57,643 nt of DNA from an uncultured Caryophanales bacterium (lineage in GTDB: Bacteria > Bacillota_I > Bacilli_A > RF39 > UBA660): contig CAMOWA010000006.1 of NCBI GenBank assembly GCA_946628005.1, forward strand, positions 1 to 57,643. The letters run 5' to 3'. Position numbers and translations under genes: made by a program. Position 1 is the first letter of the stretch; each line of letters opens with the position of its first letter. A model generated the notes under the pieces. The model searched no databases. It had not been told where the DNA came from and worked only from the letters and a program-made list of their open reading frames with translations. Of the stretch, positions 1 to 57,643 are shown piece by piece.

Positions 1-53
1 GATATTTTTCATGAAGATTTTTATTATAAAATTATAGGTTTTCTACAAGGCCA
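1..53. repeat. Left copy of a 53-bp terminal inverted repeat
   Basis: Bases 1-53 are identical to the reverse complement of 57589-57641. The match stops abruptly at base 54. The right copy covers the last four codons of the final gene and its 3' flank, but no coding continuation is seen beyond the left copy. It may be a genomic repeat at which an assembly stopped, or the end of an invertible segment. Confidence 0.9.
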
Positions 54-492
54 AATTTTTATTTTTCTATTATTTTTTTGAATATAATATGTTTTTTTTT
101 CAAGATTTTTTCTGTATTACTTGATTTTTTTTAGAGTTATTTATTTATAAAATTCATTTAGTTCGTTATAAATAAACCTAAATATTTTTTTTCATTTTAT
201 AAATTATCTTATGATTAAGAACATCTATTGTAAAAATTCTTCTATCATTCTGTTATTACTTATATTTTGTTTATTTTTAGTTTTACTTAAAATTAGTTAT
301 TTATATATGTTCTAAAGACAAATATTTAAGTGATAAAAATTTATTACTAAATATAATAAAAGTAATACTATTGTTTCATGATATTCAATAAAAAGAATAA
401 AAGGAATATAAATTCACATTATAATGATTCAATATACTTTTTTTAAGATAACTAGTTATATTTTTATCAAACAAACTAAAAGGAGGTTAAAT
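54..492 (+). promoter_or_regulatory. AT-rich leader with promoter of the FmdE/CbiM/ExbB locus
   Basis: No gene was found here. A TATA-like TTTATATAT lies near 299-308 and an AT-rich TATA-like stretch near 350-361. A strong Shine-Dalgarno site, AAAGGAGG, at about 479-486 fixes the start of the first gene at ATG 493. An upstream in-frame ATG at 424 has no ribosome binding site and would put a non-signal extension before the signal peptide, so it was not chosen. Confidence 0.5.
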
Positions 493-3400
493 ATGAATAA
501 TAGACAAGCTATAGGAATATTTCTAGTAATACTATTTATTACAATCGGTGCAGTATCTGCAGCAAATAACTCAACTACAGATACATCTAGTTCAGACATA
601 GCTTTAACATCTAATTCTAACACTCAAACAGCTACAACACCAACAACTACCACCACTACCAATAATCATAATACAACAGATAAAATAAACATAGGCGTGA
701 AATACCAATATACTGATGATTCTAATATTAACCCTACAGTAACAGCAATGACAAATATAAATAAATCAACTAAAGTAAATTCCAGTAAAGTTTACGACAA
801 AAACTTAGACTTCTATACTGTAACATTAAATCATGCAAATAATATTTCTTCATTTAATATAACTGTAACGGCACCAGGATATAAATCCCAAACCAAAACA
901 TTCACGGTTAATAAAACACAAAGTCTTGTATTTAATTTAAAAGCTACAGATAGTTATAATTATGGTAGAAAATTAGCAGTTATAGCTGATAATAAACTTA
1001 AATTTTCATCAGCAGATGATGTACTAGTAATAACTTCAGCAGGTGTTCCAAAATACCATAACAAAACATCCGAAGATGTAATGGAAGCAATCATTAATTA
1101 TTGCAATGGAACAGTAACTCGTGGAAGAGGAAACATGTTAATGTTAAGACAAACAGCAAATGATCCTATTGACACATGTTTTGTTATTAAAAAAGGTAAT
1201 AAACTAACTTCACTGGTATTCCTTAATGCATCAACTAAATATTCATATTATGGTACAATTTCTGAAAATATGACTCATAGTGAATGGAATACATTCTATA
1301 GAGCAGTAGGTGGCGAAAATGCTTACTCATTTTCAAGTCTAGCTAATGGATGGTATGATAATGTTTCCACACTAGTACTACAAGAAGCAGCATTCCATGG
1401 ACACATCTGTGAAGGTACTCTTGGTGGATACACTATTACAGAAGCATTACTACAATATTACCCACCTATAAAAGAAACTGCACCAGCATTTGCAAACCCT
1501 GGTGATAAAACATCATATAAAATATTAGGAATTCCTGGAGACTCTGCTAACGATGCTGTATTATTCTTCCTAGATGCTACTGCAGGAAAAAGTGGATATG
1601 TAGGATACAATACAACTTCTACTGGTGCAACCAGTAACATGATTGGTTTCATAAGATGGAATCCTGGAACAATAGTTTATAATAATAAAACAAATTCCTA
1701 TGAAGAAGGAGATCATGCTTCAGGTACAATAGTTGTAATGAAATATAATTCTGAAGATAATAAGAAATTATTTATAAAAGAAACTGGTATTACAGGTAAT
1801 GGAACTTTAGAAGAATTAAAATACAATACATGGTGGATTAACAAATTAAATACTAATCCTGGAAGTTTAGTATCAATATTAATTGAAAAAGACAACCTAA
1901 CAGAAGAACAATATTATTACTTAATTGGATTAACTGATGATATCACTTATCCTACAGCAGTAGCTAACGCAACTAATGCAGGAAAAATACGTATTAAAGC
2001 AACAGAAGCACACGGATTAGATTACAACTACATCAAAAATTTAAAATTACCAACAGCAAAACGTAACAATACTATGACTACACAAGGTAATTTAACATAC
2101 AATGACTTTAGAAACATAGGAGTAAGAGCAGGTAATATAGCAAAACAATACTTTAAAAAAGAATTAAATGTAACCCTTGAAAAAGAAATGCCAAACTTTG
2201 AAATATTAACAACTGCAGGTTACACATTCCTAAACCATCAAAGTACTACCCCCGTATGGGATGGATTATATGATGTATTTGGTGCTAGATTAACTAGACA
2301 AACATTATTACCTGACCACAGACCAATGTGGAAACCATTATGGTTCACATTTGTATTAAAACAAGATGATGGCCAATTAATGGCATTATATCTAAGATAC
2401 AATGATAATAACAATACGTTCTATGTATCATCATACAATGAAACTCACATATACAATATCAACATAAAAGCATTGAATAGTACTAAAGAATCAGATATAT
2501 TATCAACTTATATATTCCCTGATGGAAACTGGTTTAATATACAAAGTTTAACAAATGCATGGGCTAATGAACTAAACTTTGACCAGTTCTGTACATTCTT
2601 ATTCCATGGACACGCATGTCCCGGTGTACAGCCAGGATTTTTCATGTCTGATTATATCCTAAACAACTATCCATTAAACGAGAATGAATCATACTTCTAC
2701 ATAGCTTCAAGTATCTACTGTAAAGATGACAGTATAGAATACTTACTTGGTATATCACCAGGTTTAGGAAGTTACATGGATCAAAAACTCACATCATCTG
2801 ATGTAGAATCCGACTATGTAAATGGAGCAACAGAAGAAGGAGTTCTTGTAATATGGGATAATAAGTTAAATGTTGGTCGTGCAGTAATAATGAACTTTAA
2901 ATGGGCAACAATAGATACCAGTAAATATGCTACAAAAGATGCAAAAAGAGCAGCTCAAATTAACGCATTTGTTTCCTTATATAAAGGAGAGAATAACCCT
3001 GACATCATAGAAGGAAACACAATTCTAGGTACTGAAACTAAATGGATTACAGCAGATGAATATGCTAAACTTAAATCTGGTTCTGGTGACGATGCAAATG
3101 CAATAACATTTATACAAGGCATAAAACAAAGAACAAAAGAAGAAGCAATTAAACTTACAACACCAATAAATAACCCAACAAATAACAGTGGAACAAGCAC
3201 TAACACAAACGGACAATCAAATACTAATACAAATTCAAATAACAATGGACAAAAAAACACAAACCATAATAGAAATAATAATGCAACTGTAATAACTAAT
3301 AATGGTGGATCTTCATCTGGTTCAAGTTCATCATCCAATAGTTATTCAACATCAAATACTGGAACACAATCACCAGGTACAACTACTGCTGCAACAGCAA

Positions 3401-3594
3401 CGTTAGGAACACCTACAGTAGGAGATTCTAATGAAGCTGGACAAGAAGCAGCACCTGGTGGAAAAGCATATGAAGTTTCACAAGAAAATGAAGCTAATGG
3501 TGATTCAAACGCTCTACCATACTTCATATTAGTAGTTGGTGTAATTGGAGCATTATCCGGTTATGGATATATAAGAAGTAGAAAAGTAGAATAA
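493..3594 (+). CDS. Secreted, membrane-anchored protein with two FmdE-like domains
   Basis: The 1033-residue product starts with a signal peptide (residues 1-24, ending VSA), followed by a Thr/Ser/Asn linker. Two FmdE-like regions carry FHGHICEG near residue 301 and FHGHACPG near 704. After a low-complexity Asn/Ser tail it ends with one membrane helix and a basic RSRK stop. FmdE domains bind metal through the HGHxCPG Cys/His motif and were named from the formylmethanofuran dehydrogenase operon; the first copy here has Glu in place of Pro. Being extracellular with a C-terminal anchor, it is probably a surface metal- or cofactor-binding receptor for the transporter genes downstream. That role is inferred from context; the FmdE match rests on the motifs. 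Confidence 0.8.
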   Translation: MNNRQAIGIFLVILFITIGAVSAANNSTTDTSSSDIALTSNSNTQTATTPTTTTTTNNHNTTDKINIGVKYQYTDDSNINPTVTAMTNINKSTKVNSSKVYDKNLDFYTVTLNHANNISSFNITVTAPGYKSQTKTFTVNKTQSLVFNLKATDSYNYGRKLAVIADNKLKFSSADDVLVITSAGVPKYHNKTSEDVMEAIINYCNGTVTRGRGNMLMLRQTANDPIDTCFVIKKGNKLTSLVFLNASTKYSYYGTISENMTHSEWNTFYRAVGGENAYSFSSLANGWYDNVSTLVLQEAAFHGHICEGTLGGYTITEALLQYYPPIKETAPAFANPGDKTSYKILGIPGDSANDAVLFFLDATAGKSGYVGYNTTSTGATSNMIGFIRWNPGTIVYNNKTNSYEEGDHASGTIVVMKYNSEDNKKLFIKETGITGNGTLEELKYNTWWINKLNTNPGSLVSILIEKDNLTEEQYYYLIGLTDDITYPTAVANATNAGKIRIKATEAHGLDYNYIKNLKLPTAKRNNTMTTQGNLTYNDFRNIGVRAGNIAKQYFKKELNVTLEKEMPNFEILTTAGYTFLNHQSTTPVWDGLYDVFGARLTRQTLLPDHRPMWKPLWFTFVLKQDDGQLMALYLRYNDNNNTFYVSSYNETHIYNINIKALNSTKESDILSTYIFPDGNWFNIQSLTNAWANELNFDQFCTFLFHGHACPGVQPGFFMSDYILNNYPLNENESYFYIASSIYCKDDSIEYLLGISPGLGSYMDQKLTSSDVESDYVNGATEEGVLVIWDNKLNVGRAVIMNFKWATIDTSKYATKDAKRAAQINAFVSLYKGENNPDIIEGNTILGTETKWITADEYAKLKSGSGDDANAITFIQGIKQRTKEEAIKLTTPINNPTNNSGTSTNTNGQSNTNTNSNNNGQKNTNHNRNNNATVITNNGGSSSGSSSSSNSYSTSNTGTQSPGTTTAATATLGTPTVGDSNEAGQEAAPGGKAYEVSQENEANGDSNALPYFILVVGVIGALSGYGYIRSRKVE

Positions 3595-3643
3595 AAATCT
3601 TTATTCTATTTTTTTTTATTCTCTTTTTAATGAGGTGATTAAA

Positions 3644-4174
3644 ATTAAAAAAACTAATAAACTCCTAATTTTTTTAATGATTCTAATAATTACTATATCT
3701 GGAAGCCTTAGTATTGTCACAGCTCACCCAGGACATGGTGCTGAATATCCAGAGGAAGTAACTTCAAGTTCAAGTAGTAGCTCTGGTAGTTCATCTAGCC
3801 ACACATCAAGTTCACGAAGTAGCAGTAGTTCATCAAGTCATAAATCATATAGTAGTAGTTCTGGTAGTTCTACTTCAGGTGGATCTAGCTCAGTTGGTTC
3901 CAGTTCTGGTGGTTCTACACATAGTAGTTCTAGTGAATCAAATGGACAATCAGCTAGTGGTAGTAGTGATATTCCCACAGCAGTTGCAAGTACTGATGCA
4001 AATAATACAACAAATAATGTAACTTCTAACACTACAAACGATACTGGTAATGATACAAATAGTACCTCAGATAATACTGATTCGTTCTTATCTTTTACTA
4101 ATATATTGATTTTAATCTTAACATTTCTTGTAGCATTTGTAGCTGTTGTATTAGTTGGAAAATATAAAAAATAA
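3644..4174 (+). CDS. Ser-rich secreted anchored protein with N-terminal His motif
   Basis: About 176 residues: a signal peptide ending in TA, a mature start of HPGHGAEYPEE, a Ser/Gly-rich linker over about residues 40-110, a Thr/Asn stretch and a C-terminal membrane helix with basic tail. No family was recognised. The start is ambiguous. GTG at 3635 lies inside the Shine-Dalgarno GAGGTGA, whereas in-frame ATT at 3644 sits at the spacing used elsewhere in this window (GGTGATTAA-start). If the signal is cut as predicted, the mature protein exposes two histidines at its N terminus, which could bind Ni, Co or Cu. It lies 49 bases after the FmdE-domain gene and 54 before the CbiM-like gene. Confidence 0.7.
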   Translation: MKKTNKLLIFLMILIITISGSLSIVTAHPGHGAEYPEEVTSSSSSSSGSSSSHTSSSRSSSSSSSHKSYSSSSGSSTSGGSSSVGSSSGGSTHSSSSESNGQSASGSSDIPTAVASTDANNTTNNVTSNTTNDTGNDTNSTSDNTDSFLSFTNILILILTFLVAFVAVVLVGKYKK

Positions 4175-4228
4175 TTAATTTCCAGATTTATTAAAATTAG
4201 AATAATAATTATATAAGAGGTTATAATT

Positions 4229-4846
4229 ATGCATTTACCTGATGGGATAATTCCATTGGACCAAGCAATAATTTACTGGATAATAACAATAATAATTCTA
4301 GCATATTTCTTTTATTATTTCTCAAAAAATGAAAATAATGAGAAAAGTATTGTTAGAATTGCTATATTTGCAGGATGTACCTTTTTATTGTCAGCTATAT
4401 CCATACCTTCCCCTCTGGGAATACCAATACATTTCTTTGTTATTCCAATAACATCCATAGTATTAGGACCTATATTAGCCATACCGGTAGCATTTGTTAG
4501 TCTACTAGGTCAATCCTTATTATTTGGTATGGGTGGAATAACATCACTTGGAGCTAATTTCCTAGTTATGGGATTTATTCTCGCAATATGTACTGACATA
4601 TTCTACAGATTATTCTCTGAGATAAGTAATACTATAGCTATATTTCTAGCTACATTAATTGGAATAATTTGTGCTACATTTTCACAGGTAGCTATATTAA
4701 TGATATCTGGAGCAATGAATTTTGATACTCTTCTTGCAACATTAATCCCCTTCTATCTCTTTATAGGAGTTATTGAAGGTATTTTAAATGTTCTAATAGT
4801 AGAAGCAATAAGATCATTAAAACCAGAATTACTAAAAATTAGGTGA
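4229..4846 (+). CDS. CbiM/NikM-like Ni/Co transport membrane protein
   Basis: A 205-residue integral membrane protein with about six helices. It begins MHLPDG, matching the family hallmark in which His2 and the N-terminal amine bind cobalt or nickel. The conserved core SLGANFLVMG near residues 110-120 corresponds to the LGANIFNMG motif of CbiM. CbiM/NikM proteins are substrate-binding (S) components of energy-coupling-factor transporters, normally working with CbiQ and the ATPase CbiO. Neither partner is present in the window, so this copy may borrow a shared ECF module or work with the ExbB/ExbD-like pair downstream. Shine-Dalgarno AGAGGT precedes the ATG. Confidence 0.8.
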   Translation: MHLPDGIIPLDQAIIYWIITIIILAYFFYYFSKNENNEKSIVRIAIFAGCTFLLSAISIPSPLGIPIHFFVIPITSIVLGPILAIPVAFVSLLGQSLLFGMGGITSLGANFLVMGFILAICTDIFYRLFSEISNTIAIFLATLIGIICATFSQVAILMISGAMNFDTLLATLIPFYLFIGVIEGILNVLIVEAIRSLKPELLKIR

Positions 4847-4849
4847 ATT

Positions 4850-5365
4850 ATGATGAATAAGAAATATATTAAAATACTTGTAGTATGCTTTATATTACTA
4901 GTTGGCATTACTGGTGTAAGCGCTCATGGAGTTGATGTAACAGCTGATAAAATGGTAATAGCAAATGATACCAATGGTCAATTAGTAAAGGATATTGCAG
5001 ATTCTAATGGAATAAATATTAGTGTATATAAATTTACCTCAGATGATGAGGTTGAACATCAATTAGAACACATGTTAAATAATACTAATAAAAGTATTTT
5101 AGTAGTCTCCTACCAAAGTACTGCACATGATTTTCTAAATAAACATCCTGAAGTATCTGACAGATTACAAGTTGTTGATGATGTAAATAACCAGACAGTA
5201 GTAGATGGTATTAAGGCAGTTGAAAGTTATGATAGTAGTTCACAAAATAATAGTACTACAAGCTTTGGATTACCATTACTTATTGGATTAATTATTGGAG
5301 TAATAGTTGGATTAGGATGTGGAATATACCTAATGAAACGAAAAGATAAAACAAAAAAAGAATAA
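4850..5365 (+). CDS. Anchored extracytoplasmic protein of the CbiM-like locus
   Basis: 171 residues with a signal peptide ending GVSA, a mature N terminus of HGVDVTADK, a soluble domain of about 110 residues and a C-terminal membrane helix with a Lys-rich cytoplasmic tail. It starts three bases after the CbiM-like stop, and its Shine-Dalgarno site overlaps that stop, so the two are translationally coupled. Its place after cbiM and its topology recall CbiN, but the soluble domain is much larger and no CbiN motif was found. A role as auxiliary subunit of the metal transporter is inferred. ATG 4853 is an equally possible start. Confidence 0.7.
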   Translation: MMNKKYIKILVVCFILLVGITGVSAHGVDVTADKMVIANDTNGQLVKDIADSNGINISVYKFTSDDEVEHQLEHMLNNTNKSILVVSYQSTAHDFLNKHPEVSDRLQVVDDVNNQTVVDGIKAVESYDSSSQNNSTTSFGLPLLIGLIIGVIVGLGCGIYLMKRKDKTKKE

Positions 5366-5436
5366 TAAAACATGATATTGAAACAAACTAATTATGAACT
5401 AATAATATTAAAAAAATATATTTAGAGGAATGAACG

Positions 5437-6141
5437 ATGGATATAATGGGCATTTTATGGCAATTTAATATTATACTATCTCTAATTGTATTTGGTATTA
5501 ATATTGGATTAGCGATAGGACTTGCTAAATTATCAAAGAAAGTACTTGCTCTGGTAAGTATTGGATATGGTACAGGTATATTTATACTAACAACCATAGC
5601 CACTGTTTATTCACAACAAATAATAAACACCGTGAATTTAAACAGCATAACATTATACCTAATAATGGCAGTATACCTTATAATCATAGGAATAATTGGA
5701 ATTAAAGATTGGAAAGTACATACTAATGATACTAAGACATCACTTGTCTTAGATATAGTAGCTCCAGCACCTTGTTTTCTAATAATAATTGTTGGTTCAA
5801 TACTAAATCTAGTTCCAACAATCAATTATAATACTATAGGTATCGAAATAATAGCTTCAATAACATTAATTACTATAATAACAATTACATACTTCATAAC
5901 TAAAAAATCAGCTTCAAAACATGTACCATACCAAGTAAGTCTTGGAAATTTCATGATATACACGGGAGCTTATTTTTTAATACAAGGACTTCTTATTCCA
6001 TGTATCCTATCAATACAAGGTAATCAATTCAGAGAAATTACCATTGAAATTCTTCAAATAATAATAATGCTAATACTTGTAGTTGTTCTAATAATTATTG
6101 GTATTATTCATTATAGAAAAAACGATGATATACTAAAATAA
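5437..6141 (+). CDS. DUF2162-like predicted transporter
   Basis: A 234-residue membrane protein with about six or seven helices. The segment APAPCFLIII after a short cytoplasmic loop (KDWKVHTND) resembles the conserved Pro-Cys motif of the DUF2162 predicted transporters of methanogens. From memory, that family often neighbours ExbB/TolQ and DUF2149 genes, which is the arrangement here (ExbB-like gene 16 bases downstream). Substrate is unknown. Within this locus a role in moving a metal or a metal complex across the membrane is plausible. Family assignment is from motif recall only. Confidence 0.65.
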   Translation: MDIMGILWQFNIILSLIVFGINIGLAIGLAKLSKKVLALVSIGYGTGIFILTTIATVYSQQIINTVNLNSITLYLIMAVYLIIIGIIGIKDWKVHTNDTKTSLVLDIVAPAPCFLIIIVGSILNLVPTINYNTIGIEIIASITLITIITITYFITKKSASKHVPYQVSLGNFMIYTGAYFLIQGLLIPCILSIQGNQFREITIEILQIIIMLILVVVLIIIGIIHYRKNDDILK

Positions 6142-6157
6142 TTAATATGGTGATTAA

Positions 6158-6820
6158 ATGGCATTGAATGTAACAGGCGGAGCTTTTCTAACAGAAACAC
6201 TTGATATAATTTCCCAGAGCTTAACAATACCTGTATTAATAATATTACTAATAATATTTGTACTAGCAGTAATTTATTTAGGTAGTGTAATAGCAGAATA
6301 TGGTTCAAGAAAGAAAGTTCCTGTAGAACAAATAGAACAAATAATATATGATATTAATAATGCAAGTTCTATAGAAAACGTAAATGATATAATAGTTAAT
6401 TCAGGTCTACCTAAGTCAGATAAACAAATATTATCAAAAATAGCTAATTCAACTACATTAACTAAAAAATCAAGAGAAGCAATAGCACGTAAATTAGTAG
6501 ACTATGAAGAAGAAAAAATAGATAATAAACTAGAAAAAACAGATATTATCACACGAATTGGTCCAACATTAGGATTAATGGGTACATTAATACCATTAGG
6601 ACCAGGACTAGCAGCACTAGGTTCAGGCGATATTAATACTCTAGCTAGCTCTTTGACAGTAGCATTCGATACCACAGTAGTAGGTATAGGTGCAGGAGCA
6701 CTAGCATACTGTGAAGGAAAAGTAAGAAGAAAATGGTACGATAAACACTTATCTGATTTAGATAGTTTATCAGATGCTATTTTAGATTATTTAGAACAAC
6801 ATAGTGATTACAATGGTTAG
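6158..6820 (+). CDS. MotA/TolQ/ExbB-type proton channel protein
   Basis: 220 residues. One N-terminal membrane helix (about 22-45) is followed by a charged cytoplasmic domain and two closely spaced helices containing GPTLGLMGTLIPLG and AFDTTVVGIGAGAL. These match the TolQ/ExbB signature, including the conserved Thr in the last helix. ExbB forms the stator of proton-driven motors with ExbD. Here it overlaps the ExbD-like gene by 8 bases. Since this cell has no outer membrane, the classical TonB role cannot apply; energising an extracytoplasmic metal-binding apparatus is the inference. Confidence 0.88.
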   Translation: MALNVTGGAFLTETLDIISQSLTIPVLIILLIIFVLAVIYLGSVIAEYGSRKKVPVEQIEQIIYDINNASSIENVNDIIVNSGLPKSDKQILSKIANSTTLTKKSREAIARKLVDYEEEKIDNKLEKTDIITRIGPTLGLMGTLIPLGPGLAALGSGDINTLASSLTVAFDTTVVGIGAGALAYCEGKVRRKWYDKHLSDLDSLSDAILDYLEQHSDYNG

Positions 6821-7151
6821 AAGTGAAAGACGAAGAAACAGACTATCTAAGACAGAAGAGGATCCAATGGCAGGTACAGCAAACTTAGTAGATGCTATGC
6901 TAGTTTTAGCTGTAGGATTTCTCATATTTGTTGTTATGAGTTGGAATATGCAAAGTATTGTTTTCTCTGACATGTCCCAAGATGAAAAAAATGATATGAT
7001 GGAGAAAATGCAAAGTGCAACAAACTTAGAACAAGGCCAAGAATTAAATGAAACACCAAATGTTACTCAAAGTTCTGGTCAAGGTTACACTGAGATGGGT
7101 AAAGTATATAAAGACCCGTCGACTGGTAAACTTATCATGGTAGAAGGTTAA
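6813..7151 (+). CDS. ExbD-like DUF2149 protein
   Basis: 112 residues counted from ATG 6813, which overlaps the ExbB-like gene by 8 bases. A basic N terminus (RSERRRNR) leads to one membrane helix with NLVDAMLVLAVGF. Its Asp and MLVL spacing closely match the ExbD helix (LIDVMLVL), where the Asp carries protons. A short extracytoplasmic tail follows, smaller than the ExbD periplasmic domain. This fits the methanogen DUF2149 family. It is the partner of the ExbB-like protein and closes the operon. Confidence 0.82.
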   Translation: MVRSERRRNRLSKTEEDPMAGTANLVDAMLVLAVGFLIFVVMSWNMQSIVFSDMSQDEKNDMMEKMQSATNLEQGQELNETPNVTQSSGQGYTEMGKVYKDPSTGKLIMVEG

Positions 7152-7157
7152 AACCTT
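7144..7157 (+). terminator. Short hairpin and T-rich tract ending the locus
   Basis: AAGGTT and AACCTT form a six-base-pair dyad with a two-base loop across the stop codon of the ExbD-like gene, followed by a pyrimidine/T-rich run (about 7168-7186). Archaeal termination depends mainly on T tracts, so the run is the more important part. Confidence 0.4.
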
Positions 7158-7514
7158 TTACTATACAATAACCTTCTTTTTATATTATTTAGTTTATGAA
7201 AAACACTTTTTTACATATTTTTATCTACTTTGAATCCGTACTCTTTTAAATATATGCTATAATTCTTCTTTTTTTTATTAGTTATTTCATCATGACTAGT
7301 ACTAATGTAGAAGTAGAATTATTTAATTCTTGATTTTATTTTTTTATCCTTTTAACATCGAATGTTTTTAGAGTAGTTATCCCTACTTCTTTTTTGTTAT
7401 ACTTATTTGTTATATATTAGATAAATCTTTTATCATTATGGATATTCATATTAATTATAAGAAAGATAAAATAAGTTAGTGATAGATAAAAATTAGGAAT
7501 TTAGTTGATATTTT
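7158..7514. other. Gene-free gap
   Basis: About 350 AT-rich bases with T tracts at the left end, which would terminate the upstream operon. A TATA-like TTATATATTAG near 7409-7419 could serve the following gene. No RNA gene or conserved repeat was seen. Confidence 0.4.
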
Positions 7515-7937
7515 ATGATTATAACTGATAAATATGGAGAATTAGAGTTACGATATAATGGTGTTTTATCTAATAATGAGCTCATCTTGCCGGATGATAT
7601 ATATCATTGGTGGAATTCATTAAGTGATAATACATTAGAAGCTATATTAATCTATGAGTATCTGGTCTCTGATTACAGTGCTGAGGATAATGTCTCATAT
7701 AAGATTATTATGTCTCCAAGGGATGTTGATAACGTACCAGCTCTTATTGATAAACCAGTATATCTAGATATAAATGAAAAAATAGTTGATGGATGTAAAG
7801 TTCATACAGTTAACTTAAATAAAGAAATAAAGGTTACAGATGACATTGTTTTCTTAGTTAATGTATCTGAGTGTGATCCTGTTTTTAGAAAACAAGGATT
7901 GGTTATTATTCAAGGTTTAGATTTTAAAAAAGATTAG
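7515..7937 (+). CDS. Hypothetical 140-residue protein
   Basis: An acidic, soluble protein without signal peptide or membrane helix. It appears beta-rich, with alternating hydrophobic segments. No family was recognised. It ends convergently with the HxlR regulator, their last four bases overlapping. Codon use is like the neighbours. Upstream of the ATG there is only a weak ribosome binding site, so the exact start is uncertain. Confidence 0.65.
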   Translation: MIITDKYGELELRYNGVLSNNELILPDDIYHWWNSLSDNTLEAILIYEYLVSDYSAEDNVSYKIIMSPRDVDNVPALIDKPVYLDINEKIVDGCKVHTVNLNKEIKVTDDIVFLVNVSECDPVFRKQGLVIIQGLDFKKD

Positions 7938-8323
7938 GATATGTCTAACTTATTCTTAAATAATTCTTTAATATCTCTTTTTTCATCCTCTGTATAGTAT
8001 ACATTGTATTCATCAGTATTTACTGTGAACATTGCTAGGTCATAGATTATTTTATTGAGAGATTTGCCTTTTTCGGTTAGGTGATATTCTACATCATTTG
8101 CGTTATTAGGATTTTCTGTTCTTGTAATAAGTTCTGCTTCTTCTAGTTCTCTTAATCTTTTTGTTAGAATCTTGTTCGTTATATCTTTATTTTTCTTAAA
8201 TTCTTTAAATCTTGTTTTACCAAAGAACATGTCTCTTATTAGTAAAATAGTCCATTTCTTTGTTATTAAATTCAGTGATAATTCTACTGGACAATTGTTT
8301 ATTGCGGATTCAATTTTTGTCAT
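7934..8323 (-). CDS. HxlR-family winged-helix transcriptional regulator
   Basis: 129 residues beginning with the family hallmark: CPVELSLNLITKKW, with the conserved Cys at residue 11. A winged helix follows (RFKEFKKNKDITNKILTKRLRELEE, then a wing ending in VEYHLTEKG). HxlR regulators commonly sense reactive carbonyls, oxidants or quinones through that Cys and control a neighbouring gene. The divergent gene at 8631 is the obvious target, and three operator-like dyads lie between the two genes. Confidence 0.9.
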   Translation of the reverse strand: MTKIESAINNCPVELSLNLITKKWTILLIRDMFFGKTRFKEFKKNKDITNKILTKRLRELEEAELITRTENPNNANDVEYHLTEKGKSLNKIIYDLAMFTVNTDEYNVYYTEDEKRDIKELFKNKLDIS

Positions 8324-8395
8324 CTATTTATTACATCCCTTTTATTTATTACATCTCTATTATTAGATTATATTTGATTTATTTATTTAAATATT

Positions 8396-8413
8396 GGTTT
8401 CCATTTGGATACC
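8396..8413. promoter_or_regulatory. HxlR-type operator dyad 1
   Basis: GGTTTCC-ATTT-GGATACC is a near-perfect inverted repeat of GGTATCC with a four-base spacer. It is the best of three copies in the HxlR intergenic region and lies 73 bases upstream of the regulator start, suggesting autoregulation. Confidence 0.6.
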
Positions 8414-8420
8414 CCTTTTT

Positions 8421-8438
8421 GGTTTTTAATTGGATATC
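8421..8438. promoter_or_regulatory. HxlR-type operator dyad 2
   Basis: GGTTTTT-AATT-GGATATC has the same architecture as the first dyad and starts 25 bases after it, i.e. on roughly the same DNA face after two to two and a half turns. The left arm is weaker. Confidence 0.5.
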
Positions 8439-8507
8439 AAAACATTATATTAAATGAAATTATATAATATCAAATTATAATACTTTATATAACTATACAA
8501 GTCATAT

Positions 8508-8525
8508 GGTTTCTGTTTAGATACT
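8508..8525. promoter_or_regulatory. HxlR-type operator dyad 3
   Basis: GGTTTCT-GTTT-AGATACT is the third copy. It abuts an AT-rich TATA-like segment (AAATTTATATAG, about 8528-8539) in front of the gene at 8631, where a bound regulator would block the promoter. Confidence 0.5.
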
Positions 8526-8630
8526 TTAAATTTATATAGTATCATGTTTAATCTATTAATAACAAGAATTAAAGTTTTTAGAAATAACAATGATTCTTGT
8601 AATTAGAATATAAATAATAAGGTGAATAAA

Positions 8631-8921
8631 ATGGCAGTAGAAGCATATTTACAAGTTATGATGACAATTAATAAAGAAAACAGAGAGGCAGCAGCAAAAG
8701 TATATAATGATTACCGTCAACCATTCCTAGATGATATTGAAGGTGCATTAACTAAAGAGTTATTAATAAGAGATGAGGATGTTCAGGTAATTCACGGCTT
8801 TGACAGCATGGAACATGCTAAAGCATATCTTGATTCTGAATTATTTACTAAGAAAGTTGCTCCAGGTCTTCAGTCTACATGGGCAGCTGATCCAGATATA
8901 AGATTTTATGAAGTAGCATAA
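8631..8921 (+). CDS. Small ABM-like protein, probable HxlR target
   Basis: 96 residues from ATG 8631, chosen because AAGGTGA lies just upstream; the GTG at 8622 overlaps that site. The pattern (VEAYLQVMMTINKENREAAAKVYNDY, then a HGFDSMEHAKAYLDSELF segment) fits a dimeric ferredoxin-like alpha/beta barrel such as the antibiotic-biosynthesis-monooxygenase (ABM) fold, although no catalytic signature is visible. Control by the divergent HxlR gene suggests a stress- or carbonyl-related job. Fold assignment is tentative. Confidence 0.6.
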   Translation: MAVEAYLQVMMTINKENREAAAKVYNDYRQPFLDDIEGALTKELLIRDEDVQVIHGFDSMEHAKAYLDSELFTKKVAPGLQSTWAADPDIRFYEVA

Positions 8922-9023
8922 TATATTTCGAATTATTTTTTCACTTAAGAAAAAGTTATTATTAAACATGATTAATATATGTTTAATATCCTTTTTTTGT
9001 TTTTAATATGAATTTTATTTTAT

Positions 9024-9239
9024 TCATAATTTGTCTTCTAATTCTTTTTCTAGTCTTGTGAATATTGATTTTTTATCATGTTCTTCTTGTTTTTCTTTTC
9101 TTAGTTCTGGTGGAAGATCTATGTGTATTCCACACTGTGGACATTTTAGCATTAGGCCACAGCAGTCAAATCCACAGTCACAGTGTCCAGCTTTTGTATG
9201 GTCAAATTCACATCCACATATATCACATTTAATCATCAT
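9024..9239 (-). CDS. Small Cys-rich zinc ribbon protein
   Basis: 71 residues with ten cysteines concentrated in the first 40: CDICGCEF, then HCDCGFDCCGLMLKCPQCG, followed by a charged helical tail. Probably binds two zinc ions. It starts 20 bases after the end of the HAD gene on the same strand and so is the last gene of a three-gene operon with two HAD phosphatases. A nucleic-acid or protein binding role is possible but not shown. Confidence 0.75.
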   Translation of the reverse strand: MMIKCDICGCEFDHTKAGHCDCGFDCCGLMLKCPQCGIHIDLPPELRKEKQEEHDKKSIFTRLEKELEDKL

Positions 9240-9259
9240 TGTATTTTATCTCCATATTT

Positions 9260-9877
9260 TTATAAGTTTAATAATTGTTTTGGGTTATCTATAACTTTTA
9301 ACGGATATGAATCATTGTATGCTTCACTATTTCCTTGTCCCCATGTTACAAGAATTAGGTCTAGATTTGAGTTTTTTGCTGTTTTAATATCAGTACCTCT
9401 GTCACCTATGTATACTATCTCATCACGAGAATAGTTTTCATGGTCTAGTATTTGATTCATCATTTCAGGGTTTGGCTTGAAGTAGCCTCCCTCATTGTAT
9501 CCTATTACATATTTGAAGTTGATATTAGAGAATAATCGTTCTGTGAGCATATCTAGGAGGTTTTGTATCCTGTTTGAGCAGATTGCTAATTCTACATCAG
9601 GGTTATTATCTAGTGTTTCTAGTACTTCCATTATTCCAGGGTATGGTTTTGTGTATTCCATATTACTATTAATATATATTTCACCGTATGTTTCTAGTAT
9701 TCCCTCGTCACGAGTCATATTTTCTATGAAATCATCAAATTCTAGGTCTTCAAGCTTATCATAATGATATATTTCTCTTCCATGTTGTTCTAATGCTTTA
9801 TTATATGCAATCACGGAATCATAGAATGTGTTTACAAGTGTTCCATCAAAATCAAATATGAATAATTTCTTTGTCAA
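9260..9877 (-). CDS. HAD-superfamily hydrolase (phosphoglycolate phosphatase-like)
   Basis: 205 residues from TTG 9877. This start was chosen because GGGAG lies eight bases upstream and because it places motif I near the N terminus; ATG 9892 is an alternative. All HAD motifs are present: DFDGTLVNT (nucleophile Asp), CSNR, KPNPEM (Lys) and GDRGTDI. The helical cap is inserted after motif I, as in Gph-type phosphatases. The substrate is unknown. It follows a paralogue by 25 bases. Confidence 0.88.
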   Translation of the reverse strand: MTKKLFIFDFDGTLVNTFYDSVIAYNKALEQHGREIYHYDKLEDLEFDDFIENMTRDEGILETYGEIYINSNMEYTKPYPGIMEVLETLDNNPDVELAICSNRIQNLLDMLTERLFSNINFKYVIGYNEGGYFKPNPEMMNQILDHENYSRDEIVYIGDRGTDIKTAKNSNLDLILVTWGQGNSEAYNDSYPLKVIDNPKQLLNL

Positions 9878-9902
9878 CGTTATTACTCCCATAAGTTTAT
9901 TA

Positions 9903-10526
9903 TTAAAAGTCTAGTAAATCTCTTGGTGAATCTATTATTTTTAGTGGATAATCATTATTATAGTCTTCCTCGTTTCCCTGTCCATAACTTACTAGTATCA
10001 TATCTATTCCTGCTTGTTTAGCTGCTTCTATATCCACATCTTTATCTCCATAATATATCACTTCATCTAGTGGTGTACCCTCTTTTTCTATTATTTCTAA
10101 TAGTCTGTCAGGATTAGGCTTATCTAGTATACCATCTCTATGTCCTGATATATATTTAAAATCTATGTTAGGAAACAGTTTTTTAGTATATTCTACTAGA
10201 TAATTATTTTCCTTGTTAGAACATACTGCTAGTGTTGCACCTTGTTTAGAAAGAGTTTTTAATACATCCATTATTCCCTCGTATGGCTTTGTGTTTGGTT
10301 TATCATATTTACGGTATATGTCATTGTATAAGTGATATACTTTAGAGTTTTTACCAGCATCATTATCTACTAAGAATTTTCTGAAATCCTTGTATATTAT
10401 TGTTTCAAGATTTCCACGATATACTGGCTTTCCTTCCTGTTCTAGTGCCTGATTCACACAATGTATTGAATCATATAAGGAATCTACTAGTGTTCCATCA
10501 AAATCAAATATATATAATGTTTTCAT
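9903..10526 (-). CDS. HAD-superfamily hydrolase, paralogue
   Basis: 207 residues with motifs DFDGTLVDS at residues 8-16, CSNKEN, KPNPDR and GDKDVDIEAA. It is the first gene of an operon with the second HAD gene and the zinc ribbon gene. The two HAD proteins share length, cap position and C-terminal LKIIDSPRDLL/LKVIDNPKQLL, so they arose by tandem duplication and probably act on related phosphomonoesters. Confidence 0.88.
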   Translation of the reverse strand: MKTLYIFDFDGTLVDSLYDSIHCVNQALEQEGKPVYRGNLETIIYKDFRKFLVDNDAGKNSKVYHLYNDIYRKYDKPNTKPYEGIMDVLKTLSKQGATLAVCSNKENNYLVEYTKKLFPNIDFKYISGHRDGILDKPNPDRLLEIIEKEGTPLDEVIYYGDKDVDIEAAKQAGIDMILVSYGQGNEEDYNNDYPLKIIDSPRDLLDF

Positions 10527-10613
10527 ATTCTTATATATGATTTAATTTGATTATTAAATTTACGATAAAATAAAAATTATATAAAAAAAGGGAGTATATG
10601 AAAAATGGGAGGA

Positions 10614-11489
10614 TTATAAAGTTATAGTATGTGGTTCTATGTCTGGATCATGATTAGCTAAGCTTTCTATACAGTTATCATTTAGACTTTGTTGTCTTAT
10701 CCATTTTAGTGAGTCTATCGCCTGATTCAGGTTCTCTGCTATTCCAGGTAGTATCATGTCGTTCCATGATTTTTCTGCATATCCTCCATCAGAGAATAAT
10801 AATACATATTTACCCGTGTCTGTGTTTGTTATTTTTAGTGCTGCTAGTCCTGGTGTATGTCCAGGTATATTAATTAATTGGAATTTTTTATCATCAAATA
10901 GGTCATATACTTTACCTGCTGGACCATTTTCATAGATTTCATCATTAGTATCATGTGGTTTTTCTTTGAATTGAAATGTTTTCATATTTACTCCCTTCCA
11001 CATGTTACTTACATATCTGATTTTGTTATTATTAGCAAATTCTAGTTCATCCCTACTTACTAGTATGTTTTTAGCATCCTGTACGTGTTTTAAGCCTGAA
11101 ACATGGTCAACGTCTAAGTGACTTAATAATACATAATCTAGGTCTTCCGGTTTTATATTCATATCTGCTAATTGTTCATTGATTGCTTGACCTGGTGGTA
11201 CTAATCCCTGGTTTGTTAGATAGTCTTTTAGTGTTTGGTGTTTAATTTGTGATAACCTGTTATATTTACCATTTGGTGATATATCTCTATGCCATCCGGT
11301 ATCATATAATATTAGTTGATCATCATATTCTATTAGGTATGCTGATACAGGGAACCATTTACGATTTTTTCTACCGTAACTGCTTAGTATTGTTAGTTTT
11401 GGTAGTGAAGGATTTACTTTTTCATCACGAAATGCTAGTGATTCAGATATATTAACTTTTCCTGTTTGTAATACATGTATTTTAATCAT
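10614..11489 (-). CDS. Metallo-beta-lactamase-fold hydrolase, AHL lactonase-like
   Basis: 291 residues from ATG 11489 (AAGTGGT upstream; GTG 11498 is less likely). It has the zinc motif HLDVDH near residue 126, a later GHTPG His, a conserved Asp (FSDGG) and a final ANHD. This order and length match the N-acyl-homoserine lactonase/AttM branch of the metallo-beta-lactamase superfamily. In an archaeon the natural substrate could be another lactone or ester; quorum-quenching is only a possibility. It seems to be transcribed alone. Confidence 0.82.
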   Translation of the reverse strand: MIKIHVLQTGKVNISESLAFRDEKVNPSLPKLTILSSYGRKNRKWFPVSAYLIEYDDQLILYDTGWHRDISPNGKYNRLSQIKHQTLKDYLTNQGLVPPGQAINEQLADMNIKPEDLDYVLLSHLDVDHVSGLKHVQDAKNILVSRDELEFANNNKIRYVSNMWKGVNMKTFQFKEKPHDTNDEIYENGPAGKVYDLFDDKKFQLINIPGHTPGLAALKITNTDTGKYVLLFSDGGYAEKSWNDMILPGIAENLNQAIDSLKWIRQQSLNDNCIESLANHDPDIEPHTITL

Positions 11490-11708
11490 AGTAACCACTT
11501 TATTATATGATTATACGTTATTATATAGAGAATAGTTAATATAAATTTAATTATAATAAAAATAGTGATTTTCTAGTTTTATATTTAAAATTAGATTTTG
11601 GGTAAAAAAGGAAAAGATAATTTTGTTTGGTATTTGGTAGGATGATTTTTCGGTTTATATTTTCCTTTTTTTTGAATATGTTATGTTTTTTATATAATAA
11701 GGAGTGGT

Positions 11709-11745
11709 GATTTTTTCTTTTTGTCTGAAAAAATCTTATTTTTTT
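11709..11745 (+). terminator. Terminator-like hairpin without an upstream gene
   Basis: GATTTTTTC and GAAAAAATC form a nine-base-pair stem with a nine-base loop, followed by TTATTTTTTT. In the plus direction this resembles an intrinsic terminator, but both flanking genes are on the minus strand, so it could end an unrecognised small RNA. Confidence 0.35.
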
Positions 11746-11759
11746 ATACCCAACTAAGA

Positions 11760-11777
11760 ATTTAGGTAAACCTAAAT
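11760..11777. promoter_or_regulatory. Palindrome resembling a DtxR/IdeR-type metal box
   Basis: ATTTAGGT-AA-ACCTAAAT is a perfect dyad, extended outside by CTAAG and CTTAG with one bulged base. The TTAGG/CCTAA halves recall iron-dependent DtxR-family boxes. It lies 71 bases past the thioesterase stop and 270 bases upstream of the lactonase-like gene, so the regulated gene is unclear. Confidence 0.35.
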
Positions 11778-11848
11778 CTTAGTCAATATTATATTAGACA
11801 CTATACTATATAAAGATTTTGGCATTCCTAAAAATTAAGATGAAAAAA

Positions 11849-12244
11849 TTATAATAAATGCTCACTCAAATCCTTTCGAATATCATCAGGAATCCTCATA
11901 GACTTCTGATTTTCAAAATCAAAATATACAAGAACAACTTCACCAGTAGCCTTCTTTACACCATTCTGCCAAGCTTCCTGATAAACAGTGAAAGATGAAT
12001 TACCAATCTTAGAAACATACGTTCTAATTTCCACTTCATAGCCATAATAAATCTGGTCAAGATAATCTACACTAAGATGAACCATTATAATATTCCAAGA
12101 ATCAGGACGCAACTTCATATCTGGATTAAAAATTTTATAAAGTGGATTACGAGCCGTTTCAAACCATATAGGCAAAGATGTATTATTCACATGGCCTAAA
12201 CCATCAGTATCCCTAGAACAAACATCAATTTTACTTTTAAACAC
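11849..12244 (-). CDS. Acyl-CoA thioesterase, hotdog fold (YbgC/FadM type)
   Basis: 131 residues beginning at GTG 12244. The N-terminal RDTDGLGHVNNTSLPIWFE matches the 4-hydroxybenzoyl-CoA thioesterase hotdog signature (D-x-x-G-H-V-N), which includes the catalytic Asp. Length is typical for the family. It would hydrolyse an acyl-CoA or acyl-carrier thioester in the cytoplasm; the substrate is not predictable. It follows the broken MFS gene by 99 bases on the same strand. Confidence 0.85.
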   Translation of the reverse strand: MFKSKIDVCSRDTDGLGHVNNTSLPIWFETARNPLYKIFNPDMKLRPDSWNIIMVHLSVDYLDQIYYGYEVEIRTYVSKIGNSSFTVYQEAWQNGVKKATGEVVLVYFDFENQKSMRIPDDIRKDLSEHLL

Positions 12245-12343
12245 GATAAATCATCTACTATATTATATTAATATATGTACTAAATAATATAAAAATGAAT
12301 ATCTATAAAAAAACGCAATAAAAAAAAATAAAAAAAGAAAGTA

Positions 12344-13490
12344 TTAATTTTCTAATACTCTAATTCTAGTTGTGAAGAGTATTAAAGCAATAATTAATAC
12401 AACTATTGATCCTATAAATATATATGAAGTACCTATATTCACTATAAGTAATCCACCAACACTAGTACCAATAGTTACACCAATATTAGCCATGCTTAAA
12501 AAGATTCCATTAGCAAACTCTGGTGCTCTAGGAGCTGCTGAAACAATCCAGTACTGCAAGAGATTATTAATTACACCACCAAGAAATCCCCACAATATTA
12601 CAAGAATTGTAGTTGGAATAGCGTATGAACCCATCATAAATAATCCTATAAATATTAAAGATAATACAATAGGAGTTAACTGAACAGTTATATTAGGTCT
12701 CGTTGATAATAATTTACCACCAATCCAATTACCAAATAAAGATGTAATACCATAAAGGAATAATAAAATTGTTAGGTCTAAATTAATAATATGAGTTACA
12801 GACTGTAAAAATTCTGAAATATAAGAATATGACAAGAATTGTCCACAATTAAGCATTATAACAGCCAATACTGATATAATAAATATTAGAGATTTAACCT
12901 CAGATACCTGTGAACCATAAGATTTTTCTTTTCCTGGTATACTAGGAAACCATAGTATAGTAGCTATTAGTGCTATAAGATTAACTAATGTAAACCATAA
13001 CATAGCTATCTGATATCCAAAGTAACTAGCAAAAATATGCTGTTATTGGAACCCCAATAATCATACCCGCACTAACACCTATAATCACCTTACTAATAGA
13101 ATCACAAGCTTCTTCTCTGGGTACTATTTCTCCAGCCACAGTTAATGATATACCACAATATACTGGCATGAATATTGCAATTATTATCCTACAAATTAAT
13201 GCCAGATAAAAATTAGTTAAAAATGCACTAATAAATGTAAATATCACAAAAATCGCTAAAGAAGAAACAAATACTTTCTTCCTATTAATATTACTGAATA
13301 TTAATGGCAATACTAATCCACTAATAGCTACTGTTATTGCAAATAGACTGACAAATAATCCTGCTTGATCTATAGTTACACTAAAATACTTAGCTACCTG
13401 GGGTAATATACCAATCATACCCATTTCAGTACTTAAGATACTAAACGTACCTAACATCATTATATAAATTGCTATATCCGTCTTTTTCAT
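12344..13490 (-). pseudogene. MFS transporter disrupted by a frameshift
   Basis: Two same-strand open frames make one major facilitator protein of about 380 residues. The first half (13490-13026) starts MKKTDIAIYIM, has about five helices and ends GVPITAYFC-stop. The second (from about 13025) continues in the next frame as FASYFGYQIAMLW and runs through six further helices to 12344. Removing one T from the run of five T in the coding strand (about 13031-13035) would restore GVPITAYFASYFGYQ. The protein resembles AraJ/drug-efflux type permeases. It may be a true pseudogene, a homopolymer sequencing error or a switchable tract. Confidence 0.85.
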
Positions 13491-13909
13491 AAATAAAAAA
13501 TCCTATATTTTTTTTCGATTAAAATAGATACAACTTAATTTCTAATAATGTCTTACATTAAAATACAAAAAGTTTTCTCATATTAAATTAAATAAAAAGT
13601 TATATTTATAATATTTCAGCTTTTGGAGAGTATACACATAATTAAGAATATAATCTATCCATTTAATATAGAGACTAGTTTTTTTTATTATTTTAGAAGA
13701 ATAATTGAAATAATCATAATTTCCTTTTTAATGAATTAATATATCAAGTAATCTAGAATAAAATAGATTCAAAAAGCCTAAAAAAGAAAAAAATAGTCCT
13801 AAAATTTATTAATATGATTAGTATAAATATAAACTAATAATAAAAAATAAAATTATTATAAAAAATATTTAAATGATTTTATAAAATATTAAAAAAAAAG
13901 TTATGGGAG
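13491..13909 (+). promoter_or_regulatory. Gap with dyad-embedded promoter of the adhesin-like gene
   Basis: No gene was found. A dyad ATTAGT/ACTAAT (13817-13822 and 13833-13838) brackets the TATA-like TATAAATATAA about 85 bases before the adhesin-like start, a place where a bound regulator would cover the TATA box. GGGAGGTGA at 13906-13914 is the Shine-Dalgarno site. Confidence 0.4.
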
Positions 13910-16204
13910 GTGAATAATTTCAGAAAACAACATAAGACATACATTATACTAATAACATTAATAACAATAATACTAACACTATCAGTAGCCTCAGCAACAG
14001 ACCAAAACACTACAAACACAACAATCAAAAACAATCCCAACCACAACACAATAACAGATAAAATAACACCACAACAAAAAAATCCAACAAATAATAACAA
14101 AGAAGAAATAACCATAAAAAATAATAAAACAACCCCTATACATACAAAAGAAATAACAAAACATAAAAAATACCTAAAATCAACAAATACAACCAATAAT
14201 ACAATCTATATAAACAATGACAACAAAGAAGAATACAATGATTACGAATTCGAAGCAAATACAAATATAGTTATAAATGAATCAGTAAATGACATATACT
14301 TAACAATATTCAATGAAAATATAACACTAACAGCAAATCAAAATGTAACAGTATCCAATTCAATGATAGATGTAATAGATGGTTCAATACACATATACAA
14401 TATATCATTTAAAAGTGATGATTCTAGCCAATACTCCAGTGTAATCAACATAAACAACAATAACAACATCATAGAAAACTGTACATTCCTCGATTATAAA
14501 ACACAAAGAGCAACTGATTACTACAGAGAAATAAACATAAATGGAAACAATAACACAATAACTAATAACTACTTTAACGCTACATACCCTGGATTAAATA
14601 TAGACTGGACGGTATATGGTGGATCAAGAAAGGCCAATGTAATCATAGCATATGGTGATAACAATACAATAAGTTACAATACTATTAAACTAAAACAAGG
14701 AGAACTAATAGATGCTGATTATGGTACAGTAGAAGCAATAGACATATTTGGTAACAATAACCTCGTAACAAGAAATGACATTGATGTCCGAGGAAAACTC
14801 TTTATCTATGGAATAATGGTATACTATCATAATAACACAATAACCTATAATACAATAAATGTAATTTCAGTAAGATACGCTAACGGGATTTCAGTAGATG
14901 GAAAAGCATCAAATTGTACAGTTGAAAATAACACAATTAATGTAGTATGTGAAAACGGAACTAATAATGATACATCAAGAGTAGATTCAGCATATGGTAT
15001 TATTATAATAGAAAGTGATTACCATGGATACAAGTATAATATAGAAAATTCTGAAACATCAAACAACATACTACGAGGAAACAGGATAACAGGCTCCGCA
15101 GCTCAAATGTATGGAATCGAACAATTCGGTGGAAATAACACACTTATTGAAGATAATGATATAAATCTTGATGGAATTTACACGATGGGTGTTGGTGTTA
15201 TCGGTGCAAATACAACAATAATAAACAATAATATTCATTGCAGAGGATATACTAATAATACAGTTCCTTCACCAGATTACTTAAGACCTAGAACAACTGG
15301 TGTATATGCATATTATGGAACTAATACTACTATAACTGGTAATACCATAGTAACAGAAAGAGGACCTGGTGTAACATTAGACATTGAAGAGGGATCAACT
15401 GTATCCTATAATAATATAAACAGTATAGGTAATAGTGTATCAATAGTAACAATACATAATACAACTGGCTCAACTATTCATGATAATACTATAAATCATT
15501 ATACTGATTCATCAATATCAGCAGAAACTAATCAAGTATTTAATAATATACCTGTTAATAATCCATCATCAAATACTACAGAATCTAACTCTACAATACA
15601 AGAAAATCAGACGAATACTAACTCTACAACTACTAATAATTCAACTACAACTAATCAGACAGTACCAACAACTCCAACCACGCCAACAAACCAGACAATA
15701 CCAACAACTCCGACTACGCCAACAAACCAGACAGTACCAACAACTCCGACTACGCCAACAAACCAGACAATTCCAACTAATCCAATTACACCAGTAAATC
15801 AGACAACTCCTACAGTACCTGTTAATTCTAACCCTACTAACACTAATAATAATCAACAGACTAATATGACTCATACAAATGTTATAACTAATAGTTCTAA
15901 TCTGGTTAAAACTAATAATTCAGATAATAGTGCATCTAGTTCATCTGCTGTAGGTGATAGTGGTAGTTCTAATTCCCATGATGATGTATCTTCCTCAAAT
16001 TCTCAGGATAGTAGTAATAGTAATCTACTTGTTGATTCTGATAATAGTGTTTCTTCAATAGCAGAGGCTACAGGTATTGTTAGTGAAATTAGTCCTATTA
16101 ATAATCAAAAGAATGATGATTTAGATTTAGGTGAAGTTGTATTATTGATTATTATTGTTGCTGGTTCCCTGATTTATGGATTTACTAAAAAACAGCGTTT
16201 ATAA
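13910..16204 (+). CDS. Adhesin-like surface protein with beta-helix repeats
   Basis: 764 residues with a signal peptide (ending SVASA) and an Asn/Thr/Lys-rich region. A long right-handed beta-helix region follows, made of repeated NNTITYNTI/NNTIINNNI motifs (about residues 110-540; NosD/pectate-lyase-like). Then come a Pro/Thr tandem repeat, a Ser/Asn linker and a C-terminal membrane helix ending KKQRL. This is the architecture of the adhesin-like proteins abundant in gut Methanobacteriales. It is probably displayed outside the pseudomurein wall to bind host or bacterial glycans; the ligand is unknown. The start is set at GTG 13910 although this codon overlaps the Shine-Dalgarno site. No in-frame ATG lies nearby. 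Confidence 0.82.
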   Translation: MNNFRKQHKTYIILITLITIILTLSVASATDQNTTNTTIKNNPNHNTITDKITPQQKNPTNNNKEEITIKNNKTTPIHTKEITKHKKYLKSTNTTNNTIYINNDNKEEYNDYEFEANTNIVINESVNDIYLTIFNENITLTANQNVTVSNSMIDVIDGSIHIYNISFKSDDSSQYSSVININNNNNIIENCTFLDYKTQRATDYYREININGNNNTITNNYFNATYPGLNIDWTVYGGSRKANVIIAYGDNNTISYNTIKLKQGELIDADYGTVEAIDIFGNNNLVTRNDIDVRGKLFIYGIMVYYHNNTITYNTINVISVRYANGISVDGKASNCTVENNTINVVCENGTNNDTSRVDSAYGIIIIESDYHGYKYNIENSETSNNILRGNRITGSAAQMYGIEQFGGNNTLIEDNDINLDGIYTMGVGVIGANTTIINNNIHCRGYTNNTVPSPDYLRPRTTGVYAYYGTNTTITGNTIVTERGPGVTLDIEEGSTVSYNNINSIGNSVSIVTIHNTTGSTIHDNTINHYTDSSISAETNQVFNNIPVNNPSSNTTESNSTIQENQTNTNSTTTNNSTTTNQTVPTTPTTPTNQTIPTTPTTPTNQTVPTTPTTPTNQTIPTNPITPVNQTTPTVPVNSNPTNTNNNQQTNMTHTNVITNSSNLVKTNNSDNSASSSSAVGDSGSSNSHDDVSSSNSQDSSNSNLLVDSDNSVSSIAEATGIVSEISPINNQKNDDLDLGEVVLLIIIVAGSLIYGFTKKQRL
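15653..15796 (+). repeat. 36-bp tandem repeat encoding NQT-P-T-T-P units
   Basis: Four 36-base units (15653, 15689, 15725, 15761) each encode a 12-residue NQT(V/I)PTTPTTPT block. The first three are nearly identical, the fourth has diverged, and a partial fifth follows. They form a stiff Pro/Thr stalk between the beta-helix and the anchor. Copy number is likely to vary between strains. Confidence 0.9.
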
Positions 16205-16337
16205 ATTATCTTATTTTTTTTTATTTTTTCGTTATTTTATTTTATCTAGATAACTAATTTTATATAACATTAAAAATATAACAATAGTTATATATGATTT
16301 TATAGCACACCACATAAAAAAGATAAAGAGGATCTTA

Positions 16338-17732
16338 ATGGTAAACATCACAGAAGAAGATATAAAAAAAAGAATCTACCAAAAATATATAAAACCTACC
16401 AAAAATAATAAAGAAGAATACATAGGAATAGAAATAGAAATACCCATCATTAACTTAAACAAAGAAGCAGTGAATTTTAACGTTGTTCACCAAGTAACCA
16501 ATATATTTAAAGATAAATTCAACAATTTCGACGTAGAAGAAACAGATTATGAAGGAAACATCAATGCCTTAAAAAACAAATCAAACAATGATATAATCTG
16601 CTTTGACTGCTCTTATAATAATATAGAATTTGCAATGGGAAAAGAAAAAGACCTATTTACTATTAATAAACGTTTCAGAAAATATTACAAATTCATCAAG
16701 GAAGAACTAGAAAAAAACAACCATACACTGGTTGGAATGGGTATCAATCCATATTGGAAATACAATGTTAAAGAACCTATTCCTAATGAAAGATATTTAA
16801 TGCTCTATCATCATTTAAAAACATATCCCCAATATAAAAATCCAATGTACTTCCACCACTACCCAGAATATGGATTATTCTCAAGTGCTTCACAAATACA
16901 ATTAGATGTTCCATATGATGAATTAATTAATACAATCAATACATCCACAAAAGTAGAACCAATTAAAGCTATCCTATTTTCAAATTCCGTATTTCTAGGT
17001 GAAAATACGGATTATCTCTGTTATAGAGATATATTCTGGGAATATAGTACTCATGGAATAAATCCACATAACATTGGAATGTATGACTTCAAATTAAATG
17101 ATATTAATAGTCTAATAAATTATCTATCCACATTAAATATTTACTGTGTAGTTAGAGATGGCCATTATATTAACTTTACTTCAACGAATTTATATGATTA
17201 TTTTAGTAAAGAGAAAATAACTGGAGAATACTATGATAATGGAGAGTATAAAACAATTGAATTTACTCCATCATTAGATGATATTGATTATGTAAGATCA
17301 TTTAAGTTCATAGATCTCACTTTCCGTGGAACTATAGAGTATAGAAGTGTATGTACTCAGCCAATAAAGGATACTATGTCTTCTCCTGCATTTCAAATTG
17401 GATTAAAACATAAAGTTAATGAATTAAATGAATTATTTGATAATTCTGATCTTTATAATCATGGATATTCACCTAGTGAGTTAAGAAAATTATTTATTAA
17501 AAAAGATCTTCCTAAATTCATATCTGAGGATGAATTATATGATTTATGTAAAAAGGTTGTTGACTTATCCTGTGAAGGTCTTAAAGAAAGAGGTTATGGT
17601 GAAGAAGTATTTCTTAAACCAGTTTATGAGAATATAGAAAATAGAACAAATCCTGCTAAGAGGTTATTATCTGCACTTGATAATAATATTAGTTTAGACT
17701 CAATCATTAAAAAATACGGTGAATTAAATTAA
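16338..17732 (+). CDS. Glutamate-cysteine ligase-like protein (GCS2 family)
   Basis: 464 residues. The N-terminal EYIGIEIEIPI is the Mg/ATP-binding opening of the GCS2 glutamate-cysteine ligase fold (GxExE). Later segments SSASQIQLDVP, DLTFRGTIEYRSVCTQP and a Cys-rich helical end fit the family. The family joins glutamate and cysteine to gamma-glutamylcysteine, the first step of glutathione-type thiols. Methanogens are not generally known to make glutathione, so the product, or even the amino acid substrates, may differ. No gshB partner is adjacent. Lateral transfer from gut Firmicutes is possible. AGAGGA precedes the ATG. Confidence 0.7.
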   Translation: MVNITEEDIKKRIYQKYIKPTKNNKEEYIGIEIEIPIINLNKEAVNFNVVHQVTNIFKDKFNNFDVEETDYEGNINALKNKSNNDIICFDCSYNNIEFAMGKEKDLFTINKRFRKYYKFIKEELEKNNHTLVGMGINPYWKYNVKEPIPNERYLMLYHHLKTYPQYKNPMYFHHYPEYGLFSSASQIQLDVPYDELINTINTSTKVEPIKAILFSNSVFLGENTDYLCYRDIFWEYSTHGINPHNIGMYDFKLNDINSLINYLSTLNIYCVVRDGHYINFTSTNLYDYFSKEKITGEYYDNGEYKTIEFTPSLDDIDYVRSFKFIDLTFRGTIEYRSVCTQPIKDTMSSPAFQIGLKHKVNELNELFDNSDLYNHGYSPSELRKLFIKKDLPKFISEDELYDLCKKVVDLSCEGLKERGYGEEVFLKPVYENIENRTNPAKRLLSALDNNISLDSIIKKYGELN

Positions 17733-17951
17733 TATTTATTAAATCTTAATTTTGATATTTTTTAATTATTAAACTATCAATTAGTTATTAACCTCCTTTA
17801 ACTATCTTCTTTTTAGTTTTCTGTATATTATAACTTTTATTTTAGATATTTGATAACATACCTTAAATTAATTATATTTTTAAAAATGTAAATATATAAA
17901 AAGGGATATATATAAAACTATATATAATTATTAATATAGAGGGTTACTATT

Positions 17952-18380
17952 ATGGACAATGAAATAAAAGGAGACAACTACCAGAATATAGTAAATAAAC
18001 AGAGAAAAATATTCCTAAGAGATTTAAGCAATGGATTATTTTTAAGCAATGGATTATTTAGAATACTAATATTATGGACATTGAAAAACAAGGATTTACA
18101 TGGTTACGGATTAATGAAAGAAATAGACACATTCTTCCAACCACAAATTGAGGATGGATTAATAAATAAAAGCAGATCAAATAAAATATATCCTATACTG
18201 AAAGACATGGAACATGATGGATTAATAAAAAAATATGATGGAACACATGAAAAGAAAAATATAAAAATTTACAAAATAACAGAAACAGGACAAAAAGTGT
18301 TTGACCATCATAAAGCTAATCTACAAGAAAGCATGAAAAGAGAACCCTGGAAACAATTCACAGATTATGTCATGAATTAA
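17952..18380 (+). CDS. PadR-family transcriptional regulator
   Basis: 142 residues. The PadR winged helix is clear: ILILWTLKNKDLHGYGLMKEI, NKIYPILKDMEHDGLI and the wing IKIYKITETGQKVF. The C-terminal helix is short. An exact 18-base tandem duplication gives a repeated LSNGLF just before the first helix. PadR proteins typically repress an adjacent transporter or detoxification gene in response to phenolic or other small molecules. Neither neighbour is an obvious transporter. AGAGGGTT precedes the start. Confidence 0.88.
   Translation: MDNEIKGDNYQNIVNKQRKIFLRDLSNGLFLSNGLFRILILWTLKNKDLHGYGLMKEIDTFFQPQIEDGLINKSRSNKIYPILKDMEHDGLIKKYDGTHEKKNIKIYKITETGQKVFDHHKANLQESMKREPWKQFTDYVMN
18023..18058 (+). 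repeat. Perfect 18-bp in-frame tandem duplication
   Basis: TTTAAGCAATGGATTATT occurs twice head to tail inside the PadR gene and adds six residues without breaking the frame. Identity of the copies points to recent slippage. Confidence 0.95.
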
Positions 18381-18419
18381 TTTCCTTTTTATTAATTTAT
18401 AAAAAAAAGAAAAGATAAA

Positions 18420-20084
18420 CTAATCAAGTTGATATTCCTGTTCTATATCTCTTAACTCACTGATTAAGAGATTTTTATTCTTATACTTATTTTTTAATGT
18501 ATTAATTAATTCAATAACAATATCCTTACTATTCTTATAAGAAAGCATAGCATTAATATATCTGATTATTAAATTATATGCACCTCTATGTTTAGCAACC
18601 TTAGCCTCTTCTAGTATTCTATTTTCATACAACATTAATATATCCACACCATAGCTATCTTCAAGATACTTTTTATATTCCTCAAAAGCATCTAATGAGA
18701 AATGATTAATAAGATTTTCATATAATGCATCATAATTTTCCTCATTAACATAAATTACATTAAGAAAATCATAATTATGACTACGCTGATAACTAGTTAC
18801 TAGAGTAGAATATTCTTTCTTCCATTCCTCAGGGGTACATACTTCTTTTAATTTATTAACATAATCTATATTATTAATATTGTACTTGACTAAGATATTT
18901 TTAAGCTCTTTTTTATAGTTAACATTGTCTTCTGTTTTATCATATAATTGTAAGAGTTTTTTATTTTCATCTATTGATAATTCACTGCCTAATTGTCTTT
19001 TTTCACATAATAATTCTATAGCTTTATAATAATTATTCTCATTAATTTCATAATCAATATAATATTGTCTAATAAGATTATAATTCTTATATTCTTCCAA
19101 GTATTTCTCAATATTAACAGTTGGAGTACCTATTTTCTTTAATATTTCATACTGTTGAGCTAATAATTCCACAGGAATATTATCATCGTACTGTTCTATT
19201 TTTAAGGAAATAATATCACTTAATTTCTGAAGATAACTTTTCTTATCATACCTCTTAATACATACTTGAGCTAAATGTATTGATGTATACTTATTGTATT
19301 CATATTGTATATTATTAAGTATATAATTAAATACATCATCTTTAGTTTCATTATCAGATTCTATGACCTTTTCTAGGTAGTAGTCAGTCATGTCTAATAT
19401 ATTATCCACGTCAATATATTGATTTATTTCATCTTTTAATGATATATTCTCATAGATTATATAAATTAATCTTTGAAGATAATCAAATTCACATTTATCA
19501 TAGAAAATTTTTACATTATTATTTAAGAAATCATAGAGATACTTGTTTAATGGTAACTCCTCATAATAAGCATTTTCATTATATAATTTTCTTGTATCTG
19601 TACTAAAGATATTGTTTAATAAATTCAGTGCTTCATAGTAGTCTTCTCGTGTTGTATCTGGCTTAAATTGTAGATTATAATCTTTTATGAAATCTTCATC
19701 ATCCTTATATCGTTGGTATATGTATTCTTTTAATTCTATTTCACTTGTATTATCTAATAATTGTTTAAATTGTTGTTGAGGATTTTTTATATTATTTGTG
19801 ATGTTTGAATCTTTATTTTTTGTTATTTCTTCATACTTATATAGTGTTGCTACCATGTGTTTACAGTAATCCATAGAATAAGCATATGGGCATGTACAGT
19901 ACATTGATTCTATCTGTTTATCCTTATTTAATGTTATTTTTACTTCATATGTATGGGAGTGTGATCCTTCTACTTTTGTGGTTATAGTGTTAGGTGTTAT
20001 TATTGTATTGTATACTTTTCCTTCCTGGTAGTATTGGTATCCTCTTTTTATTCTTTCTTCGTCAAAGTATGTTTTCCATTTCAT
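18420..20084 (-). CDS. SWIM zinc-finger protein
   Basis: 554 residues. The N-terminal 90 residues carry a SWIM finger: CTCPYAYSMDYCKH, the CxC...CxH zinc pattern, preceded by the typical beta segments (RIKRGYQYYQEGKV). The remainder is a long alpha-helical, Lys/Tyr/Asn-rich region reminiscent of TPR-like helical repeats. SWIM domains bind DNA or proteins, and such proteins sometimes accompany SNF2 helicases, but no helicase is nearby. Function unknown. It is convergent with the PadR gene. Confidence 0.8.
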   Translation of the reverse strand: MKWKTYFDEERIKRGYQYYQEGKVYNTIITPNTITTKVEGSHSHTYEVKITLNKDKQIESMYCTCPYAYSMDYCKHMVATLYKYEEITKNKDSNITNNIKNPQQQFKQLLDNTSEIELKEYIYQRYKDDEDFIKDYNLQFKPDTTREDYYEALNLLNNIFSTDTRKLYNENAYYEELPLNKYLYDFLNNNVKIFYDKCEFDYLQRLIYIIYENISLKDEINQYIDVDNILDMTDYYLEKVIESDNETKDDVFNYILNNIQYEYNKYTSIHLAQVCIKRYDKKSYLQKLSDIISLKIEQYDDNIPVELLAQQYEILKKIGTPTVNIEKYLEEYKNYNLIRQYYIDYEINENNYYKAIELLCEKRQLGSELSIDENKKLLQLYDKTEDNVNYKKELKNILVKYNINNIDYVNKLKEVCTPEEWKKEYSTLVTSYQRSHNYDFLNVIYVNEENYDALYENLINHFSLDAFEEYKKYLEDSYGVDILMLYENRILEEAKVAKHRGAYNLIIRYINAMLSYKNSKDIVIELINTLKNKYKNKNLLISELRDIEQEYQLD

Positions 20085-20252
20085 TGTATGATTCCCTTGT
20101 TTTGGTAGATAGTATTTATTTTATTTTTCATAGTATTTAGTAAATTTACTCTTTATATAAATTAAATAATGTTTAGAAATAGTTTTGTTATAAAAGGGTG
20201 GAGATATAAGTAGATAATTATTATTTTTATATCTACTATGAAATAATTTCTT

Positions 20253-21371
20253 TTATTGTCCGAATTCTTTTGCTACTTTTTTAAGTTCTTCTGGTATGTT
20301 AATTTTTTGTGGACAAATATCTAAACACTTTCCGCATTCAATACATCCTGATGCTGGTGTATTTACTGCTGATGTTGTACCGTATATTGCTGATATTGAT
20401 TCTAATTTATATAGTGATTGGTTATTATATAATTCAAAGTAGTCTGGTATTGGTATTTCTTTGGGACATTGTTTTTTACAGTATCCACAGTAACTACATG
20501 GTATTGGTATTAATTTATTTATCTCATCAGCAATTTTTTGTAGGAATTCCTGTTCTTCATCATTGATTGGTCTGAAGTCTTTGAATACTTCACAGTTATC
20601 TTTTGTTTGTTGGAAGTTACTCATTCCACTTAATATAATTTTAACATTTTTTGGTGTTCCTGCAAATCTTAGTGCCCATTGTGGTAATGTGTATTCATTG
20701 TTGTATTCTTTGAATTCTTGTTCTATATTGTCAGGTAATTTAGCTAGTGTTCCACCTTTTACTGGTTCCATTACTATTACATCTAATCCATATTTTTCGC
20801 ATAGTTCATAGTTTTTACGTGCTTCTGTAAGGTTACTTTCCCAGTCTAGGTAGTTTAGTTGTAATTGTACAACGTCGAGTATGTCTCCATATTTTTCTAG
20901 TATTTGTTCTAGTAAGTCTGATTTATCATGGTAGCTTATTCCTACTTTTTTTGCTGTTCCTTCTTCTTTCATTTTTGCTATGTATTGGAATGTTTCTGCT
21001 TTTTCTGCTAGTGGTAGAAAAGCACTGTTTATGTTGTGTATTAAAAACACGTCAAAGTATGTTATTCCTAATCTTTCTAGCATTACGTTTACTAGTCTTT
21101 CATTGTCTTCTGGTCCTGTAAGTAGCCATGTCGGCATTTTATCTGCTATTTTAAATGATTCTCTTGGGTATCTTTCTACTAGTTGTGTTCTTAGGTGTTC
21201 TTCAGATTTTTCTTGGTGGTATGCGTATGATGTGTCAAAGTAGTTGTAGCCTTGATCCATGTAGTAGTCTATCATTTTTGAGAATTCTTCATCATCAACT
21301 TTTGAATCATTATTTTCGTCTGTGAGAGGTAATCTCATTGCCCCAAATCCTAGCATTACGTCTTTACTCAT
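20253..21371 (-). CDS. Aldo/keto reductase with C-terminal 2[4Fe-4S] ferredoxin domain
   Basis: 372 residues. The barrel keeps the catalytic tetrad: Asp and Tyr in NYFDTSYAYH, Lys in KIADKMP and His in FLIHNI. The last 90 residues hold two cluster motifs, CSYCGYCKKQCP and CIECGKCLDICP. Such fused reductases are common in anaerobes and probably couple NAD(P)H and ferredoxin redox chemistry on an aldehyde or ketone; the substrate is not known. AAGGAG precedes the ATG. It is divergent from the MarR/MATE pair, so it may share MarR control. Confidence 0.87.
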   Translation of the reverse strand: MSKDVMLGFGAMRLPLTDENNDSKVDDEEFSKMIDYYMDQGYNYFDTSYAYHQEKSEEHLRTQLVERYPRESFKIADKMPTWLLTGPEDNERLVNVMLERLGITYFDVFLIHNINSAFLPLAEKAETFQYIAKMKEEGTAKKVGISYHDKSDLLEQILEKYGDILDVVQLQLNYLDWESNLTEARKNYELCEKYGLDVIVMEPVKGGTLAKLPDNIEQEFKEYNNEYTLPQWALRFAGTPKNVKIILSGMSNFQQTKDNCEVFKDFRPINDEEQEFLQKIADEINKLIPIPCSYCGYCKKQCPKEIPIPDYFELYNNQSLYKLESISAIYGTTSAVNTPASGCIECGKCLDICPQKINIPEELKKVAKEFGQ

Positions 21372-21481
21372 TTTTTTAACTCCTTATTTTACATATTAAT
21401 AATCATAAATATTTAAATATCCCAATTGTAATTTATTTTATTTTTATTAGTATTTATAAATTTTGTATACTAAGTATATTA

Positions 21482-21549
21482 TTGACTTTATCAAAGGTTA
21501 TATATATAAACTTTGTTTTTATTACTCTGTAAACTCTTGACTTTATCAA
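21482..21549. promoter_or_regulatory. Twin MarR operator candidates and TATA boxes
   Basis: The dyad TTGACTTTATCAA (TTGA/TCAA arms) occurs exactly twice, at 21482-21494 and 21537-21549. Each copy is followed within six bases by a TTATATATATA box, i.e. each lies over the BRE position of a rightward promoter. The second box is best placed for the marR start at 21608. Binding by the encoded MarR protein would repress its own operon. Confidence 0.6.
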
Positions 21550-21607
21550 TAATTATATATATCAAAAATTACAATAAATAATAATTGACAATGAAAGGGG
21601 GTTGACA

Positions 21608-22057
21608 ATGGAATATTCATTCAAAAAAGAAAATCTATCAATGACATTCTTATTCAGCATATACATCAAATTACAAAACAATGCATACAATAAACTATTA
21701 GAAAACACAGGAATACATATAAAACAAGCTATGATACTTTTAATACTAAAAAACAAGGAATACGTCTACCAAAAAGAAATTTCAGAAATACTAAATATGG
21801 ATGGGGGATTACTTACAAGATATATACGAAAACTTGAAGACCACCAATACATAGAACGCATCGAGGACGATGAAAACCGCAGGCAAAACAAAATAAGAAT
21901 AACCAAAAAAGGCAATGAATTAGCAAACCTTCTAAAAAAAGAAGAACGCGAACGAGAAGAAGCTATCATGGAACATTCCCCAATCTCAAGAGAAGAACTG
22001 ATAGATTATCTACTAAAAATTATAGAAATATCAAAAGAATATGATGAAGGAAAATAA
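21608..22057 (+). CDS. MarR-family transcriptional regulator
   Basis: 149 residues from ATG 21608, with AAAGGGGG eight bases upstream. The winged helix is typical: KEISEILNMDGGLLTRYIRKLEDHQYIERIEDDENRRQNKIRITKKG, including the wing Asp/Arg pattern (DDENRRQ). MarR proteins are dimeric repressors released by small ligands. It sits 13 bases before a MATE pump gene, the usual arrangement for a locally regulated efflux system. Confidence 0.92.
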   Translation: MEYSFKKENLSMTFLFSIYIKLQNNAYNKLLENTGIHIKQAMILLILKNKEYVYQKEISEILNMDGGLLTRYIRKLEDHQYIERIEDDENRRQNKIRITKKGNELANLLKKEEREREEAIMEHSPISREELIDYLLKIIEISKEYDEGK

Positions 22058-22070
22058 AAAGGAGGAGAAT

Positions 22071-23453
22071 ATGAACTCAGAGGATAGAGGAAACAATAGT
22101 AATATAGAACTAATAACTGGAGACTATAAACAAGCAATAAAAAAATTAGCATGGCCCATGATGGTCAGTATGTTTCTAGTAATGGCATATAACTTAGCAG
22201 ACAGTATATGGGTAGCAGGTTTAGGATCAGATGCATTAGCAGCAATAGGATTTATCACACCTTTATTCATGATACTAGTAGGATTAGGTAATGGAGTAGG
22301 AGCAGGAGCAAACAGTCTTATAGCAAGATATATTGGAGCTAAAGACAAAGATGGAGTAAATAACGCGGCATTACATAGTCTAGTACTGACATTAATAATT
22401 AGTATACTAGGATCAGTAGTGATGTATATAATACTACCAACATTACTAGAGATTATGGGTGCTGGATCTTCAACACAATTAGCACTAGACTATGGAAACA
22501 TAGTATTTATGTTTATGATAGTATTTATTTACAGTAACGTTGGAGCAGCAATCCTAAGGTCAGAGGGTGATGTAACACGTGCTATGTATGTTATGGCTAT
22601 AACAGCAATACTAAATATAGTATTAGACCCAATTTTCATATACATACTAGGTATGGGAATAGCAGGAGCAGCTTGGGCAACAGTTATATCAGCAACAGTT
22701 AGCTGTGCGGTATTATTATACTGGATGCATGTAAAGAAAGATACCTTCATCGATTTAACCCTTAGTAACTATCATACTAGCGGATACATATATAAAAACA
22801 TATTAACTGTAGCAATACCATCTACAGCAGAAAATTTAATATTCAGTGTATTAGGTATATGTATAAATTACTTCCTTGTAATAGTATCAGGAAACGTTGC
22901 AGTAGCTACATATACAGCAGGAATGCGTTTAATACAATTATCAATGATACCATTAGTAGGATTTGGTACAGCATTACTAACAGTAATTGGAGTATCCTAT
23001 GGAGCACATGACTTCAAGAGATTAAATGATTCATTCTATTACACTTTAAAATTAGGATTATTAATCTCTACAATTATGGCAGTGATATTCTATATATTTG
23101 CACCACAAATAAGTATAATATTTGCTTATGGTTCAACAGCATCCCTTGCACCAAGAATAGCAAGTCTAATACGTTTAATGATAATATTCATATATGGAGT
23201 ATGTCTTGGTATGTTAGGTGCAATGTTGTTCCAGGGAGTAGGAAAAGGATTCACCTCATTAACATTAACATTCATAAGAGCATTATTATTAGAAGTAGTT
23301 GTTGCCTATATACTGGGTATAGTGTTTGGAATGGGAGAACAAGGAGTCTACCTTGGAGTAGTATCAGGTGGTCTTTTAGGTGGTATAATATCATTCCTAT
23401 ATTCAAGATTCTACATCAGTCGTCTAGAACATAATTATACTCAATCAAAATAA
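22071..23453 (+). CDS. MATE-family multidrug/sodium efflux transporter
   Basis: 460 residues from ATG 22071, where GGAGGAG is ideally spaced; an upstream ATG at 22041 overlaps marR. Twelve membrane helices with the MATE hallmarks WPMMVSMFL, ADSIWVAGLG, GNGVGAGANSLIARYIGA and, at the start of the second half, AIPSTAEN. MATE pumps expel cationic drugs or metabolites using Na+ or H+. Co-transcription with marR implies induction by its substrate. Confidence 0.92.
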   Translation: MNSEDRGNNSNIELITGDYKQAIKKLAWPMMVSMFLVMAYNLADSIWVAGLGSDALAAIGFITPLFMILVGLGNGVGAGANSLIARYIGAKDKDGVNNAALHSLVLTLIISILGSVVMYIILPTLLEIMGAGSSTQLALDYGNIVFMFMIVFIYSNVGAAILRSEGDVTRAMYVMAITAILNIVLDPIFIYILGMGIAGAAWATVISATVSCAVLLYWMHVKKDTFIDLTLSNYHTSGYIYKNILTVAIPSTAENLIFSVLGICINYFLVIVSGNVAVATYTAGMRLIQLSMIPLVGFGTALLTVIGVSYGAHDFKRLNDSFYYTLKLGLLISTIMAVIFYIFAPQISIIFAYGSTASLAPRIASLIRLMIIFIYGVCLGMLGAMLFQGVGKGFTSLTLTFIRALLLEVVVAYILGIVFGMGEQGVYLGVVSGGLLGGIISFLYSRFYISRLEHNYTQSK

Positions 23454-23524
23454 GATAAAAGAAAGGTATATGAATTATTTCATATACAATTACTGCCCAC
23501 CACTTTTCTAAAAACTATTTTAAA

Positions 23525-23875
23525 TTAATCATCTTTTTCTATTAAAGGATTTACTTTTGATTCAATGATAGATGATGGTTTCTCCATTGCAACATGTATA
23601 TTATTTAATGTGTATAGTTCAGTTAGATTAGTTAATGCTGTCCACATAATATTTAATGTTTTAGGAATATCTTCTAAATCATTCTGTGATAAATTATCAC
23701 TACTATTATTCAGTAAATCTTCAAAGAATTTCATTGAATCCTGTATTATTTCATACTCATTTTTATATAATCCAATCTGATGCTTATTCAAGTATCCAAT
23801 AAAATATTCAAGATAATTATCTATAAATCTAATTTCTCCTGTAATTCCTAATGATTCTATACTATAATCTGTCAT
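23525..23875 (-). CDS. Hypothetical helical protein
   Basis: 116 residues, predicted almost entirely alpha-helical and acidic, without membrane segment, cysteine motif or recognised family. It lies downstream of and convergent with the MATE gene. Composition and codon use are ordinary for the window, and the frame is uninterrupted, supporting a real gene. Confidence 0.6.
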   Translation of the reverse strand: MTDYSIESLGITGEIRFIDNYLEYFIGYLNKHQIGLYKNEYEIIQDSMKFFEDLLNNSSDNLSQNDLEDIPKTLNIMWTALTNLTELYTLNNIHVAMEKPSSIIESKVNPLIEKDD

Positions 23876-23961
23876 AGTTAATCATCTGTAACAAGTAATT
23901 ATTTAGATTTACCTCTAAAAAATAGTAAAAAATTAATTATGGTGGTGAAAGTATAAGTATT

Positions 23962-24291
23962 CTATCCATTTGAATTATTAAGTGTGTTTTGATCACTCAC
24001 ATATAATGAAAAACTATCATTACGTGTATAATTATCCTGCCAATAACTCATTACTAATTGGTTATCAGTAAATCTACGAACATAACCATTAGAATACAAT
24101 ACTTCATAAGTATTACTACTATTATCTATCTGTCTACTTCCAACAATAGTAACATTATCATCCGTTGTATTATTAGTTACAGTTGTATTATTAGCAGAGT
24201 TATTATCTAAATAATAAGATCCAAATAATATTAGAATTATACCAAAAGCCACAACTAATAACACTAATAATAACTTAGTATCATTATTCAT
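23962..24291 (-). CDS. Membrane-anchored extracytoplasmic small protein
   Basis: 109 residues. A short charged N terminus (MNNDTK) precedes one membrane helix (residues 7-27). An Asn/Thr-rich linker and an exposed domain of about 60 residues follow (VGSRQIDNSSNTYEVLYSNGYVRRF). AGGTTTTTT-type ribosome site GGAGG precedes the ATG. No family was recognised. Its style resembles the other Asn-rich cell-envelope proteins of the window. Confidence 0.65.
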   Translation of the reverse strand: MNNDTKLLLVLLVVAFGIILILFGSYYLDNNSANNTTVTNNTTDDNVTIVGSRQIDNSSNTYEVLYSNGYVRRFTDNQLVMSYWQDNYTRNDSFSLYVSDQNTLNNSNG

Positions 24292-24466
24292 AACTAAAAA
24301 ACCTCCATAATTTTTCTTTGCATATGTCCTTTACCCACTTTTATTATAATTTAACCCAACTAACATAAATACTTAACTAAAATTAAGATAAAAGACTAAT
24401 AAAATAAAAAAGAAATATATAAATAATAAATGAGAAATCATTATCTATTAATGGAGATTAAAAAAT

Positions 24467-25387
24467 ATGGAAAAAACATATGTATTCGGACATAAAAGTC
24501 CAGACACCGATACAATAACATCAAGTATAGTAATGGCAAACCTAGAACAACAACTAGGAAATACAGAAGCAAAAGCATACAGACTAGGAAATATAAACAA
24601 GGAAACAGAATACGTACTAAACTACCTAGACCTAGAAGCACCAGAACTACTAGAAAAAATAGATGATAATGCAAATGTTATACTAGTAGATCATAACAGT
24701 CCAAAAGAATCAGTGGATAACCTAGAAAATGCGAAAATACAGAAAATAATAGACCACCATAAAATCGCATTTAACACCAGCTATCCATTATATGTTAGAA
24801 CAGAACCAGTAGGATGTACCGAAACAATACTATACAAGCTATACCAGGAAAACAATATAGAAATAACAAAAGAAATAGCATCATTAATGCTATCAGCAAT
24901 AATATCAGACACACTACTACTAAAATCACCAACTACCACAGAAGAAGACAAAGAAGCTGTAGAACAACTATCAAAAATAGCAGAAATAGACTATGAAGAA
25001 TATGGACTGGACATGTTAAAAGCTGGAACAGACCTATCAGGATTTACAATTGATGAAATACTACAATTAGATGCAAAACAAATAGACTTTAAAGACATTA
25101 AATCCATAGTAAACCAAGTTAACACTGCAAGTATTGATGATGTAATGCAAATGAAAGACCAATTAGAAGAAGGAATGAATAAAATCATCGAAGAACAAGA
25201 TTTAGATATATTCATGCTTCTAATCACTGACATAATAAACAGTAACTCTCAAGTAATAGCATTAGGTAAAGAAGCAAAACTTGTAGAAAAAGCATACAAC
25301 GTAAAACTAGAAGATAACACTGTACTTCTTGAAGGCGTAGTATCCCGTAAAAAACAAGTAGTACCTATAATGACAGAAAATGCCTAA
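24467..25387 (+). CDS. ppaC: Manganese-dependent inorganic pyrophosphatase (family II)
   Basis: 306 residues, the normal family length. DHH-superfamily metal motifs are complete: GHKSPDTDT at residues 8-16, VDHNSP and the DHHK triad, followed by the C-terminal DHHA2 domain with SRKKQVVP near the end. The enzyme hydrolyses pyrophosphate to two phosphates and pulls biosynthetic reactions forward. A TATA-like AAATATATAAATA lies about 50 bases upstream of the ATG and GGAG serves as ribosome site. Monocistronic. Confidence 0.95.
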   Translation: MEKTYVFGHKSPDTDTITSSIVMANLEQQLGNTEAKAYRLGNINKETEYVLNYLDLEAPELLEKIDDNANVILVDHNSPKESVDNLENAKIQKIIDHHKIAFNTSYPLYVRTEPVGCTETILYKLYQENNIEITKEIASLMLSAIISDTLLLKSPTTTEEDKEAVEQLSKIAEIDYEEYGLDMLKAGTDLSGFTIDEILQLDAKQIDFKDIKSIVNQVNTASIDDVMQMKDQLEEGMNKIIEEQDLDIFMLLITDIINSNSQVIALGKEAKLVEKAYNVKLEDNTVLLEGVVSRKKQVVPIMTENA

Positions 25388-25680
25388 AAAGGTATAATTA
25401 AATAGTATAACCTCCATTACTACTTTTTTTTAAAATTATGAAAAACTAAATTAAAGTATAATAATATTCCTTTTATCCAGTTTTTTTCCTTCTTAATTTA
25501 TTATCGTTATCTATTTAAACTAATATTTTATAAATATTCCTTTAATCTTTTTTTAATATAATTTTATTAACATTGTTATTAAATACAAGTATTAAATTAT
25601 TAATAAAATAAATATAATAATAACTATAATTTTCTAAAGAAAGGGGGGAAATAGATATAGAAGACACTATTGAAACATGG

Positions 25681-26061
25681 ATGAAAGTATTAAACATTAA
25701 TAAGGATGAATATAAATACATTAAAGAATTAGAAGAGAAAAAATACGTGTATTATGCTAGAATTCATGAAAAAATAGACAAAGACGAATTAGATTTAAAA
25801 TGCATGCTTCTATTACAAAGAAGTACACTTAAAATAATAAAATATAACTTAGATGAAACAGAATGGTTAGGTAACACTTTAATTTATTATAAGTCTATAG
25901 ATCTTATTAATACAATAATTACAAGTACTAGAAATATATTAACAGTACAGGTAAATGCTTCTAAAATCTATCTGGAATTCAATGATAAAATAGTAATGCA
26001 CGAATTCTATAAAGAGTTAACCAGATTAACAAATAATCAGAAACAACGTAGATTTTTATAA
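25681..26061 (+). CDS. Hypothetical PH-like or small regulatory protein
   Basis: At least 126 residues, soluble and mixed alpha/beta, with no recognised motif. The strong site AAAGGGGGG at about 25640-25648 is too far from ATG 25681 (over 30 bases). The in-frame ATA at 25657 is eight bases away from it and would give MDIEDTIETWMKVLN. A non-AUG start is therefore possible. It precedes a ferredoxin gene by 33 bases and may be co-transcribed with it. Confidence 0.65.
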   Translation: MKVLNINKDEYKYIKELEEKKYVYYARIHEKIDKDELDLKCMLLLQRSTLKIIKYNLDETEWLGNTLIYYKSIDLINTIITSTRNILTVQVNASKIYLEFNDKIVMHEFYKELTRLTNNQKQRRFL

Positions 26062-26094
26062 CAAAAATATAATCAAAAAGGGGATTTGAGATAT

Positions 26095-26274
26095 ATGACA
26101 GTAAAAATAGATGAAAACAAATGTCAAGGGATAAATAACTGTGGAACATGTTTTGATGCATGTGCATTAAACATGCTTCAGGATGTAGATAATACACCCA
26201 AACCTAAAGTTCCAGGATGTGTAGACTGTGGTTTATGCATAATAGCTTGTCCTAGTGATGCAATATCAAAATAA
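26095..26274 (+). CDS. Ferredoxin-like 2[4Fe-4S] protein
   Basis: 59 residues from ATG 26095 (AAAGGGGA upstream). Cysteines are arranged as CQGINNCGTCFDAC, later CVDCGLCIIACP. The second motif is a standard CxxCxxCxxxCP; the first is CxxxxxCxxCxxxC, slightly unusual in its first spacing. It probably carries two low-potential clusters and transfers electrons to an oxidoreductase. It is followed 24 bases later by an unknown gene on the same strand. Confidence 0.85.
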   Translation: MTVKIDENKCQGINNCGTCFDACALNMLQDVDNTPKPKVPGCVDCGLCIIACPSDAISK

Positions 26275-26298
26275 GTAAGAATTGGTGGGGATGTAATC

Positions 26299-26700
26299 AT
26301 GGAAATAAGAAATATTAATGATGCAAAACTATTAAATAATGTTAAGGAAATTATTCAACTATGCGAATGTAGTTATAACGATAAAGTTGTTGACTTCCGT
26401 ATAATTAATAATGAATTAGGTTTAATAGAAGACATTGAATATAAAAATGGTGACGACTGGTCATATGAATATGAGGATGAAATAACTGATAATGATATAG
26501 AAATGATAGTTGGCGCTATAGATGAAGCATTCTATGAAGTATTCCATAAAAAGGATATTGGTGCAACTATGAATATGAATCATATCAGCATAAAAGAAAA
26601 TCCAGAACCAGCACATTTTCCATCAGATTATTATGTAGATGCTAAGGGTCCTATCCTATTCACATTAAAAAAGAATGTAGTAGTTACAAATGAAGAATAA
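26299..26700 (+). CDS. Hypothetical acidic protein next to ferredoxin
   Basis: 133 residues, soluble and Asp/Glu-rich, with one Cys pair (LCEC) near residue 22. No family was recognised. GGTGGGG and an ATG at good distance support the start. It is likely to be in one transcript with the preceding ferredoxin gene, so a role in the same redox process is conceivable but unproven. Confidence 0.65.
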   Translation: MEIRNINDAKLLNNVKEIIQLCECSYNDKVVDFRIINNELGLIEDIEYKNGDDWSYEYEDEITDNDIEMIVGAIDEAFYEVFHKKDIGATMNMNHISIKENPEPAHFPSDYYVDAKGPILFTLKKNVVVTNEE

Positions 26701-26742
26701 AAAAAATAGGAATAATCTAGACTAACTCTAGAATATTATTCT

Positions 26743-27129
26743 CTATTTTTTACTCATTTTTATTACAACTTCATTAATAACATCTTTTACCTTATCAACA
26801 CATTTTTCTCCTTCTATATCTAATCGTGATGTATCGTTAGCTTTAAGATTTGCCTCGTCAAGTACTTTTTTGACAATTACCGTTCGTGAAACACTTATCT
26901 TCTTTTGTTTAAGTATACTATTAACACAATTATTTTTACAGCCATTAACTGCTATTATTGGGTATTTATCAATATAATTTATGTATCCATCACGGTTTGC
27001 TGATACACTTGACATACATATTGATGAAATATGATTATCTGATTTTGAAAGATCATCACAACTTACCCTTGCAACAAGTCCCATAGGACTCATACCACTA
27101 CATGCTGCTACGGATACCTTTTCTGACAT
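26743..27129 (-). CDS. DGC-domain putative zinc-binding protein
   Basis: 128 residues. It has conserved cysteines in AACSGMSPMG, SCDDLSK, SICMSSVSANRDG and VNGCKNNCVNSIL, the pattern of the DGC (Asp-Gly-Cys) zinc-binding family that is widespread in methanogens and clostridia. Here the Gly-Cys motif appears as NGCKNNC. The biochemical function of the family is not established; links to selenium or metal handling are discussed. A decayed copy of its 5' end lies just upstream (27304-27397). Confidence 0.78.
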   Translation of the reverse strand: MSEKVSVAACSGMSPMGLVARVSCDDLSKSDNHISSICMSSVSANRDGYINYIDKYPIIAVNGCKNNCVNSILKQKKISVSRTVIVKKVLDEANLKANDTSRLDIEGEKCVDKVKDVINEVVIKMSKK

Positions 27130-27303
27130 GTGAATACCTCTTAATATTTGTTTACATATTAATTATATTTTTATCTTTTTAAACAATTAAAAATAAATAA
27201 ATTGAGAATAATAACATTATAAATCTTATTAAAAATGTACTAATATCTATATATATAAATTAGATTGTATATAATATAATCTACTAAACAAGGAAATAAA
27301 AAA

Positions 27304-27397
27304 TATCTGATTTTGAAAGATTATCATAACTTACCCTTGCAACAAGTCCCACTGAACTCCTACCATTACAAGAGGCTACTGCTACTTTTTCTAAAAT
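27304..27397 (-). pseudogene. 5' fragment of a duplicated DGC-domain gene
   Basis: This stretch aligns without gaps to 27036-27129, the first 31 codons of the neighbouring DGC gene (offset 268 bases). It encodes I-L-EKVAVASCNGRSSVGLVARVSYDNLSKSD, with the start ATG changed to ATT and a stop soon after the similarity ends. It is a truncated and diverged tandem duplicate. The remaining bases between 27130 and 27511 hold only AT-rich promoter-like sequence. Confidence 0.85.
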
Positions 27398-27511
27398 AAT
27401 TATTTTCCATAATTAAATTTGTACTATTTATATACATGTAATCCTTATATTAATATATTCATTAATCAAAAGATAGATATTAAATATTATATTAAATAAG
27501 GAGTAAATAAC

Positions 27512-28186
27512 ATGAATTTTTATGTTATAAATGGTAGTCCTCGTAAAAATAAAAACACTGGAAAACTATTAGACAAAGCAGTAACTGGTATTTTAGATAA
27601 AACTAATGATTTGGATAAAGAAATTAATGTTGAAATAATTGATTTATATTCTCTTGATTATAAAGGCTGTATGTCTTGTTTTGCTTGTAAAAGAATAGAT
27701 GGTCCTTTCTATGGAACTTGTCCTATAAATGATGATCTTAAACCATTACTTGAAAAATTATGGAATGCTGATGGTATTATAATAGGTACTCCTATCTATT
27801 TTAGTAATATTAATGGTGAAACAGAAAGTTTTCTTGAAAGATTTAGATTTCCAAAATATGTTTATGGTGGAGAACCATTATTAGAAAAGAGTATTCCTAC
27901 AGGATTAATTTACACTATGAATGTTGATGAAAAATTATCCGATAAATTATATAAGAAAACTATTTATGAACCGTTAGAATCTGGTTTAAGTGGTCTTCTT
28001 TTAAAGGATGTTTACTCTTTAAAGGTATATGATACGTATCAATTTGATGATTATTCTAAATATGAAAATTATCTATTTAAAGAAGAAGATAAGGCTATTC
28101 ATCAACAAAAACAATTTCCTCTTGATCTTAAGAAAGCTTACGAAATGGGCGTGCAAATAGCAGAGGATGCTATTAAAGAAAATTAA
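27512..28186 (+). CDS. Iron-sulfur-flavoprotein-like NADPH-dependent FMN reductase
   Basis: 224 residues with a flavodoxin-like fold. GSPRKNKNTGKLL is the FMN phosphate loop at the N terminus, the cysteines GCMSCFACK plus a later Cys resemble the cluster motif of Methanosarcina Isf, and GTPIYFSNINGETESFLERF matches the family core. It probably reduces flavin and passes electrons to small oxidants such as quinones, O2 or peroxide. The Cys spacing (x2, x2, x10) is longer than in Isf, so cluster binding is uncertain. AAGGAG precedes the ATG. Confidence 0.82.
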   Translation: MNFYVINGSPRKNKNTGKLLDKAVTGILDKTNDLDKEINVEIIDLYSLDYKGCMSCFACKRIDGPFYGTCPINDDLKPLLEKLWNADGIIIGTPIYFSNINGETESFLERFRFPKYVYGGEPLLEKSIPTGLIYTMNVDEKLSDKLYKKTIYEPLESGLSGLLLKDVYSLKVYDTYQFDDYSKYENYLFKEEDKAIHQQKQFPLDLKKAYEMGVQIAEDAIKEN

Positions 28187-28200
28187 AAGGAATTAATCAT

Positions 28201-29403
28201 TCATATTCCTCTATTTTCTTTTTTTTTTGCTGATAAATTTTCAGATAATTTAAGTGTTAATATACATGATATAATAACAAATACCAGATACATTAATGAT
28301 ACATTTATTAATGCTGTATATGTAATTATAATACTTATTATCATGTTTACTAGTGCTGTTCCTCCATCTGTTATTAGATATGATGTTGATAATACTCCCG
28401 CCATGTCTTCCTGACTAGTTTTTTCTACTAAATTATTCATTGTAGCTGTAAATGTTAATCCACAGAATATTGCTGTTAGAATACTTGATAAGATAAATGG
28501 TATTATCCATGACATTATTAAAGATATATTTATTATTACTAGACATGCTGTAAATCCTATTATACCATATATCTGACCTTTTTTATTACCAAAATGGTTT
28601 ATTAAACTACTTCCTAATATTTGTGGAGCCATTATACTAGCATATACTATTGCTGCTATTAGTTTACTATTAGTTCCGAATTGCATTAGTGACATTATTG
28701 AACTAAATGATTGATAGAAACCTGTGATGGAATATGTTGATATTGTGGCTATGATAGTAATTGGTATGTATTTTCTGATATTATGAGGTATGCTAATTTC
28801 TGGTTTTATTGATTTTATTACTCCTTTTTTAGGTGTTACTGTTTCTTTTCCTAGTGATATCAAGATTATGCAGATTACCAGAATTAGTATTATTGGTAGA
28901 AATACTGTTGAGATTAGTGAAGGATTATAGTCTACTATTACTCCTGAGTTTATTGCTCCTATACTAAATCCAATTAATGGCATGTTTGTTGCTATTATTA
29001 CGCCTATGTTTGAATTTTCGGGTGAGGTATCTATAATGTATGCTTGTATACTACCTGCTGTCATTCCACAACAAATTCCCTGTAATAATCGTCCTAACAA
29101 TAATAACTGTCCATTATTTACATAGATGAAACTTAAACATCCTAGTATACTTAAGATTAAGGTTATTCTAATTGTTGGTTTTCTTCCTAGGTAGTTACTT
29201 ATTCTGGATAGAAATATTAAGCTAAATACGTTTCCAATGAAATATACTACTGTACTGAATGATATAATATTGTTTGGTATGCTGTATAATGTTTGGTATG
29301 TTACATAGAATGGTATTGCTGTACTACTTGCAATAAATAATACTGTTATTGTCATACTGGCTACTATGAATCCAATTTTCATCCTTGTATTTTCATTAAT
29401 CAT
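28201..29403 (-). CDS. Major facilitator superfamily permease
   Basis: 400 residues with twelve predicted helices. The loop 2-3 motif reads RISNYLGRKPTIR (a G-x-L-x-x-x-x-G-R-K-type motif A), and the helix 4 region carries GRLLQGICCG. The sequence suggests a drug- or metabolite-efflux MFS protein; substrate unknown. It is convergent with the flavoprotein gene (14-base gap). Unlike the other MFS gene in the window it is intact. Confidence 0.88.
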   Translation of the reverse strand: MINENTRMKIGFIVASMTITVLFIASSTAIPFYVTYQTLYSIPNNIISFSTVVYFIGNVFSLIFLSRISNYLGRKPTIRITLILSILGCLSFIYVNNGQLLLLGRLLQGICCGMTAGSIQAYIIDTSPENSNIGVIIATNMPLIGFSIGAINSGVIVDYNPSLISTVFLPIILILVICIILISLGKETVTPKKGVIKSIKPEISIPHNIRKYIPITIIATISTYSITGFYQSFSSIMSLMQFGTNSKLIAAIVYASIMAPQILGSSLINHFGNKKGQIYGIIGFTACLVIINISLIMSWIIPFILSSILTAIFCGLTFTATMNNLVEKTSQEDMAGVLSTSYLITDGGTALVNMIISIIITYTALINVSLMYLVFVIISCILTLKLSENLSAKKKENRGI

Positions 29404-30211
29404 ATTTATTCTCTAATAGTAATTTTGTCATTAGAAATTCTTAATAGTATTTAAATAATATTTAATAAAACAGTGCTTATTTTAATATATTATATCATAC
29501 ATGTTTTTAGATAAAATAGGTATTATTAAGTGTATATGGTATTAAGTAACTTTAAGAATTAATAACTATTAAAATATATATCAGTTCTTTTTGAAATACG
29601 TTAATATAAAGAATTAATCAACTATACTCATTATAACTATCAATAACTCTTTATATTAACTAAGAAAGATAATCCTCTATTAAATTATTTCTATTACCCC
29701 TTTAATAACAGTATTAACTTATGTCTCTACTATCTATATAAATAGCAATTTCTTAAAGAAGAAGTTAATTATAATTCATATAAGAATAAAGTTATTCCGT
29801 GAGTATTAATATTAATAGGATATACCCGGATTAATATCCTATAAAAGAGATAATTCCACCTGTAAAAAATATAAAAAGAAAATAGATTATTAATAAATAA
29901 AATAAAGAACAGACAGATAGTATCAATCACAGTAAAATAAGGATAAAATTCCTTACAACGATATAACAAAGGTCATATAATTAGATATTGATAAAAAAAA
30001 TCTCAATCAATCGAATTTGTTTATATGGGTTTAGTTTTTTATTTAGAGATAATAAATGGATTAAAAAAGCTTAAGAAACATTTTCCATTAGAATATATTT
30101 ATTAGTTATAAACTATTTAAATATATAATAGGTTAGTTATGAAAAAATAATTTAACTAACTATTATGAATGTAATTATATCCAAATTATATAATTATAAG
30201 GAGGTTTTATA
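29404..30211. other. 800-bp gene-free gap with promoter of the Ig-repeat protein
   Basis: No credible gene was found. A nine-base-arm dyad ATAGGATAT/ATATCCTAT lies at 29815-29842 with a ten-base loop. A TATA-like TTTAAATATATAATA near 30116-30130 is followed by GTTAGTTA/TAACTAAC arms (30132-30139 and 30153-30160), an operator or leader hairpin for the next gene. AAGGAGG at 30198-30204 is its ribosome site. Confidence 0.45.
30132..30160. promoter_or_regulatory. Dyad immediately downstream of a TATA box
   Basis: GTTAGTTA and TAACTAAC, separated by 13 bases, flank the expected transcription start of the Ig-repeat/transglutaminase-type gene. A bound dimer would block initiation, or the transcript would begin within a hairpin. 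Confidence 0.4.
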
Positions 30212-32230
30212 ATTAAGCGGTATTTTGGAATGATTCTATTACTAGCAACTATGATACTATTAATAGGATCAGTAGCAGCTACAGACACTGCATCCAATGA
30301 TACAACACATAGCAGTATATCAACTGCATCTAGCTTACAAACTACAACAACAAGTAGTGAAGCATCAGATACAGATACTGTAAGTGAAAAGATTACAACA
30401 ACAAGCACATCAGATACATCTAGTACAGATTCTGATGAAAATACAGCGAAAACGAATTCAGTAACTTCAACACAATCAAGTTCAACAGTGACAAACACAA
30501 CTTCTGTTTCAAGTTCTAATACTAACAGTAATACTCAAACAAAATCCTTAAAAAGCAGTACTAGTAGCTCATCTAAAACTAGCACAAAAATGTCAGTAAC
30601 TAATACTACATTATATGGATACTCCAATTATACAATGAAAGCTACCATCGTAGATAATTCAAGTAACTATGTGAATGGTGGAACAGTAGCTTTTAAAATA
30701 AATGGAGTGACTGTAGGAAACACTACAGTAAGTAATGGAAAAGCTAGTTATGTATATCCATTAAACGGCTTTTCTGCAGGTACATATAATATTACTGCTA
30801 TATACTCTGGTACTACAAATTACAGTTCAGCTAGTGCGGCTGGTACTTTAAATATTAACAAGTATGATACAAAAACTACAGTAACCTCAGTAACTGGAAA
30901 ATCAGGATCATCAGTAACATTAAAAGCAGTAATTACGACAAGTAACGGTTCTTATGTAAAAAATGGACTTGTTGCATTTAAGATTAATGGAAACACAGTG
31001 GGATATGCTAATGTATCCAACGGTGGAGCTAAATTGAATTATGTTATTCCATCAACATATGGATCTACACTATATACAGTTACAGCTGTTTATGGTGGAA
31101 ATAATATATATTCATCATCAAAAAATAATGGAAATTTAACATTAACTCCAACCGTCGAATCAAAAATAACTATTAAAACAACACCCGTATTAGCAGGTAA
31201 ATCAACAATAATTAAAGCAATTATAACCACAAATAATGGTTCTTACATAAAATCTGGAATTGTCGCATTTAAAATCAATGGAAAAACAATTGGATACGGT
31301 ACAGTATCTAATGGTGGAGCATCAATAACTTATACAATACCATCAAGTTATAAGGATTCAACATATACTATAACAGCAGTATATAGTGGTAATGGTAAAT
31401 ATATTGCTTCTAGAGCAAACAGTACTCTTACAGTTCTTCATAAACAAACAACATCTATAACTGTAAATACTGTTACTGTTAAACCAGGTTCTACTGCTAC
31501 ATTCTCAGCTGTTATAAAAAGTAGTAATGGATCCTATGTGAAAAATGGTACTGTTGCATTTAAGATAAATGGAAAAACAATAGGTTCAACCAATGTAACC
31601 GATGGTGTAGCTAAGATTAATTACACTATACCTTCTAGTTGGGGTTCATCCTCATATAATATTACTGTTGTGTATGGTGATAATGAATATTATTCTAGTT
31701 CAAGAGCTAACGGAACACTTAAACTGAATATTACAAGTAACAATAGTAGTAATTCTAAGATTTCAGTTCCATCAGGTTATGAAAGTTATGTTAAATCTAC
31801 TTCAAATTGTGACATTACTAATAGTAAGATTGTTAGTTTAGCTAATACTATATTATCTAAAGTATCTAGCTCTAATACTAAAACTATTGCATCTTACATA
31901 TTTAGTTATGTGAATAGTATTACAAGTTATACTTACTATTCTAACACTCGTTATGGTGCTGTTGGTACCTTAACTCGTGGTAGTGGTAATTGTTGTGATT
32001 TAGCACATCTAGTGGTTGCTGTGATGCGTGCATGTAATATACCAGCAAGGTATTGTCATGCTACATGTACATTCCGTAGTGGTCTAGTAGTAGGTCACGT
32101 ATGGGCACAAGTATATGTTAATGGAGTATGGTATAATTGTGATGCATCATCAAGTAGTAACACATTTGGTAATATTGTTAATTGGTCTAAATGTGGAACA
32201 ATTAAATATTATACATCTCTACCATTCTAA
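30212..32230 (+). CDS. Ig-repeat surface protein with transglutaminase-type Cys-His-Asp domain
   Basis: 672 residues if the ATT at 30212 is the start: it is seven bases from AAGGAGG, an in-frame TAA lies at 30197 and no ATG/GTG/TTG precedes 30230. This gives a normal signal peptide beginning (M)KRYFG. A Ser/Thr-rich stretch is followed by four Ig-like repeats of about 95 residues (each with VAFKING(K/N/V)T(I/V)G) and a C-terminal transglutaminase-like domain. That domain has GNCCDLAH (Cys near 594/595), VGHVWAQV (His) and YNCDAS (Asp). The fold and lineage suggest a pseudomurein endoisopeptidase or wall-crosslinking enzyme acting outside the cell. It lacks a C-terminal anchor; wall binding through the repeats is likely. 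Confidence 0.82.
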   Translation: MKRYFGMILLLATMILLIGSVAATDTASNDTTHSSISTASSLQTTTTSSEASDTDTVSEKITTTSTSDTSSTDSDENTAKTNSVTSTQSSSTVTNTTSVSSSNTNSNTQTKSLKSSTSSSSKTSTKMSVTNTTLYGYSNYTMKATIVDNSSNYVNGGTVAFKINGVTVGNTTVSNGKASYVYPLNGFSAGTYNITAIYSGTTNYSSASAAGTLNINKYDTKTTVTSVTGKSGSSVTLKAVITTSNGSYVKNGLVAFKINGNTVGYANVSNGGAKLNYVIPSTYGSTLYTVTAVYGGNNIYSSSKNNGNLTLTPTVESKITIKTTPVLAGKSTIIKAIITTNNGSYIKSGIVAFKINGKTIGYGTVSNGGASITYTIPSSYKDSTYTITAVYSGNGKYIASRANSTLTVLHKQTTSITVNTVTVKPGSTATFSAVIKSSNGSYVKNGTVAFKINGKTIGSTNVTDGVAKINYTIPSSWGSSSYNITVVYGDNEYYSSSRANGTLKLNITSNNSSNSKISVPSGYESYVKSTSNCDITNSKIVSLANTILSKVSSSNTKTIASYIFSYVNSITSYTYYSNTRYGAVGTLTRGSGNCCDLAHLVVAVMRACNIPARYCHATCTFRSGLVVGHVWAQVYVNGVWYNCDASSSSNTFGNIVNWSKCGTIKYYTSLPF

Positions 32231-32383
32231 TATTCCTTTTTTTTATTCTTTTTTTGTTTAAAATTATTATGATTAATTTTAATTTCTAAATTTTTCTTTA
32301 TATGTTAATTCCTATTTTGTCCAATTAATTATTTATGATATAAAATGATATTTATATATGTAAATATATTATAGGTGATTATG

Positions 32384-32995
32384 ATGAAAGTATTACTAAT
32401 AAATGGTAGCCCACATAAAGAGGGATGTACATACACAGCACTAACAGAAATAGCAAATGAATTAAAAAAACATGATGTAGACTCTGAAATATTCTGGATA
32501 GGAACAGGACAAATACGTGGATGTACTGGATGCAGAGTATGTAAAAAAAATCCTGGAAAATGCATATTTGATGATGATATCTGTAATGAATTAATCAAGA
32601 AATGTGAAGAAGTTGATGGTATGGTTATAGGTTCACCTGTATACTTTGCAGGTATTAATGGAGGACTTTCAGCAATACTTGACAGAGTATTCTATGCTGG
32701 AGGAATTAACTTTGAAAATAAGCCAGGAGCAGGAGTAGTAAGTTGTCGTAGAGCAGGGGCAAGTGCATCATTTGACAGACTTAATAAGTATTTCACATAT
32801 AATAAAATGCCAGTAGTACCAAGTCAATACTGGAATGTTGTACATGGTAATACACCAGAAGAAGTAAAACAGGATATTGAAGGATTACAAATAATGAGAA
32901 CCCTAGCAAAAAACATGGCATGGTTACTTAAATCATTAAAAGATGAACCAACACCAGAATATGAAGAAAAAACCTTCACAAACTTTATACGATGA
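32384..32995 (+). CDS. Iron-sulfur flavoprotein-like reductase, copy 1
   Basis: 203 residues from ATG 32384, matched to its tandem paralogue; ATG 32381 and GTG 32375 (inside the Shine-Dalgarno AGGTGA) are alternatives. GSPHKEGCTYTAL is the FMN-phosphate loop. GCTGCRVCKKNPGKC fits the compact CX2CX2CX4-7C cluster motif of Isf proteins, and GSPVYFAGINGGLSAILDR is the family core. It probably uses FMN plus a 4Fe-4S cluster for one- or two-electron transfer in oxidant defence. Confidence 0.85.
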   Translation: MKVLLINGSPHKEGCTYTALTEIANELKKHDVDSEIFWIGTGQIRGCTGCRVCKKNPGKCIFDDDICNELIKKCEEVDGMVIGSPVYFAGINGGLSAILDRVFYAGGINFENKPGAGVVSCRRAGASASFDRLNKYFTYNKMPVVPSQYWNVVHGNTPEEVKQDIEGLQIMRTLAKNMAWLLKSLKDEPTPEYEEKTFTNFIR

Positions 32996-33144
32996 TATTT
33001 TTATATTATTATTATCTTTTCTCTAATTTTTTTTGATTATTATTTGTAATTATTGTTAATTTTTATATTATTTTCTTATTTTACGATTAATTATTTATAA
33101 AATTATCCATATATTAATATATATAAATATATAGGTGATTATAA

Positions 33145-33756
33145 ATGAAAGTTTTACTCGTAAATGGTAGCCCACACAAAGAAGGATGTACATACACAGC
33201 ACTAACAGAAATAGCAAATGAATTAGAAAAAAATGATGTAGACTCTGAAATCTTTTGGATAGGAACAAAACCCGTGCAGGGATGTATTGCATGTGGAGTA
33301 TGTAAAAAAAATCCTGGAAAGTGCGTATTTGATGACGATCCATGTAATAAATTAATAAAGAAATTTGAAGAAGCAGATGGTATAATAATAGGATCTCCTG
33401 TATACTATGCGAGTATAAATGGAGCACTCAGTGCACTATTAGATAGGGTATTCTATGCAGATGCAGAAAAATTTGCTAATAAACCAGCAGCAGGAATAGT
33501 AAGTTGCCGTAGATCAGGAAGTACAGTATCATTTGACAGATTAAATAAATACTTCTCAATATCTAAGATGCCAATAGTAACAAGTCAGTACTGGAATGCT
33601 GTACATGGTAATACACCAGAAGAAGTAAAACAAGACATTGAAGGATTACAAACCATGAGAACTCTAGCAAAAAACATGGCATGGTTACTAAAATCAATAC
33701 AACATGAACAATTACCAGAATCTGAAAAACAAATATTTACAAACTTTATAAGATAA
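33145..33756 (+). CDS. Iron-sulfur flavoprotein-like reductase, copy 2
   Basis: 203 residues, very similar along its whole length to the gene 150 bases upstream, with the same GSPHKEGCTYTALTEIANEL opening and the same cluster motif (GCIACGVCKKNPGKC). The upstream sequences are also alike (AGGTGATTAT before each start, TATATA runs), so the duplication included the promoter. The copies differ most around residues 110-145. Each has its own TATA region and may be expressed separately. Confidence 0.87.
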   Translation: MKVLLVNGSPHKEGCTYTALTEIANELEKNDVDSEIFWIGTKPVQGCIACGVCKKNPGKCVFDDDPCNKLIKKFEEADGIIIGSPVYYASINGALSALLDRVFYADAEKFANKPAAGIVSCRRSGSTVSFDRLNKYFSISKMPIVTSQYWNAVHGNTPEEVKQDIEGLQTMRTLAKNMAWLLKSIQHEQLPESEKQIFTNFIR

Positions 33757-33833
33757 TACTTAAATTATCTTTAACTATTTTTTTAAGATATGGATATATA
33801 AATAATCTAATAAACATGATTCATAGATTACAA

Positions 33834-34037
33834 TTACCATAAATCATCCAATTCATCAGGATTATAACTATCCAATCTAGGACGCTTATCTTCAATCTTA
33901 TCCACACTGGGTAAATCCCTTAACTTCATTTCTATCAAATATTCATAATAACCAGCTAATGTTAAACCACTAACATTTCTACATACAGCACGTGCACGTC
34001 TTTGAAGTTCAGGATCAATATTTATTTCCATTTTCAT
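33834..34037 (-). CDS. Small antitoxin-like or DNA-binding protein
   Basis: 67 residues from ATG 34037 (GGTTGAT upstream; ATG 34043 and TTG 34046 are in frame). MKMEINIDPELQRRARAV followed by LTLAGYYEYLIEMKLRDL looks like a ribbon-helix-helix beginning, as in VapB/CopG-type antitoxins. No toxin gene is adjacent: the neighbours are a flavoprotein (convergent) and a nitroreductase (divergent). It may instead be a stand-alone regulator of the nitroreductase gene. Weak assignment. Confidence 0.6.
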   Translation of the reverse strand: MKMEINIDPELQRRARAVCRNVSGLTLAGYYEYLIEMKLRDLPSVDKIEDKRPRLDSYNPDELDDLW

Positions 34038-34109
34038 AATCATCAACCATTAGAATTATTTATATAATCAAAAGATAATTAACTTTAACTATAAAAGAGG
34101 AAAAATAAT

Positions 34110-34637
34110 ATGAATAAAACCGACATAATACTAGATAATATATACAACAGAAAAAGTGTCAGACAATACACTGATAAAAAGATAACAAAAGAAGATTTAG
34201 ATAAAATAATTAAAGCAGGAATAAGTGCTCCCTCTGGATTAAATCTTCAACCATGGCATTTTATTGTAATACAAGATAAACAAACACTAATTGACATGGC
34301 AAGTATACATGAATACGCTGGAATGTTTAAAGATGCAACTGCAGGCATAATAGTATTATACGATACTAAAAAAACATATCCTGGATTAGAAGAATTAGCA
34401 ATACAAGATCTCTCAGCAGCAACAGAAAATATATTACTAGCAACAGAAGCACTAGGACTAGGAGCTGTATGGACAGCTATACATCCAGTAGAAAAAAGAA
34501 TAAATAAACTCATAAAATACTTTAATTTACCAGAAAATATTATTCCATTCTCCTTAATAGCATTAGGATATCCCTTAAAGAAACAAGAACCATTAGATAA
34601 AATGGATACTACTAAAATTCATTGGGATAAATGGTAG
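34110..34637 (+). CDS. Nitroreductase-family FMN oxidoreductase
   Basis: 175 residues. Typical opening NIYNRKSVRQYTDKKI, then APSGLNLQPWHFIVI (FMN-binding loop) and, near the C terminus, LGLGAVWTAI and SLIALGYPLKKQ. These are hallmarks of homodimeric FMN nitroreductases, which use NAD(P)H or ferredoxin to reduce nitro compounds, quinones or flavins. AGAGGAAAAA precedes the ATG. A ferredoxin gene 117 bases downstream could supply or accept its electrons. Confidence 0.9.
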   Translation: MNKTDIILDNIYNRKSVRQYTDKKITKEDLDKIIKAGISAPSGLNLQPWHFIVIQDKQTLIDMASIHEYAGMFKDATAGIIVLYDTKKTYPGLEELAIQDLSAATENILLATEALGLGAVWTAIHPVEKRINKLIKYFNLPENIIPFSLIALGYPLKKQEPLDKMDTTKIHWDKW

Positions 34638-34754
34638 CTAATAAAAAAATGATAAATATTGATTGATTAAGTAATTTTTACCATAATCGTAACAAAAACT
34701 TAATAATAATAGAATGTATATATTATTATTAAAAAAATATAATGAGGAGATATT

Positions 34755-34973
34755 ATGGTAGAAGTAGTATTAGACAGAGAAGAATGCACAAGTTGTGGAA
34801 ACTGCGTAGAAATAGATGAAACAAAATTCACTTTTGATGATGATGACAAAGCTACAATAATCGGTTCAGAAAGAGACGATGGTATGGATGAAATAGAAGT
34901 AGACGATGCATCAATTTATGAAGAAGCTGCAGAAAAATGTCAAGGTGAATGTATAGAAGTATATGATGATTAA
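34755..34973 (+). CDS. Acidic single-cluster ferredoxin
   Basis: 72 residues, strongly acidic (DDDDK, many Glu/Asp). The cluster ligands appear as CTSCGNC near residues 11-17 with a distal CQGEC near the C terminus, as in monocluster [4Fe-4S] ferredoxins. The fourth residue normally followed by Pro is here a Gly-Glu-Cys. It probably serves as a small electron carrier. Ribosome site GAGGAG precedes the ATG; there appears to be one gene per transcript. Confidence 0.82.
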   Translation: MVEVVLDREECTSCGNCVEIDETKFTFDDDDKATIIGSERDDGMDEIEVDDASIYEEAAEKCQGECIEVYDD

Positions 34974-35028
34974 ATATAATTATCATAAAACTATTCTTTT
35001 TTATTTTTTATACTTAAATCTAATTTTC

Positions 35029-35421
35029 TTAATCATGATTTTTAATATCAAGAACAGGTGTACCATCTAACATGTCAACGCCTGTGAAGTATATCTTATT
35101 ATCCTCGATTTTTGTTACAGTAATTATAGATACTCCTATAGGATTAGGTCTTCTTGGAGCATGTGTAGAGAATAATCCTCTCATAGGTCCCACTCCACGC
35201 CAAGGTACTGTTAAATCATAGCCTTCTGATTTATGAAAGTGAAATAATAGTATATATTCATTACCTATACGTAAATCAGCTATACCTTTCATGTATTTTT
35301 CATCTAATTCAATGTATGCTTCAACATCTTTTGATTCAGTGTAATTTTTAGGCATTTCCTGCGGATTGGTGTATTTACTATGTATAACTCCTATTGGTTT
35401 GTATTCTATTTTATCAATCAT
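35029..35421 (-). CDS. tRNA (t6A37) N6-methyltransferase family protein (TrmO/TsaA)
   Basis: 130 residues, the short archaeal length. KPIGVIHSKYTNPQEMP and the signature STHAPRRPNPIGVSI identify the TrmO (formerly YaeB/TsaA/VirR) family, which uses S-adenosylmethionine to methylate N6 of threonylcarbamoyladenosine at tRNA position 37. Archaeal members also show FHFHKSEGYDL in the core. It lacks the C-terminal extension of bacterial TrmO. Monocistronic and convergent with the ferredoxin gene. Confidence 0.9.
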   Translation of the reverse strand: MIDKIEYKPIGVIHSKYTNPQEMPKNYTESKDVEAYIELDEKYMKGIADLRIGNEYILLFHFHKSEGYDLTVPWRGVGPMRGLFSTHAPRRPNPIGVSIITVTKIEDNKIYFTGVDMLDGTPVLDIKNHD

Positions 35422-35559
35422 TTTCTCAAGCCATCTTTATCATTTTATAATTATATTATCTTTTAATAACATATTTAAATCTTTTATTAATTAAACAAGA
35501 AAAATTAGTCAAGGATTAATAGATAAATAAAAAAAAATAAAAAAATAAGTAAATTATTA

Positions 35560-36582
35560 TTATTCTATTCCAAAGAATTCATTACGAGCATTAACCATTG
35601 CTTGAATATTCTTTAATGGACTAGCAGCAGCTATACCACAACTAGGAGCTACCACATCTACTCCTTTATTTAATGCTTGTAATACCTCTTCTCTTACTTC
35701 TTCTGGTGTTCCTCTAAATAAGGTTTTACTTGTTGAAATATTACCACATACTTGACATTTATCTCCTAAATCATGTTTTACCTTTTGAGCAAAGTTCATG
35801 TCAACTGCTTCTTCTATACTTATACCATTATATCCACAGGATAACATGTCCTTTAATATACCTGCTGTATGACCACAGATATGTAAAACATTCTGTGATT
35901 TCATAACCTCTTCTATATCTTCAAGAGCTGGCCTACATAGTTGCTCAAAATCAAGGGGACTAAGTAAGTCACCAGATGATGTTGGATCTGCTACACAAAT
36001 CACGTCAGGTTTTACTTCATTTAATTTCCTGATATATGCTGATACTGCTTCTGCTGCTACTTCTATTGCATCCTCTACTGCAAATAAATCTAGGTTAATC
36101 ATTTTTAGTATTTCTTCCACGCCTATTAAATGGCCTGCTACTGTAAATGGTCCTGTGATACCTACACATACTGGTAGATTATCATATCTTTCACGTAATA
36201 TTTCTACTGCCTCACATATTACTGGTATTCTGCCTGATTCTTCGAAGTTTTCTGGGATTTCTATATCTTCTGGTTTTTCAAATGGTGATTTTACTACTTC
36301 AGGTGTTCTACCACCATAACCTAAATCTACTTCACACCCCATTGATTCTGCTTCTACTGCTAGACAGAATGGTATTTTAGCATCTTCTAAGCCTGCTAGT
36401 TCATATAATGATGCTCCTAATGTTGCCATTTGTTCGGGATCTTTATGTGCTGTTGGCCAGGATGTTCCAGTTAATTCCATTGCATCTAATATACCAGATT
36501 GTGTAACAGTAATAACTGGAGTTATATCTGTTTGTTTACCGTTTAATACGTTTTCTAGATTTTTTTTATAATTTATATCCAT
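35560..36582 (-). CDS. mtaA: MtaA-type methylcobamide:coenzyme M methyltransferase
   Basis: 340 residues from ATG 36582 with AAGTGGTGA upstream. The uroporphyrinogen-decarboxylase-like barrel carries the zinc ligands His-x-Cys in LHICGHT and a Cys in APSCGIAA, as in MtaA/MtbA. These enzymes move a methyl group from a corrinoid protein to coenzyme M, the second step of methanogenesis from methanol. That fits Methanosphaera, which reduces methanol with H2. The partners MtaB and MtaC are not in the window. Specificity for methanol rather than methylamine corrinoid proteins is inferred from the organism. Confidence 0.88.
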   Translation of the reverse strand: MDINYKKNLENVLNGKQTDITPVITVTQSGILDAMELTGTSWPTAHKDPEQMATLGASLYELAGLEDAKIPFCLAVEAESMGCEVDLGYGGRTPEVVKSPFEKPEDIEIPENFEESGRIPVICEAVEILRERYDNLPVCVGITGPFTVAGHLIGVEEILKMINLDLFAVEDAIEVAAEAVSAYIRKLNEVKPDVICVADPTSSGDLLSPLDFEQLCRPALEDIEEVMKSQNVLHICGHTAGILKDMLSCGYNGISIEEAVDMNFAQKVKHDLGDKCQVCGNISTSKTLFRGTPEEVREEVLQALNKGVDVVAPSCGIAAASPLKNIQAMVNARNEFFGIE

Positions 36583-37062
36583 TTTCACCACTTATCCAAT
36601 ATTTAAGATTTAATGAATTTCTTTGTCATGATTTAAGTTGTTATGATAAAGTTCATTATTTAGACAATTGCTTATTTAATTATCCATATATAAGCGTTTT
36701 CTGTTATTAAATTTCTATTAATTGGGTAATATTATATTTATATTGTTTAATTAAACATTGTGAAGATTATTAGTAAATCATAGATATTCAAATTATAAAA
36801 TCCAATGTGCAAATTATTTTATTATTCTAATATACAATATTCAAATAAAAAAATTAAAATTGTTTAATAATTTATTAAATAAATTTAATTAATAGAAAAA
36901 GTATCAAATTAAGTACTACAGAAAAAATTTACAAGAAAAACTGAAAATGTAGATTCTCTTATTCTACTTAATTCAATCAATAAAATGTAACATATGAATA
37001 TAAATTAAAAATAATATAATACTAAATATAAATTCAAAAAACATATATGGAAAAGATTAAAA
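36583..37062 (-). promoter_or_regulatory. Gap with mtaA promoter
   Basis: No gene was found. On the minus strand a TATA-like CTTATATATGG (36684-36694) preceded by an AAAACGC BRE-like run lies about 100 bases before the mtaA start, which would leave a leader of about 70-80 bases. The right half is AT-rich with no distinct structure. Confidence 0.45.
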
Positions 37063-37488
37063 ATGGAAACATTTAACAATGCAAACCTCAGACAATTCCA
37101 AACACTTCAACACATTATTGATAACTCAGATGAAGAACATATAACATGTATCATCAACATACTAATACAATCAGATAAAATAGATACGCCCTACTACCTA
37201 GATACTAAAATAAAAATAACACACTGTGCCGAAACTATTAACAAGGGTATTGTCCATGCAATGGACGTACTTGAAAATCATCGAATGTATAACATAACTG
37301 AAGAAAAATACAATCAAATAAAAACACTAGTTGATAAATTATTTGAAGGTAATAATAATTTAAGAACTAAAACAGAAATCACACCACAAAAGGATGAAAT
37401 ACAAATAATTACTATGAATAAAAAAAAATTACAGAAAACATTAAACGAATATGAAAACCTTTTTCAGGTCATTGATGATTTATCATAA
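37063..37488 (+). CDS. Hypothetical 141-residue protein
   Basis: A soluble, mainly helical protein with no membrane segment or recognised motif. It contains two isolated cysteines. The ribosome site is weak. Codon use resembles its neighbours and the frame is clean for 141 codons. It lies between mtaA (divergent) and an Fe-S aldo/keto reductase-like gene but shares no evident link with either. Confidence 0.6.
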   Translation: METFNNANLRQFQTLQHIIDNSDEEHITCIINILIQSDKIDTPYYLDTKIKITHCAETINKGIVHAMDVLENHRMYNITEEKYNQIKTLVDKLFEGNNNLRTKTEITPQKDEIQIITMNKKKLQKTLNEYENLFQVIDDLS

Positions 37489-37654
37489 AAAAAATTATGT
37501 TATTTATCTATTCTTAACTATTTACTATTTATTGTCAAGATTTATTTAAATAATAATATCCGTTCTAATTTTTCATGATTGTAATAATATATTCACTTTA
37601 AATATAAATATATATAAATATATAAATATAATAAATTAGAAGGGGATTTTTTTA

Positions 37655-38803
37655 ATGAAATACAGAAAAATAGGAAATACCGGGATAAAAATCAGTGAAC
37701 TATCCTTCGGTGCTGAATGGATGGGAGAATTACCTGACAAAGAAGTTAACAAATTAGTAAAATACTGTGAAGAAAAAGGAATAAATGCATTAGATTGCTG
37801 GATGTCAGACCCAGATATAAGAGGAAAACTAGGGAATGCAATTGAAGGCAACCGTGAAAACTGGATAATACAAGGTCATATAGGTTCCACATGGCAAAAT
37901 AACCAATACGTTCGTACACGTGAAATAGATAAAGTAAAACCAGCATTTGAAGATTTACTGAAAAAATTCAAGACAGATTACATGGACTTTGGAATGATAC
38001 ACTACGTAGATGAAATAAAAGAATACCATGAAATCATGAATGGAGAATTCATAGAATACATACGACAACTAAAAGAAGATAACACCATACACCACATAGG
38101 ACTAAGTACACATAACCCTGACGTAGCATTACTAGCAGCAGAAGAACCAGAAATAGAATTAATATTATTCAGCATTAACCCAGCATATGATATAATGCCT
38201 GCTACAGAAGATATTGAAGATTATTCAAATAAAGAGAAATATACAAGTGATTTATCAAGTATTGCACCTGAAAGAGCAGAATTATACCAGAAATGTGAAA
38301 ATAATAATACAGCAATAACTGTAATGAAATGTTTTGCAGGTGGTCGATTATTTAACGATGCAGATTCACCATTTGGAGTAGCATTCACTCCAATACAATG
38401 TATAGAATATGCACTTACACGTCCAGCGGTAAAATCTGTCTTTGTAGGAGTAAAAAATATTAAGGAATTAGATGATTCATTAGCATATTATGAAGCTAGT
38501 GAAGATGAACGTGATTACACTGAAATATTAAAAAATGCACCGAATCACTCATTTAAGGGTCAATGTACCTATTGTGGACACTGTGCACCATGTCCTGTTA
38601 ACATTAATGTAGCAATGGTAAACAAGTATTATGATTTAGCAAGAATACATGAACAAATACCTGAAAGTATACGAGAACACTATAATAACCTATCAGCACA
38701 CGCATCAGATTGTATTGAATGCGGTCAATGTATAAAAAATTGTCCATTTGATGTAAATGTCATTGACTATATGCATAAAGCAGAAGAACTATTTAATCAA
38801 TAA
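37655..38803 (+). CDS. Aldo/keto reductase-like Fe-S protein with altered active site
   Basis: 382 residues with the same architecture as the reductase at 20253: a barrel plus two cluster motifs, CTYCGHCAPCP and CIECGQCIKNCP. The catalytic tetrad is changed. ALDCWMSDPDIRGKLG has Asp where the Tyr is expected (D-x4-Y), and WIIQGHIG has His where the Lys is expected; the later His (GMIHYVD) remains. It may have lost NADPH-dependent carbonyl reduction and act instead as a ferredoxin-linked redox or regulatory protein. AGAAGGGG precedes the ATG and an AT-rich TATA region lies 30-50 bases upstream. Confidence 0.82.
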   Translation: MKYRKIGNTGIKISELSFGAEWMGELPDKEVNKLVKYCEEKGINALDCWMSDPDIRGKLGNAIEGNRENWIIQGHIGSTWQNNQYVRTREIDKVKPAFEDLLKKFKTDYMDFGMIHYVDEIKEYHEIMNGEFIEYIRQLKEDNTIHHIGLSTHNPDVALLAAEEPEIELILFSINPAYDIMPATEDIEDYSNKEKYTSDLSSIAPERAELYQKCENNNTAITVMKCFAGGRLFNDADSPFGVAFTPIQCIEYALTRPAVKSVFVGVKNIKELDDSLAYYEASEDERDYTEILKNAPNHSFKGQCTYCGHCAPCPVNINVAMVNKYYDLARIHEQIPESIREHYNNLSAHASDCIECGQCIKNCPFDVNVIDYMHKAEELFNQ

Positions 38804-38981
38804 GAATCAATTCAAATACAATATAAAAGATATATATTTTAATCCTGTAGACTCCCCTTTTTTTAACTTTTTTTTATTATTAAAGATTATTAATGTATAA
38901 ATAATTTAGATTATAGAATATAATATAATGTCATTTCATCTGATATAACAAAATTTTAAAACAATTTATAGGACATAAATA

Positions 38982-40529
38982 ATGAACATACCTAATAAAA
39001 TAATTGAATGTAACCTAGAATCACTCGAAGGATATAATTTTCCAGTGAATAAGCCATTCAACCTAATTGTATATGCAGATGATATTAAATATGAATTTCT
39101 TGTTAATCTAAAGGATACTAGCGATAAATTACTAATTCTAACACCGGGCAGTATTCCTAACAAACATGACAGAACAAAGCCTTATTATGAAAGATATAAC
39201 TGGTACTTTGAAGAATCAACAATATTTATTAATGATCCTACAACTTATATAAATGATGAAATAACAACAGGATGGGGATTAGGTACACTTGATAACTGGT
39301 ACTTAGAAACTATTGCAGAAATTATTTCTAAAATATCACGAAACCTCTACAAGTATGACGTTAATAATCAATACGGTAACATCATGTTTTATGGTAGTTT
39401 ATCCGGTGGGTATATGGCTATCATGTTATCAATTCTCGTTAAAAATTCTATTTCAATTGCAGAAGTTCCACAGCTTGAAATATTCCGATCATATCCTAAA
39501 CCAATTATTAAATATGTATTTAAGGATATGTCACTTAAGCAGATACATGATAATTATGAGTATAGAATATCAATCATAGAACTAATAAAAAAAGAGAAAT
39601 ATATCCCACGTTCTATTGTATTACTTGATTATACATTTGATTTAGATCTTAATAAGGAGTATTTCTCATTCTTCCAAAAGTTATGTGAATTACCTTACAT
39701 TAAAAAGGATGATAAAAATAATATTAATGTTAGGATAATTGGTAGAAATAAGGGTCATGAAACATTAAAACCTTGGCAGTTAAGAGATGTTATTAGTAAT
39801 GTTAATAAAATTATAGATACTAGTTTTTATGATGTATCTACTATACATAAAAATAAGATTATGGAGCAAGAAAAAAAGATAAAAGAGTATGAGGAAGAAT
39901 TAAAAAATGAAATCAATCAGATATCCCTCAATAATAAGGAGATTGCTCAATATCAGAATGAATTAAAGTATCATCTCGAGAAGATTCATGATAATGATAA
40001 ATTACTTGAAGATTATAAGAAAGATTACATAAGAGAAGAAGACCAAATACAAGCTAACGATAAAAAAATAGTAGATTATCAAGTAGAATTAGATAAGTTG
40101 AATAGGAAGATTATTGAAGAAGATACACAATTTAAAGAATATAAACAGGAAAGCACTAACAAATACAATGATTTAAAAGAAAAATTAACTATACGCAACA
40201 AAGTTACCCTTGAATACTATAAATTAAAGGGTTCATTAAAAAAGAAGTTAATATTATGGATACCCTATGTATATATCCTAATCAAAACCAGGCCATTTAA
40301 TGAAACATTTATTAATATAAGATTATACAGAGCATTACAGGATAATGAATGGTTTGATGTAGGATTTTATTTAGTGGTATATCATGAACTTTCAAGGAAA
40401 AAATGGTGTAAATTCTTAACTCCTGAAACACATTACGTCTGCTACGGATTTAATGAAAAAAAGTTACCAAATGAAGATTACACATATGTAGATTCAAAGA
40501 AAGAATTATTAAGATTACTTAAAAAGTAA
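38982..40529 (+). CDS. Alpha/beta-hydrolase-like protein with coiled coil and FDxxFYL tail
   Basis: 515 residues. The N-terminal 280 residues resemble an alpha/beta hydrolase: nucleophile elbow GSLSGGYMA near 138, a possible acid in LLDYTFD and a His in RNKGHE. A long charged coiled coil follows (about 290-405). The C-terminal part contains NEWFDVGFYL, a HY pair and YGFNEKKLPNED, resembling the FDxxYYLxxNPDV...HYLxxGxxEGRxPs tail seen on bacterial polysaccharide glycosyltransferases. It may act in cell-surface glycan synthesis or acyl modification. No exact family recognised. Confidence 0.7.
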   Translation: MNIPNKIIECNLESLEGYNFPVNKPFNLIVYADDIKYEFLVNLKDTSDKLLILTPGSIPNKHDRTKPYYERYNWYFEESTIFINDPTTYINDEITTGWGLGTLDNWYLETIAEIISKISRNLYKYDVNNQYGNIMFYGSLSGGYMAIMLSILVKNSISIAEVPQLEIFRSYPKPIIKYVFKDMSLKQIHDNYEYRISIIELIKKEKYIPRSIVLLDYTFDLDLNKEYFSFFQKLCELPYIKKDDKNNINVRIIGRNKGHETLKPWQLRDVISNVNKIIDTSFYDVSTIHKNKIMEQEKKIKEYEEELKNEINQISLNNKEIAQYQNELKYHLEKIHDNDKLLEDYKKDYIREEDQIQANDKKIVDYQVELDKLNRKIIEEDTQFKEYKQESTNKYNDLKEKLTIRNKVTLEYYKLKGSLKKKLILWIPYVYILIKTRPFNETFINIRLYRALQDNEWFDVGFYLVVYHELSRKKWCKFLTPETHYVCYGFNEKKLPNEDYTYVDSKKELLRLLKK

Positions 40530-40542
40530 TCCTTAAACACCA

Positions 40543-41712
40543 TTATGCGTATAACGTTTTTAATTGTAATCCTGGTTTAGAACAGTTTTCTATCATATAT
40601 CGTATTATATTATCTATATCTGATTCATACATTTCTGCATTCTCTAACTGACTTGCTATTATATTAAAATCATCATCACTTAAAGATAATAAAAATTTCC
40701 TAGTTTCATTATAACGTTCAGTATCTTCATTAATCAACATGTCAGTATACATTGTAAATTTCTGCATGTATACTTTATCAAGATCCTCACCAGTAAATAT
40801 TAACTCACTAGCAACAACACCAGCATATAATCCTGAAGCAATAGCATTCTCCAATTTCATATTAGTTAATGGATTAATAAAACCAGCAGCATCACCTGTT
40901 ATCATAATATTATCATCAACACGTTCACGGCTAATACCATTAACCGGAAGTACATGGGATTCTTTGTCAATAATAGTATAATCATCTAATTTCTCTGATA
41001 AAAAGTTATCTAATAACTCCCCAGAATCTGAATCATTATTATTTAATGTACTTAAACCAATATACGCATTATTCTCATCTACTGGTAATATCCATGCATA
41101 ACCACCAGGTGCTACACTACCAAAATACATGTTAATATTATTATCAACACCAACATTAACAGATTTAACTTTATACTGAACAATACTACGCGTATTTTTA
41201 TTTGATAAATCATATTCCAGATTAACTTGTTTTGTCATATTAGAATCTAAACCCTCAGCTATGATAAGTATATCCGTAGTTATTTCTCCTATATCCTTAT
41301 TATCCACAGTTACAACTACACTACTACCATTTCTACTGATACCTGTAGCCTTTGTATTAAAATATATTTCAGCATTACTATCTAATGCCATTTTCTTTAA
41401 ATCTTTATTAAAGTTATCTAAATCAACAATATATGATTTTTCAGGCATAGCAATAGTTGAATCATCTAATACAATACTAGTATTATCTGGTGAATTTAAT
41501 GTAAAACCATTAGTAGTATTTAGAATCCAATCAGGATTAGATTTAATATTAAGCTGTCGCAGATTAGTTTTTGTTATGTACTCAACACCACTAGTAGACA
41601 CATCCTCCTTTTGTTCTATTACTACAACTTTATCTCCCTTAGCTGTAGCTTCCTTTGCTGCACATAATCCAGCAATACCTGCACCTATTATTAAAATATT
41701 TGTATTCATCAT
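40543..41712 (-). CDS. FAD-dependent oxidoreductase, geranylgeranyl reductase-like
   Basis: 389 residues. The dinucleotide fold is at the N terminus (ILIIGAGIAGLCAAKEA, then KVVVIEQKE), and the second FAD motif is MITGDAAGFINPLTNMKLENAIASG. This is the geranylgeranyl reductase (GGR) branch that saturates archaeal lipid chains. It departs from typical archaeal GGRs by lacking the Cys usually found after the first FAD motif (here EDVSTSGVEY) and the Gly-rich run after PLT. It may be a specialised paralogue acting on another isoprenoid or quinone-like substrate. Confidence 0.8.
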   Translation of the reverse strand: MMNTNILIIGAGIAGLCAAKEATAKGDKVVVIEQKEDVSTSGVEYITKTNLRQLNIKSNPDWILNTTNGFTLNSPDNTSIVLDDSTIAMPEKSYIVDLDNFNKDLKKMALDSNAEIYFNTKATGISRNGSSVVVTVDNKDIGEITTDILIIAEGLDSNMTKQVNLEYDLSNKNTRSIVQYKVKSVNVGVDNNINMYFGSVAPGGYAWILPVDENNAYIGLSTLNNNDSDSGELLDNFLSEKLDDYTIIDKESHVLPVNGISRERVDDNIMITGDAAGFINPLTNMKLENAIASGLYAGVVASELIFTGEDLDKVYMQKFTMYTDMLINEDTERYNETRKFLLSLSDDDFNIIASQLENAEMYESDIDNIIRYMIENCSKPGLQLKTLYA

Positions 41713-41892
41713 ATCACTTTTATTTTTTTAATAATCAAAAATTCTATATAATTTAATTTATCTTTTTTATATTATTATTTTTATTATTTCAAAAGATTTG
41801 AAAACATTTAATACTTATAATAAACATTTATTGTGATAATTTTTTAAAATAAAAGAGACTAATATAATAAATAGATTAAAGGTGATTATAAT

Positions 41893-42273
41893 ATGACATT
41901 TCAAGATAAAACTATTGAAGAAATAATCAATGACAAGGAATATCCACTAATAAATGTGTTAAATGATGTAATTGATAGAATTAGAAAACTTAGTGGTGAA
42001 ATAACAGAAAAACGAGATGATTCATCTATCTCATATTATATACGTAACATGAATTTCACCACAGTTATACCTGAGGATGATTATGTACTTATTAGAATTG
42101 AAATGCCATACGCTAGAATAATGGATTTATCACAGGCATGCCAAGTTGACTACTATAAGGGTAAAGACGGCGTTGACATAATAAACTACCATATTAACAG
42201 TGATTTCGAAAAACAATACGGTATTAGCCTAATACAACAAGCATTCACCTATTTTAAACGATTAAAATTATAA
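41893..42273 (+). CDS. Hypothetical 126-residue protein
   Basis: A soluble alpha/beta protein, acidic at its N terminus and ending in a basic helix (FTYFKRLKL). No family was recognised. AAAGGTGATTATAATATG is a canonical ribosome site for this organism, which supports the start. A 31-codon gene follows 25 bases later and may be co-transcribed. Confidence 0.65.
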   Translation: MTFQDKTIEEIINDKEYPLINVLNDVIDRIRKLSGEITEKRDDSSISYYIRNMNFTTVIPEDDYVLIRIEMPYARIMDLSQACQVDYYKGKDGVDIINYHINSDFEKQYGISLIQQAFTYFKRLKL

Positions 42274-42298
42274 CATCTAATTTAATAAGGTGTATTAT

Positions 42299-42394
42299 AT
42301 GAATAAGGTAAATGAACTAGTTAACAAGATTAAAGATTCAGAACTAGAAAAAGAGAAAAAAGAACGCCTAAAACAAAAGAAGGATAAGAATTAA
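42299..42394 (+). CDS. 31-residue highly charged small protein
   Basis: A short frame starting ATG 42299 and ending TAA 42394, encoding MNKVNELVNKIKDSELEKEK and an Arg/Lys-rich end. AAGGTG lies nine bases upstream, the usual spacing. The product is predicted to be one amphipathic, basic helix. It directly follows the 126-residue gene and may be its partner. Its short length leaves some doubt that it is translated. Confidence 0.5.
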   Translation: MNKVNELVNKIKDSELEKEKKERLKQKKDKN

Positions 42395-42430
42395 TATTAC
42401 TATTTTTACATCTTCATCCTAAAATTTTTT

Positions 42431-43087
42431 TTATTTATTATGATTTATAACCATTGGATTATAGCCCTTATAGTGCTCAAATATTTTCACAATATATTTT
42501 AAGACCGTGCCTACAAGAAATGCAGATATGATTGTTCCAAGATTAACACTACCTGGTGAATGAATCATAAATAAACAAACACATAACGATACTACTACCA
42601 TTGTAGTGTCAAATATTATTTTAATTCTATGAAATGGTTGCTTAGTAACTATAGTAACAGCCTGCATTGCTCCTTCACCAGCAAGAGGTATTAGATTTGG
42701 TGGTAAGTATAAAAAGATTCCAAATGCTATTGTTACAATACTAATCAACATATACACTAATGATATTAGAAGATTTGATGAAGCTGGTATAAATGACATC
42801 AAATATACTGAAAAACTAGTGAAATATCCAAAAATTATTCCCACAATTACCTGTAATAAATTTTTAGGGTCAAAGGACCTTCTTAGTAATAATATTTGAA
42901 ATAATACAAGACAACAATGAAAAATTATTGTAGCTGTTCCAATTTCAATACCCCAAACTACAGTTAATGTATATAGTATTGTACTAACAGGAGATACACC
43001 CAAATTAGATTTAATAGAAAATGCAATTCCAATGGTCATAATAAATAATCCTATTATATAATTAATTAATCTTCTAGTTGTATTCAT
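42431..43087 (-). CDS. YczE/YitT-like integral membrane protein
   Basis: 218 residues with about five or six helices. The opening LINYIIGLFIMTIGIAFSIKSNLGVSPVSTILYTLT matches the YczE/YyaS family of membrane proteins (SxLGxSPxxxL), widespread in Firmicutes. The later PLAGEGAMQAVTI is typical too. The function of the family is unknown; a transporter-like or regulatory role is possible. GGGAGGAT precedes the ATG. Acquisition from gut Firmicutes is conceivable. Confidence 0.75.
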   Translation of the reverse strand: MNTTRRLINYIIGLFIMTIGIAFSIKSNLGVSPVSTILYTLTVVWGIEIGTATIIFHCCLVLFQILLLRRSFDPKNLLQVIVGIIFGYFTSFSVYLMSFIPASSNLLISLVYMLISIVTIAFGIFLYLPPNLIPLAGEGAMQAVTIVTKQPFHRIKIIFDTTMVVVSLCVCLFMIHSPGSVNLGTIISAFLVGTVLKYIVKIFEHYKGYNPMVINHNK

Positions 43088-43453
43088 CTAATCCTCCCAT
43101 AATCATTCACAATCACTCCTTTTTTTAATAATGAAATACTTAATTCTATTATTATAAATTATAACACTTTAAACTGAAATATAAACCCATTAAAATAAGT
43201 ATCAACTTATAAAAAAAGGAGATTATATTAATACATATATTATTATCCTAACTAAGATATATAAAGATTTACTTGTCAATAACAAACAATAAAATGATTA
43301 AAAACATGAAAAAAAAGATGAAATAACAAGTTATATTTACTAAATAAAAACGTTAATAAATTGAATCAATACTCATCTAATAACATATAATTTTATAATA
43401 GTACCAACAGATACTTTATTAACAATTATAATTAAAATGGAGGATGTAAACTA
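43088..43453. other. Gene-free gap
   Basis: A 366-base AT-rich spacer between divergent genes. A TATA-like TTTTATAATAG lies near 43391-43401 for the rightward secreted-protein gene, and AGATATATAAAG near 43255 is another candidate. Nothing structured was seen. Confidence 0.35.
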
Positions 43454-44128
43454 GTGAGTACTGCAAAAGTAATAGGACTCTTTATAATTTTGGTATTTTC
43501 AGGGATGTTTATTATATCATTATCAAATGTTGACCCTGAAGATACTTATGAAATAGAGGACCAGGCTCCTACAGAAGTATCCGAAAATAATACTGAGGAT
43601 TTTCAAACAATAGTTACTACAAAACATGAATTTTACCCAGATGAATTTTTATTTGAGTATTCAGATGGTAACACTACTCATTATAAAGGCGATCTTGGTC
43701 TTAAATATGCTCATTGTAGAAATGTTATCGATAACGTATCCTATCTAGTTCCTACAGAGAATGTTCGGGGTATAGCCTTTGCAACTAACGGTACTTTCAA
43801 ATTCAATGAATCTATCCTAATAACACATAGTATAAAAAGAGAGGATGATAATCTAGATCCATATATTATGCTAAATATGTATTATAAAAATGGTACAGAA
43901 ATCAAATCATTAGATATTGAAGATGATGACTTAACAGCAGATCAAAGAACATATTTTGATAATTATGAACAACAAAGACAAGAATACTTACAAAAACACC
44001 TTGCTGAAGAGATAGATACTGAGACTACATATAATATGATGCATGATAAATACCAGAAAGACCATTATTCTGGTTATTATGTGGGAAGTGGAGGCTCAGG
44101 ATACTTTAGAACTACAAATAATTACTAA
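43454..44128 (+). CDS. Membrane-anchored extracytoplasmic protein, copy 1
   Basis: 224 residues from GTG 43454 (GGAGGATG upstream). An N-terminal helix (residues 5-25) anchors the protein and an acidic linker leads to an exposed domain. That domain has FEYSDGNTTHYKGDLGLKYAHC, RGIAFATNGTFKFNES and, near the end, LTADQRTYFDNYEQQRQEYL. The latter half is helical and rich in Gln/Glu, and the C terminus is Gly/Tyr-rich. It is closely related to the following gene. No named family recognised; probably a cell-surface protein. One Cys in the domain is conserved in both copies. Confidence 0.72.
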   Translation: MSTAKVIGLFIILVFSGMFIISLSNVDPEDTYEIEDQAPTEVSENNTEDFQTIVTTKHEFYPDEFLFEYSDGNTTHYKGDLGLKYAHCRNVIDNVSYLVPTENVRGIAFATNGTFKFNESILITHSIKREDDNLDPYIMLNMYYKNGTEIKSLDIEDDDLTADQRTYFDNYEQQRQEYLQKHLAEEIDTETTYNMMHDKYQKDHYSGYYVGSGGSGYFRTTNNY

Positions 44129-44302
44129 TTAGTATGATAAATATATCATCTAATTACTTCCCAATCTCCTTATTTTAAAAGAACTATTTTTGTTAATTAC
44201 TGTTATTTTTAATTAGATTGATTCTATTATTTAGGATATAATTTTATAGTTGTAATGACAAATTATTATCTAAATTTCAATTAATATGGAGGATGAATAC
44301 TA

Positions 44303-44890
44303 ATGAATATTAAGAAATTATCTTTAATATTAATATTCTTGATGGTTTCTTGCCTGTTAACTACTATTGTTTCAGCTGATGATTCTGAGGACAGAATGGT
44401 TAAACATGATTTCTTCCCAGTAGACTTTGTATTTGAGTATTCTGATGGTAATACTACTGATTACAAGGGTGATCTTGGTCTTCAACATGCTTTTTGTACA
44501 AATACTGAGGATAATGCTACTTATAGACTAAGTCCTGGTAGTGTAAGAGGTATTGCATATGCTACTAAGGGTACATTTAAATTCAATGAAACTATTCAGA
44601 CAACCAGATATAAACTCACAGATTCTGATGTATTTGGAGTACTTGTCATGTATTACAAGAATGGTACTGAAATAAAATCTCTTGACATTAGTGATAATGA
44701 TTTAACAGCTGACCAAAGACAATACTTTGATGATTATAATCAACAAAGACAAGAGTATCTTGAACAACAAACTGCTGATGAGATAGATTCAATGAGTAGT
44801 CAACAAAGTTATCAATATAGTCATCAGAAATCACATCAATCCGGACTAATATTTGGTTCACATGGTGTAGGTTATTATAGATCATTTTAA
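44303..44890 (+). CDS. Secreted protein, copy 2
   Basis: 195 residues with a cleavable signal peptide (ending TIVSA). The same domain follows: FEYSDGNTTDYKGDLGLQHAFC, RGIAYATKGTFKFNET and LTADQRQYFDDYNQQRQEYL. The C terminus is His/Gln/Ser-rich instead of Lys/Tyr-rich. It follows its paralogue by 174 bases with its own GGAGGATG ribosome site. One copy looks membrane-anchored and this one released or wall-bound, suggesting divergence after tandem duplication. Confidence 0.72.
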   Translation: MNIKKLSLILIFLMVSCLLTTIVSADDSEDRMVKHDFFPVDFVFEYSDGNTTDYKGDLGLQHAFCTNTEDNATYRLSPGSVRGIAYATKGTFKFNETIQTTRYKLTDSDVFGVLVMYYKNGTEIKSLDISDNDLTADQRQYFDDYNQQRQEYLEQQTADEIDSMSSQQSYQYSHQKSHQSGLIFGSHGVGYYRSF

Positions 44891-44994
44891 AGATAGATGA
44901 TATTACCTCATCTATTATTCTATTTTTAAAAAAAAATTTTCCAAAATTAGTAGTATATACAAAAATAAAAAAGAAATAAAAGATGAATCTATTT

Positions 44995-45399
44995 TTATAA
45001 TAAGTAATTTATTTTTACTAGATTAACAATTTGTTTTGCTTCATTTGCTTGTTTTGAGGGTACTTTAAATGAAAGAGGTGCACTGAATGCTGCTCCTTCT
45101 GCTGTTACTGTTGTATTATTTGTTACACCTATTTTTATGTCTACATCAATATCTAGTGTACCTGCTGTTTCAAATGATATTGTTTTTATTGTATCTTTTG
45201 GGAAGAATTTTACTTCTACTTTTTTTCCTGTTAATCCTTGTACATCTACATCATATATTCCATAGTTTGTTAGTATAATTTGATCTCGTAGGAATTGAAA
45301 TTGTTGTATGATTTCTTCTCCTTCTACAAAGAATTCTGATACGTAATCTGTACCTGCTTCTACAGTTGCATGTCCTGCTAATTTATCAAATAAAGCCAT
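44995..45399 (-). CDS. Bacterial-type PH-domain protein
   Basis: 134 residues from ATG 45399 (GGTGAAATT upstream; an in-frame ATG at 45417 has no ribosome site). MALFDKLAGHA... EEIIQQFQFLRDQIILTNYGIYDVDVQGLTGKKVEVKFFPKDTI matches the prokaryotic PH-like (bPH) family represented by small cytoplasmic proteins in Firmicutes. These proteins form ring-shaped oligomers of unknown role, perhaps in envelope stress. The final helix QANEAKQIVNLVK closes the fold. Confidence 0.78.
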   Translation of the reverse strand: MALFDKLAGHATVEAGTDYVSEFFVEGEEIIQQFQFLRDQIILTNYGIYDVDVQGLTGKKVEVKFFPKDTIKTISFETAGTLDIDVDIKIGVTNNTTVTAEGAAFSAPLSFKVPSKQANEAKQIVNLVKINYLL

Positions 45400-45736
45400 A
45401 ATTTCACCATGTGTCATTAATTAAATATTTTATATCTTTAATATGCGATTTATAGAGTATGTTTAATGAGTATATTCTATTTATTTATTGATTACTTTAA
45501 TTTCTTTAGAATGAATTTATTAAAGATATATGAATTTCTTTCAAAAATCAATTTATTCTATATCCATTTTTATATAAATAGTTTACTATTATAGATAAAC
45601 ATTGTTTTTTTATATTAATAGATATTTAATCATTATGAATTTATTGTACTGTTTAATAATGGTTAATGTAAAAATCAGTTCTGTATCATTATATTGTTCA
45701 ATAATAATTTAAAAAAAATGAGTTTTAAGAAATATA
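45400..45736. other. Gene-free gap
   Basis: About 340 AT-rich bases between two minus-strand genes. No coding frame, tRNA or repeat was seen. TATA-like ATAAATAG segments (45577-45583) occur, and the minus-strand promoter of the PH-domain gene is expected at the left end. Confidence 0.35.
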
Positions 45737-45756
45737 TTTAGGATAGGTATCCTAAA
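45737..45756 (-). terminator. Hairpin after uspA
   Basis: TTTAGGATA-GG-TATCCTAAA is a perfect nine-base-pair dyad, five bases beyond the uspA stop. Read on the minus strand it is followed by U-rich sequence, suggesting a terminator or 3' stabiliser. Its TTAGG/CCTAA arms also resemble an iron box, but no gene starts beside it. Confidence 0.45.
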
Positions 45757-45760
45757 ATAT

Positions 45761-46210
45761 TTATTTTTTTGTTGTAGGTATTACTAGTACCGGTACTTTT
45801 GAGTATCTGATTGTTTTTTCTGTTACACTTCCTAAAAGGAATCTGTCTAACATGTGTTTACCACTACTTGCAATTACTATTAAGTCTATGTTTTTTTTAT
45901 CACTGACTTTTAGTATTGCTTCTACTGGGTTTCCTTCTACTGATAGTGTTGATACTTTAGTAGCAAAGTCTGAATCGATTTCTTCTATTTGCTTTACTAC
46001 TCTTTCTGTTACTACTTCACTTTGTTTTTCAAATACAGATAGTGCTTCATCAGTTAATGCATCTTCAGGAAGGCTGGTTAAATGCTTACTATCTACTACA
46101 TTTAATACTAGGATTTCTGCATCTTCGTCTTTAGCTATTTCATATGCATGTTTTATTGCTTTGTACGAATTTTTGGAACCATCTGTTGGTAATAATATTT
46201 TTTTATACAT
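45761..46210 (-). CDS. Universal stress protein (UspA family)
   Basis: 149 residues. KILLPTDGS at the N terminus and the C-terminal ATP-binding loop ASSGKHMLDRFLLGSVTEKTI (G-x2-G-x9-G-S/T form) identify an ATP-binding UspA protein. VPVLVIP closes the Rossmann-like fold. Such proteins help survival under starvation or stress by mechanisms that are not settled. Monocistronic, with a clear hairpin after the stop. Confidence 0.92.
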   Translation of the reverse strand: MYKKILLPTDGSKNSYKAIKHAYEIAKDEDAEILVLNVVDSKHLTSLPEDALTDEALSVFEKQSEVVTERVVKQIEEIDSDFATKVSTLSVEGNPVEAILKVSDKKNIDLIVIASSGKHMLDRFLLGSVTEKTIRYSKVPVLVIPTTKK

Positions 46211-46388
46211 AAAACATCACCCCTATTGTCGATTGTATATATTATTATATGATTTATTTAATTAATAAATATTATTTAGTTTTTGTGTTATATTATACAT
46301 TTTTCAAGTAAAATTAAGTATCATGGGTAGTTTATCTAAATATGTAAGTTATTTAAGAAAAAAAAGGGTTAAAGTAAAATTGGAAATT

Positions 46389-46943
46389 TTATGTAAAATT
46401 TCCAGGTAATATTTTGTTTTCGAGATAATAGTTACTAGTTAGTAATAATCCTTCTTTTTCGAAGTAATTCTCATCATTAGCTAACAACTCTTCAATCATA
46501 TTAATAGCTTTATCTGTTCTCTGATATTTCAGTTTATATTTAGGATATTCCCTATTTCTATTAGAGGGTTGTATTAACCATAAATTACCATTATCTCTGT
46601 TTAGAAGGGTTATTGAATCATTACTTTTATTATGATAGTATACAAATTTAGGATTTACATTACTGATATATGCTTGCTCAGTATACTCATTATCATTTTC
46701 AGATTCTTCATCAAGTGACAATAATCTCTGATTATGAATATTTTCTATTTCAACATTATCCTTACGTTTCTGTCTTAGCATCTTAAATGGTTTATATATT
46801 ATAATATATGCTATGAAATAGAGTATTAAAGCTACTGCTATTAATAATAATATTATTATATTGAATAATTGTGAAATTACACATAAGAATACCCATAATA
46901 TTATCATTGTTATTATAGTTAGATTATTAGGAATAATATTCAC
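46389..46943 (-). CDS. Membrane protein with C-terminal cytoplasmic domain
   Basis: About 180 residues. Two N-terminal membrane helices (roughly 8-48) end in a positive patch (RQKRKD), followed by an acidic domain of about 115 residues ending LENKILPGNF. No family was recognised. The start is uncertain. GTG 46943 lies inside the Shine-Dalgarno AGAGGTGA, and the in-frame ATT at 46934 has normal spacing, giving a second example of a possible ATT start. Confidence 0.65.
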   Translation of the reverse strand: MNIIPNNLTIITMIILWVFLCVISQLFNIIILLLIAVALILYFIAYIIIYKPFKMLRQKRKDNVEIENIHNQRLLSLDEESENDNEYTEQAYISNVNPKFVYYHNKSNDSITLLNRDNGNLWLIQPSNRNREYPKYKLKYQRTDKAINMIEELLANDENYFEKEGLLLTSNYYLENKILPGNFT

Positions 46944-47094
46944 CTCTAAATAATTATTATTACTTCTTGTTTACTTCTATATATAATTAGATATTTAAAA
47001 ATTATATTTTATCCTATTCTATGTGAAATTTTATTATTTAGTTTTTAGAAAAATAATAAGTATATTAAAACTAATATAATGGGAGAGTAAAATT

Positions 47095-47637
47095 TTGAGA
47101 GAATCTAGTGGCGTTATAATTGCAATTATTATAGTGGCTGTTGTAGCTATTGGTGCATTTGGTATTTACACATTTATCACAAATTCTGATTTAACTCATC
47201 CAGAACAAGCAATAACCCTTCAACAAAATAACAGTACTGTTAATTCTACAGCAAATGGTAGTACAGCTAATAGTACTGCAAGTAATCCCTCAAATACTAC
47301 TGCAACAACAGCTACATCTATGAATATTCAACAAGTACAAATTACTACAGGTTCTAGTTTAAGTAGTAAAAGTCATGCAGATGTATATGTAGGTAAGGAA
47401 TATGCTGGAGAATCAGTTACTATCAGTACTTTATATTCACGTGATGGTAATACCTTAAATGACGGTAATGATGTTTCAAAAACCGTTGATTCTGATGGTT
47501 ATGTTCATGTAACAGCTGGTGTAGCATCTAAATATTATCCAGATACATGTGTAGTTACTATTTCAGGTCCTAGTGGATCAGATAGTGTAACGTGTTATCT
47601 AAATATTAAATCAGGAACACAAACATGTAACTTTTAA
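47095..47637 (+). CDS. Secreted/anchored Thr-Asn-rich protein, possibly pilin-like
   Basis: 180 residues from TTG 47095 (ATGGGAGAG upstream). One hydrophobic N-terminal helix (SGVIIAIIIVAVVAIGAFG, about residues 5-26) is preceded by the charged RES, recalling archaeal pilin-like N termini but without a clear class III cleavage motif. An Asn/Thr/Ser linker follows, then a beta-rich domain (DVYVGKEYAGESVTISTLYS, YPDTCVVTISG) with two cysteines that could form a disulfide. Function unknown, cell-surface location likely. Confidence 0.68.
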   Translation: MRESSGVIIAIIIVAVVAIGAFGIYTFITNSDLTHPEQAITLQQNNSTVNSTANGSTANSTASNPSNTTATTATSMNIQQVQITTGSSLSSKSHADVYVGKEYAGESVTISTLYSRDGNTLNDGNDVSKTVDSDGYVHVTAGVASKYYPDTCVVTISGPSGSDSVTCYLNIKSGTQTCNF

Positions 47638-47925
47638 TTTATAGGATAGAAGAAATAGTAAATTTAATATTTCTAAAAAATTCTATCCTTTACTCATTTT
47701 TTTAATCAATATTTGAATTATTTTATTAATAATAGATTAAGTATAGTTAATTATTATATATTATTAATTATAATATTATTTAAGATAAATAAAAGAATCT
47801 TAACAATACATGGTTTTAACAAGAAAACAATAGAATATTACTGATTATATAAATAAAATAGATGTAATATTCTTTGAAAAAAAGGAATTGGATAAAAAAA
47901 TAATCTAAAAATTTTATTTAATATC

Positions 47926-48903
47926 CTAATTTTGATAATTTACATTTTGTTTATTAATTAATGGATATGATATTAATGTTTCAGAGTTTAAATCTTCATT
48001 GTTCATGTTAACTGCATTAATTTGACTATTTTCATATGTTTTATAATAATAAATTCCTTTATCAGTATTTACGCATGAAGAATATATTGTAATTTCATAT
48101 TTATCTGGTTCACTGATAAATGCAAGACCTCTTTGTTGTTCTACTGATCCTAGAATGTGAAAGAATTGACTTACACTTTCAAGTTCGTCTTCACTAGATA
48201 ATGAATTCATTTTGGTAAAACTTGCTTTTACAAATCGGGACATTGAAGATAAATCTCCGGGTAAGCCTAATCCACCCATTCCCCTACTATATGGCATTAA
48301 ATCTAATTCTGTACTAAATGTGTTATCTGGTGTTTTACTAGATAAATATCTGTAATTGTTTAAGTTAAATAATTGTTTATCAAATGGAGGATTATTTGTT
48401 AAAACGCCCACGGGATTATCATAAACTTTTAATCCTTCTTTAACTGTTTCTACAGTGATAGATTCATTTTTATCAGATATTATCCAGTGAAGTGATGAAT
48501 TAGGAAGTTCATCTGAAAATTGAATGTTAACTATGTTTAGATTATCTAGTATTTTTCTTGCTTCTTTAACATTACTACATTGTGATAATATCCATGGAAT
48601 AAATTCAAAAGATGCTACGTTAGTTTTTTCATTATCTACTTCTTTATAATCTGCAAATTCACTGAAGTTCAAACCGGCAACACTTAATCCTTTTTCATTT
48701 GTTGCATCATAATATAAAGGATAAGTTTCTATACCAGCAGTAACACCAATAAAAGCATAATGATTATCTATTGTATCTTCAATTCTAAATTCCAAAGGAT
48801 AATTTCTAGGAGTTATAGTAATTTTTTCATTATAGGACAATTCATAATCAAAATTACGTCCGAAATAATGGTCTTTTGATAAATAATTTGCTGCTGTACA
48901 CAT
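47926..48903 (-). CDS. Bile salt hydrolase / choloylglycine hydrolase
   Basis: 325 residues. The protein begins MCTAANYL, so removal of Met exposes the nucleophile Cys2. GRNFDYE supplies the catalytic Arg16 and Asp19, GLNFSEF and TNNPPFD supply the substrate-site Asn residues, and SRFVKA carries the last Arg. The length matches bile salt hydrolases (N-terminal nucleophile fold). It deconjugates taurine- or glycine-linked bile acids and marks a gut organism; penicillin V acylase is the alternative activity in this family. GAGG precedes the ATG. Confidence 0.93.
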   Translation of the reverse strand: MCTAANYLSKDHYFGRNFDYELSYNEKITITPRNYPLEFRIEDTIDNHYAFIGVTAGIETYPLYYDATNEKGLSVAGLNFSEFADYKEVDNEKTNVASFEFIPWILSQCSNVKEARKILDNLNIVNIQFSDELPNSSLHWIISDKNESITVETVKEGLKVYDNPVGVLTNNPPFDKQLFNLNNYRYLSSKTPDNTFSTELDLMPYSRGMGGLGLPGDLSSMSRFVKASFTKMNSLSSEDELESVSQFFHILGSVEQQRGLAFISEPDKYEITIYSSCVNTDKGIYYYKTYENSQINAVNMNNEDLNSETLISYPLINKQNVNYQN

Positions 48904-49325
48904 TTTTTTGCCTCGATTACTAATTATTTAATGTTATAAAAATATATATGTTATAAATCAACTATTAATTTTTCTTAAAATCTAATTACGTTTCCACAAA
49001 AAGTGTAACCCGAAAAAATATTTATAAAAAATTTTTTTTAGCTTGAACATATTGCTTCTTAATTCAAATAGAATTTTTGTCTTGTTAATCACAATAATTA
49101 GAGAGTATAATCTAATTAAAAAAAAAGTATAAAAAAGATTATTAAAGTTTATAATTTTAACAATGATCCTTTTAATATTAAAATCAAGTTAAAATATAAC
49201 ATTATTATTCATTTAAAAGAAAAATACAAAAAAGTATATAATATAACTCATAAAACGTTTTAATAGGATATGAAGAATTTATAAAATATATTTCATCAAT
49301 TTTCTAGGTAATGTTAGGGATATTT
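48904..49325. promoter_or_regulatory. Divergent gap with palindrome before the histidine kinase
   Basis: A minus-strand TATA-like CATATATATTT lies near 48942-48952 for the bile salt hydrolase gene. A rightward TATA-like AGTATATAATATAA (49233-49246) is followed by the palindrome TAAAACGTTTTA (49251-49262), a good operator position for the kinase gene. Confidence 0.45.
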
Positions 49326-50390
49326 ATGAATAATGAAGAAAAAAAAGAGTTAGTTAAAGAATTTGAACCTTTTTTCAATGTACATTTATTTATTAATGAA
49401 GACGTCGATGAAGTTGTTTCTTTCTTAGGTTTCACTCTGGAAAATCATGAAATTAAATATGAAGATAACTTCTTTAATTTTCTTGGATTTGGAAATAACT
49501 ATTTAGATAATTTCGAATGGAAAAAATTTATAGATACATTACTTAGTCGAATTATCGATTATGAAAATTCTATTGAACGTGTTCAACAATTAAATAATGC
49601 TTTAGAAGATACTGAGTTTAAATCTGCTTTTATAGATAATATTTTTTATGATACAGGTGAAAAGATAATATGTTTACAAGCATACTTAAAAAATGTTATT
49701 ATAGATGATAAACCCGGATTATTTGTTACTCTTATACATGATAAAGAAATAATTAAAGATAAATTAGATCTTATTGAAACATCAAAACAAAAAGATTTAT
49801 TACTTAAAGAAGTTCATCACAGAGTTAAGAATAATTTACAAATTTTAAATAGTTTAATAAATCTTCAACAAAGATTTGGATATTCTGATCATAGTATAAT
49901 TGATTCTATGAAACTATTTATCTCTTCAATGGCACTGATACATGAAAAGATTTATCAGGGAAATGATTGGGGATATGTTGATTTATCTAGTTTCTTTAAT
50001 CAATTTAAAGCCCTTTTTTCAGAAATGTATTCTAGTTTCGAAATTAATTTCAAATTTAATATTGAAGAAGGTTTATCATTAGATGCTCAGACAATGATTC
50101 CTCTAATATTAATTCTTAACGAAGAATGTATAAACTCAATTAAACATGCTTTTCCTGATGATTTTGAAGGTGAAAAAGAAATTTTTTGTCGTTTAGAAAC
50201 TGAAGGTGAAGATATCCTATTTACATATAAAGATAACGGTATTGGATTAGAGGGCAGTGATAATGGTGGTTCATTAGGTCAAATACTGGTAACAGATTTA
50301 GTTAAGCAAATTAATGGTGAAATAATAATTATTGACAAACACGAAAAAGGTTTTATCTCTAAAATTAAATTTCCTCATCATAAAAACTAA
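49326..50390 (+). CDS. Sensor histidine kinase (HisKA_2/HATPase)
   Basis: 354 residues from ATG 49326 (TTAGGGA upstream; ATG 49311 is in frame). An N-terminal domain of about 150 residues resembles a PAS-like sensor. It is followed by KEVHHRVKNNLQILNSLINLQ, the HisKA_2 phospho-accepting box (His164/165), and the ATPase with LILNEECINSIKHAF (N box) and DNGIGLEG (G1). There is no membrane segment, so the kinase is cytoplasmic. The response regulators downstream are its likely partners, although each gene appears to have its own promoter. Confidence 0.9.
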   Translation: MNNEEKKELVKEFEPFFNVHLFINEDVDEVVSFLGFTLENHEIKYEDNFFNFLGFGNNYLDNFEWKKFIDTLLSRIIDYENSIERVQQLNNALEDTEFKSAFIDNIFYDTGEKIICLQAYLKNVIIDDKPGLFVTLIHDKEIIKDKLDLIETSKQKDLLLKEVHHRVKNNLQILNSLINLQQRFGYSDHSIIDSMKLFISSMALIHEKIYQGNDWGYVDLSSFFNQFKALFSEMYSSFEINFKFNIEEGLSLDAQTMIPLILILNEECINSIKHAFPDDFEGEKEIFCRLETEGEDILFTYKDNGIGLEGSDNGGSLGQILVTDLVKQINGEIIIIDKHEKGFISKIKFPHHKN

Positions 50391-50418
50391 ATTAAATGAA
50401 GCATTAAAATAACATAAT

Positions 50419-50763
50419 ATGCTAATTGAAGATGAAGTTATAATAGCTTTAGATTTATCGTATAAATTAATGGATAAATGATTTACTGTTTATCAAACTG
50501 ATGATTGTTATAAAGCATTGAAATATATTCCAGATAAAAAACCAGATATAATTATTACAGATTTAAAACTTAAACATGGTTACAGTGGAATGAGTATTTA
50601 CGATAAATATAAAGATGATGGTTATAAATTTATTTTCATTTCTGGTCAAGATCATACAAAAGAATTAGATGAGTTAATAGAGACTGGACAAGTACAATTT
50701 ATAGATAAACCATTTACTTTTGAGGATTTATTTGAAAAAATCAATGCTATTTTAGATAGTTGA
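50419..50763 (+). pseudogene. Response-regulator receiver interrupted by a stop codon
   Basis: The reading frame from ATG 50419 runs MLIEDEVIIALDLSYKLMDK, meets TGA at 50479-50481 and continues in the same frame as FTVYQTDDCYKALKYIPDKKPDIIITDLKLK to TAG 50761-50763. It retains the phospho-acceptor Asp (ITD), the switch Ser (FISG) and the Lys (IDKPF), so only one codon breaks it. By family comparison the codon was probably GGA (Gly). The N terminus is also short by about four residues. A single nonsense change is the simplest explanation; an alternative start at TTG 50518 would encode only the C-terminal half. Confidence 0.85.
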
Positions 50764-51157
50764 ATCCCATATAATTTTAATATATAGAATCGTGTTAAAT
50801 TAAATAATTAGATATTTAATAATCCTTTTTATTATTTCAAAAAAAAAGTAAGTGAAAACTGAAGTATGTTAATTAATTTTCCATAAACAACTGTACAGGC
50901 CGACTTTAAAATAATAGTTTAGAAAGTTAAAAATAAATAAATATTTAAATTATAATAGATAAACTAATTCTCGAAGTAATAACAAAGGACTTTTATATTC
51001 GTTTATATTAGATTTTAAAAAAAAATATTAAATATATAGTTTAATCATGATTTAATGAAAAATAAGACAATTTTTTTATCATGATATTAAAAGATATTAA
51101 ATCTTAAAATAATAAATTTATAAAATTTTTTCAAGTTAAATATTTCAGATGATTTTT
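50764..51157 (+). promoter_or_regulatory. Gap with twin palindromes before the response regulator
   Basis: No gene was found. The ten-base palindromes AATCATGATT (51043-51052) and TATCATGATA (51077-51086) lie downstream of a TATA-like AAATATATAG (51030-51039), in the leader region of the response-regulator gene. CTGTACAG (50891-50898) is another eight-base palindrome. Confidence 0.4.
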
Positions 51158-51574
51158 ATGAAAAATACTATATTAATTGTAGAAGATGAATCAATTACAG
51201 CACTCGATTTAAAATTTACTCTTGAAGAATTAGGCTATAAAGTTATAGATATCACAGATAATGGTCAAGATGCAATTAATATTGCAGCTGAGACATCACC
51301 TGATTTAACAATTATGGATATTAACTTAAAAGGTGAAATGAATGGTATTGATGCAGCTAAAAAACTTTCAGAACTTAATTTACCTGTTATTTTTCTAACC
51401 GCATACACTGACGATGATACATTTAATAAAATAATAAATGATTTATCTGTTTATGGATTTATTTCAAAGCCATTTAATAAGAAAACTATCGGTATGAGTA
51501 TAGACTTTGCAATTAAACGTGCGAAAATCGATGCTGAAAAGCTTAACATTGCAAGAGGATTTGTAAAAAAATAA
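51158..51574 (+). CDS. Single-domain response regulator
   Basis: 138 residues counted from ATG 51158 (ATG 51149 also in frame). ILIVEDE supplies the acidic pocket, TIMDINLKGEMNGID the phospho-acceptor Asp, VIFLTAYTD the Thr and FISKPFNK the Lys, so it is fully competent. There is no DNA-binding or output domain, only a short C-terminal helix. It probably acts by protein-protein contact, perhaps on the pseudo-receiver glycosyltransferase encoded next. The HisKA_2 kinase upstream is the likely phosphodonor. Confidence 0.92.
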   Translation: MKNTILIVEDESITALDLKFTLEELGYKVIDITDNGQDAINIAAETSPDLTIMDINLKGEMNGIDAAKKLSELNLPVIFLTAYTDDDTFNKIINDLSVYGFISKPFNKKTIGMSIDFAIKRAKIDAEKLNIARGFVKK

Positions 51575-51997
51575 ATCTCTAATTTTATTAAATTTTCTAT
51601 TTCTTATCTCATTTAAATTTAGTATATTGCTTTTTTTCTATCAAAATTATTAATATTTAATATAAATGAAAAATATTGCTTTCCTACTTATTATATTTGA
51701 GAAATATCTATTTTCTTAATATTTTTTTTAATTTAAATCAATATTTTTTTAGTTTATAAACAGAAAAATAGAACGTACTCTTTATTTATTTTAATTAGAC
51801 TAAACTATTAATATTAATAAGAGTAAATATGAATAATACTTTTAGATTAATTTAAATAAGATATATACAATTCTAAAAGATTAGTAAAAATATCATAGGT
51901 TTTAAACCTTTATTAAAACAAAAATCTAATGAAATATTTTTTCACATCAATGAGATTATCTTTTTTTTACATGAAAAAAAATAAAAGAGGTGTAATA
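51575..51997 (+). promoter_or_regulatory. Gap with dyad before the glycosyltransferase
   Basis: No gene was found. A TATA-like AAGATATATAC (51858-51868) precedes AGGTTTTAAACCT (51897-51909), a six-base-arm dyad in the leader. AAAGAGGTG at 51984-51992 is the ribosome site. Confidence 0.4.
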
Positions 51998-54061
51998 TTG
52001 GATGATTATAATGAAAATTTAAAATTAGATAGTTTTTTAAATAAAGATGATTCAAACCAGAAAGAAGGTAATACAAGACAAAATTCTGATAATAGTGTTG
52101 ATTTCCCTGATGATAAATCTTTTGATGAAGGTAATGAAACAGTAGATTTAGATAAAAATATATCTGAGGATAATATTATTTATGAAATTGCTAATAGTGA
52201 AATTTCTTCATTGAAAGATGTTGGTGATGCTAAAGAATTAACTATAAATATTAAGGATGAACCGACTATTGAGAGCCTAAATGAAAGAATTCCTAAGGTA
52301 TATCTTGTTTCTAAGAATAAAAAAGCTATAAGAAACATTGAAAAAACATTGACAAATGAGCATTATGACCTTGTAGGTATTTCAGATAATAGTGAAGAAG
52401 CTCTTTACTTTATTGAGGAGAATTTACCAGATATTGTTTTTTTAAGTTTAGATTTAAATGGTAAAAAAAACGGTGAAGAGTTAGGTAAATTAATTAATAA
52501 ATTAGATATTCCTATAATTTATATCTTCAATTTTGATGATAATTTAACTCAAAGTAATTTTATAGAGACAAATTATGGATTTATTTTTGATGAATATTCA
52601 ACTGATGAAATTAAATTTGTTATTAAAGTTGCTCTTAAAAAACATGCATCTAACGTGAAAACAGTAATTGATGTTAAATCAAGGATGACTGAGAAAAATA
52701 TTGAATTAGGTATTGAGAAATTATATTCTGGATTACTTCTAACTCTTTCAATAATTCTTATAATATCAGGTATTATAGCAAAGAATGTAACATTCCTACA
52801 ATGGATTATTTTTATTCCTTCTGTAATGATGATATTTTTAGCATTAATGAGTTTATTTAAAATGGAAGAACCAACACCATATGATGAACCACCCTTTGTA
52901 TCAATTATTATTCCAGCACATAATGAACAGTATACTATTGAAGATACCGTTAGAAGTATTGTAAATATGGATTATACATATAATGGTAAACCTAATTATG
53001 AACTTATCGTGGTAAATGATGGTTCTGAGGATAAAACTGGTGAAATTTTATCTAATCTTAAGAAGGAATTTCCTCATTTAAGAATAATTACTCGTAAACC
53101 ACCCAAATCTGGTAAAGGTAAGGGATTTGTACTCAATGATGCATTATCATTATCATATGGTTCTATTCTAGGAGTTTTCGATGCTGATACTCGGGTAAAA
53201 CCAGATTTTTTAACTAAATTAATCCCCTATTTAAATAATCCCAAAGTACAGGGTGTTCAATGTCGAGTAAGAATGTATAATAAAGATTATAATTTCCTAA
53301 CTAACATGCAAGACGTAGAATTTTCAGGTTTTGGAAATATACTTAGAGCTAAAGATAATCTTAAATTTAATGGATTTCTTGGTGGAAATGGTCAATTTGT
53401 TAAAAAAGATGCAATTATTAAGGCAGGAAAATGGGATGGATTTGCTGTTACTGAAGATTTAAACCTAAGTGTTAAGCTATTAATTAGTGGTGGAGAGATA
53501 AGATATTGTCCAGAGGCTTCTGTTTATCAGGAAGCTGTTGATAATTGGCATGATTTTATGAAACAAAGAGTTCGTTGGGCTATGGGTAATTTTGAGACAT
53601 TATTTGTTTATTTCTCCAGAATTCTTACATGTAGATTACCTTTCTATAAAAAGGTGGGTATTATTTCTCACATAAGTAATTATGCATTTAATTTATTCAT
53701 TTTCGTTGGTTTTCTAATATTTATCATTAATATAATTGGATGGTTTGTGTTACATATACCTACTGTAATTCGTATGGAAGCACCTTTAATAATTGGTTTT
53801 ATTTCAGCGATTGGATTTTTCCCTGGAATAAGTATTGCACTTATACGTGATGACAAGAAATATCTTAAATTTATCAAGGATTTAATAGAGTATTGGATTT
53901 ATTGTTTCCATTTAATACCATTGTTCTTTATAACAATGTGGGATATGATAACAAGAGTCGAGAGAAAATGGACTAAAACTACTCATAAAGGTATAGAAAA
54001 TGAAGAAGATAAAAATCAAACATTAGAGGGAAAAAATGAGAAAGAAGGATCTGTTAATTAG
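51998..54061 (+). CDS. Pseudo-receiver/GT2 processive glycosyltransferase fusion
   Basis: 687 residues from TTG 51998; AAAGAGGTG lies upstream, while ATG 51929 lacks a ribosome site. After an acidic N terminus comes a receiver-like domain (about 97-215) that lacks the phosphorylation residues: the pocket is VSKN, the acceptor Asp is Ser in VFLSLDLNGKKNG, and the Lys is replaced in FIFDEYS. Two membrane helices follow, then a GT2 domain with VVNDGSEDKTG, DADTR, TEDLNL and QRVRW, the full set for processive synthases such as cellulose or hyaluronan synthase. Three or four C-terminal helices complete the channel. It probably extrudes a surface polysaccharide under control of a receiver-receiver contact. 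Confidence 0.88.
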   Translation: MDDYNENLKLDSFLNKDDSNQKEGNTRQNSDNSVDFPDDKSFDEGNETVDLDKNISEDNIIYEIANSEISSLKDVGDAKELTINIKDEPTIESLNERIPKVYLVSKNKKAIRNIEKTLTNEHYDLVGISDNSEEALYFIEENLPDIVFLSLDLNGKKNGEELGKLINKLDIPIIYIFNFDDNLTQSNFIETNYGFIFDEYSTDEIKFVIKVALKKHASNVKTVIDVKSRMTEKNIELGIEKLYSGLLLTLSIILIISGIIAKNVTFLQWIIFIPSVMMIFLALMSLFKMEEPTPYDEPPFVSIIIPAHNEQYTIEDTVRSIVNMDYTYNGKPNYELIVVNDGSEDKTGEILSNLKKEFPHLRIITRKPPKSGKGKGFVLNDALSLSYGSILGVFDADTRVKPDFLTKLIPYLNNPKVQGVQCRVRMYNKDYNFLTNMQDVEFSGFGNILRAKDNLKFNGFLGGNGQFVKKDAIIKAGKWDGFAVTEDLNLSVKLLISGGEIRYCPEASVYQEAVDNWHDFMKQRVRWAMGNFETLFVYFSRILTCRLPFYKKVGIISHISNYAFNLFIFVGFLIFIINIIGWFVLHIPTVIRMEAPLIIGFISAIGFFPGISIALIRDDKKYLKFIKDLIEYWIYCFHLIPLFFITMWDMITRVERKWTKTTHKGIENEEDKNQTLEGKNEKEGSVN

Positions 54062-54671
54062 CTTTATTATCGTTATAATGTTTATTTATATAATCACTAA
54101 TTTAAGTGCTGTTAACACCATTTTATCTTGGAATACAGAGAATCAACTTACTTTTGGAAATAGTACTGTTAATGTTCCGCAGGCCTGGAATACTACAGAA
54201 CAAGTAAACTGGACTGATAAAGCTAAAACCAATAACTCTATTACTAATCGTTATGTTGTATGGGATTTATGGGATGACTGGCCAGAGGGCCATATAACAG
54301 ATGTATCTGAGAGAAAACTAATAGAATTAGAACATGGAAACTATGAAGTGGTTAATAGTACTACTGTTAACTTAGGTGGTAATAATGTATCTAGGGAATA
54401 TTTCAAGAATCCTTCCAGAGGACCTGAGACAAATAATAGTAATATGGGTGTAACGTATATCTTCCATAGAGAAGATAGAAATTATGCTGTGCAAATACAT
54501 TACTTCACAGAGCATGATTATAACAATACTACATATAGACGAGAATTAGATGATCGTATGGAGGATTTCATGTCGAATATCCATAATAAACAGTATAATG
54601 GTTTTTTCTCTGACATTAATATACTTATACATTTCATTGCTAATATGTTAGGAATTAAACTTAATTTCTAA
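54036..54671 (+). CDS. Anchored extracytoplasmic partner of the glycosyltransferase
   Basis: 211 residues. It starts 26 bases inside the end of the glycosyltransferase gene, so the two are coupled. An N-terminal helix (MRKKDLLISFIIVIMFIYI) anchors an exposed domain with LTFGNSTVNVPQAWN, a Trp-rich WDLWDDWPEGH and YAVQIHYFTEHDYNN. The pattern recalls PsbP-like domains of archaeal envelope proteins, a tentative likeness. The coupling suggests that it assists polysaccharide export, attachment or modification. Confidence 0.72.
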   Translation: MRKKDLLISFIIVIMFIYIITNLSAVNTILSWNTENQLTFGNSTVNVPQAWNTTEQVNWTDKAKTNNSITNRYVVWDLWDDWPEGHITDVSERKLIELEHGNYEVVNSTTVNLGGNNVSREYFKNPSRGPETNNSNMGVTYIFHREDRNYAVQIHYFTEHDYNNTTYRRELDDRMEDFMSNIHNKQYNGFFSDINILIHFIANMLGIKLNF

Positions 54672-54791
54672 TATCTTACTTTTTTTTATTGTCTACTTTT
54701 TTTATAATAAATATAAATTTAGGTTAAACTTAAAATATAGCTTATAACATAAGTATAATTACTAAAAAAAATATGATTGGAGAATAAAATA

Positions 54792-55193
54792 TTGCCAATA
54801 ACAGAAATATCAGGACATATTATACTACTAACATTCATATATGCATTATACATGATACCAAAATCATTAGGTGAATATGAAGGAGTAAAAAAAGAACAGC
54901 CCGATCCCTTTATAGGAAAAACAAAAGAAAAATGTAAATGGACACATGGAATAACATTTAAATCAGCAAGTATAGGATTTATCATACTACTACCTTTACT
55001 ATTATTTATAGAAGAAATAATTAGAAAATATTTTGGAATAACAATAGCAGCAATAATAATAATTCTAATATTAATACCAATAACTTATTATGAAAGAAAA
55101 CAATCAAAGATTAACAAAATAGAAGTAGATAAAAGAAACAAAAAAGAAGAAGAATTAAAAGCTAAGAAAAAGAAACTAGAAGAAAATAATTAG
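54792..55193 (+). CDS. Small membrane protein
   Basis: 133 residues from TTG 54792; GGAG (54779-54782) is nine bases away, while TTG 54777 overlaps that site. Three hydrophobic segments are visible: ISGHIILLTFIYALYM, a pair SIGFIILLPLLLFI and FGITIAAIIIILILIPI. A basic Lys-rich tail that could form a coiled coil ends the protein. No family recognised. It is convergent with the zinc ribbon gene five bases away. Confidence 0.62.
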   Translation: MPITEISGHIILLTFIYALYMIPKSLGEYEGVKKEQPDPFIGKTKEKCKWTHGITFKSASIGFIILLPLLLFIEEIIRKYFGITIAAIIIILILIPITYYERKQSKINKIEVDKRNKKEEELKAKKKKLEENN

Positions 55194-55198
55194 ATGAT

Positions 55199-55474
55199 TT
55201 AATCATCAAATAATTTATCTAACTTCTCATCTAATTCCTCGTCAGATAAATCATCCTCTTCATCCTCTTCATCATTCTTATTTTTATTTAATATTTCATC
55301 CTTGTGATTCTTCCATTTTTCCTGTAATTCTTTTTCAACAATTTCATCTACTTCAATTACAGGACCTGTATAATCACAATTATTACATGACCACATAGAC
55401 CAATTCTGTGGTATAATCCACTCTATATTCTCAGAGCCACATCTAGGACAAATTTTAGTTTTCATTTTAATCAT
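55199..55474 (-). CDS. Zinc ribbon protein with acidic tail
   Basis: 91 residues. CPRCGSENIEW and WSCNNCDYTGP form a CxxC...CxxC zinc ribbon (residues about 9-35). A long Lys/Glu-rich helix and a very acidic end (DEEDEEDDLSDEELDEK) follow. Small archaeal proteins of this kind often act in transcription or translation, but no specific family was recognised. ATG 55465 is a possible later start. Confidence 0.75.
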   Translation of the reverse strand: MIKMKTKICPRCGSENIEWIIPQNWSMWSCNNCDYTGPVIEVDEIVEKELQEKWKNHKDEILNKNKNDEEDEEDDLSDEELDEKLDKLFDD

Positions 55475-55583
55475 GATATAATAATTTTCTTTACATTTAT
55501 TTTATTCTATCATTATTAATATATAATTATTATTAATTACCAATAACAAAGATAATAATAGAAATAATAGAGGAAAAAACAAT

Positions 55584-56450
55584 ATGACAAAGATAGATAA
55601 AGAAAAACTATGTGAATGTAGTAAAACAATAGAAAAACTACGAACTACATGTCCACTAATACATTGTATAACAAATTATGTTACAATAAATGACTGTGCT
55701 AATGCAGTACTAGCAATAGGTGGATCTCCTTCAATGGCAAATGAAACTCCTGAAATGAAAGAATTTGTTGAAATTGCAGGAACAACAGTTATTAATCTAG
55801 GAACACTATTAGAAGATCAGATAGAACCTATGCAAGTAGCAGCAACACATACAAAAGAAACAAAGACTCCCTTAGTATTAGACCCTGTGGCTGTTGGTGT
55901 ATCAAAACTTAGAAATGATACAACAAAAGATATTATAAACCGGTCATCTGTCTCAGTTATAAGAGGAAATATGTCTGAAATCAAGGCAATAGGCTACTTA
56001 TATGATATTATTGAAGATAATGCTAAAGCAAAAGGAGTAGATGTAGCTGACGATGATATTATAAATAAAAGGAATATGAATGAAAATTGTGAGATTATAA
56101 AAAAAATAGCTGGCAATTTAAATACTATAATAGCTGTATCTGGACCAGTAGACATGATATCTGATGGAAAAGATGTTTACTTAATAGATAATGGTGAACC
56201 AATCATGTCAAAAATCACAGGTAGTGGATGTATGTTAACTTGTGTAATAGGTTCATTTACAGCTGTTACTAACCCATTAGATGCTGCAATTATTGGTAGT
56301 TTATCAATGGCAATAGCTGGAGAAAAAGCTTATAAAAAAGTACAGATTAACAATGAAGGAAGTGGATCCTTTAGAACATACCTCATTGATGAATTATATA
56401 AGATGAATGAAGAAACTATAATGAAATATGGAAAATTATATAAAATTTAA
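55584..56450 (+). CDS. thiM: Hydroxyethylthiazole kinase
   Basis: 288 residues. PLIHCITNYVTINDCANAVLAIGGSPSMA is the substrate-binding N terminus of ThiM, VLDPVAVG the core, and GSGCMLTCVIGSF the catalytic Gly-Ser-Gly-Cys loop. ThiM phosphorylates 4-methyl-5-(2-hydroxyethyl)thiazole for coupling to the pyrimidine half of thiamine, a salvage reaction. An insertion near residues 145-175 (VADDDIINKRNMNEN) is slightly longer than usual. AGAGGA precedes the ATG. An MTH1187-type thiamine-binding gene follows after 14 bases. Confidence 0.95.
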   Translation: MTKIDKEKLCECSKTIEKLRTTCPLIHCITNYVTINDCANAVLAIGGSPSMANETPEMKEFVEIAGTTVINLGTLLEDQIEPMQVAATHTKETKTPLVLDPVAVGVSKLRNDTTKDIINRSSVSVIRGNMSEIKAIGYLYDIIEDNAKAKGVDVADDDIINKRNMNENCEIIKKIAGNLNTIIAVSGPVDMISDGKDVYLIDNGEPIMSKITGSGCMLTCVIGSFTAVTNPLDAAIIGSLSMAIAGEKAYKKVQINNEGSGSFRTYLIDELYKMNEETIMKYGKLYKI

Positions 56451-56464
56451 TATTAGGATGTGAA

Positions 56465-56773
56465 ATGATGATAACAGCAGATTTTGCAATATTACCGGTT
56501 GGAATAGATAATACAGAATGTAAAGAATTTGTAACAAAAGCAGTTCAAGCAATAAAAGATTCAGGATTAAATTATCAGTTAACAGGTATGGGAACTCAAA
56601 TTGAAGCAGATAATTATAAAGAATTATATACGGCAATAGCTAAAGCTCAGGAAGCAGTATTTACTGCTGGAACTGGTAGAGTATATACTGTTATTAAAGT
56701 TGATGATAGAAGAGATGTTGAAAATAGAACATTAGATGCAAAGATTAAAACTGTTAATGATATGCTTGAATAA
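56465..56773 (+). CDS. MTH1187/YkoF-type thiamine-binding protein
   Basis: 102 residues of the MTH1187 (DUF77) family: ADFAILPVGIDNTECKEFV, YQLTGMGTQIEA and TVIKVDDRRDVENRTLDAKI. The fold is a dimeric ferredoxin-like sandwich related to YkoF, which binds thiamine or its precursors. Its position right behind thiM supports a role in thiamine or hydroxymethylpyrimidine/thiazole binding. The pair is probably one transcript. ATG 56468 could also start it. Confidence 0.87.
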   Translation: MMITADFAILPVGIDNTECKEFVTKAVQAIKDSGLNYQLTGMGTQIEADNYKELYTAIAKAQEAVFTAGTGRVYTVIKVDDRRDVENRTLDAKIKTVNDMLE

Positions 56774-56852
56774 GTATATTATTCCAAAAATATTTTTTTA
56801 TAATTATTTGATATGAAAATAGAAAATTAATTATCGAAAGATTTGATAAAAA

Positions 56853-57599
56853 ATGAAGTATAGTAATTATTGTTCATATTGTGGTACTGAAAATTATCCT
56901 CTGTTAAAATATTGTATAAACTGTGGCTCTGTCTTGAAATCTATGAGAATAAAAGATGGAACTGAATATAATGATAGTGACACGTTCTTTACAAATGAGA
57001 ATCTATATAAACTTGTTAATACGGAGTTAACTGAAGATGTTTATGATAAAATAATACGTAGTATCCGTGATATGGGTTTGATGAATCTTAAAAGATATAG
57101 TAATGAACCTTGTCTTAATAAACTAATAAAACTTGGAAGACAATACTCTAAGGTAGAATATGATAAGGCAGATGGAGTTTATGGGTATTATAATTATAAT
57201 AGTATCTATATTGATAATGATTTAAATGAATCAATGAAAATTTGTACCTTAATACATGAATTATCTCACCACTTGTTTAGTGAGATATTTGAACAATTAA
57301 TTATGTACTTTTTAGATACTAGAAAAACAGACTTTATTGAGGGCTTTGTAGCTTACATGTTAATAATTGACCAGTACCATAAAGTTGCTAATGAATATCT
57401 TGCTTATACATGTGAAGGATATTTTTCTAATAATATTGCTAAGGATTATGAATCTGTTGTACAAATATTAGCTATGAATAACTTGGATAGTAATATCGTA
57501 GAGCAGATGTATGTTTTAGGTAATTCTATTGCTGATGATGTTATTAATATATTAAAAACATTCTTTGATGAAAATTTTTTAAAAGAAATGGCCTTGTAG
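56853..57599 (+). CDS. Zinc-ribbon protein with HELSHH metallopeptidase-like motif
   Basis: 248 residues. The N terminus is a zinc ribbon (CSYCGTENYPLLKYCINCG, residues 7-25). A mainly helical part follows, with IHELSHHLFSE near residue 137, an HExxHH motif typical of zinc peptidases. A possible third ligand is in DFIEGFVAYML, as in IrrE/SprT-like and related proteases. No membrane segment is evident. The terminal repeat at the window edge overlaps its last codons. Function unknown; it may cleave a regulatory protein. Confidence 0.75.
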   Translation: MKYSNYCSYCGTENYPLLKYCINCGSVLKSMRIKDGTEYNDSDTFFTNENLYKLVNTELTEDVYDKIIRSIRDMGLMNLKRYSNEPCLNKLIKLGRQYSKVEYDKADGVYGYYNYNSIYIDNDLNESMKICTLIHELSHHLFSEIFEQLIMYFLDTRKTDFIEGFVAYMLIIDQYHKVANEYLAYTCEGYFSNNIAKDYESVVQILAMNNLDSNIVEQMYVLGNSIADDVINILKTFFDENFLKEMAL

Positions 57600-57641
57600 A
57601 AAACCTATAATTTTATAATAAAAATCTTCATGAAAAATATC
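57589..57641. repeat. Right copy of a 53-bp terminal inverted repeat
   Basis: Exact reverse complement of bases 1-53, two bases short of the window end. It includes the stop codon region of the HELSHH protein gene (stop at 57597-57599) and about 40 bases of AT-rich flank. Confidence 0.9.
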
Positions 57642-57643
57642 AT

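Follow-up and report, generated by a model that had tools for sequence, protein, structure and literature searches.

A conserved FmdE-CbiM operon of methanogens with an ExbB/DUF2149 motor and a shared C-terminal tag proposed as its docking site

A seven-gene operon in a stretch of 57,643 nucleotides (hereafter the window, i.e. all of the DNA that was analysed) unites a large secreted FmdE protein, a CbiM S component, two small surface proteins and a motor module of DUF2162, ExbB and DUF2149. On balance, the operon is best read as a surface machine for metal capture and uptake in which FmdE would be docked on a proton-driven motor via a C-terminal tag, most likely for nickel. Observed directly are the protein families, the conserved order of genes in the operon and the sharing of the tag among surface proteins, where it tracks the motor. 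The presence of this tag on proteins encoded next to ExbB-DUF2149 is a new finding here.

Table 1. Features of the operon and its promoter region, in positions of the window
Feature	Position	Strand	Evidence
Promoter-region repeat TATTAC-N14-GTAATA	342..367	.	Pattern search; same arrangement in the closest relative (L158)
Secreted double-FmdE protein, 1033 aa	493..3594	+	PF02663 E 3e-21, two stretches; orthologues in Methanobacteriales
FmdE tag KAYEVS, then one transmembrane helix and basic end	3460..3591	+	Profile A2 match E 1e-15
Small surface protein	3635..4174	+	HPGHG in nearly all FmdE-neighbour equivalents of relatives; start codon uncertain
CbiM, ECF-type S component for Co/Ni	4229..4846	+	PF01891 E 1e-44, whole length; starts MHLPDG
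CbiM partner	4850..5365	+	Regular CbiM neighbour in relatives; AlphaFold2 model pLDDT 75.7
DUF2162 multi-helix membrane protein (predicted transporter)	5437..6141	+	PF09930 E 5e-41; model pLDDT 82.4
ExbB/TolQ/MotA-family motor subunit	6158..6820	+	PF01618 E 2e-9; conserved core TRIGPTLGLMGTLIP...AFDTTVVGIG
DUF2149, ExbD-like subunit	6813..7151	+	PF09919 E 1.5e-23; 86 homologues compared

All seven co-directional open reading frames described in the first-pass annotation are present at 493-7151 (Table 1), and the families claimed for them (FmdE, CbiM, DUF2162, MotA_ExbB and DUF2149) are matched in Pfam. The two small anchored secreted proteins are also in place, and Pfam offers nothing credible for either. 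FmdE starts as given previously, at ATG 493 with AGGAGGT just 5' of it; for DUF2149, ATG 6813 is preferred as the more likely start over GTG 6804, as judged from the MVR with which relatives begin. The spacing is operon-like, with 3 nt between CbiM and the downstream gene and an overlap of the ExbB and DUF2149 genes, and fits a single operon. Is the arrangement more than a chance assembly? The annotation, made from one genome, had let its reading depend on conserved co-occurrence, and this holds: of 55 other Methanobacteriales FmdE loci retrieved, 13 combine CbiM and its small partner with the ExbB/DUF2149 trio. The locus is far more than chance because nine of these 13 have the same seven genes in an order identical to that of the window. 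In others the CbiM-partner pair is divergent from FmdE, and about 12 FmdE-CbiM loci are without the trio nearby. In two Bacillota loci (L244 and L233) ExbB-DUF2149 adjoins ABC_cobalt, CbiQ and ABC ATPases; a linkage of the motor with ECF S components thus occurs also in Bacillota, with different proteins.

The bin that holds the window is not the genome of the methanogen that carries it, because McrA is missing from the bin and DUF2149 is found in 0 of 143 good genomes of the bin's assigned order. The window probably came into the bin as a stray contig of a Methanosphaera-like methanogen, as suggested by its contents: the GC content is 27%, an MtaA_Meth match is above cut-off and the closest FmdE relative (61% identity) is in Methanobacteriales. 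The lack of CbiQ and CbiO noted previously stands for the operon, which has no ABC ATPase gene. CbiQ was found neither in the window nor in the whole bin, and CobN neither in the operon nor in the bin; because the bin represents a different genome, the methanogen itself may have CobN, CbiQ and CbiO.

The FmdE protein (PF02663 score of 76.2 bits against a gathering value of 22.9) consists of a signal peptide, two domains with metal-site motifs FHGHIC and FHGHAC, a low-complexity stalk, the C-terminal tag and an anchor. FHGHxC, present in both domains, is the metal-coordinating motif of the FmdE family, of which solved members bind Zn/Ni (PMC2954224). The window protein differs from the family in that it has two domains and is large, secreted, membrane-anchored and tagged. 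FmdE matches in beta-helix proteins (L008, L056) were rejected as an artefact of a common C-terminal tail. The small surface protein next to FmdE has a signal peptide, a mature N-terminus HPGHGxEYxEEV, a Ser-rich stalk and a C-terminal helix; its HPGHG N-terminus is a probable metal-binding tip.

CbiM (PF01891 score of 153 bits against 23.1) and its partner resemble the CbiMNQO/NikMNQO ECF transporters, which also have a CbiM S component and a two-helix protein. The locus differs from these in the lack of CbiQ/CbiO, in its linkage to a proton motor and in the partner itself, which is modelled as two helices around an extracytoplasmic alpha/beta (Rossmann-like) domain with AHGVDVT as the predicted mature N-terminus. 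The partner is CbiN-like in topology only, has no Pfam CbiN match, and its model gives weak structure matches of Rossmann type, many of them to designed proteins.

The motor module usually has DUF2162 as its third member. The protein is assigned to no transporter family, because a Foldseek search with the model gave no significant match and the half-MFS arrangements found by VIA-align (Z 8-11) are in a range that the tool flags as possibly common helical packing. ExbB scores 37.5 bits against 22.9 with PF01618. DUF2149 has one helix with the conserved intramembrane Asp (NLVDAMLV; NLVDAMLVL in the annotation, where it was correctly noted) and an extracytoplasmic tail, likewise conserved, with GKVYKDPsTGKLIMVEG at its end, both judged over the 86 homologues from archaea and Bacillota. 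The subunit matches DUF2149 alone, and no match to the ExbD family PF02472 was found.

Which metal is handled? Nickel is favoured as the most likely and cobalt is second. Uptake of cobalt, molybdate or tungstate instead of nickel appears rather unlikely: CbiM is named for cobalt and the name FmdE derives from its fmd operon context, but most FmdE homologues are situated near metal-ion transporters and not near fmd operons (PMC2954224). The nickel evidence comes from another genus and from an operon with CobN and without CbiM: for Methanothermobacter marburgensis, a proteomics study reports induction of MTBMA_c10530 and CobN1 under nickel limitation (PMC12350162). The chelatase is MTBMA_c10550-10570 (PMC3087415), and by gene order in genome G171 MTBMA_c10530 would be the ExbB or DUF2162 of an FmdE-CobN-trio operon.

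In relatives, many FmdE promoters have their TATA box within a GTAATA-N16-TATTAC repeat, which was considered as a NikR operator because its spacing equals that of the E. coli NikR site, GTATGA-N16-TCATAC (PMC7055735). This reading was not adopted, since other clades have a spacing of N17 or N19, the CbiQ loci that were scanned lack the repeat, genome-wide counts are only modestly above a reversed-pattern control and the window shows no more than a variant of the arrangement. Upstream of the window operon the canonical N16 form is missing; the variant found there is possibly a regulator site related to the inverted repeats of relatives.

Could the substrate be a metal tetrapyrrole or a cobamide? 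The most frequent neighbour of the trio is a CobN-like chelatase, whose best solved (PDB) relative is the heme dechelatase HmuS, which makes the motor the archaeal counterpart of the Bacteroidota hmuSTUV module. The annotation had missed this CobN/HmuS link, by which the motor is of a known kind and not without precedent. In hmuYRSTUV, HmuS is a CobN-like dechelatase, HmuT a membrane protein, HmuU an ExbB and HmuV a DUF2149 protein (PMC10434189). Common to both systems are the pair of ExbB and DUF2149 and, next to it, a large extracytoplasmic protein that is anchored in the membrane and handles metal, as well as a polytopic membrane protein; in sister archaeal operons there is a CobN closest to HmuS. 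They differ in that the methanogen has no outer membrane, HmuY or HmuR, and in that the window has FmdE, the HPGHG protein and CbiM in place of HmuS. An archaeal Hmu-type module, with a motor that drives tetrapyrrole handling, would agree with the HmuS relationship and with the pairing of CobN, ExbB and DUF2149 in hmuSTUV, but it is unlikely for the window, where the operon is without CobN and where CbiM and FmdE point to ions. In sister operons the CobN-like chelatase is present in place of FmdE or beside it. The protein used to solve the HmuS structure lacked the membrane-anchoring helices and also the C-terminal end where a tag would be.

The tag, [K/R][A/S]YE[V/I/L], recurs in both archaea and Bacillota at the C-terminal ends of FmdE, of CobN and of further surface proteins encoded next to ExbB-DUF2149, where some 9-19 residues separate it from the one C-terminal helix. 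Among tails with a detectable C-terminal helix it is found in 55/57 for FmdE and 40/43 for CobN, against a shuffled-sequence background of 1.6%. In CobN tails from archaea and bacteria the Glu is invariant and the Tyr nearly so, with no conservation of flanking residues. Unrelated surface proteins adjoining the trio also carry the tag. Over 150 Methanobacteriales genomes, it is present in 119 of the 134 with DUF2149 and in 1 of the 16 without (counts uncorrected for shared ancestry and incomplete genomes). The tag is not metal-specific, because in one genome (G160, census of 1.2 of 1.85 Mb) beta-helix surface proteins with no evident metal link are tagged, some of them encoded a long way from every motor gene detected. 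The tag is similar in location and character to the TonB D-box, a short motif beside the helix that binds ExbD (PMC10907165), and the KAYEVS region of FmdE is proposed as the docking site for the motor.

How might the machine work? Ni2+ would be bound at the cell face by the extracytoplasmic FmdE domains and the HPGHG protein, and would cross the membrane via CbiM and its two-helix partner, alone or with CbiQO encoded elsewhere; DUF2162 may be a further membrane partner. ExbB and DUF2149 would form a proton-driven, stator-type motor, on which FmdE would dock through the juxtamembrane KAYEVS, with its helix against ExbB and the tag adding a strand to the DUF2149 tail, by analogy with TonB on ExbBD. 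Motor strokes would then change or pull the metal-bearing FmdE, which would give up its metal to CbiM. In sister operons it is the tagged chelatase that this motor would carry. Both the tag-motor binding and the nickel transport in this scheme are what we infer.

Metal transfer through pseudomurein, which had been suggested as a possible task of the motor, is not supported; the membrane-anchored FmdE (or CobN) itself, held through its tag, is more likely the mechanical target. It is improbable that the motor acts on DUF2162 or on CbiM (S-component gating) and that the tag marks docking or location but transmits no force. ExbB-DUF2149 has DUF2162 as its direct neighbour more often than any other gene, and whole ECF modules adjoin the pair in Bacillota, but several pairs without an adjacent DUF2162 keep a tagged C-anchored protein directly upstream (L055-L060, L064; L244-L252). 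A motor-independent, archaeosortase-like signal for sorting or retention of surface proteins has the usual shape of a C-terminal helix with a basic end, and would account for tagged beta-helix proteins away from motor genes, but it is judged less likely, and indeed quite doubtful, as the tag is set apart from the helix and not against it, is common to Bacillota CobN and mini-CobN beside ExbB-DUF2149, is missing from sortase-like LPxTG proteins of the same genome (G160) and tracks DUF2149, and as no NCBIfam model matches the FmdE protein.

Docking of FmdE on the motor may be one instance of a wider scheme. We tentatively propose, as a plausible generalization, that ExbB-DUF2149 provides force coupling in single-membrane cells of archaea and Bacillota by driving C-anchored surface proteins with the box. 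Its first use would be to capture and (de)chelate metals, with FmdE and CobN/HmuS-like proteins, and other surface proteins would be driven too. ExbB-ExbD-TonB and TolQ-TolR-TolA are alike in having an ExbB-family protein, a one-helix Asp partner and an anchored client with a short beta-prone motif by its helix (D-box, PMC10907165). Here DUF2149 replaces ExbD, there is no outer membrane target, and the putative client is C-terminally anchored and is itself the metal protein.

Motors of the ExbB/TolQ type are usually explained by a need to energise the outer membrane, and methanogens have none. DUF2149 is essentially undescribed in the literature searched, though it is carried by 134 of 150 Methanobacteriales genomes. 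The shared box, as a proposed docking site, points to likely clients of the motor and opens the question to experiment. Were nickel the substrate, the operon would represent a hitherto unrecognised uptake route for the limiting metal of methanogenesis. It would also hint at what the CobN/HmuS homologues of methanogens do, a point that the HmuS authors call unclear. The general reading of the box, if true, would mean that a TonB-like principle operates without an outer membrane.

The seven co-directional genes proposed in the first-pass annotation are present at 493-7151 of the window, and the family assignments made there hold in a Pfam search: FmdE (two stretches), CbiM, DUF2162, MotA_ExbB and DUF2149 all score above the curated cut-offs, and the two small proteins matched no family. 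A ribosome-binding site, AGGAGGT, lies just 5' of the ATG at 493. The ExbB and DUF2149 genes overlap and only 3 nt separate CbiM from the next gene, an arrangement as in a single operon. Elsewhere in the window (9260-10526), the ORF translations include two neighbouring, similar HAD-type hydrolase genes, an apparent tandem duplication.

From which organism does this DNA come? The bin, G000 (2.2 Mb, 126 contigs, 8% contamination), is assigned to an order in which DUF2149 was found in 0 of 143 good genomes, and methyl-coenzyme M reductase (McrA) was not found in the bin itself. A methanol-type MtaA in the window scores above the cut-off of its family. Full-length relatives of the FmdE protein occur in Methanobacteriales, and it shares 61% identity with an FmdE protein from one genome of that group. 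Judged by sequence, the window looks like a stray, mis-binned contig of a Methanosphaera-like methanogen. CbiQ and CobN (a CobN-like chelatase) were not found in bin G000, which is probably other than the methanogen's genome; if the contig is such a stray, their absence from the bin says nothing on the methanogen.

Conserved co-occurrence of these families, on which the proposed coupling depended, was borne out. The comparison took in 56 FmdE loci with wide flanking sequence; 14 of them, counting the window, carry CbiM, its partner protein and DUF2149 together. Nine in addition to the window match its seven-gene order exactly, and at four CbiM and partner are divergent from FmdE, with the trio DUF2162-ExbB-DUF2149 downstream. 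At 12 of the 56, CbiM and partner are present and the trio is absent nearby. Methanothermobacter-type loci have FmdE, then CobN, then the trio. Among the ExbB relatives, the trio forms a separate module in Methanobrevibacter and in Bacillota, e.g. Carboxydocella, and its commonest neighbour is a CobN-like protein of ~1,650 aa (PF02514). Of 150 Methanobacteriales genomes, 134 have DUF2149, frequently as multiple copies; in the phylum of Carboxydocella, 22 of 299 genomes have it. At one locus (L169) the ORF caller picked an antisense frame over ExbB.

Variant loci were also seen. At L127 (G162:C1 983000-999400) FmdE and the trio are separated by a CobN in pieces of 710, 95 and 586 aa, pointing to frameshifts or decay; MTBMA_c10550-10570 of M. 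marburgensis appear to be split likewise. A second arrangement, DUF2149-DUF2162-ExbB (L010, L040, L042-L045, L047, L049), is flanked on one side by a CDP-glycerol glycerophosphotransferase gene and, at most of these loci, on the other by a beta-helix protein whose tail has the variant motif AY(N/K)LDVDE.

In the accessible parts of the literature naming DUF2149, DUF2162 or their COG, arCOG or Pfam identifiers, no treatment of the archaeal operon as a system was found. There is a bacterial counterpart. The hmu operons of Bacteroidota encode the CobN-like HmuS, HmuT, ExbB (HmuU) and a DUF2149 protein (HmuV), and lack of iron induces them strongly (PMC10434189). The heme dechelatase HmuS is helix-anchored at both ends; it has many archaeal homologues, whose function its authors call unclear (PMC12583661). 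The best PDB match of the trio-adjacent archaeal CobN is HmuS, which, with the ExbB/DUF2149 pair of hmu operons, relates the window operon to the Hmu motor module, FmdE and CbiM standing in the place of HmuS. It is not a strict member, as CobN is absent, nor strictly an ECF transporter, as CbiQO is absent from the locus.

Although the catalytic parts of FmdE and CobN are unrelated, residues 886-1031 of FmdE can be aligned at 32-41% to the tails of proteins of CobN size, because the two share a common tail: [K/R][A/S]YE[V/I/L], 9-19 residues, one helix and a basic end. Counting only tails with a detectable C-terminal helix, the tag is on 55 of 57 FmdE and 40 of 43 CobN tails, against 1.6% in shuffled tails. 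Within CobN tails of archaea and Bacillota, the Glu never varies and the Tyr hardly does, in the midst of a linker that is not conserved. Beta-helix surface proteins adjoining ExbB-DUF2149 are also tagged (NAYEI in c27; KAYEI at L008 and L011), and looser forms (RVYEI, QIYEL, LIFEV) occur on anchored proteins directly upstream of divergent bacterial ExbB-DUF2149 pairs. L248-L249 carry the tag on a mini CobN of 470 aa. With a threshold of E <= 1e-4, the tail profile matches in 119 of 134 DUF2149-containing genomes versus 1 of 16 without DUF2149 (Fisher p 1.4e-11, with no correction for ancestry or genome completeness). The tagged proteins in the 1.2 Mb covered of genome G160 comprise CobN (as the variant AHEIS) together with a few large surface proteins, of which at least one is of the beta-helix type; LPxTG-like proteins were without the tag. 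It thus labels a group of surface proteins and is not confined to metal proteins.

Large anchored surface proteins of genome G160 with the YE tag or a variant
Contig	Positions
G160:C1	270718-272496
G160:C1	840147-842462
G160:C1	959380-961770
G160:C1	1082110-1087749

One of the four is clearly of beta-helix type. A gene for a very large, secreted, adhesin-like protein directly adjoins three of them and another such gene lies near the fourth.

Which metal would be handled? The first FHGHxC motif of FmdE is retained in nearly all relatives, and in solved FmdE proteins its residues bind Zn or a Zn/Ni mixture (PMC2954224). The protein after FmdE has a conserved mature N-terminus, AHPGHGxEYxEEV, a Ser-rich stalk and a C-terminal helix; the CbiM partner has a conserved AHGVDVT at its mature N-terminus and is predicted to form two helices about a small alpha/beta domain. 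Genome G171, a single contig of 1,634,695 bp that we take to be Methanothermobacter marburgensis, has FmdE, then DUF2162, ExbB and DUF2149 at 980-990 kb. The M. marburgensis chelatase is MTBMA_c10550-10570 (PMC3087415), so that, by gene number and the G171 gene order, MTBMA_c10530 would be the ExbB or DUF2162 of the operon. Proteomics of this species reported raised levels of 'Transporter MTBMA_c10530' under Ni limitation, and CobN1 and NikR1 were raised solely under that limitation (PMC12350162). At two Bacillota loci (L233, L244) ExbB-DUF2149 adjoins genes for the S, T and ATPase components of an ECF cobalt-type transporter. The favoured substrate is nickel, the proteomics coming from a sister operon; cobalt might be the metal instead. 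Peptide/nickel-type ABC transporter genes lie near ExbB-DUF2149 at Bacillota loci L235, L248 and L249. Promoters of FmdE genes (e.g. L054, L136, L174) carry an inverted repeat, GTAATA-N16-TATTAC, about a TATA-like element; its spacing is NikR-like, and some clades have N17 or N19.

How might the motor act? In E. coli, two ExbD domains take up the TonB D-box, a beta-prone stretch right after the helix, as a strand, and force is proposed to pass through it (PMC10907165). The archaeal tag resembles it in membrane-relative position and in how apolar and polar residues alternate, but the position is mirrored because the client is anchored via its C-terminus. DUF2149 retains the helix Asp, and its tail, GKVYKDPxTGKLIMVE, is strongly conserved. 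On the simplest reading, the ExbB/DUF2149 motor would bind and move the anchored FmdE or CobN protein, and the four large surface proteins of G160 are possible further clients. One step further, the stroke may result in release of metal to CbiM, or in turnover of the chelatase.
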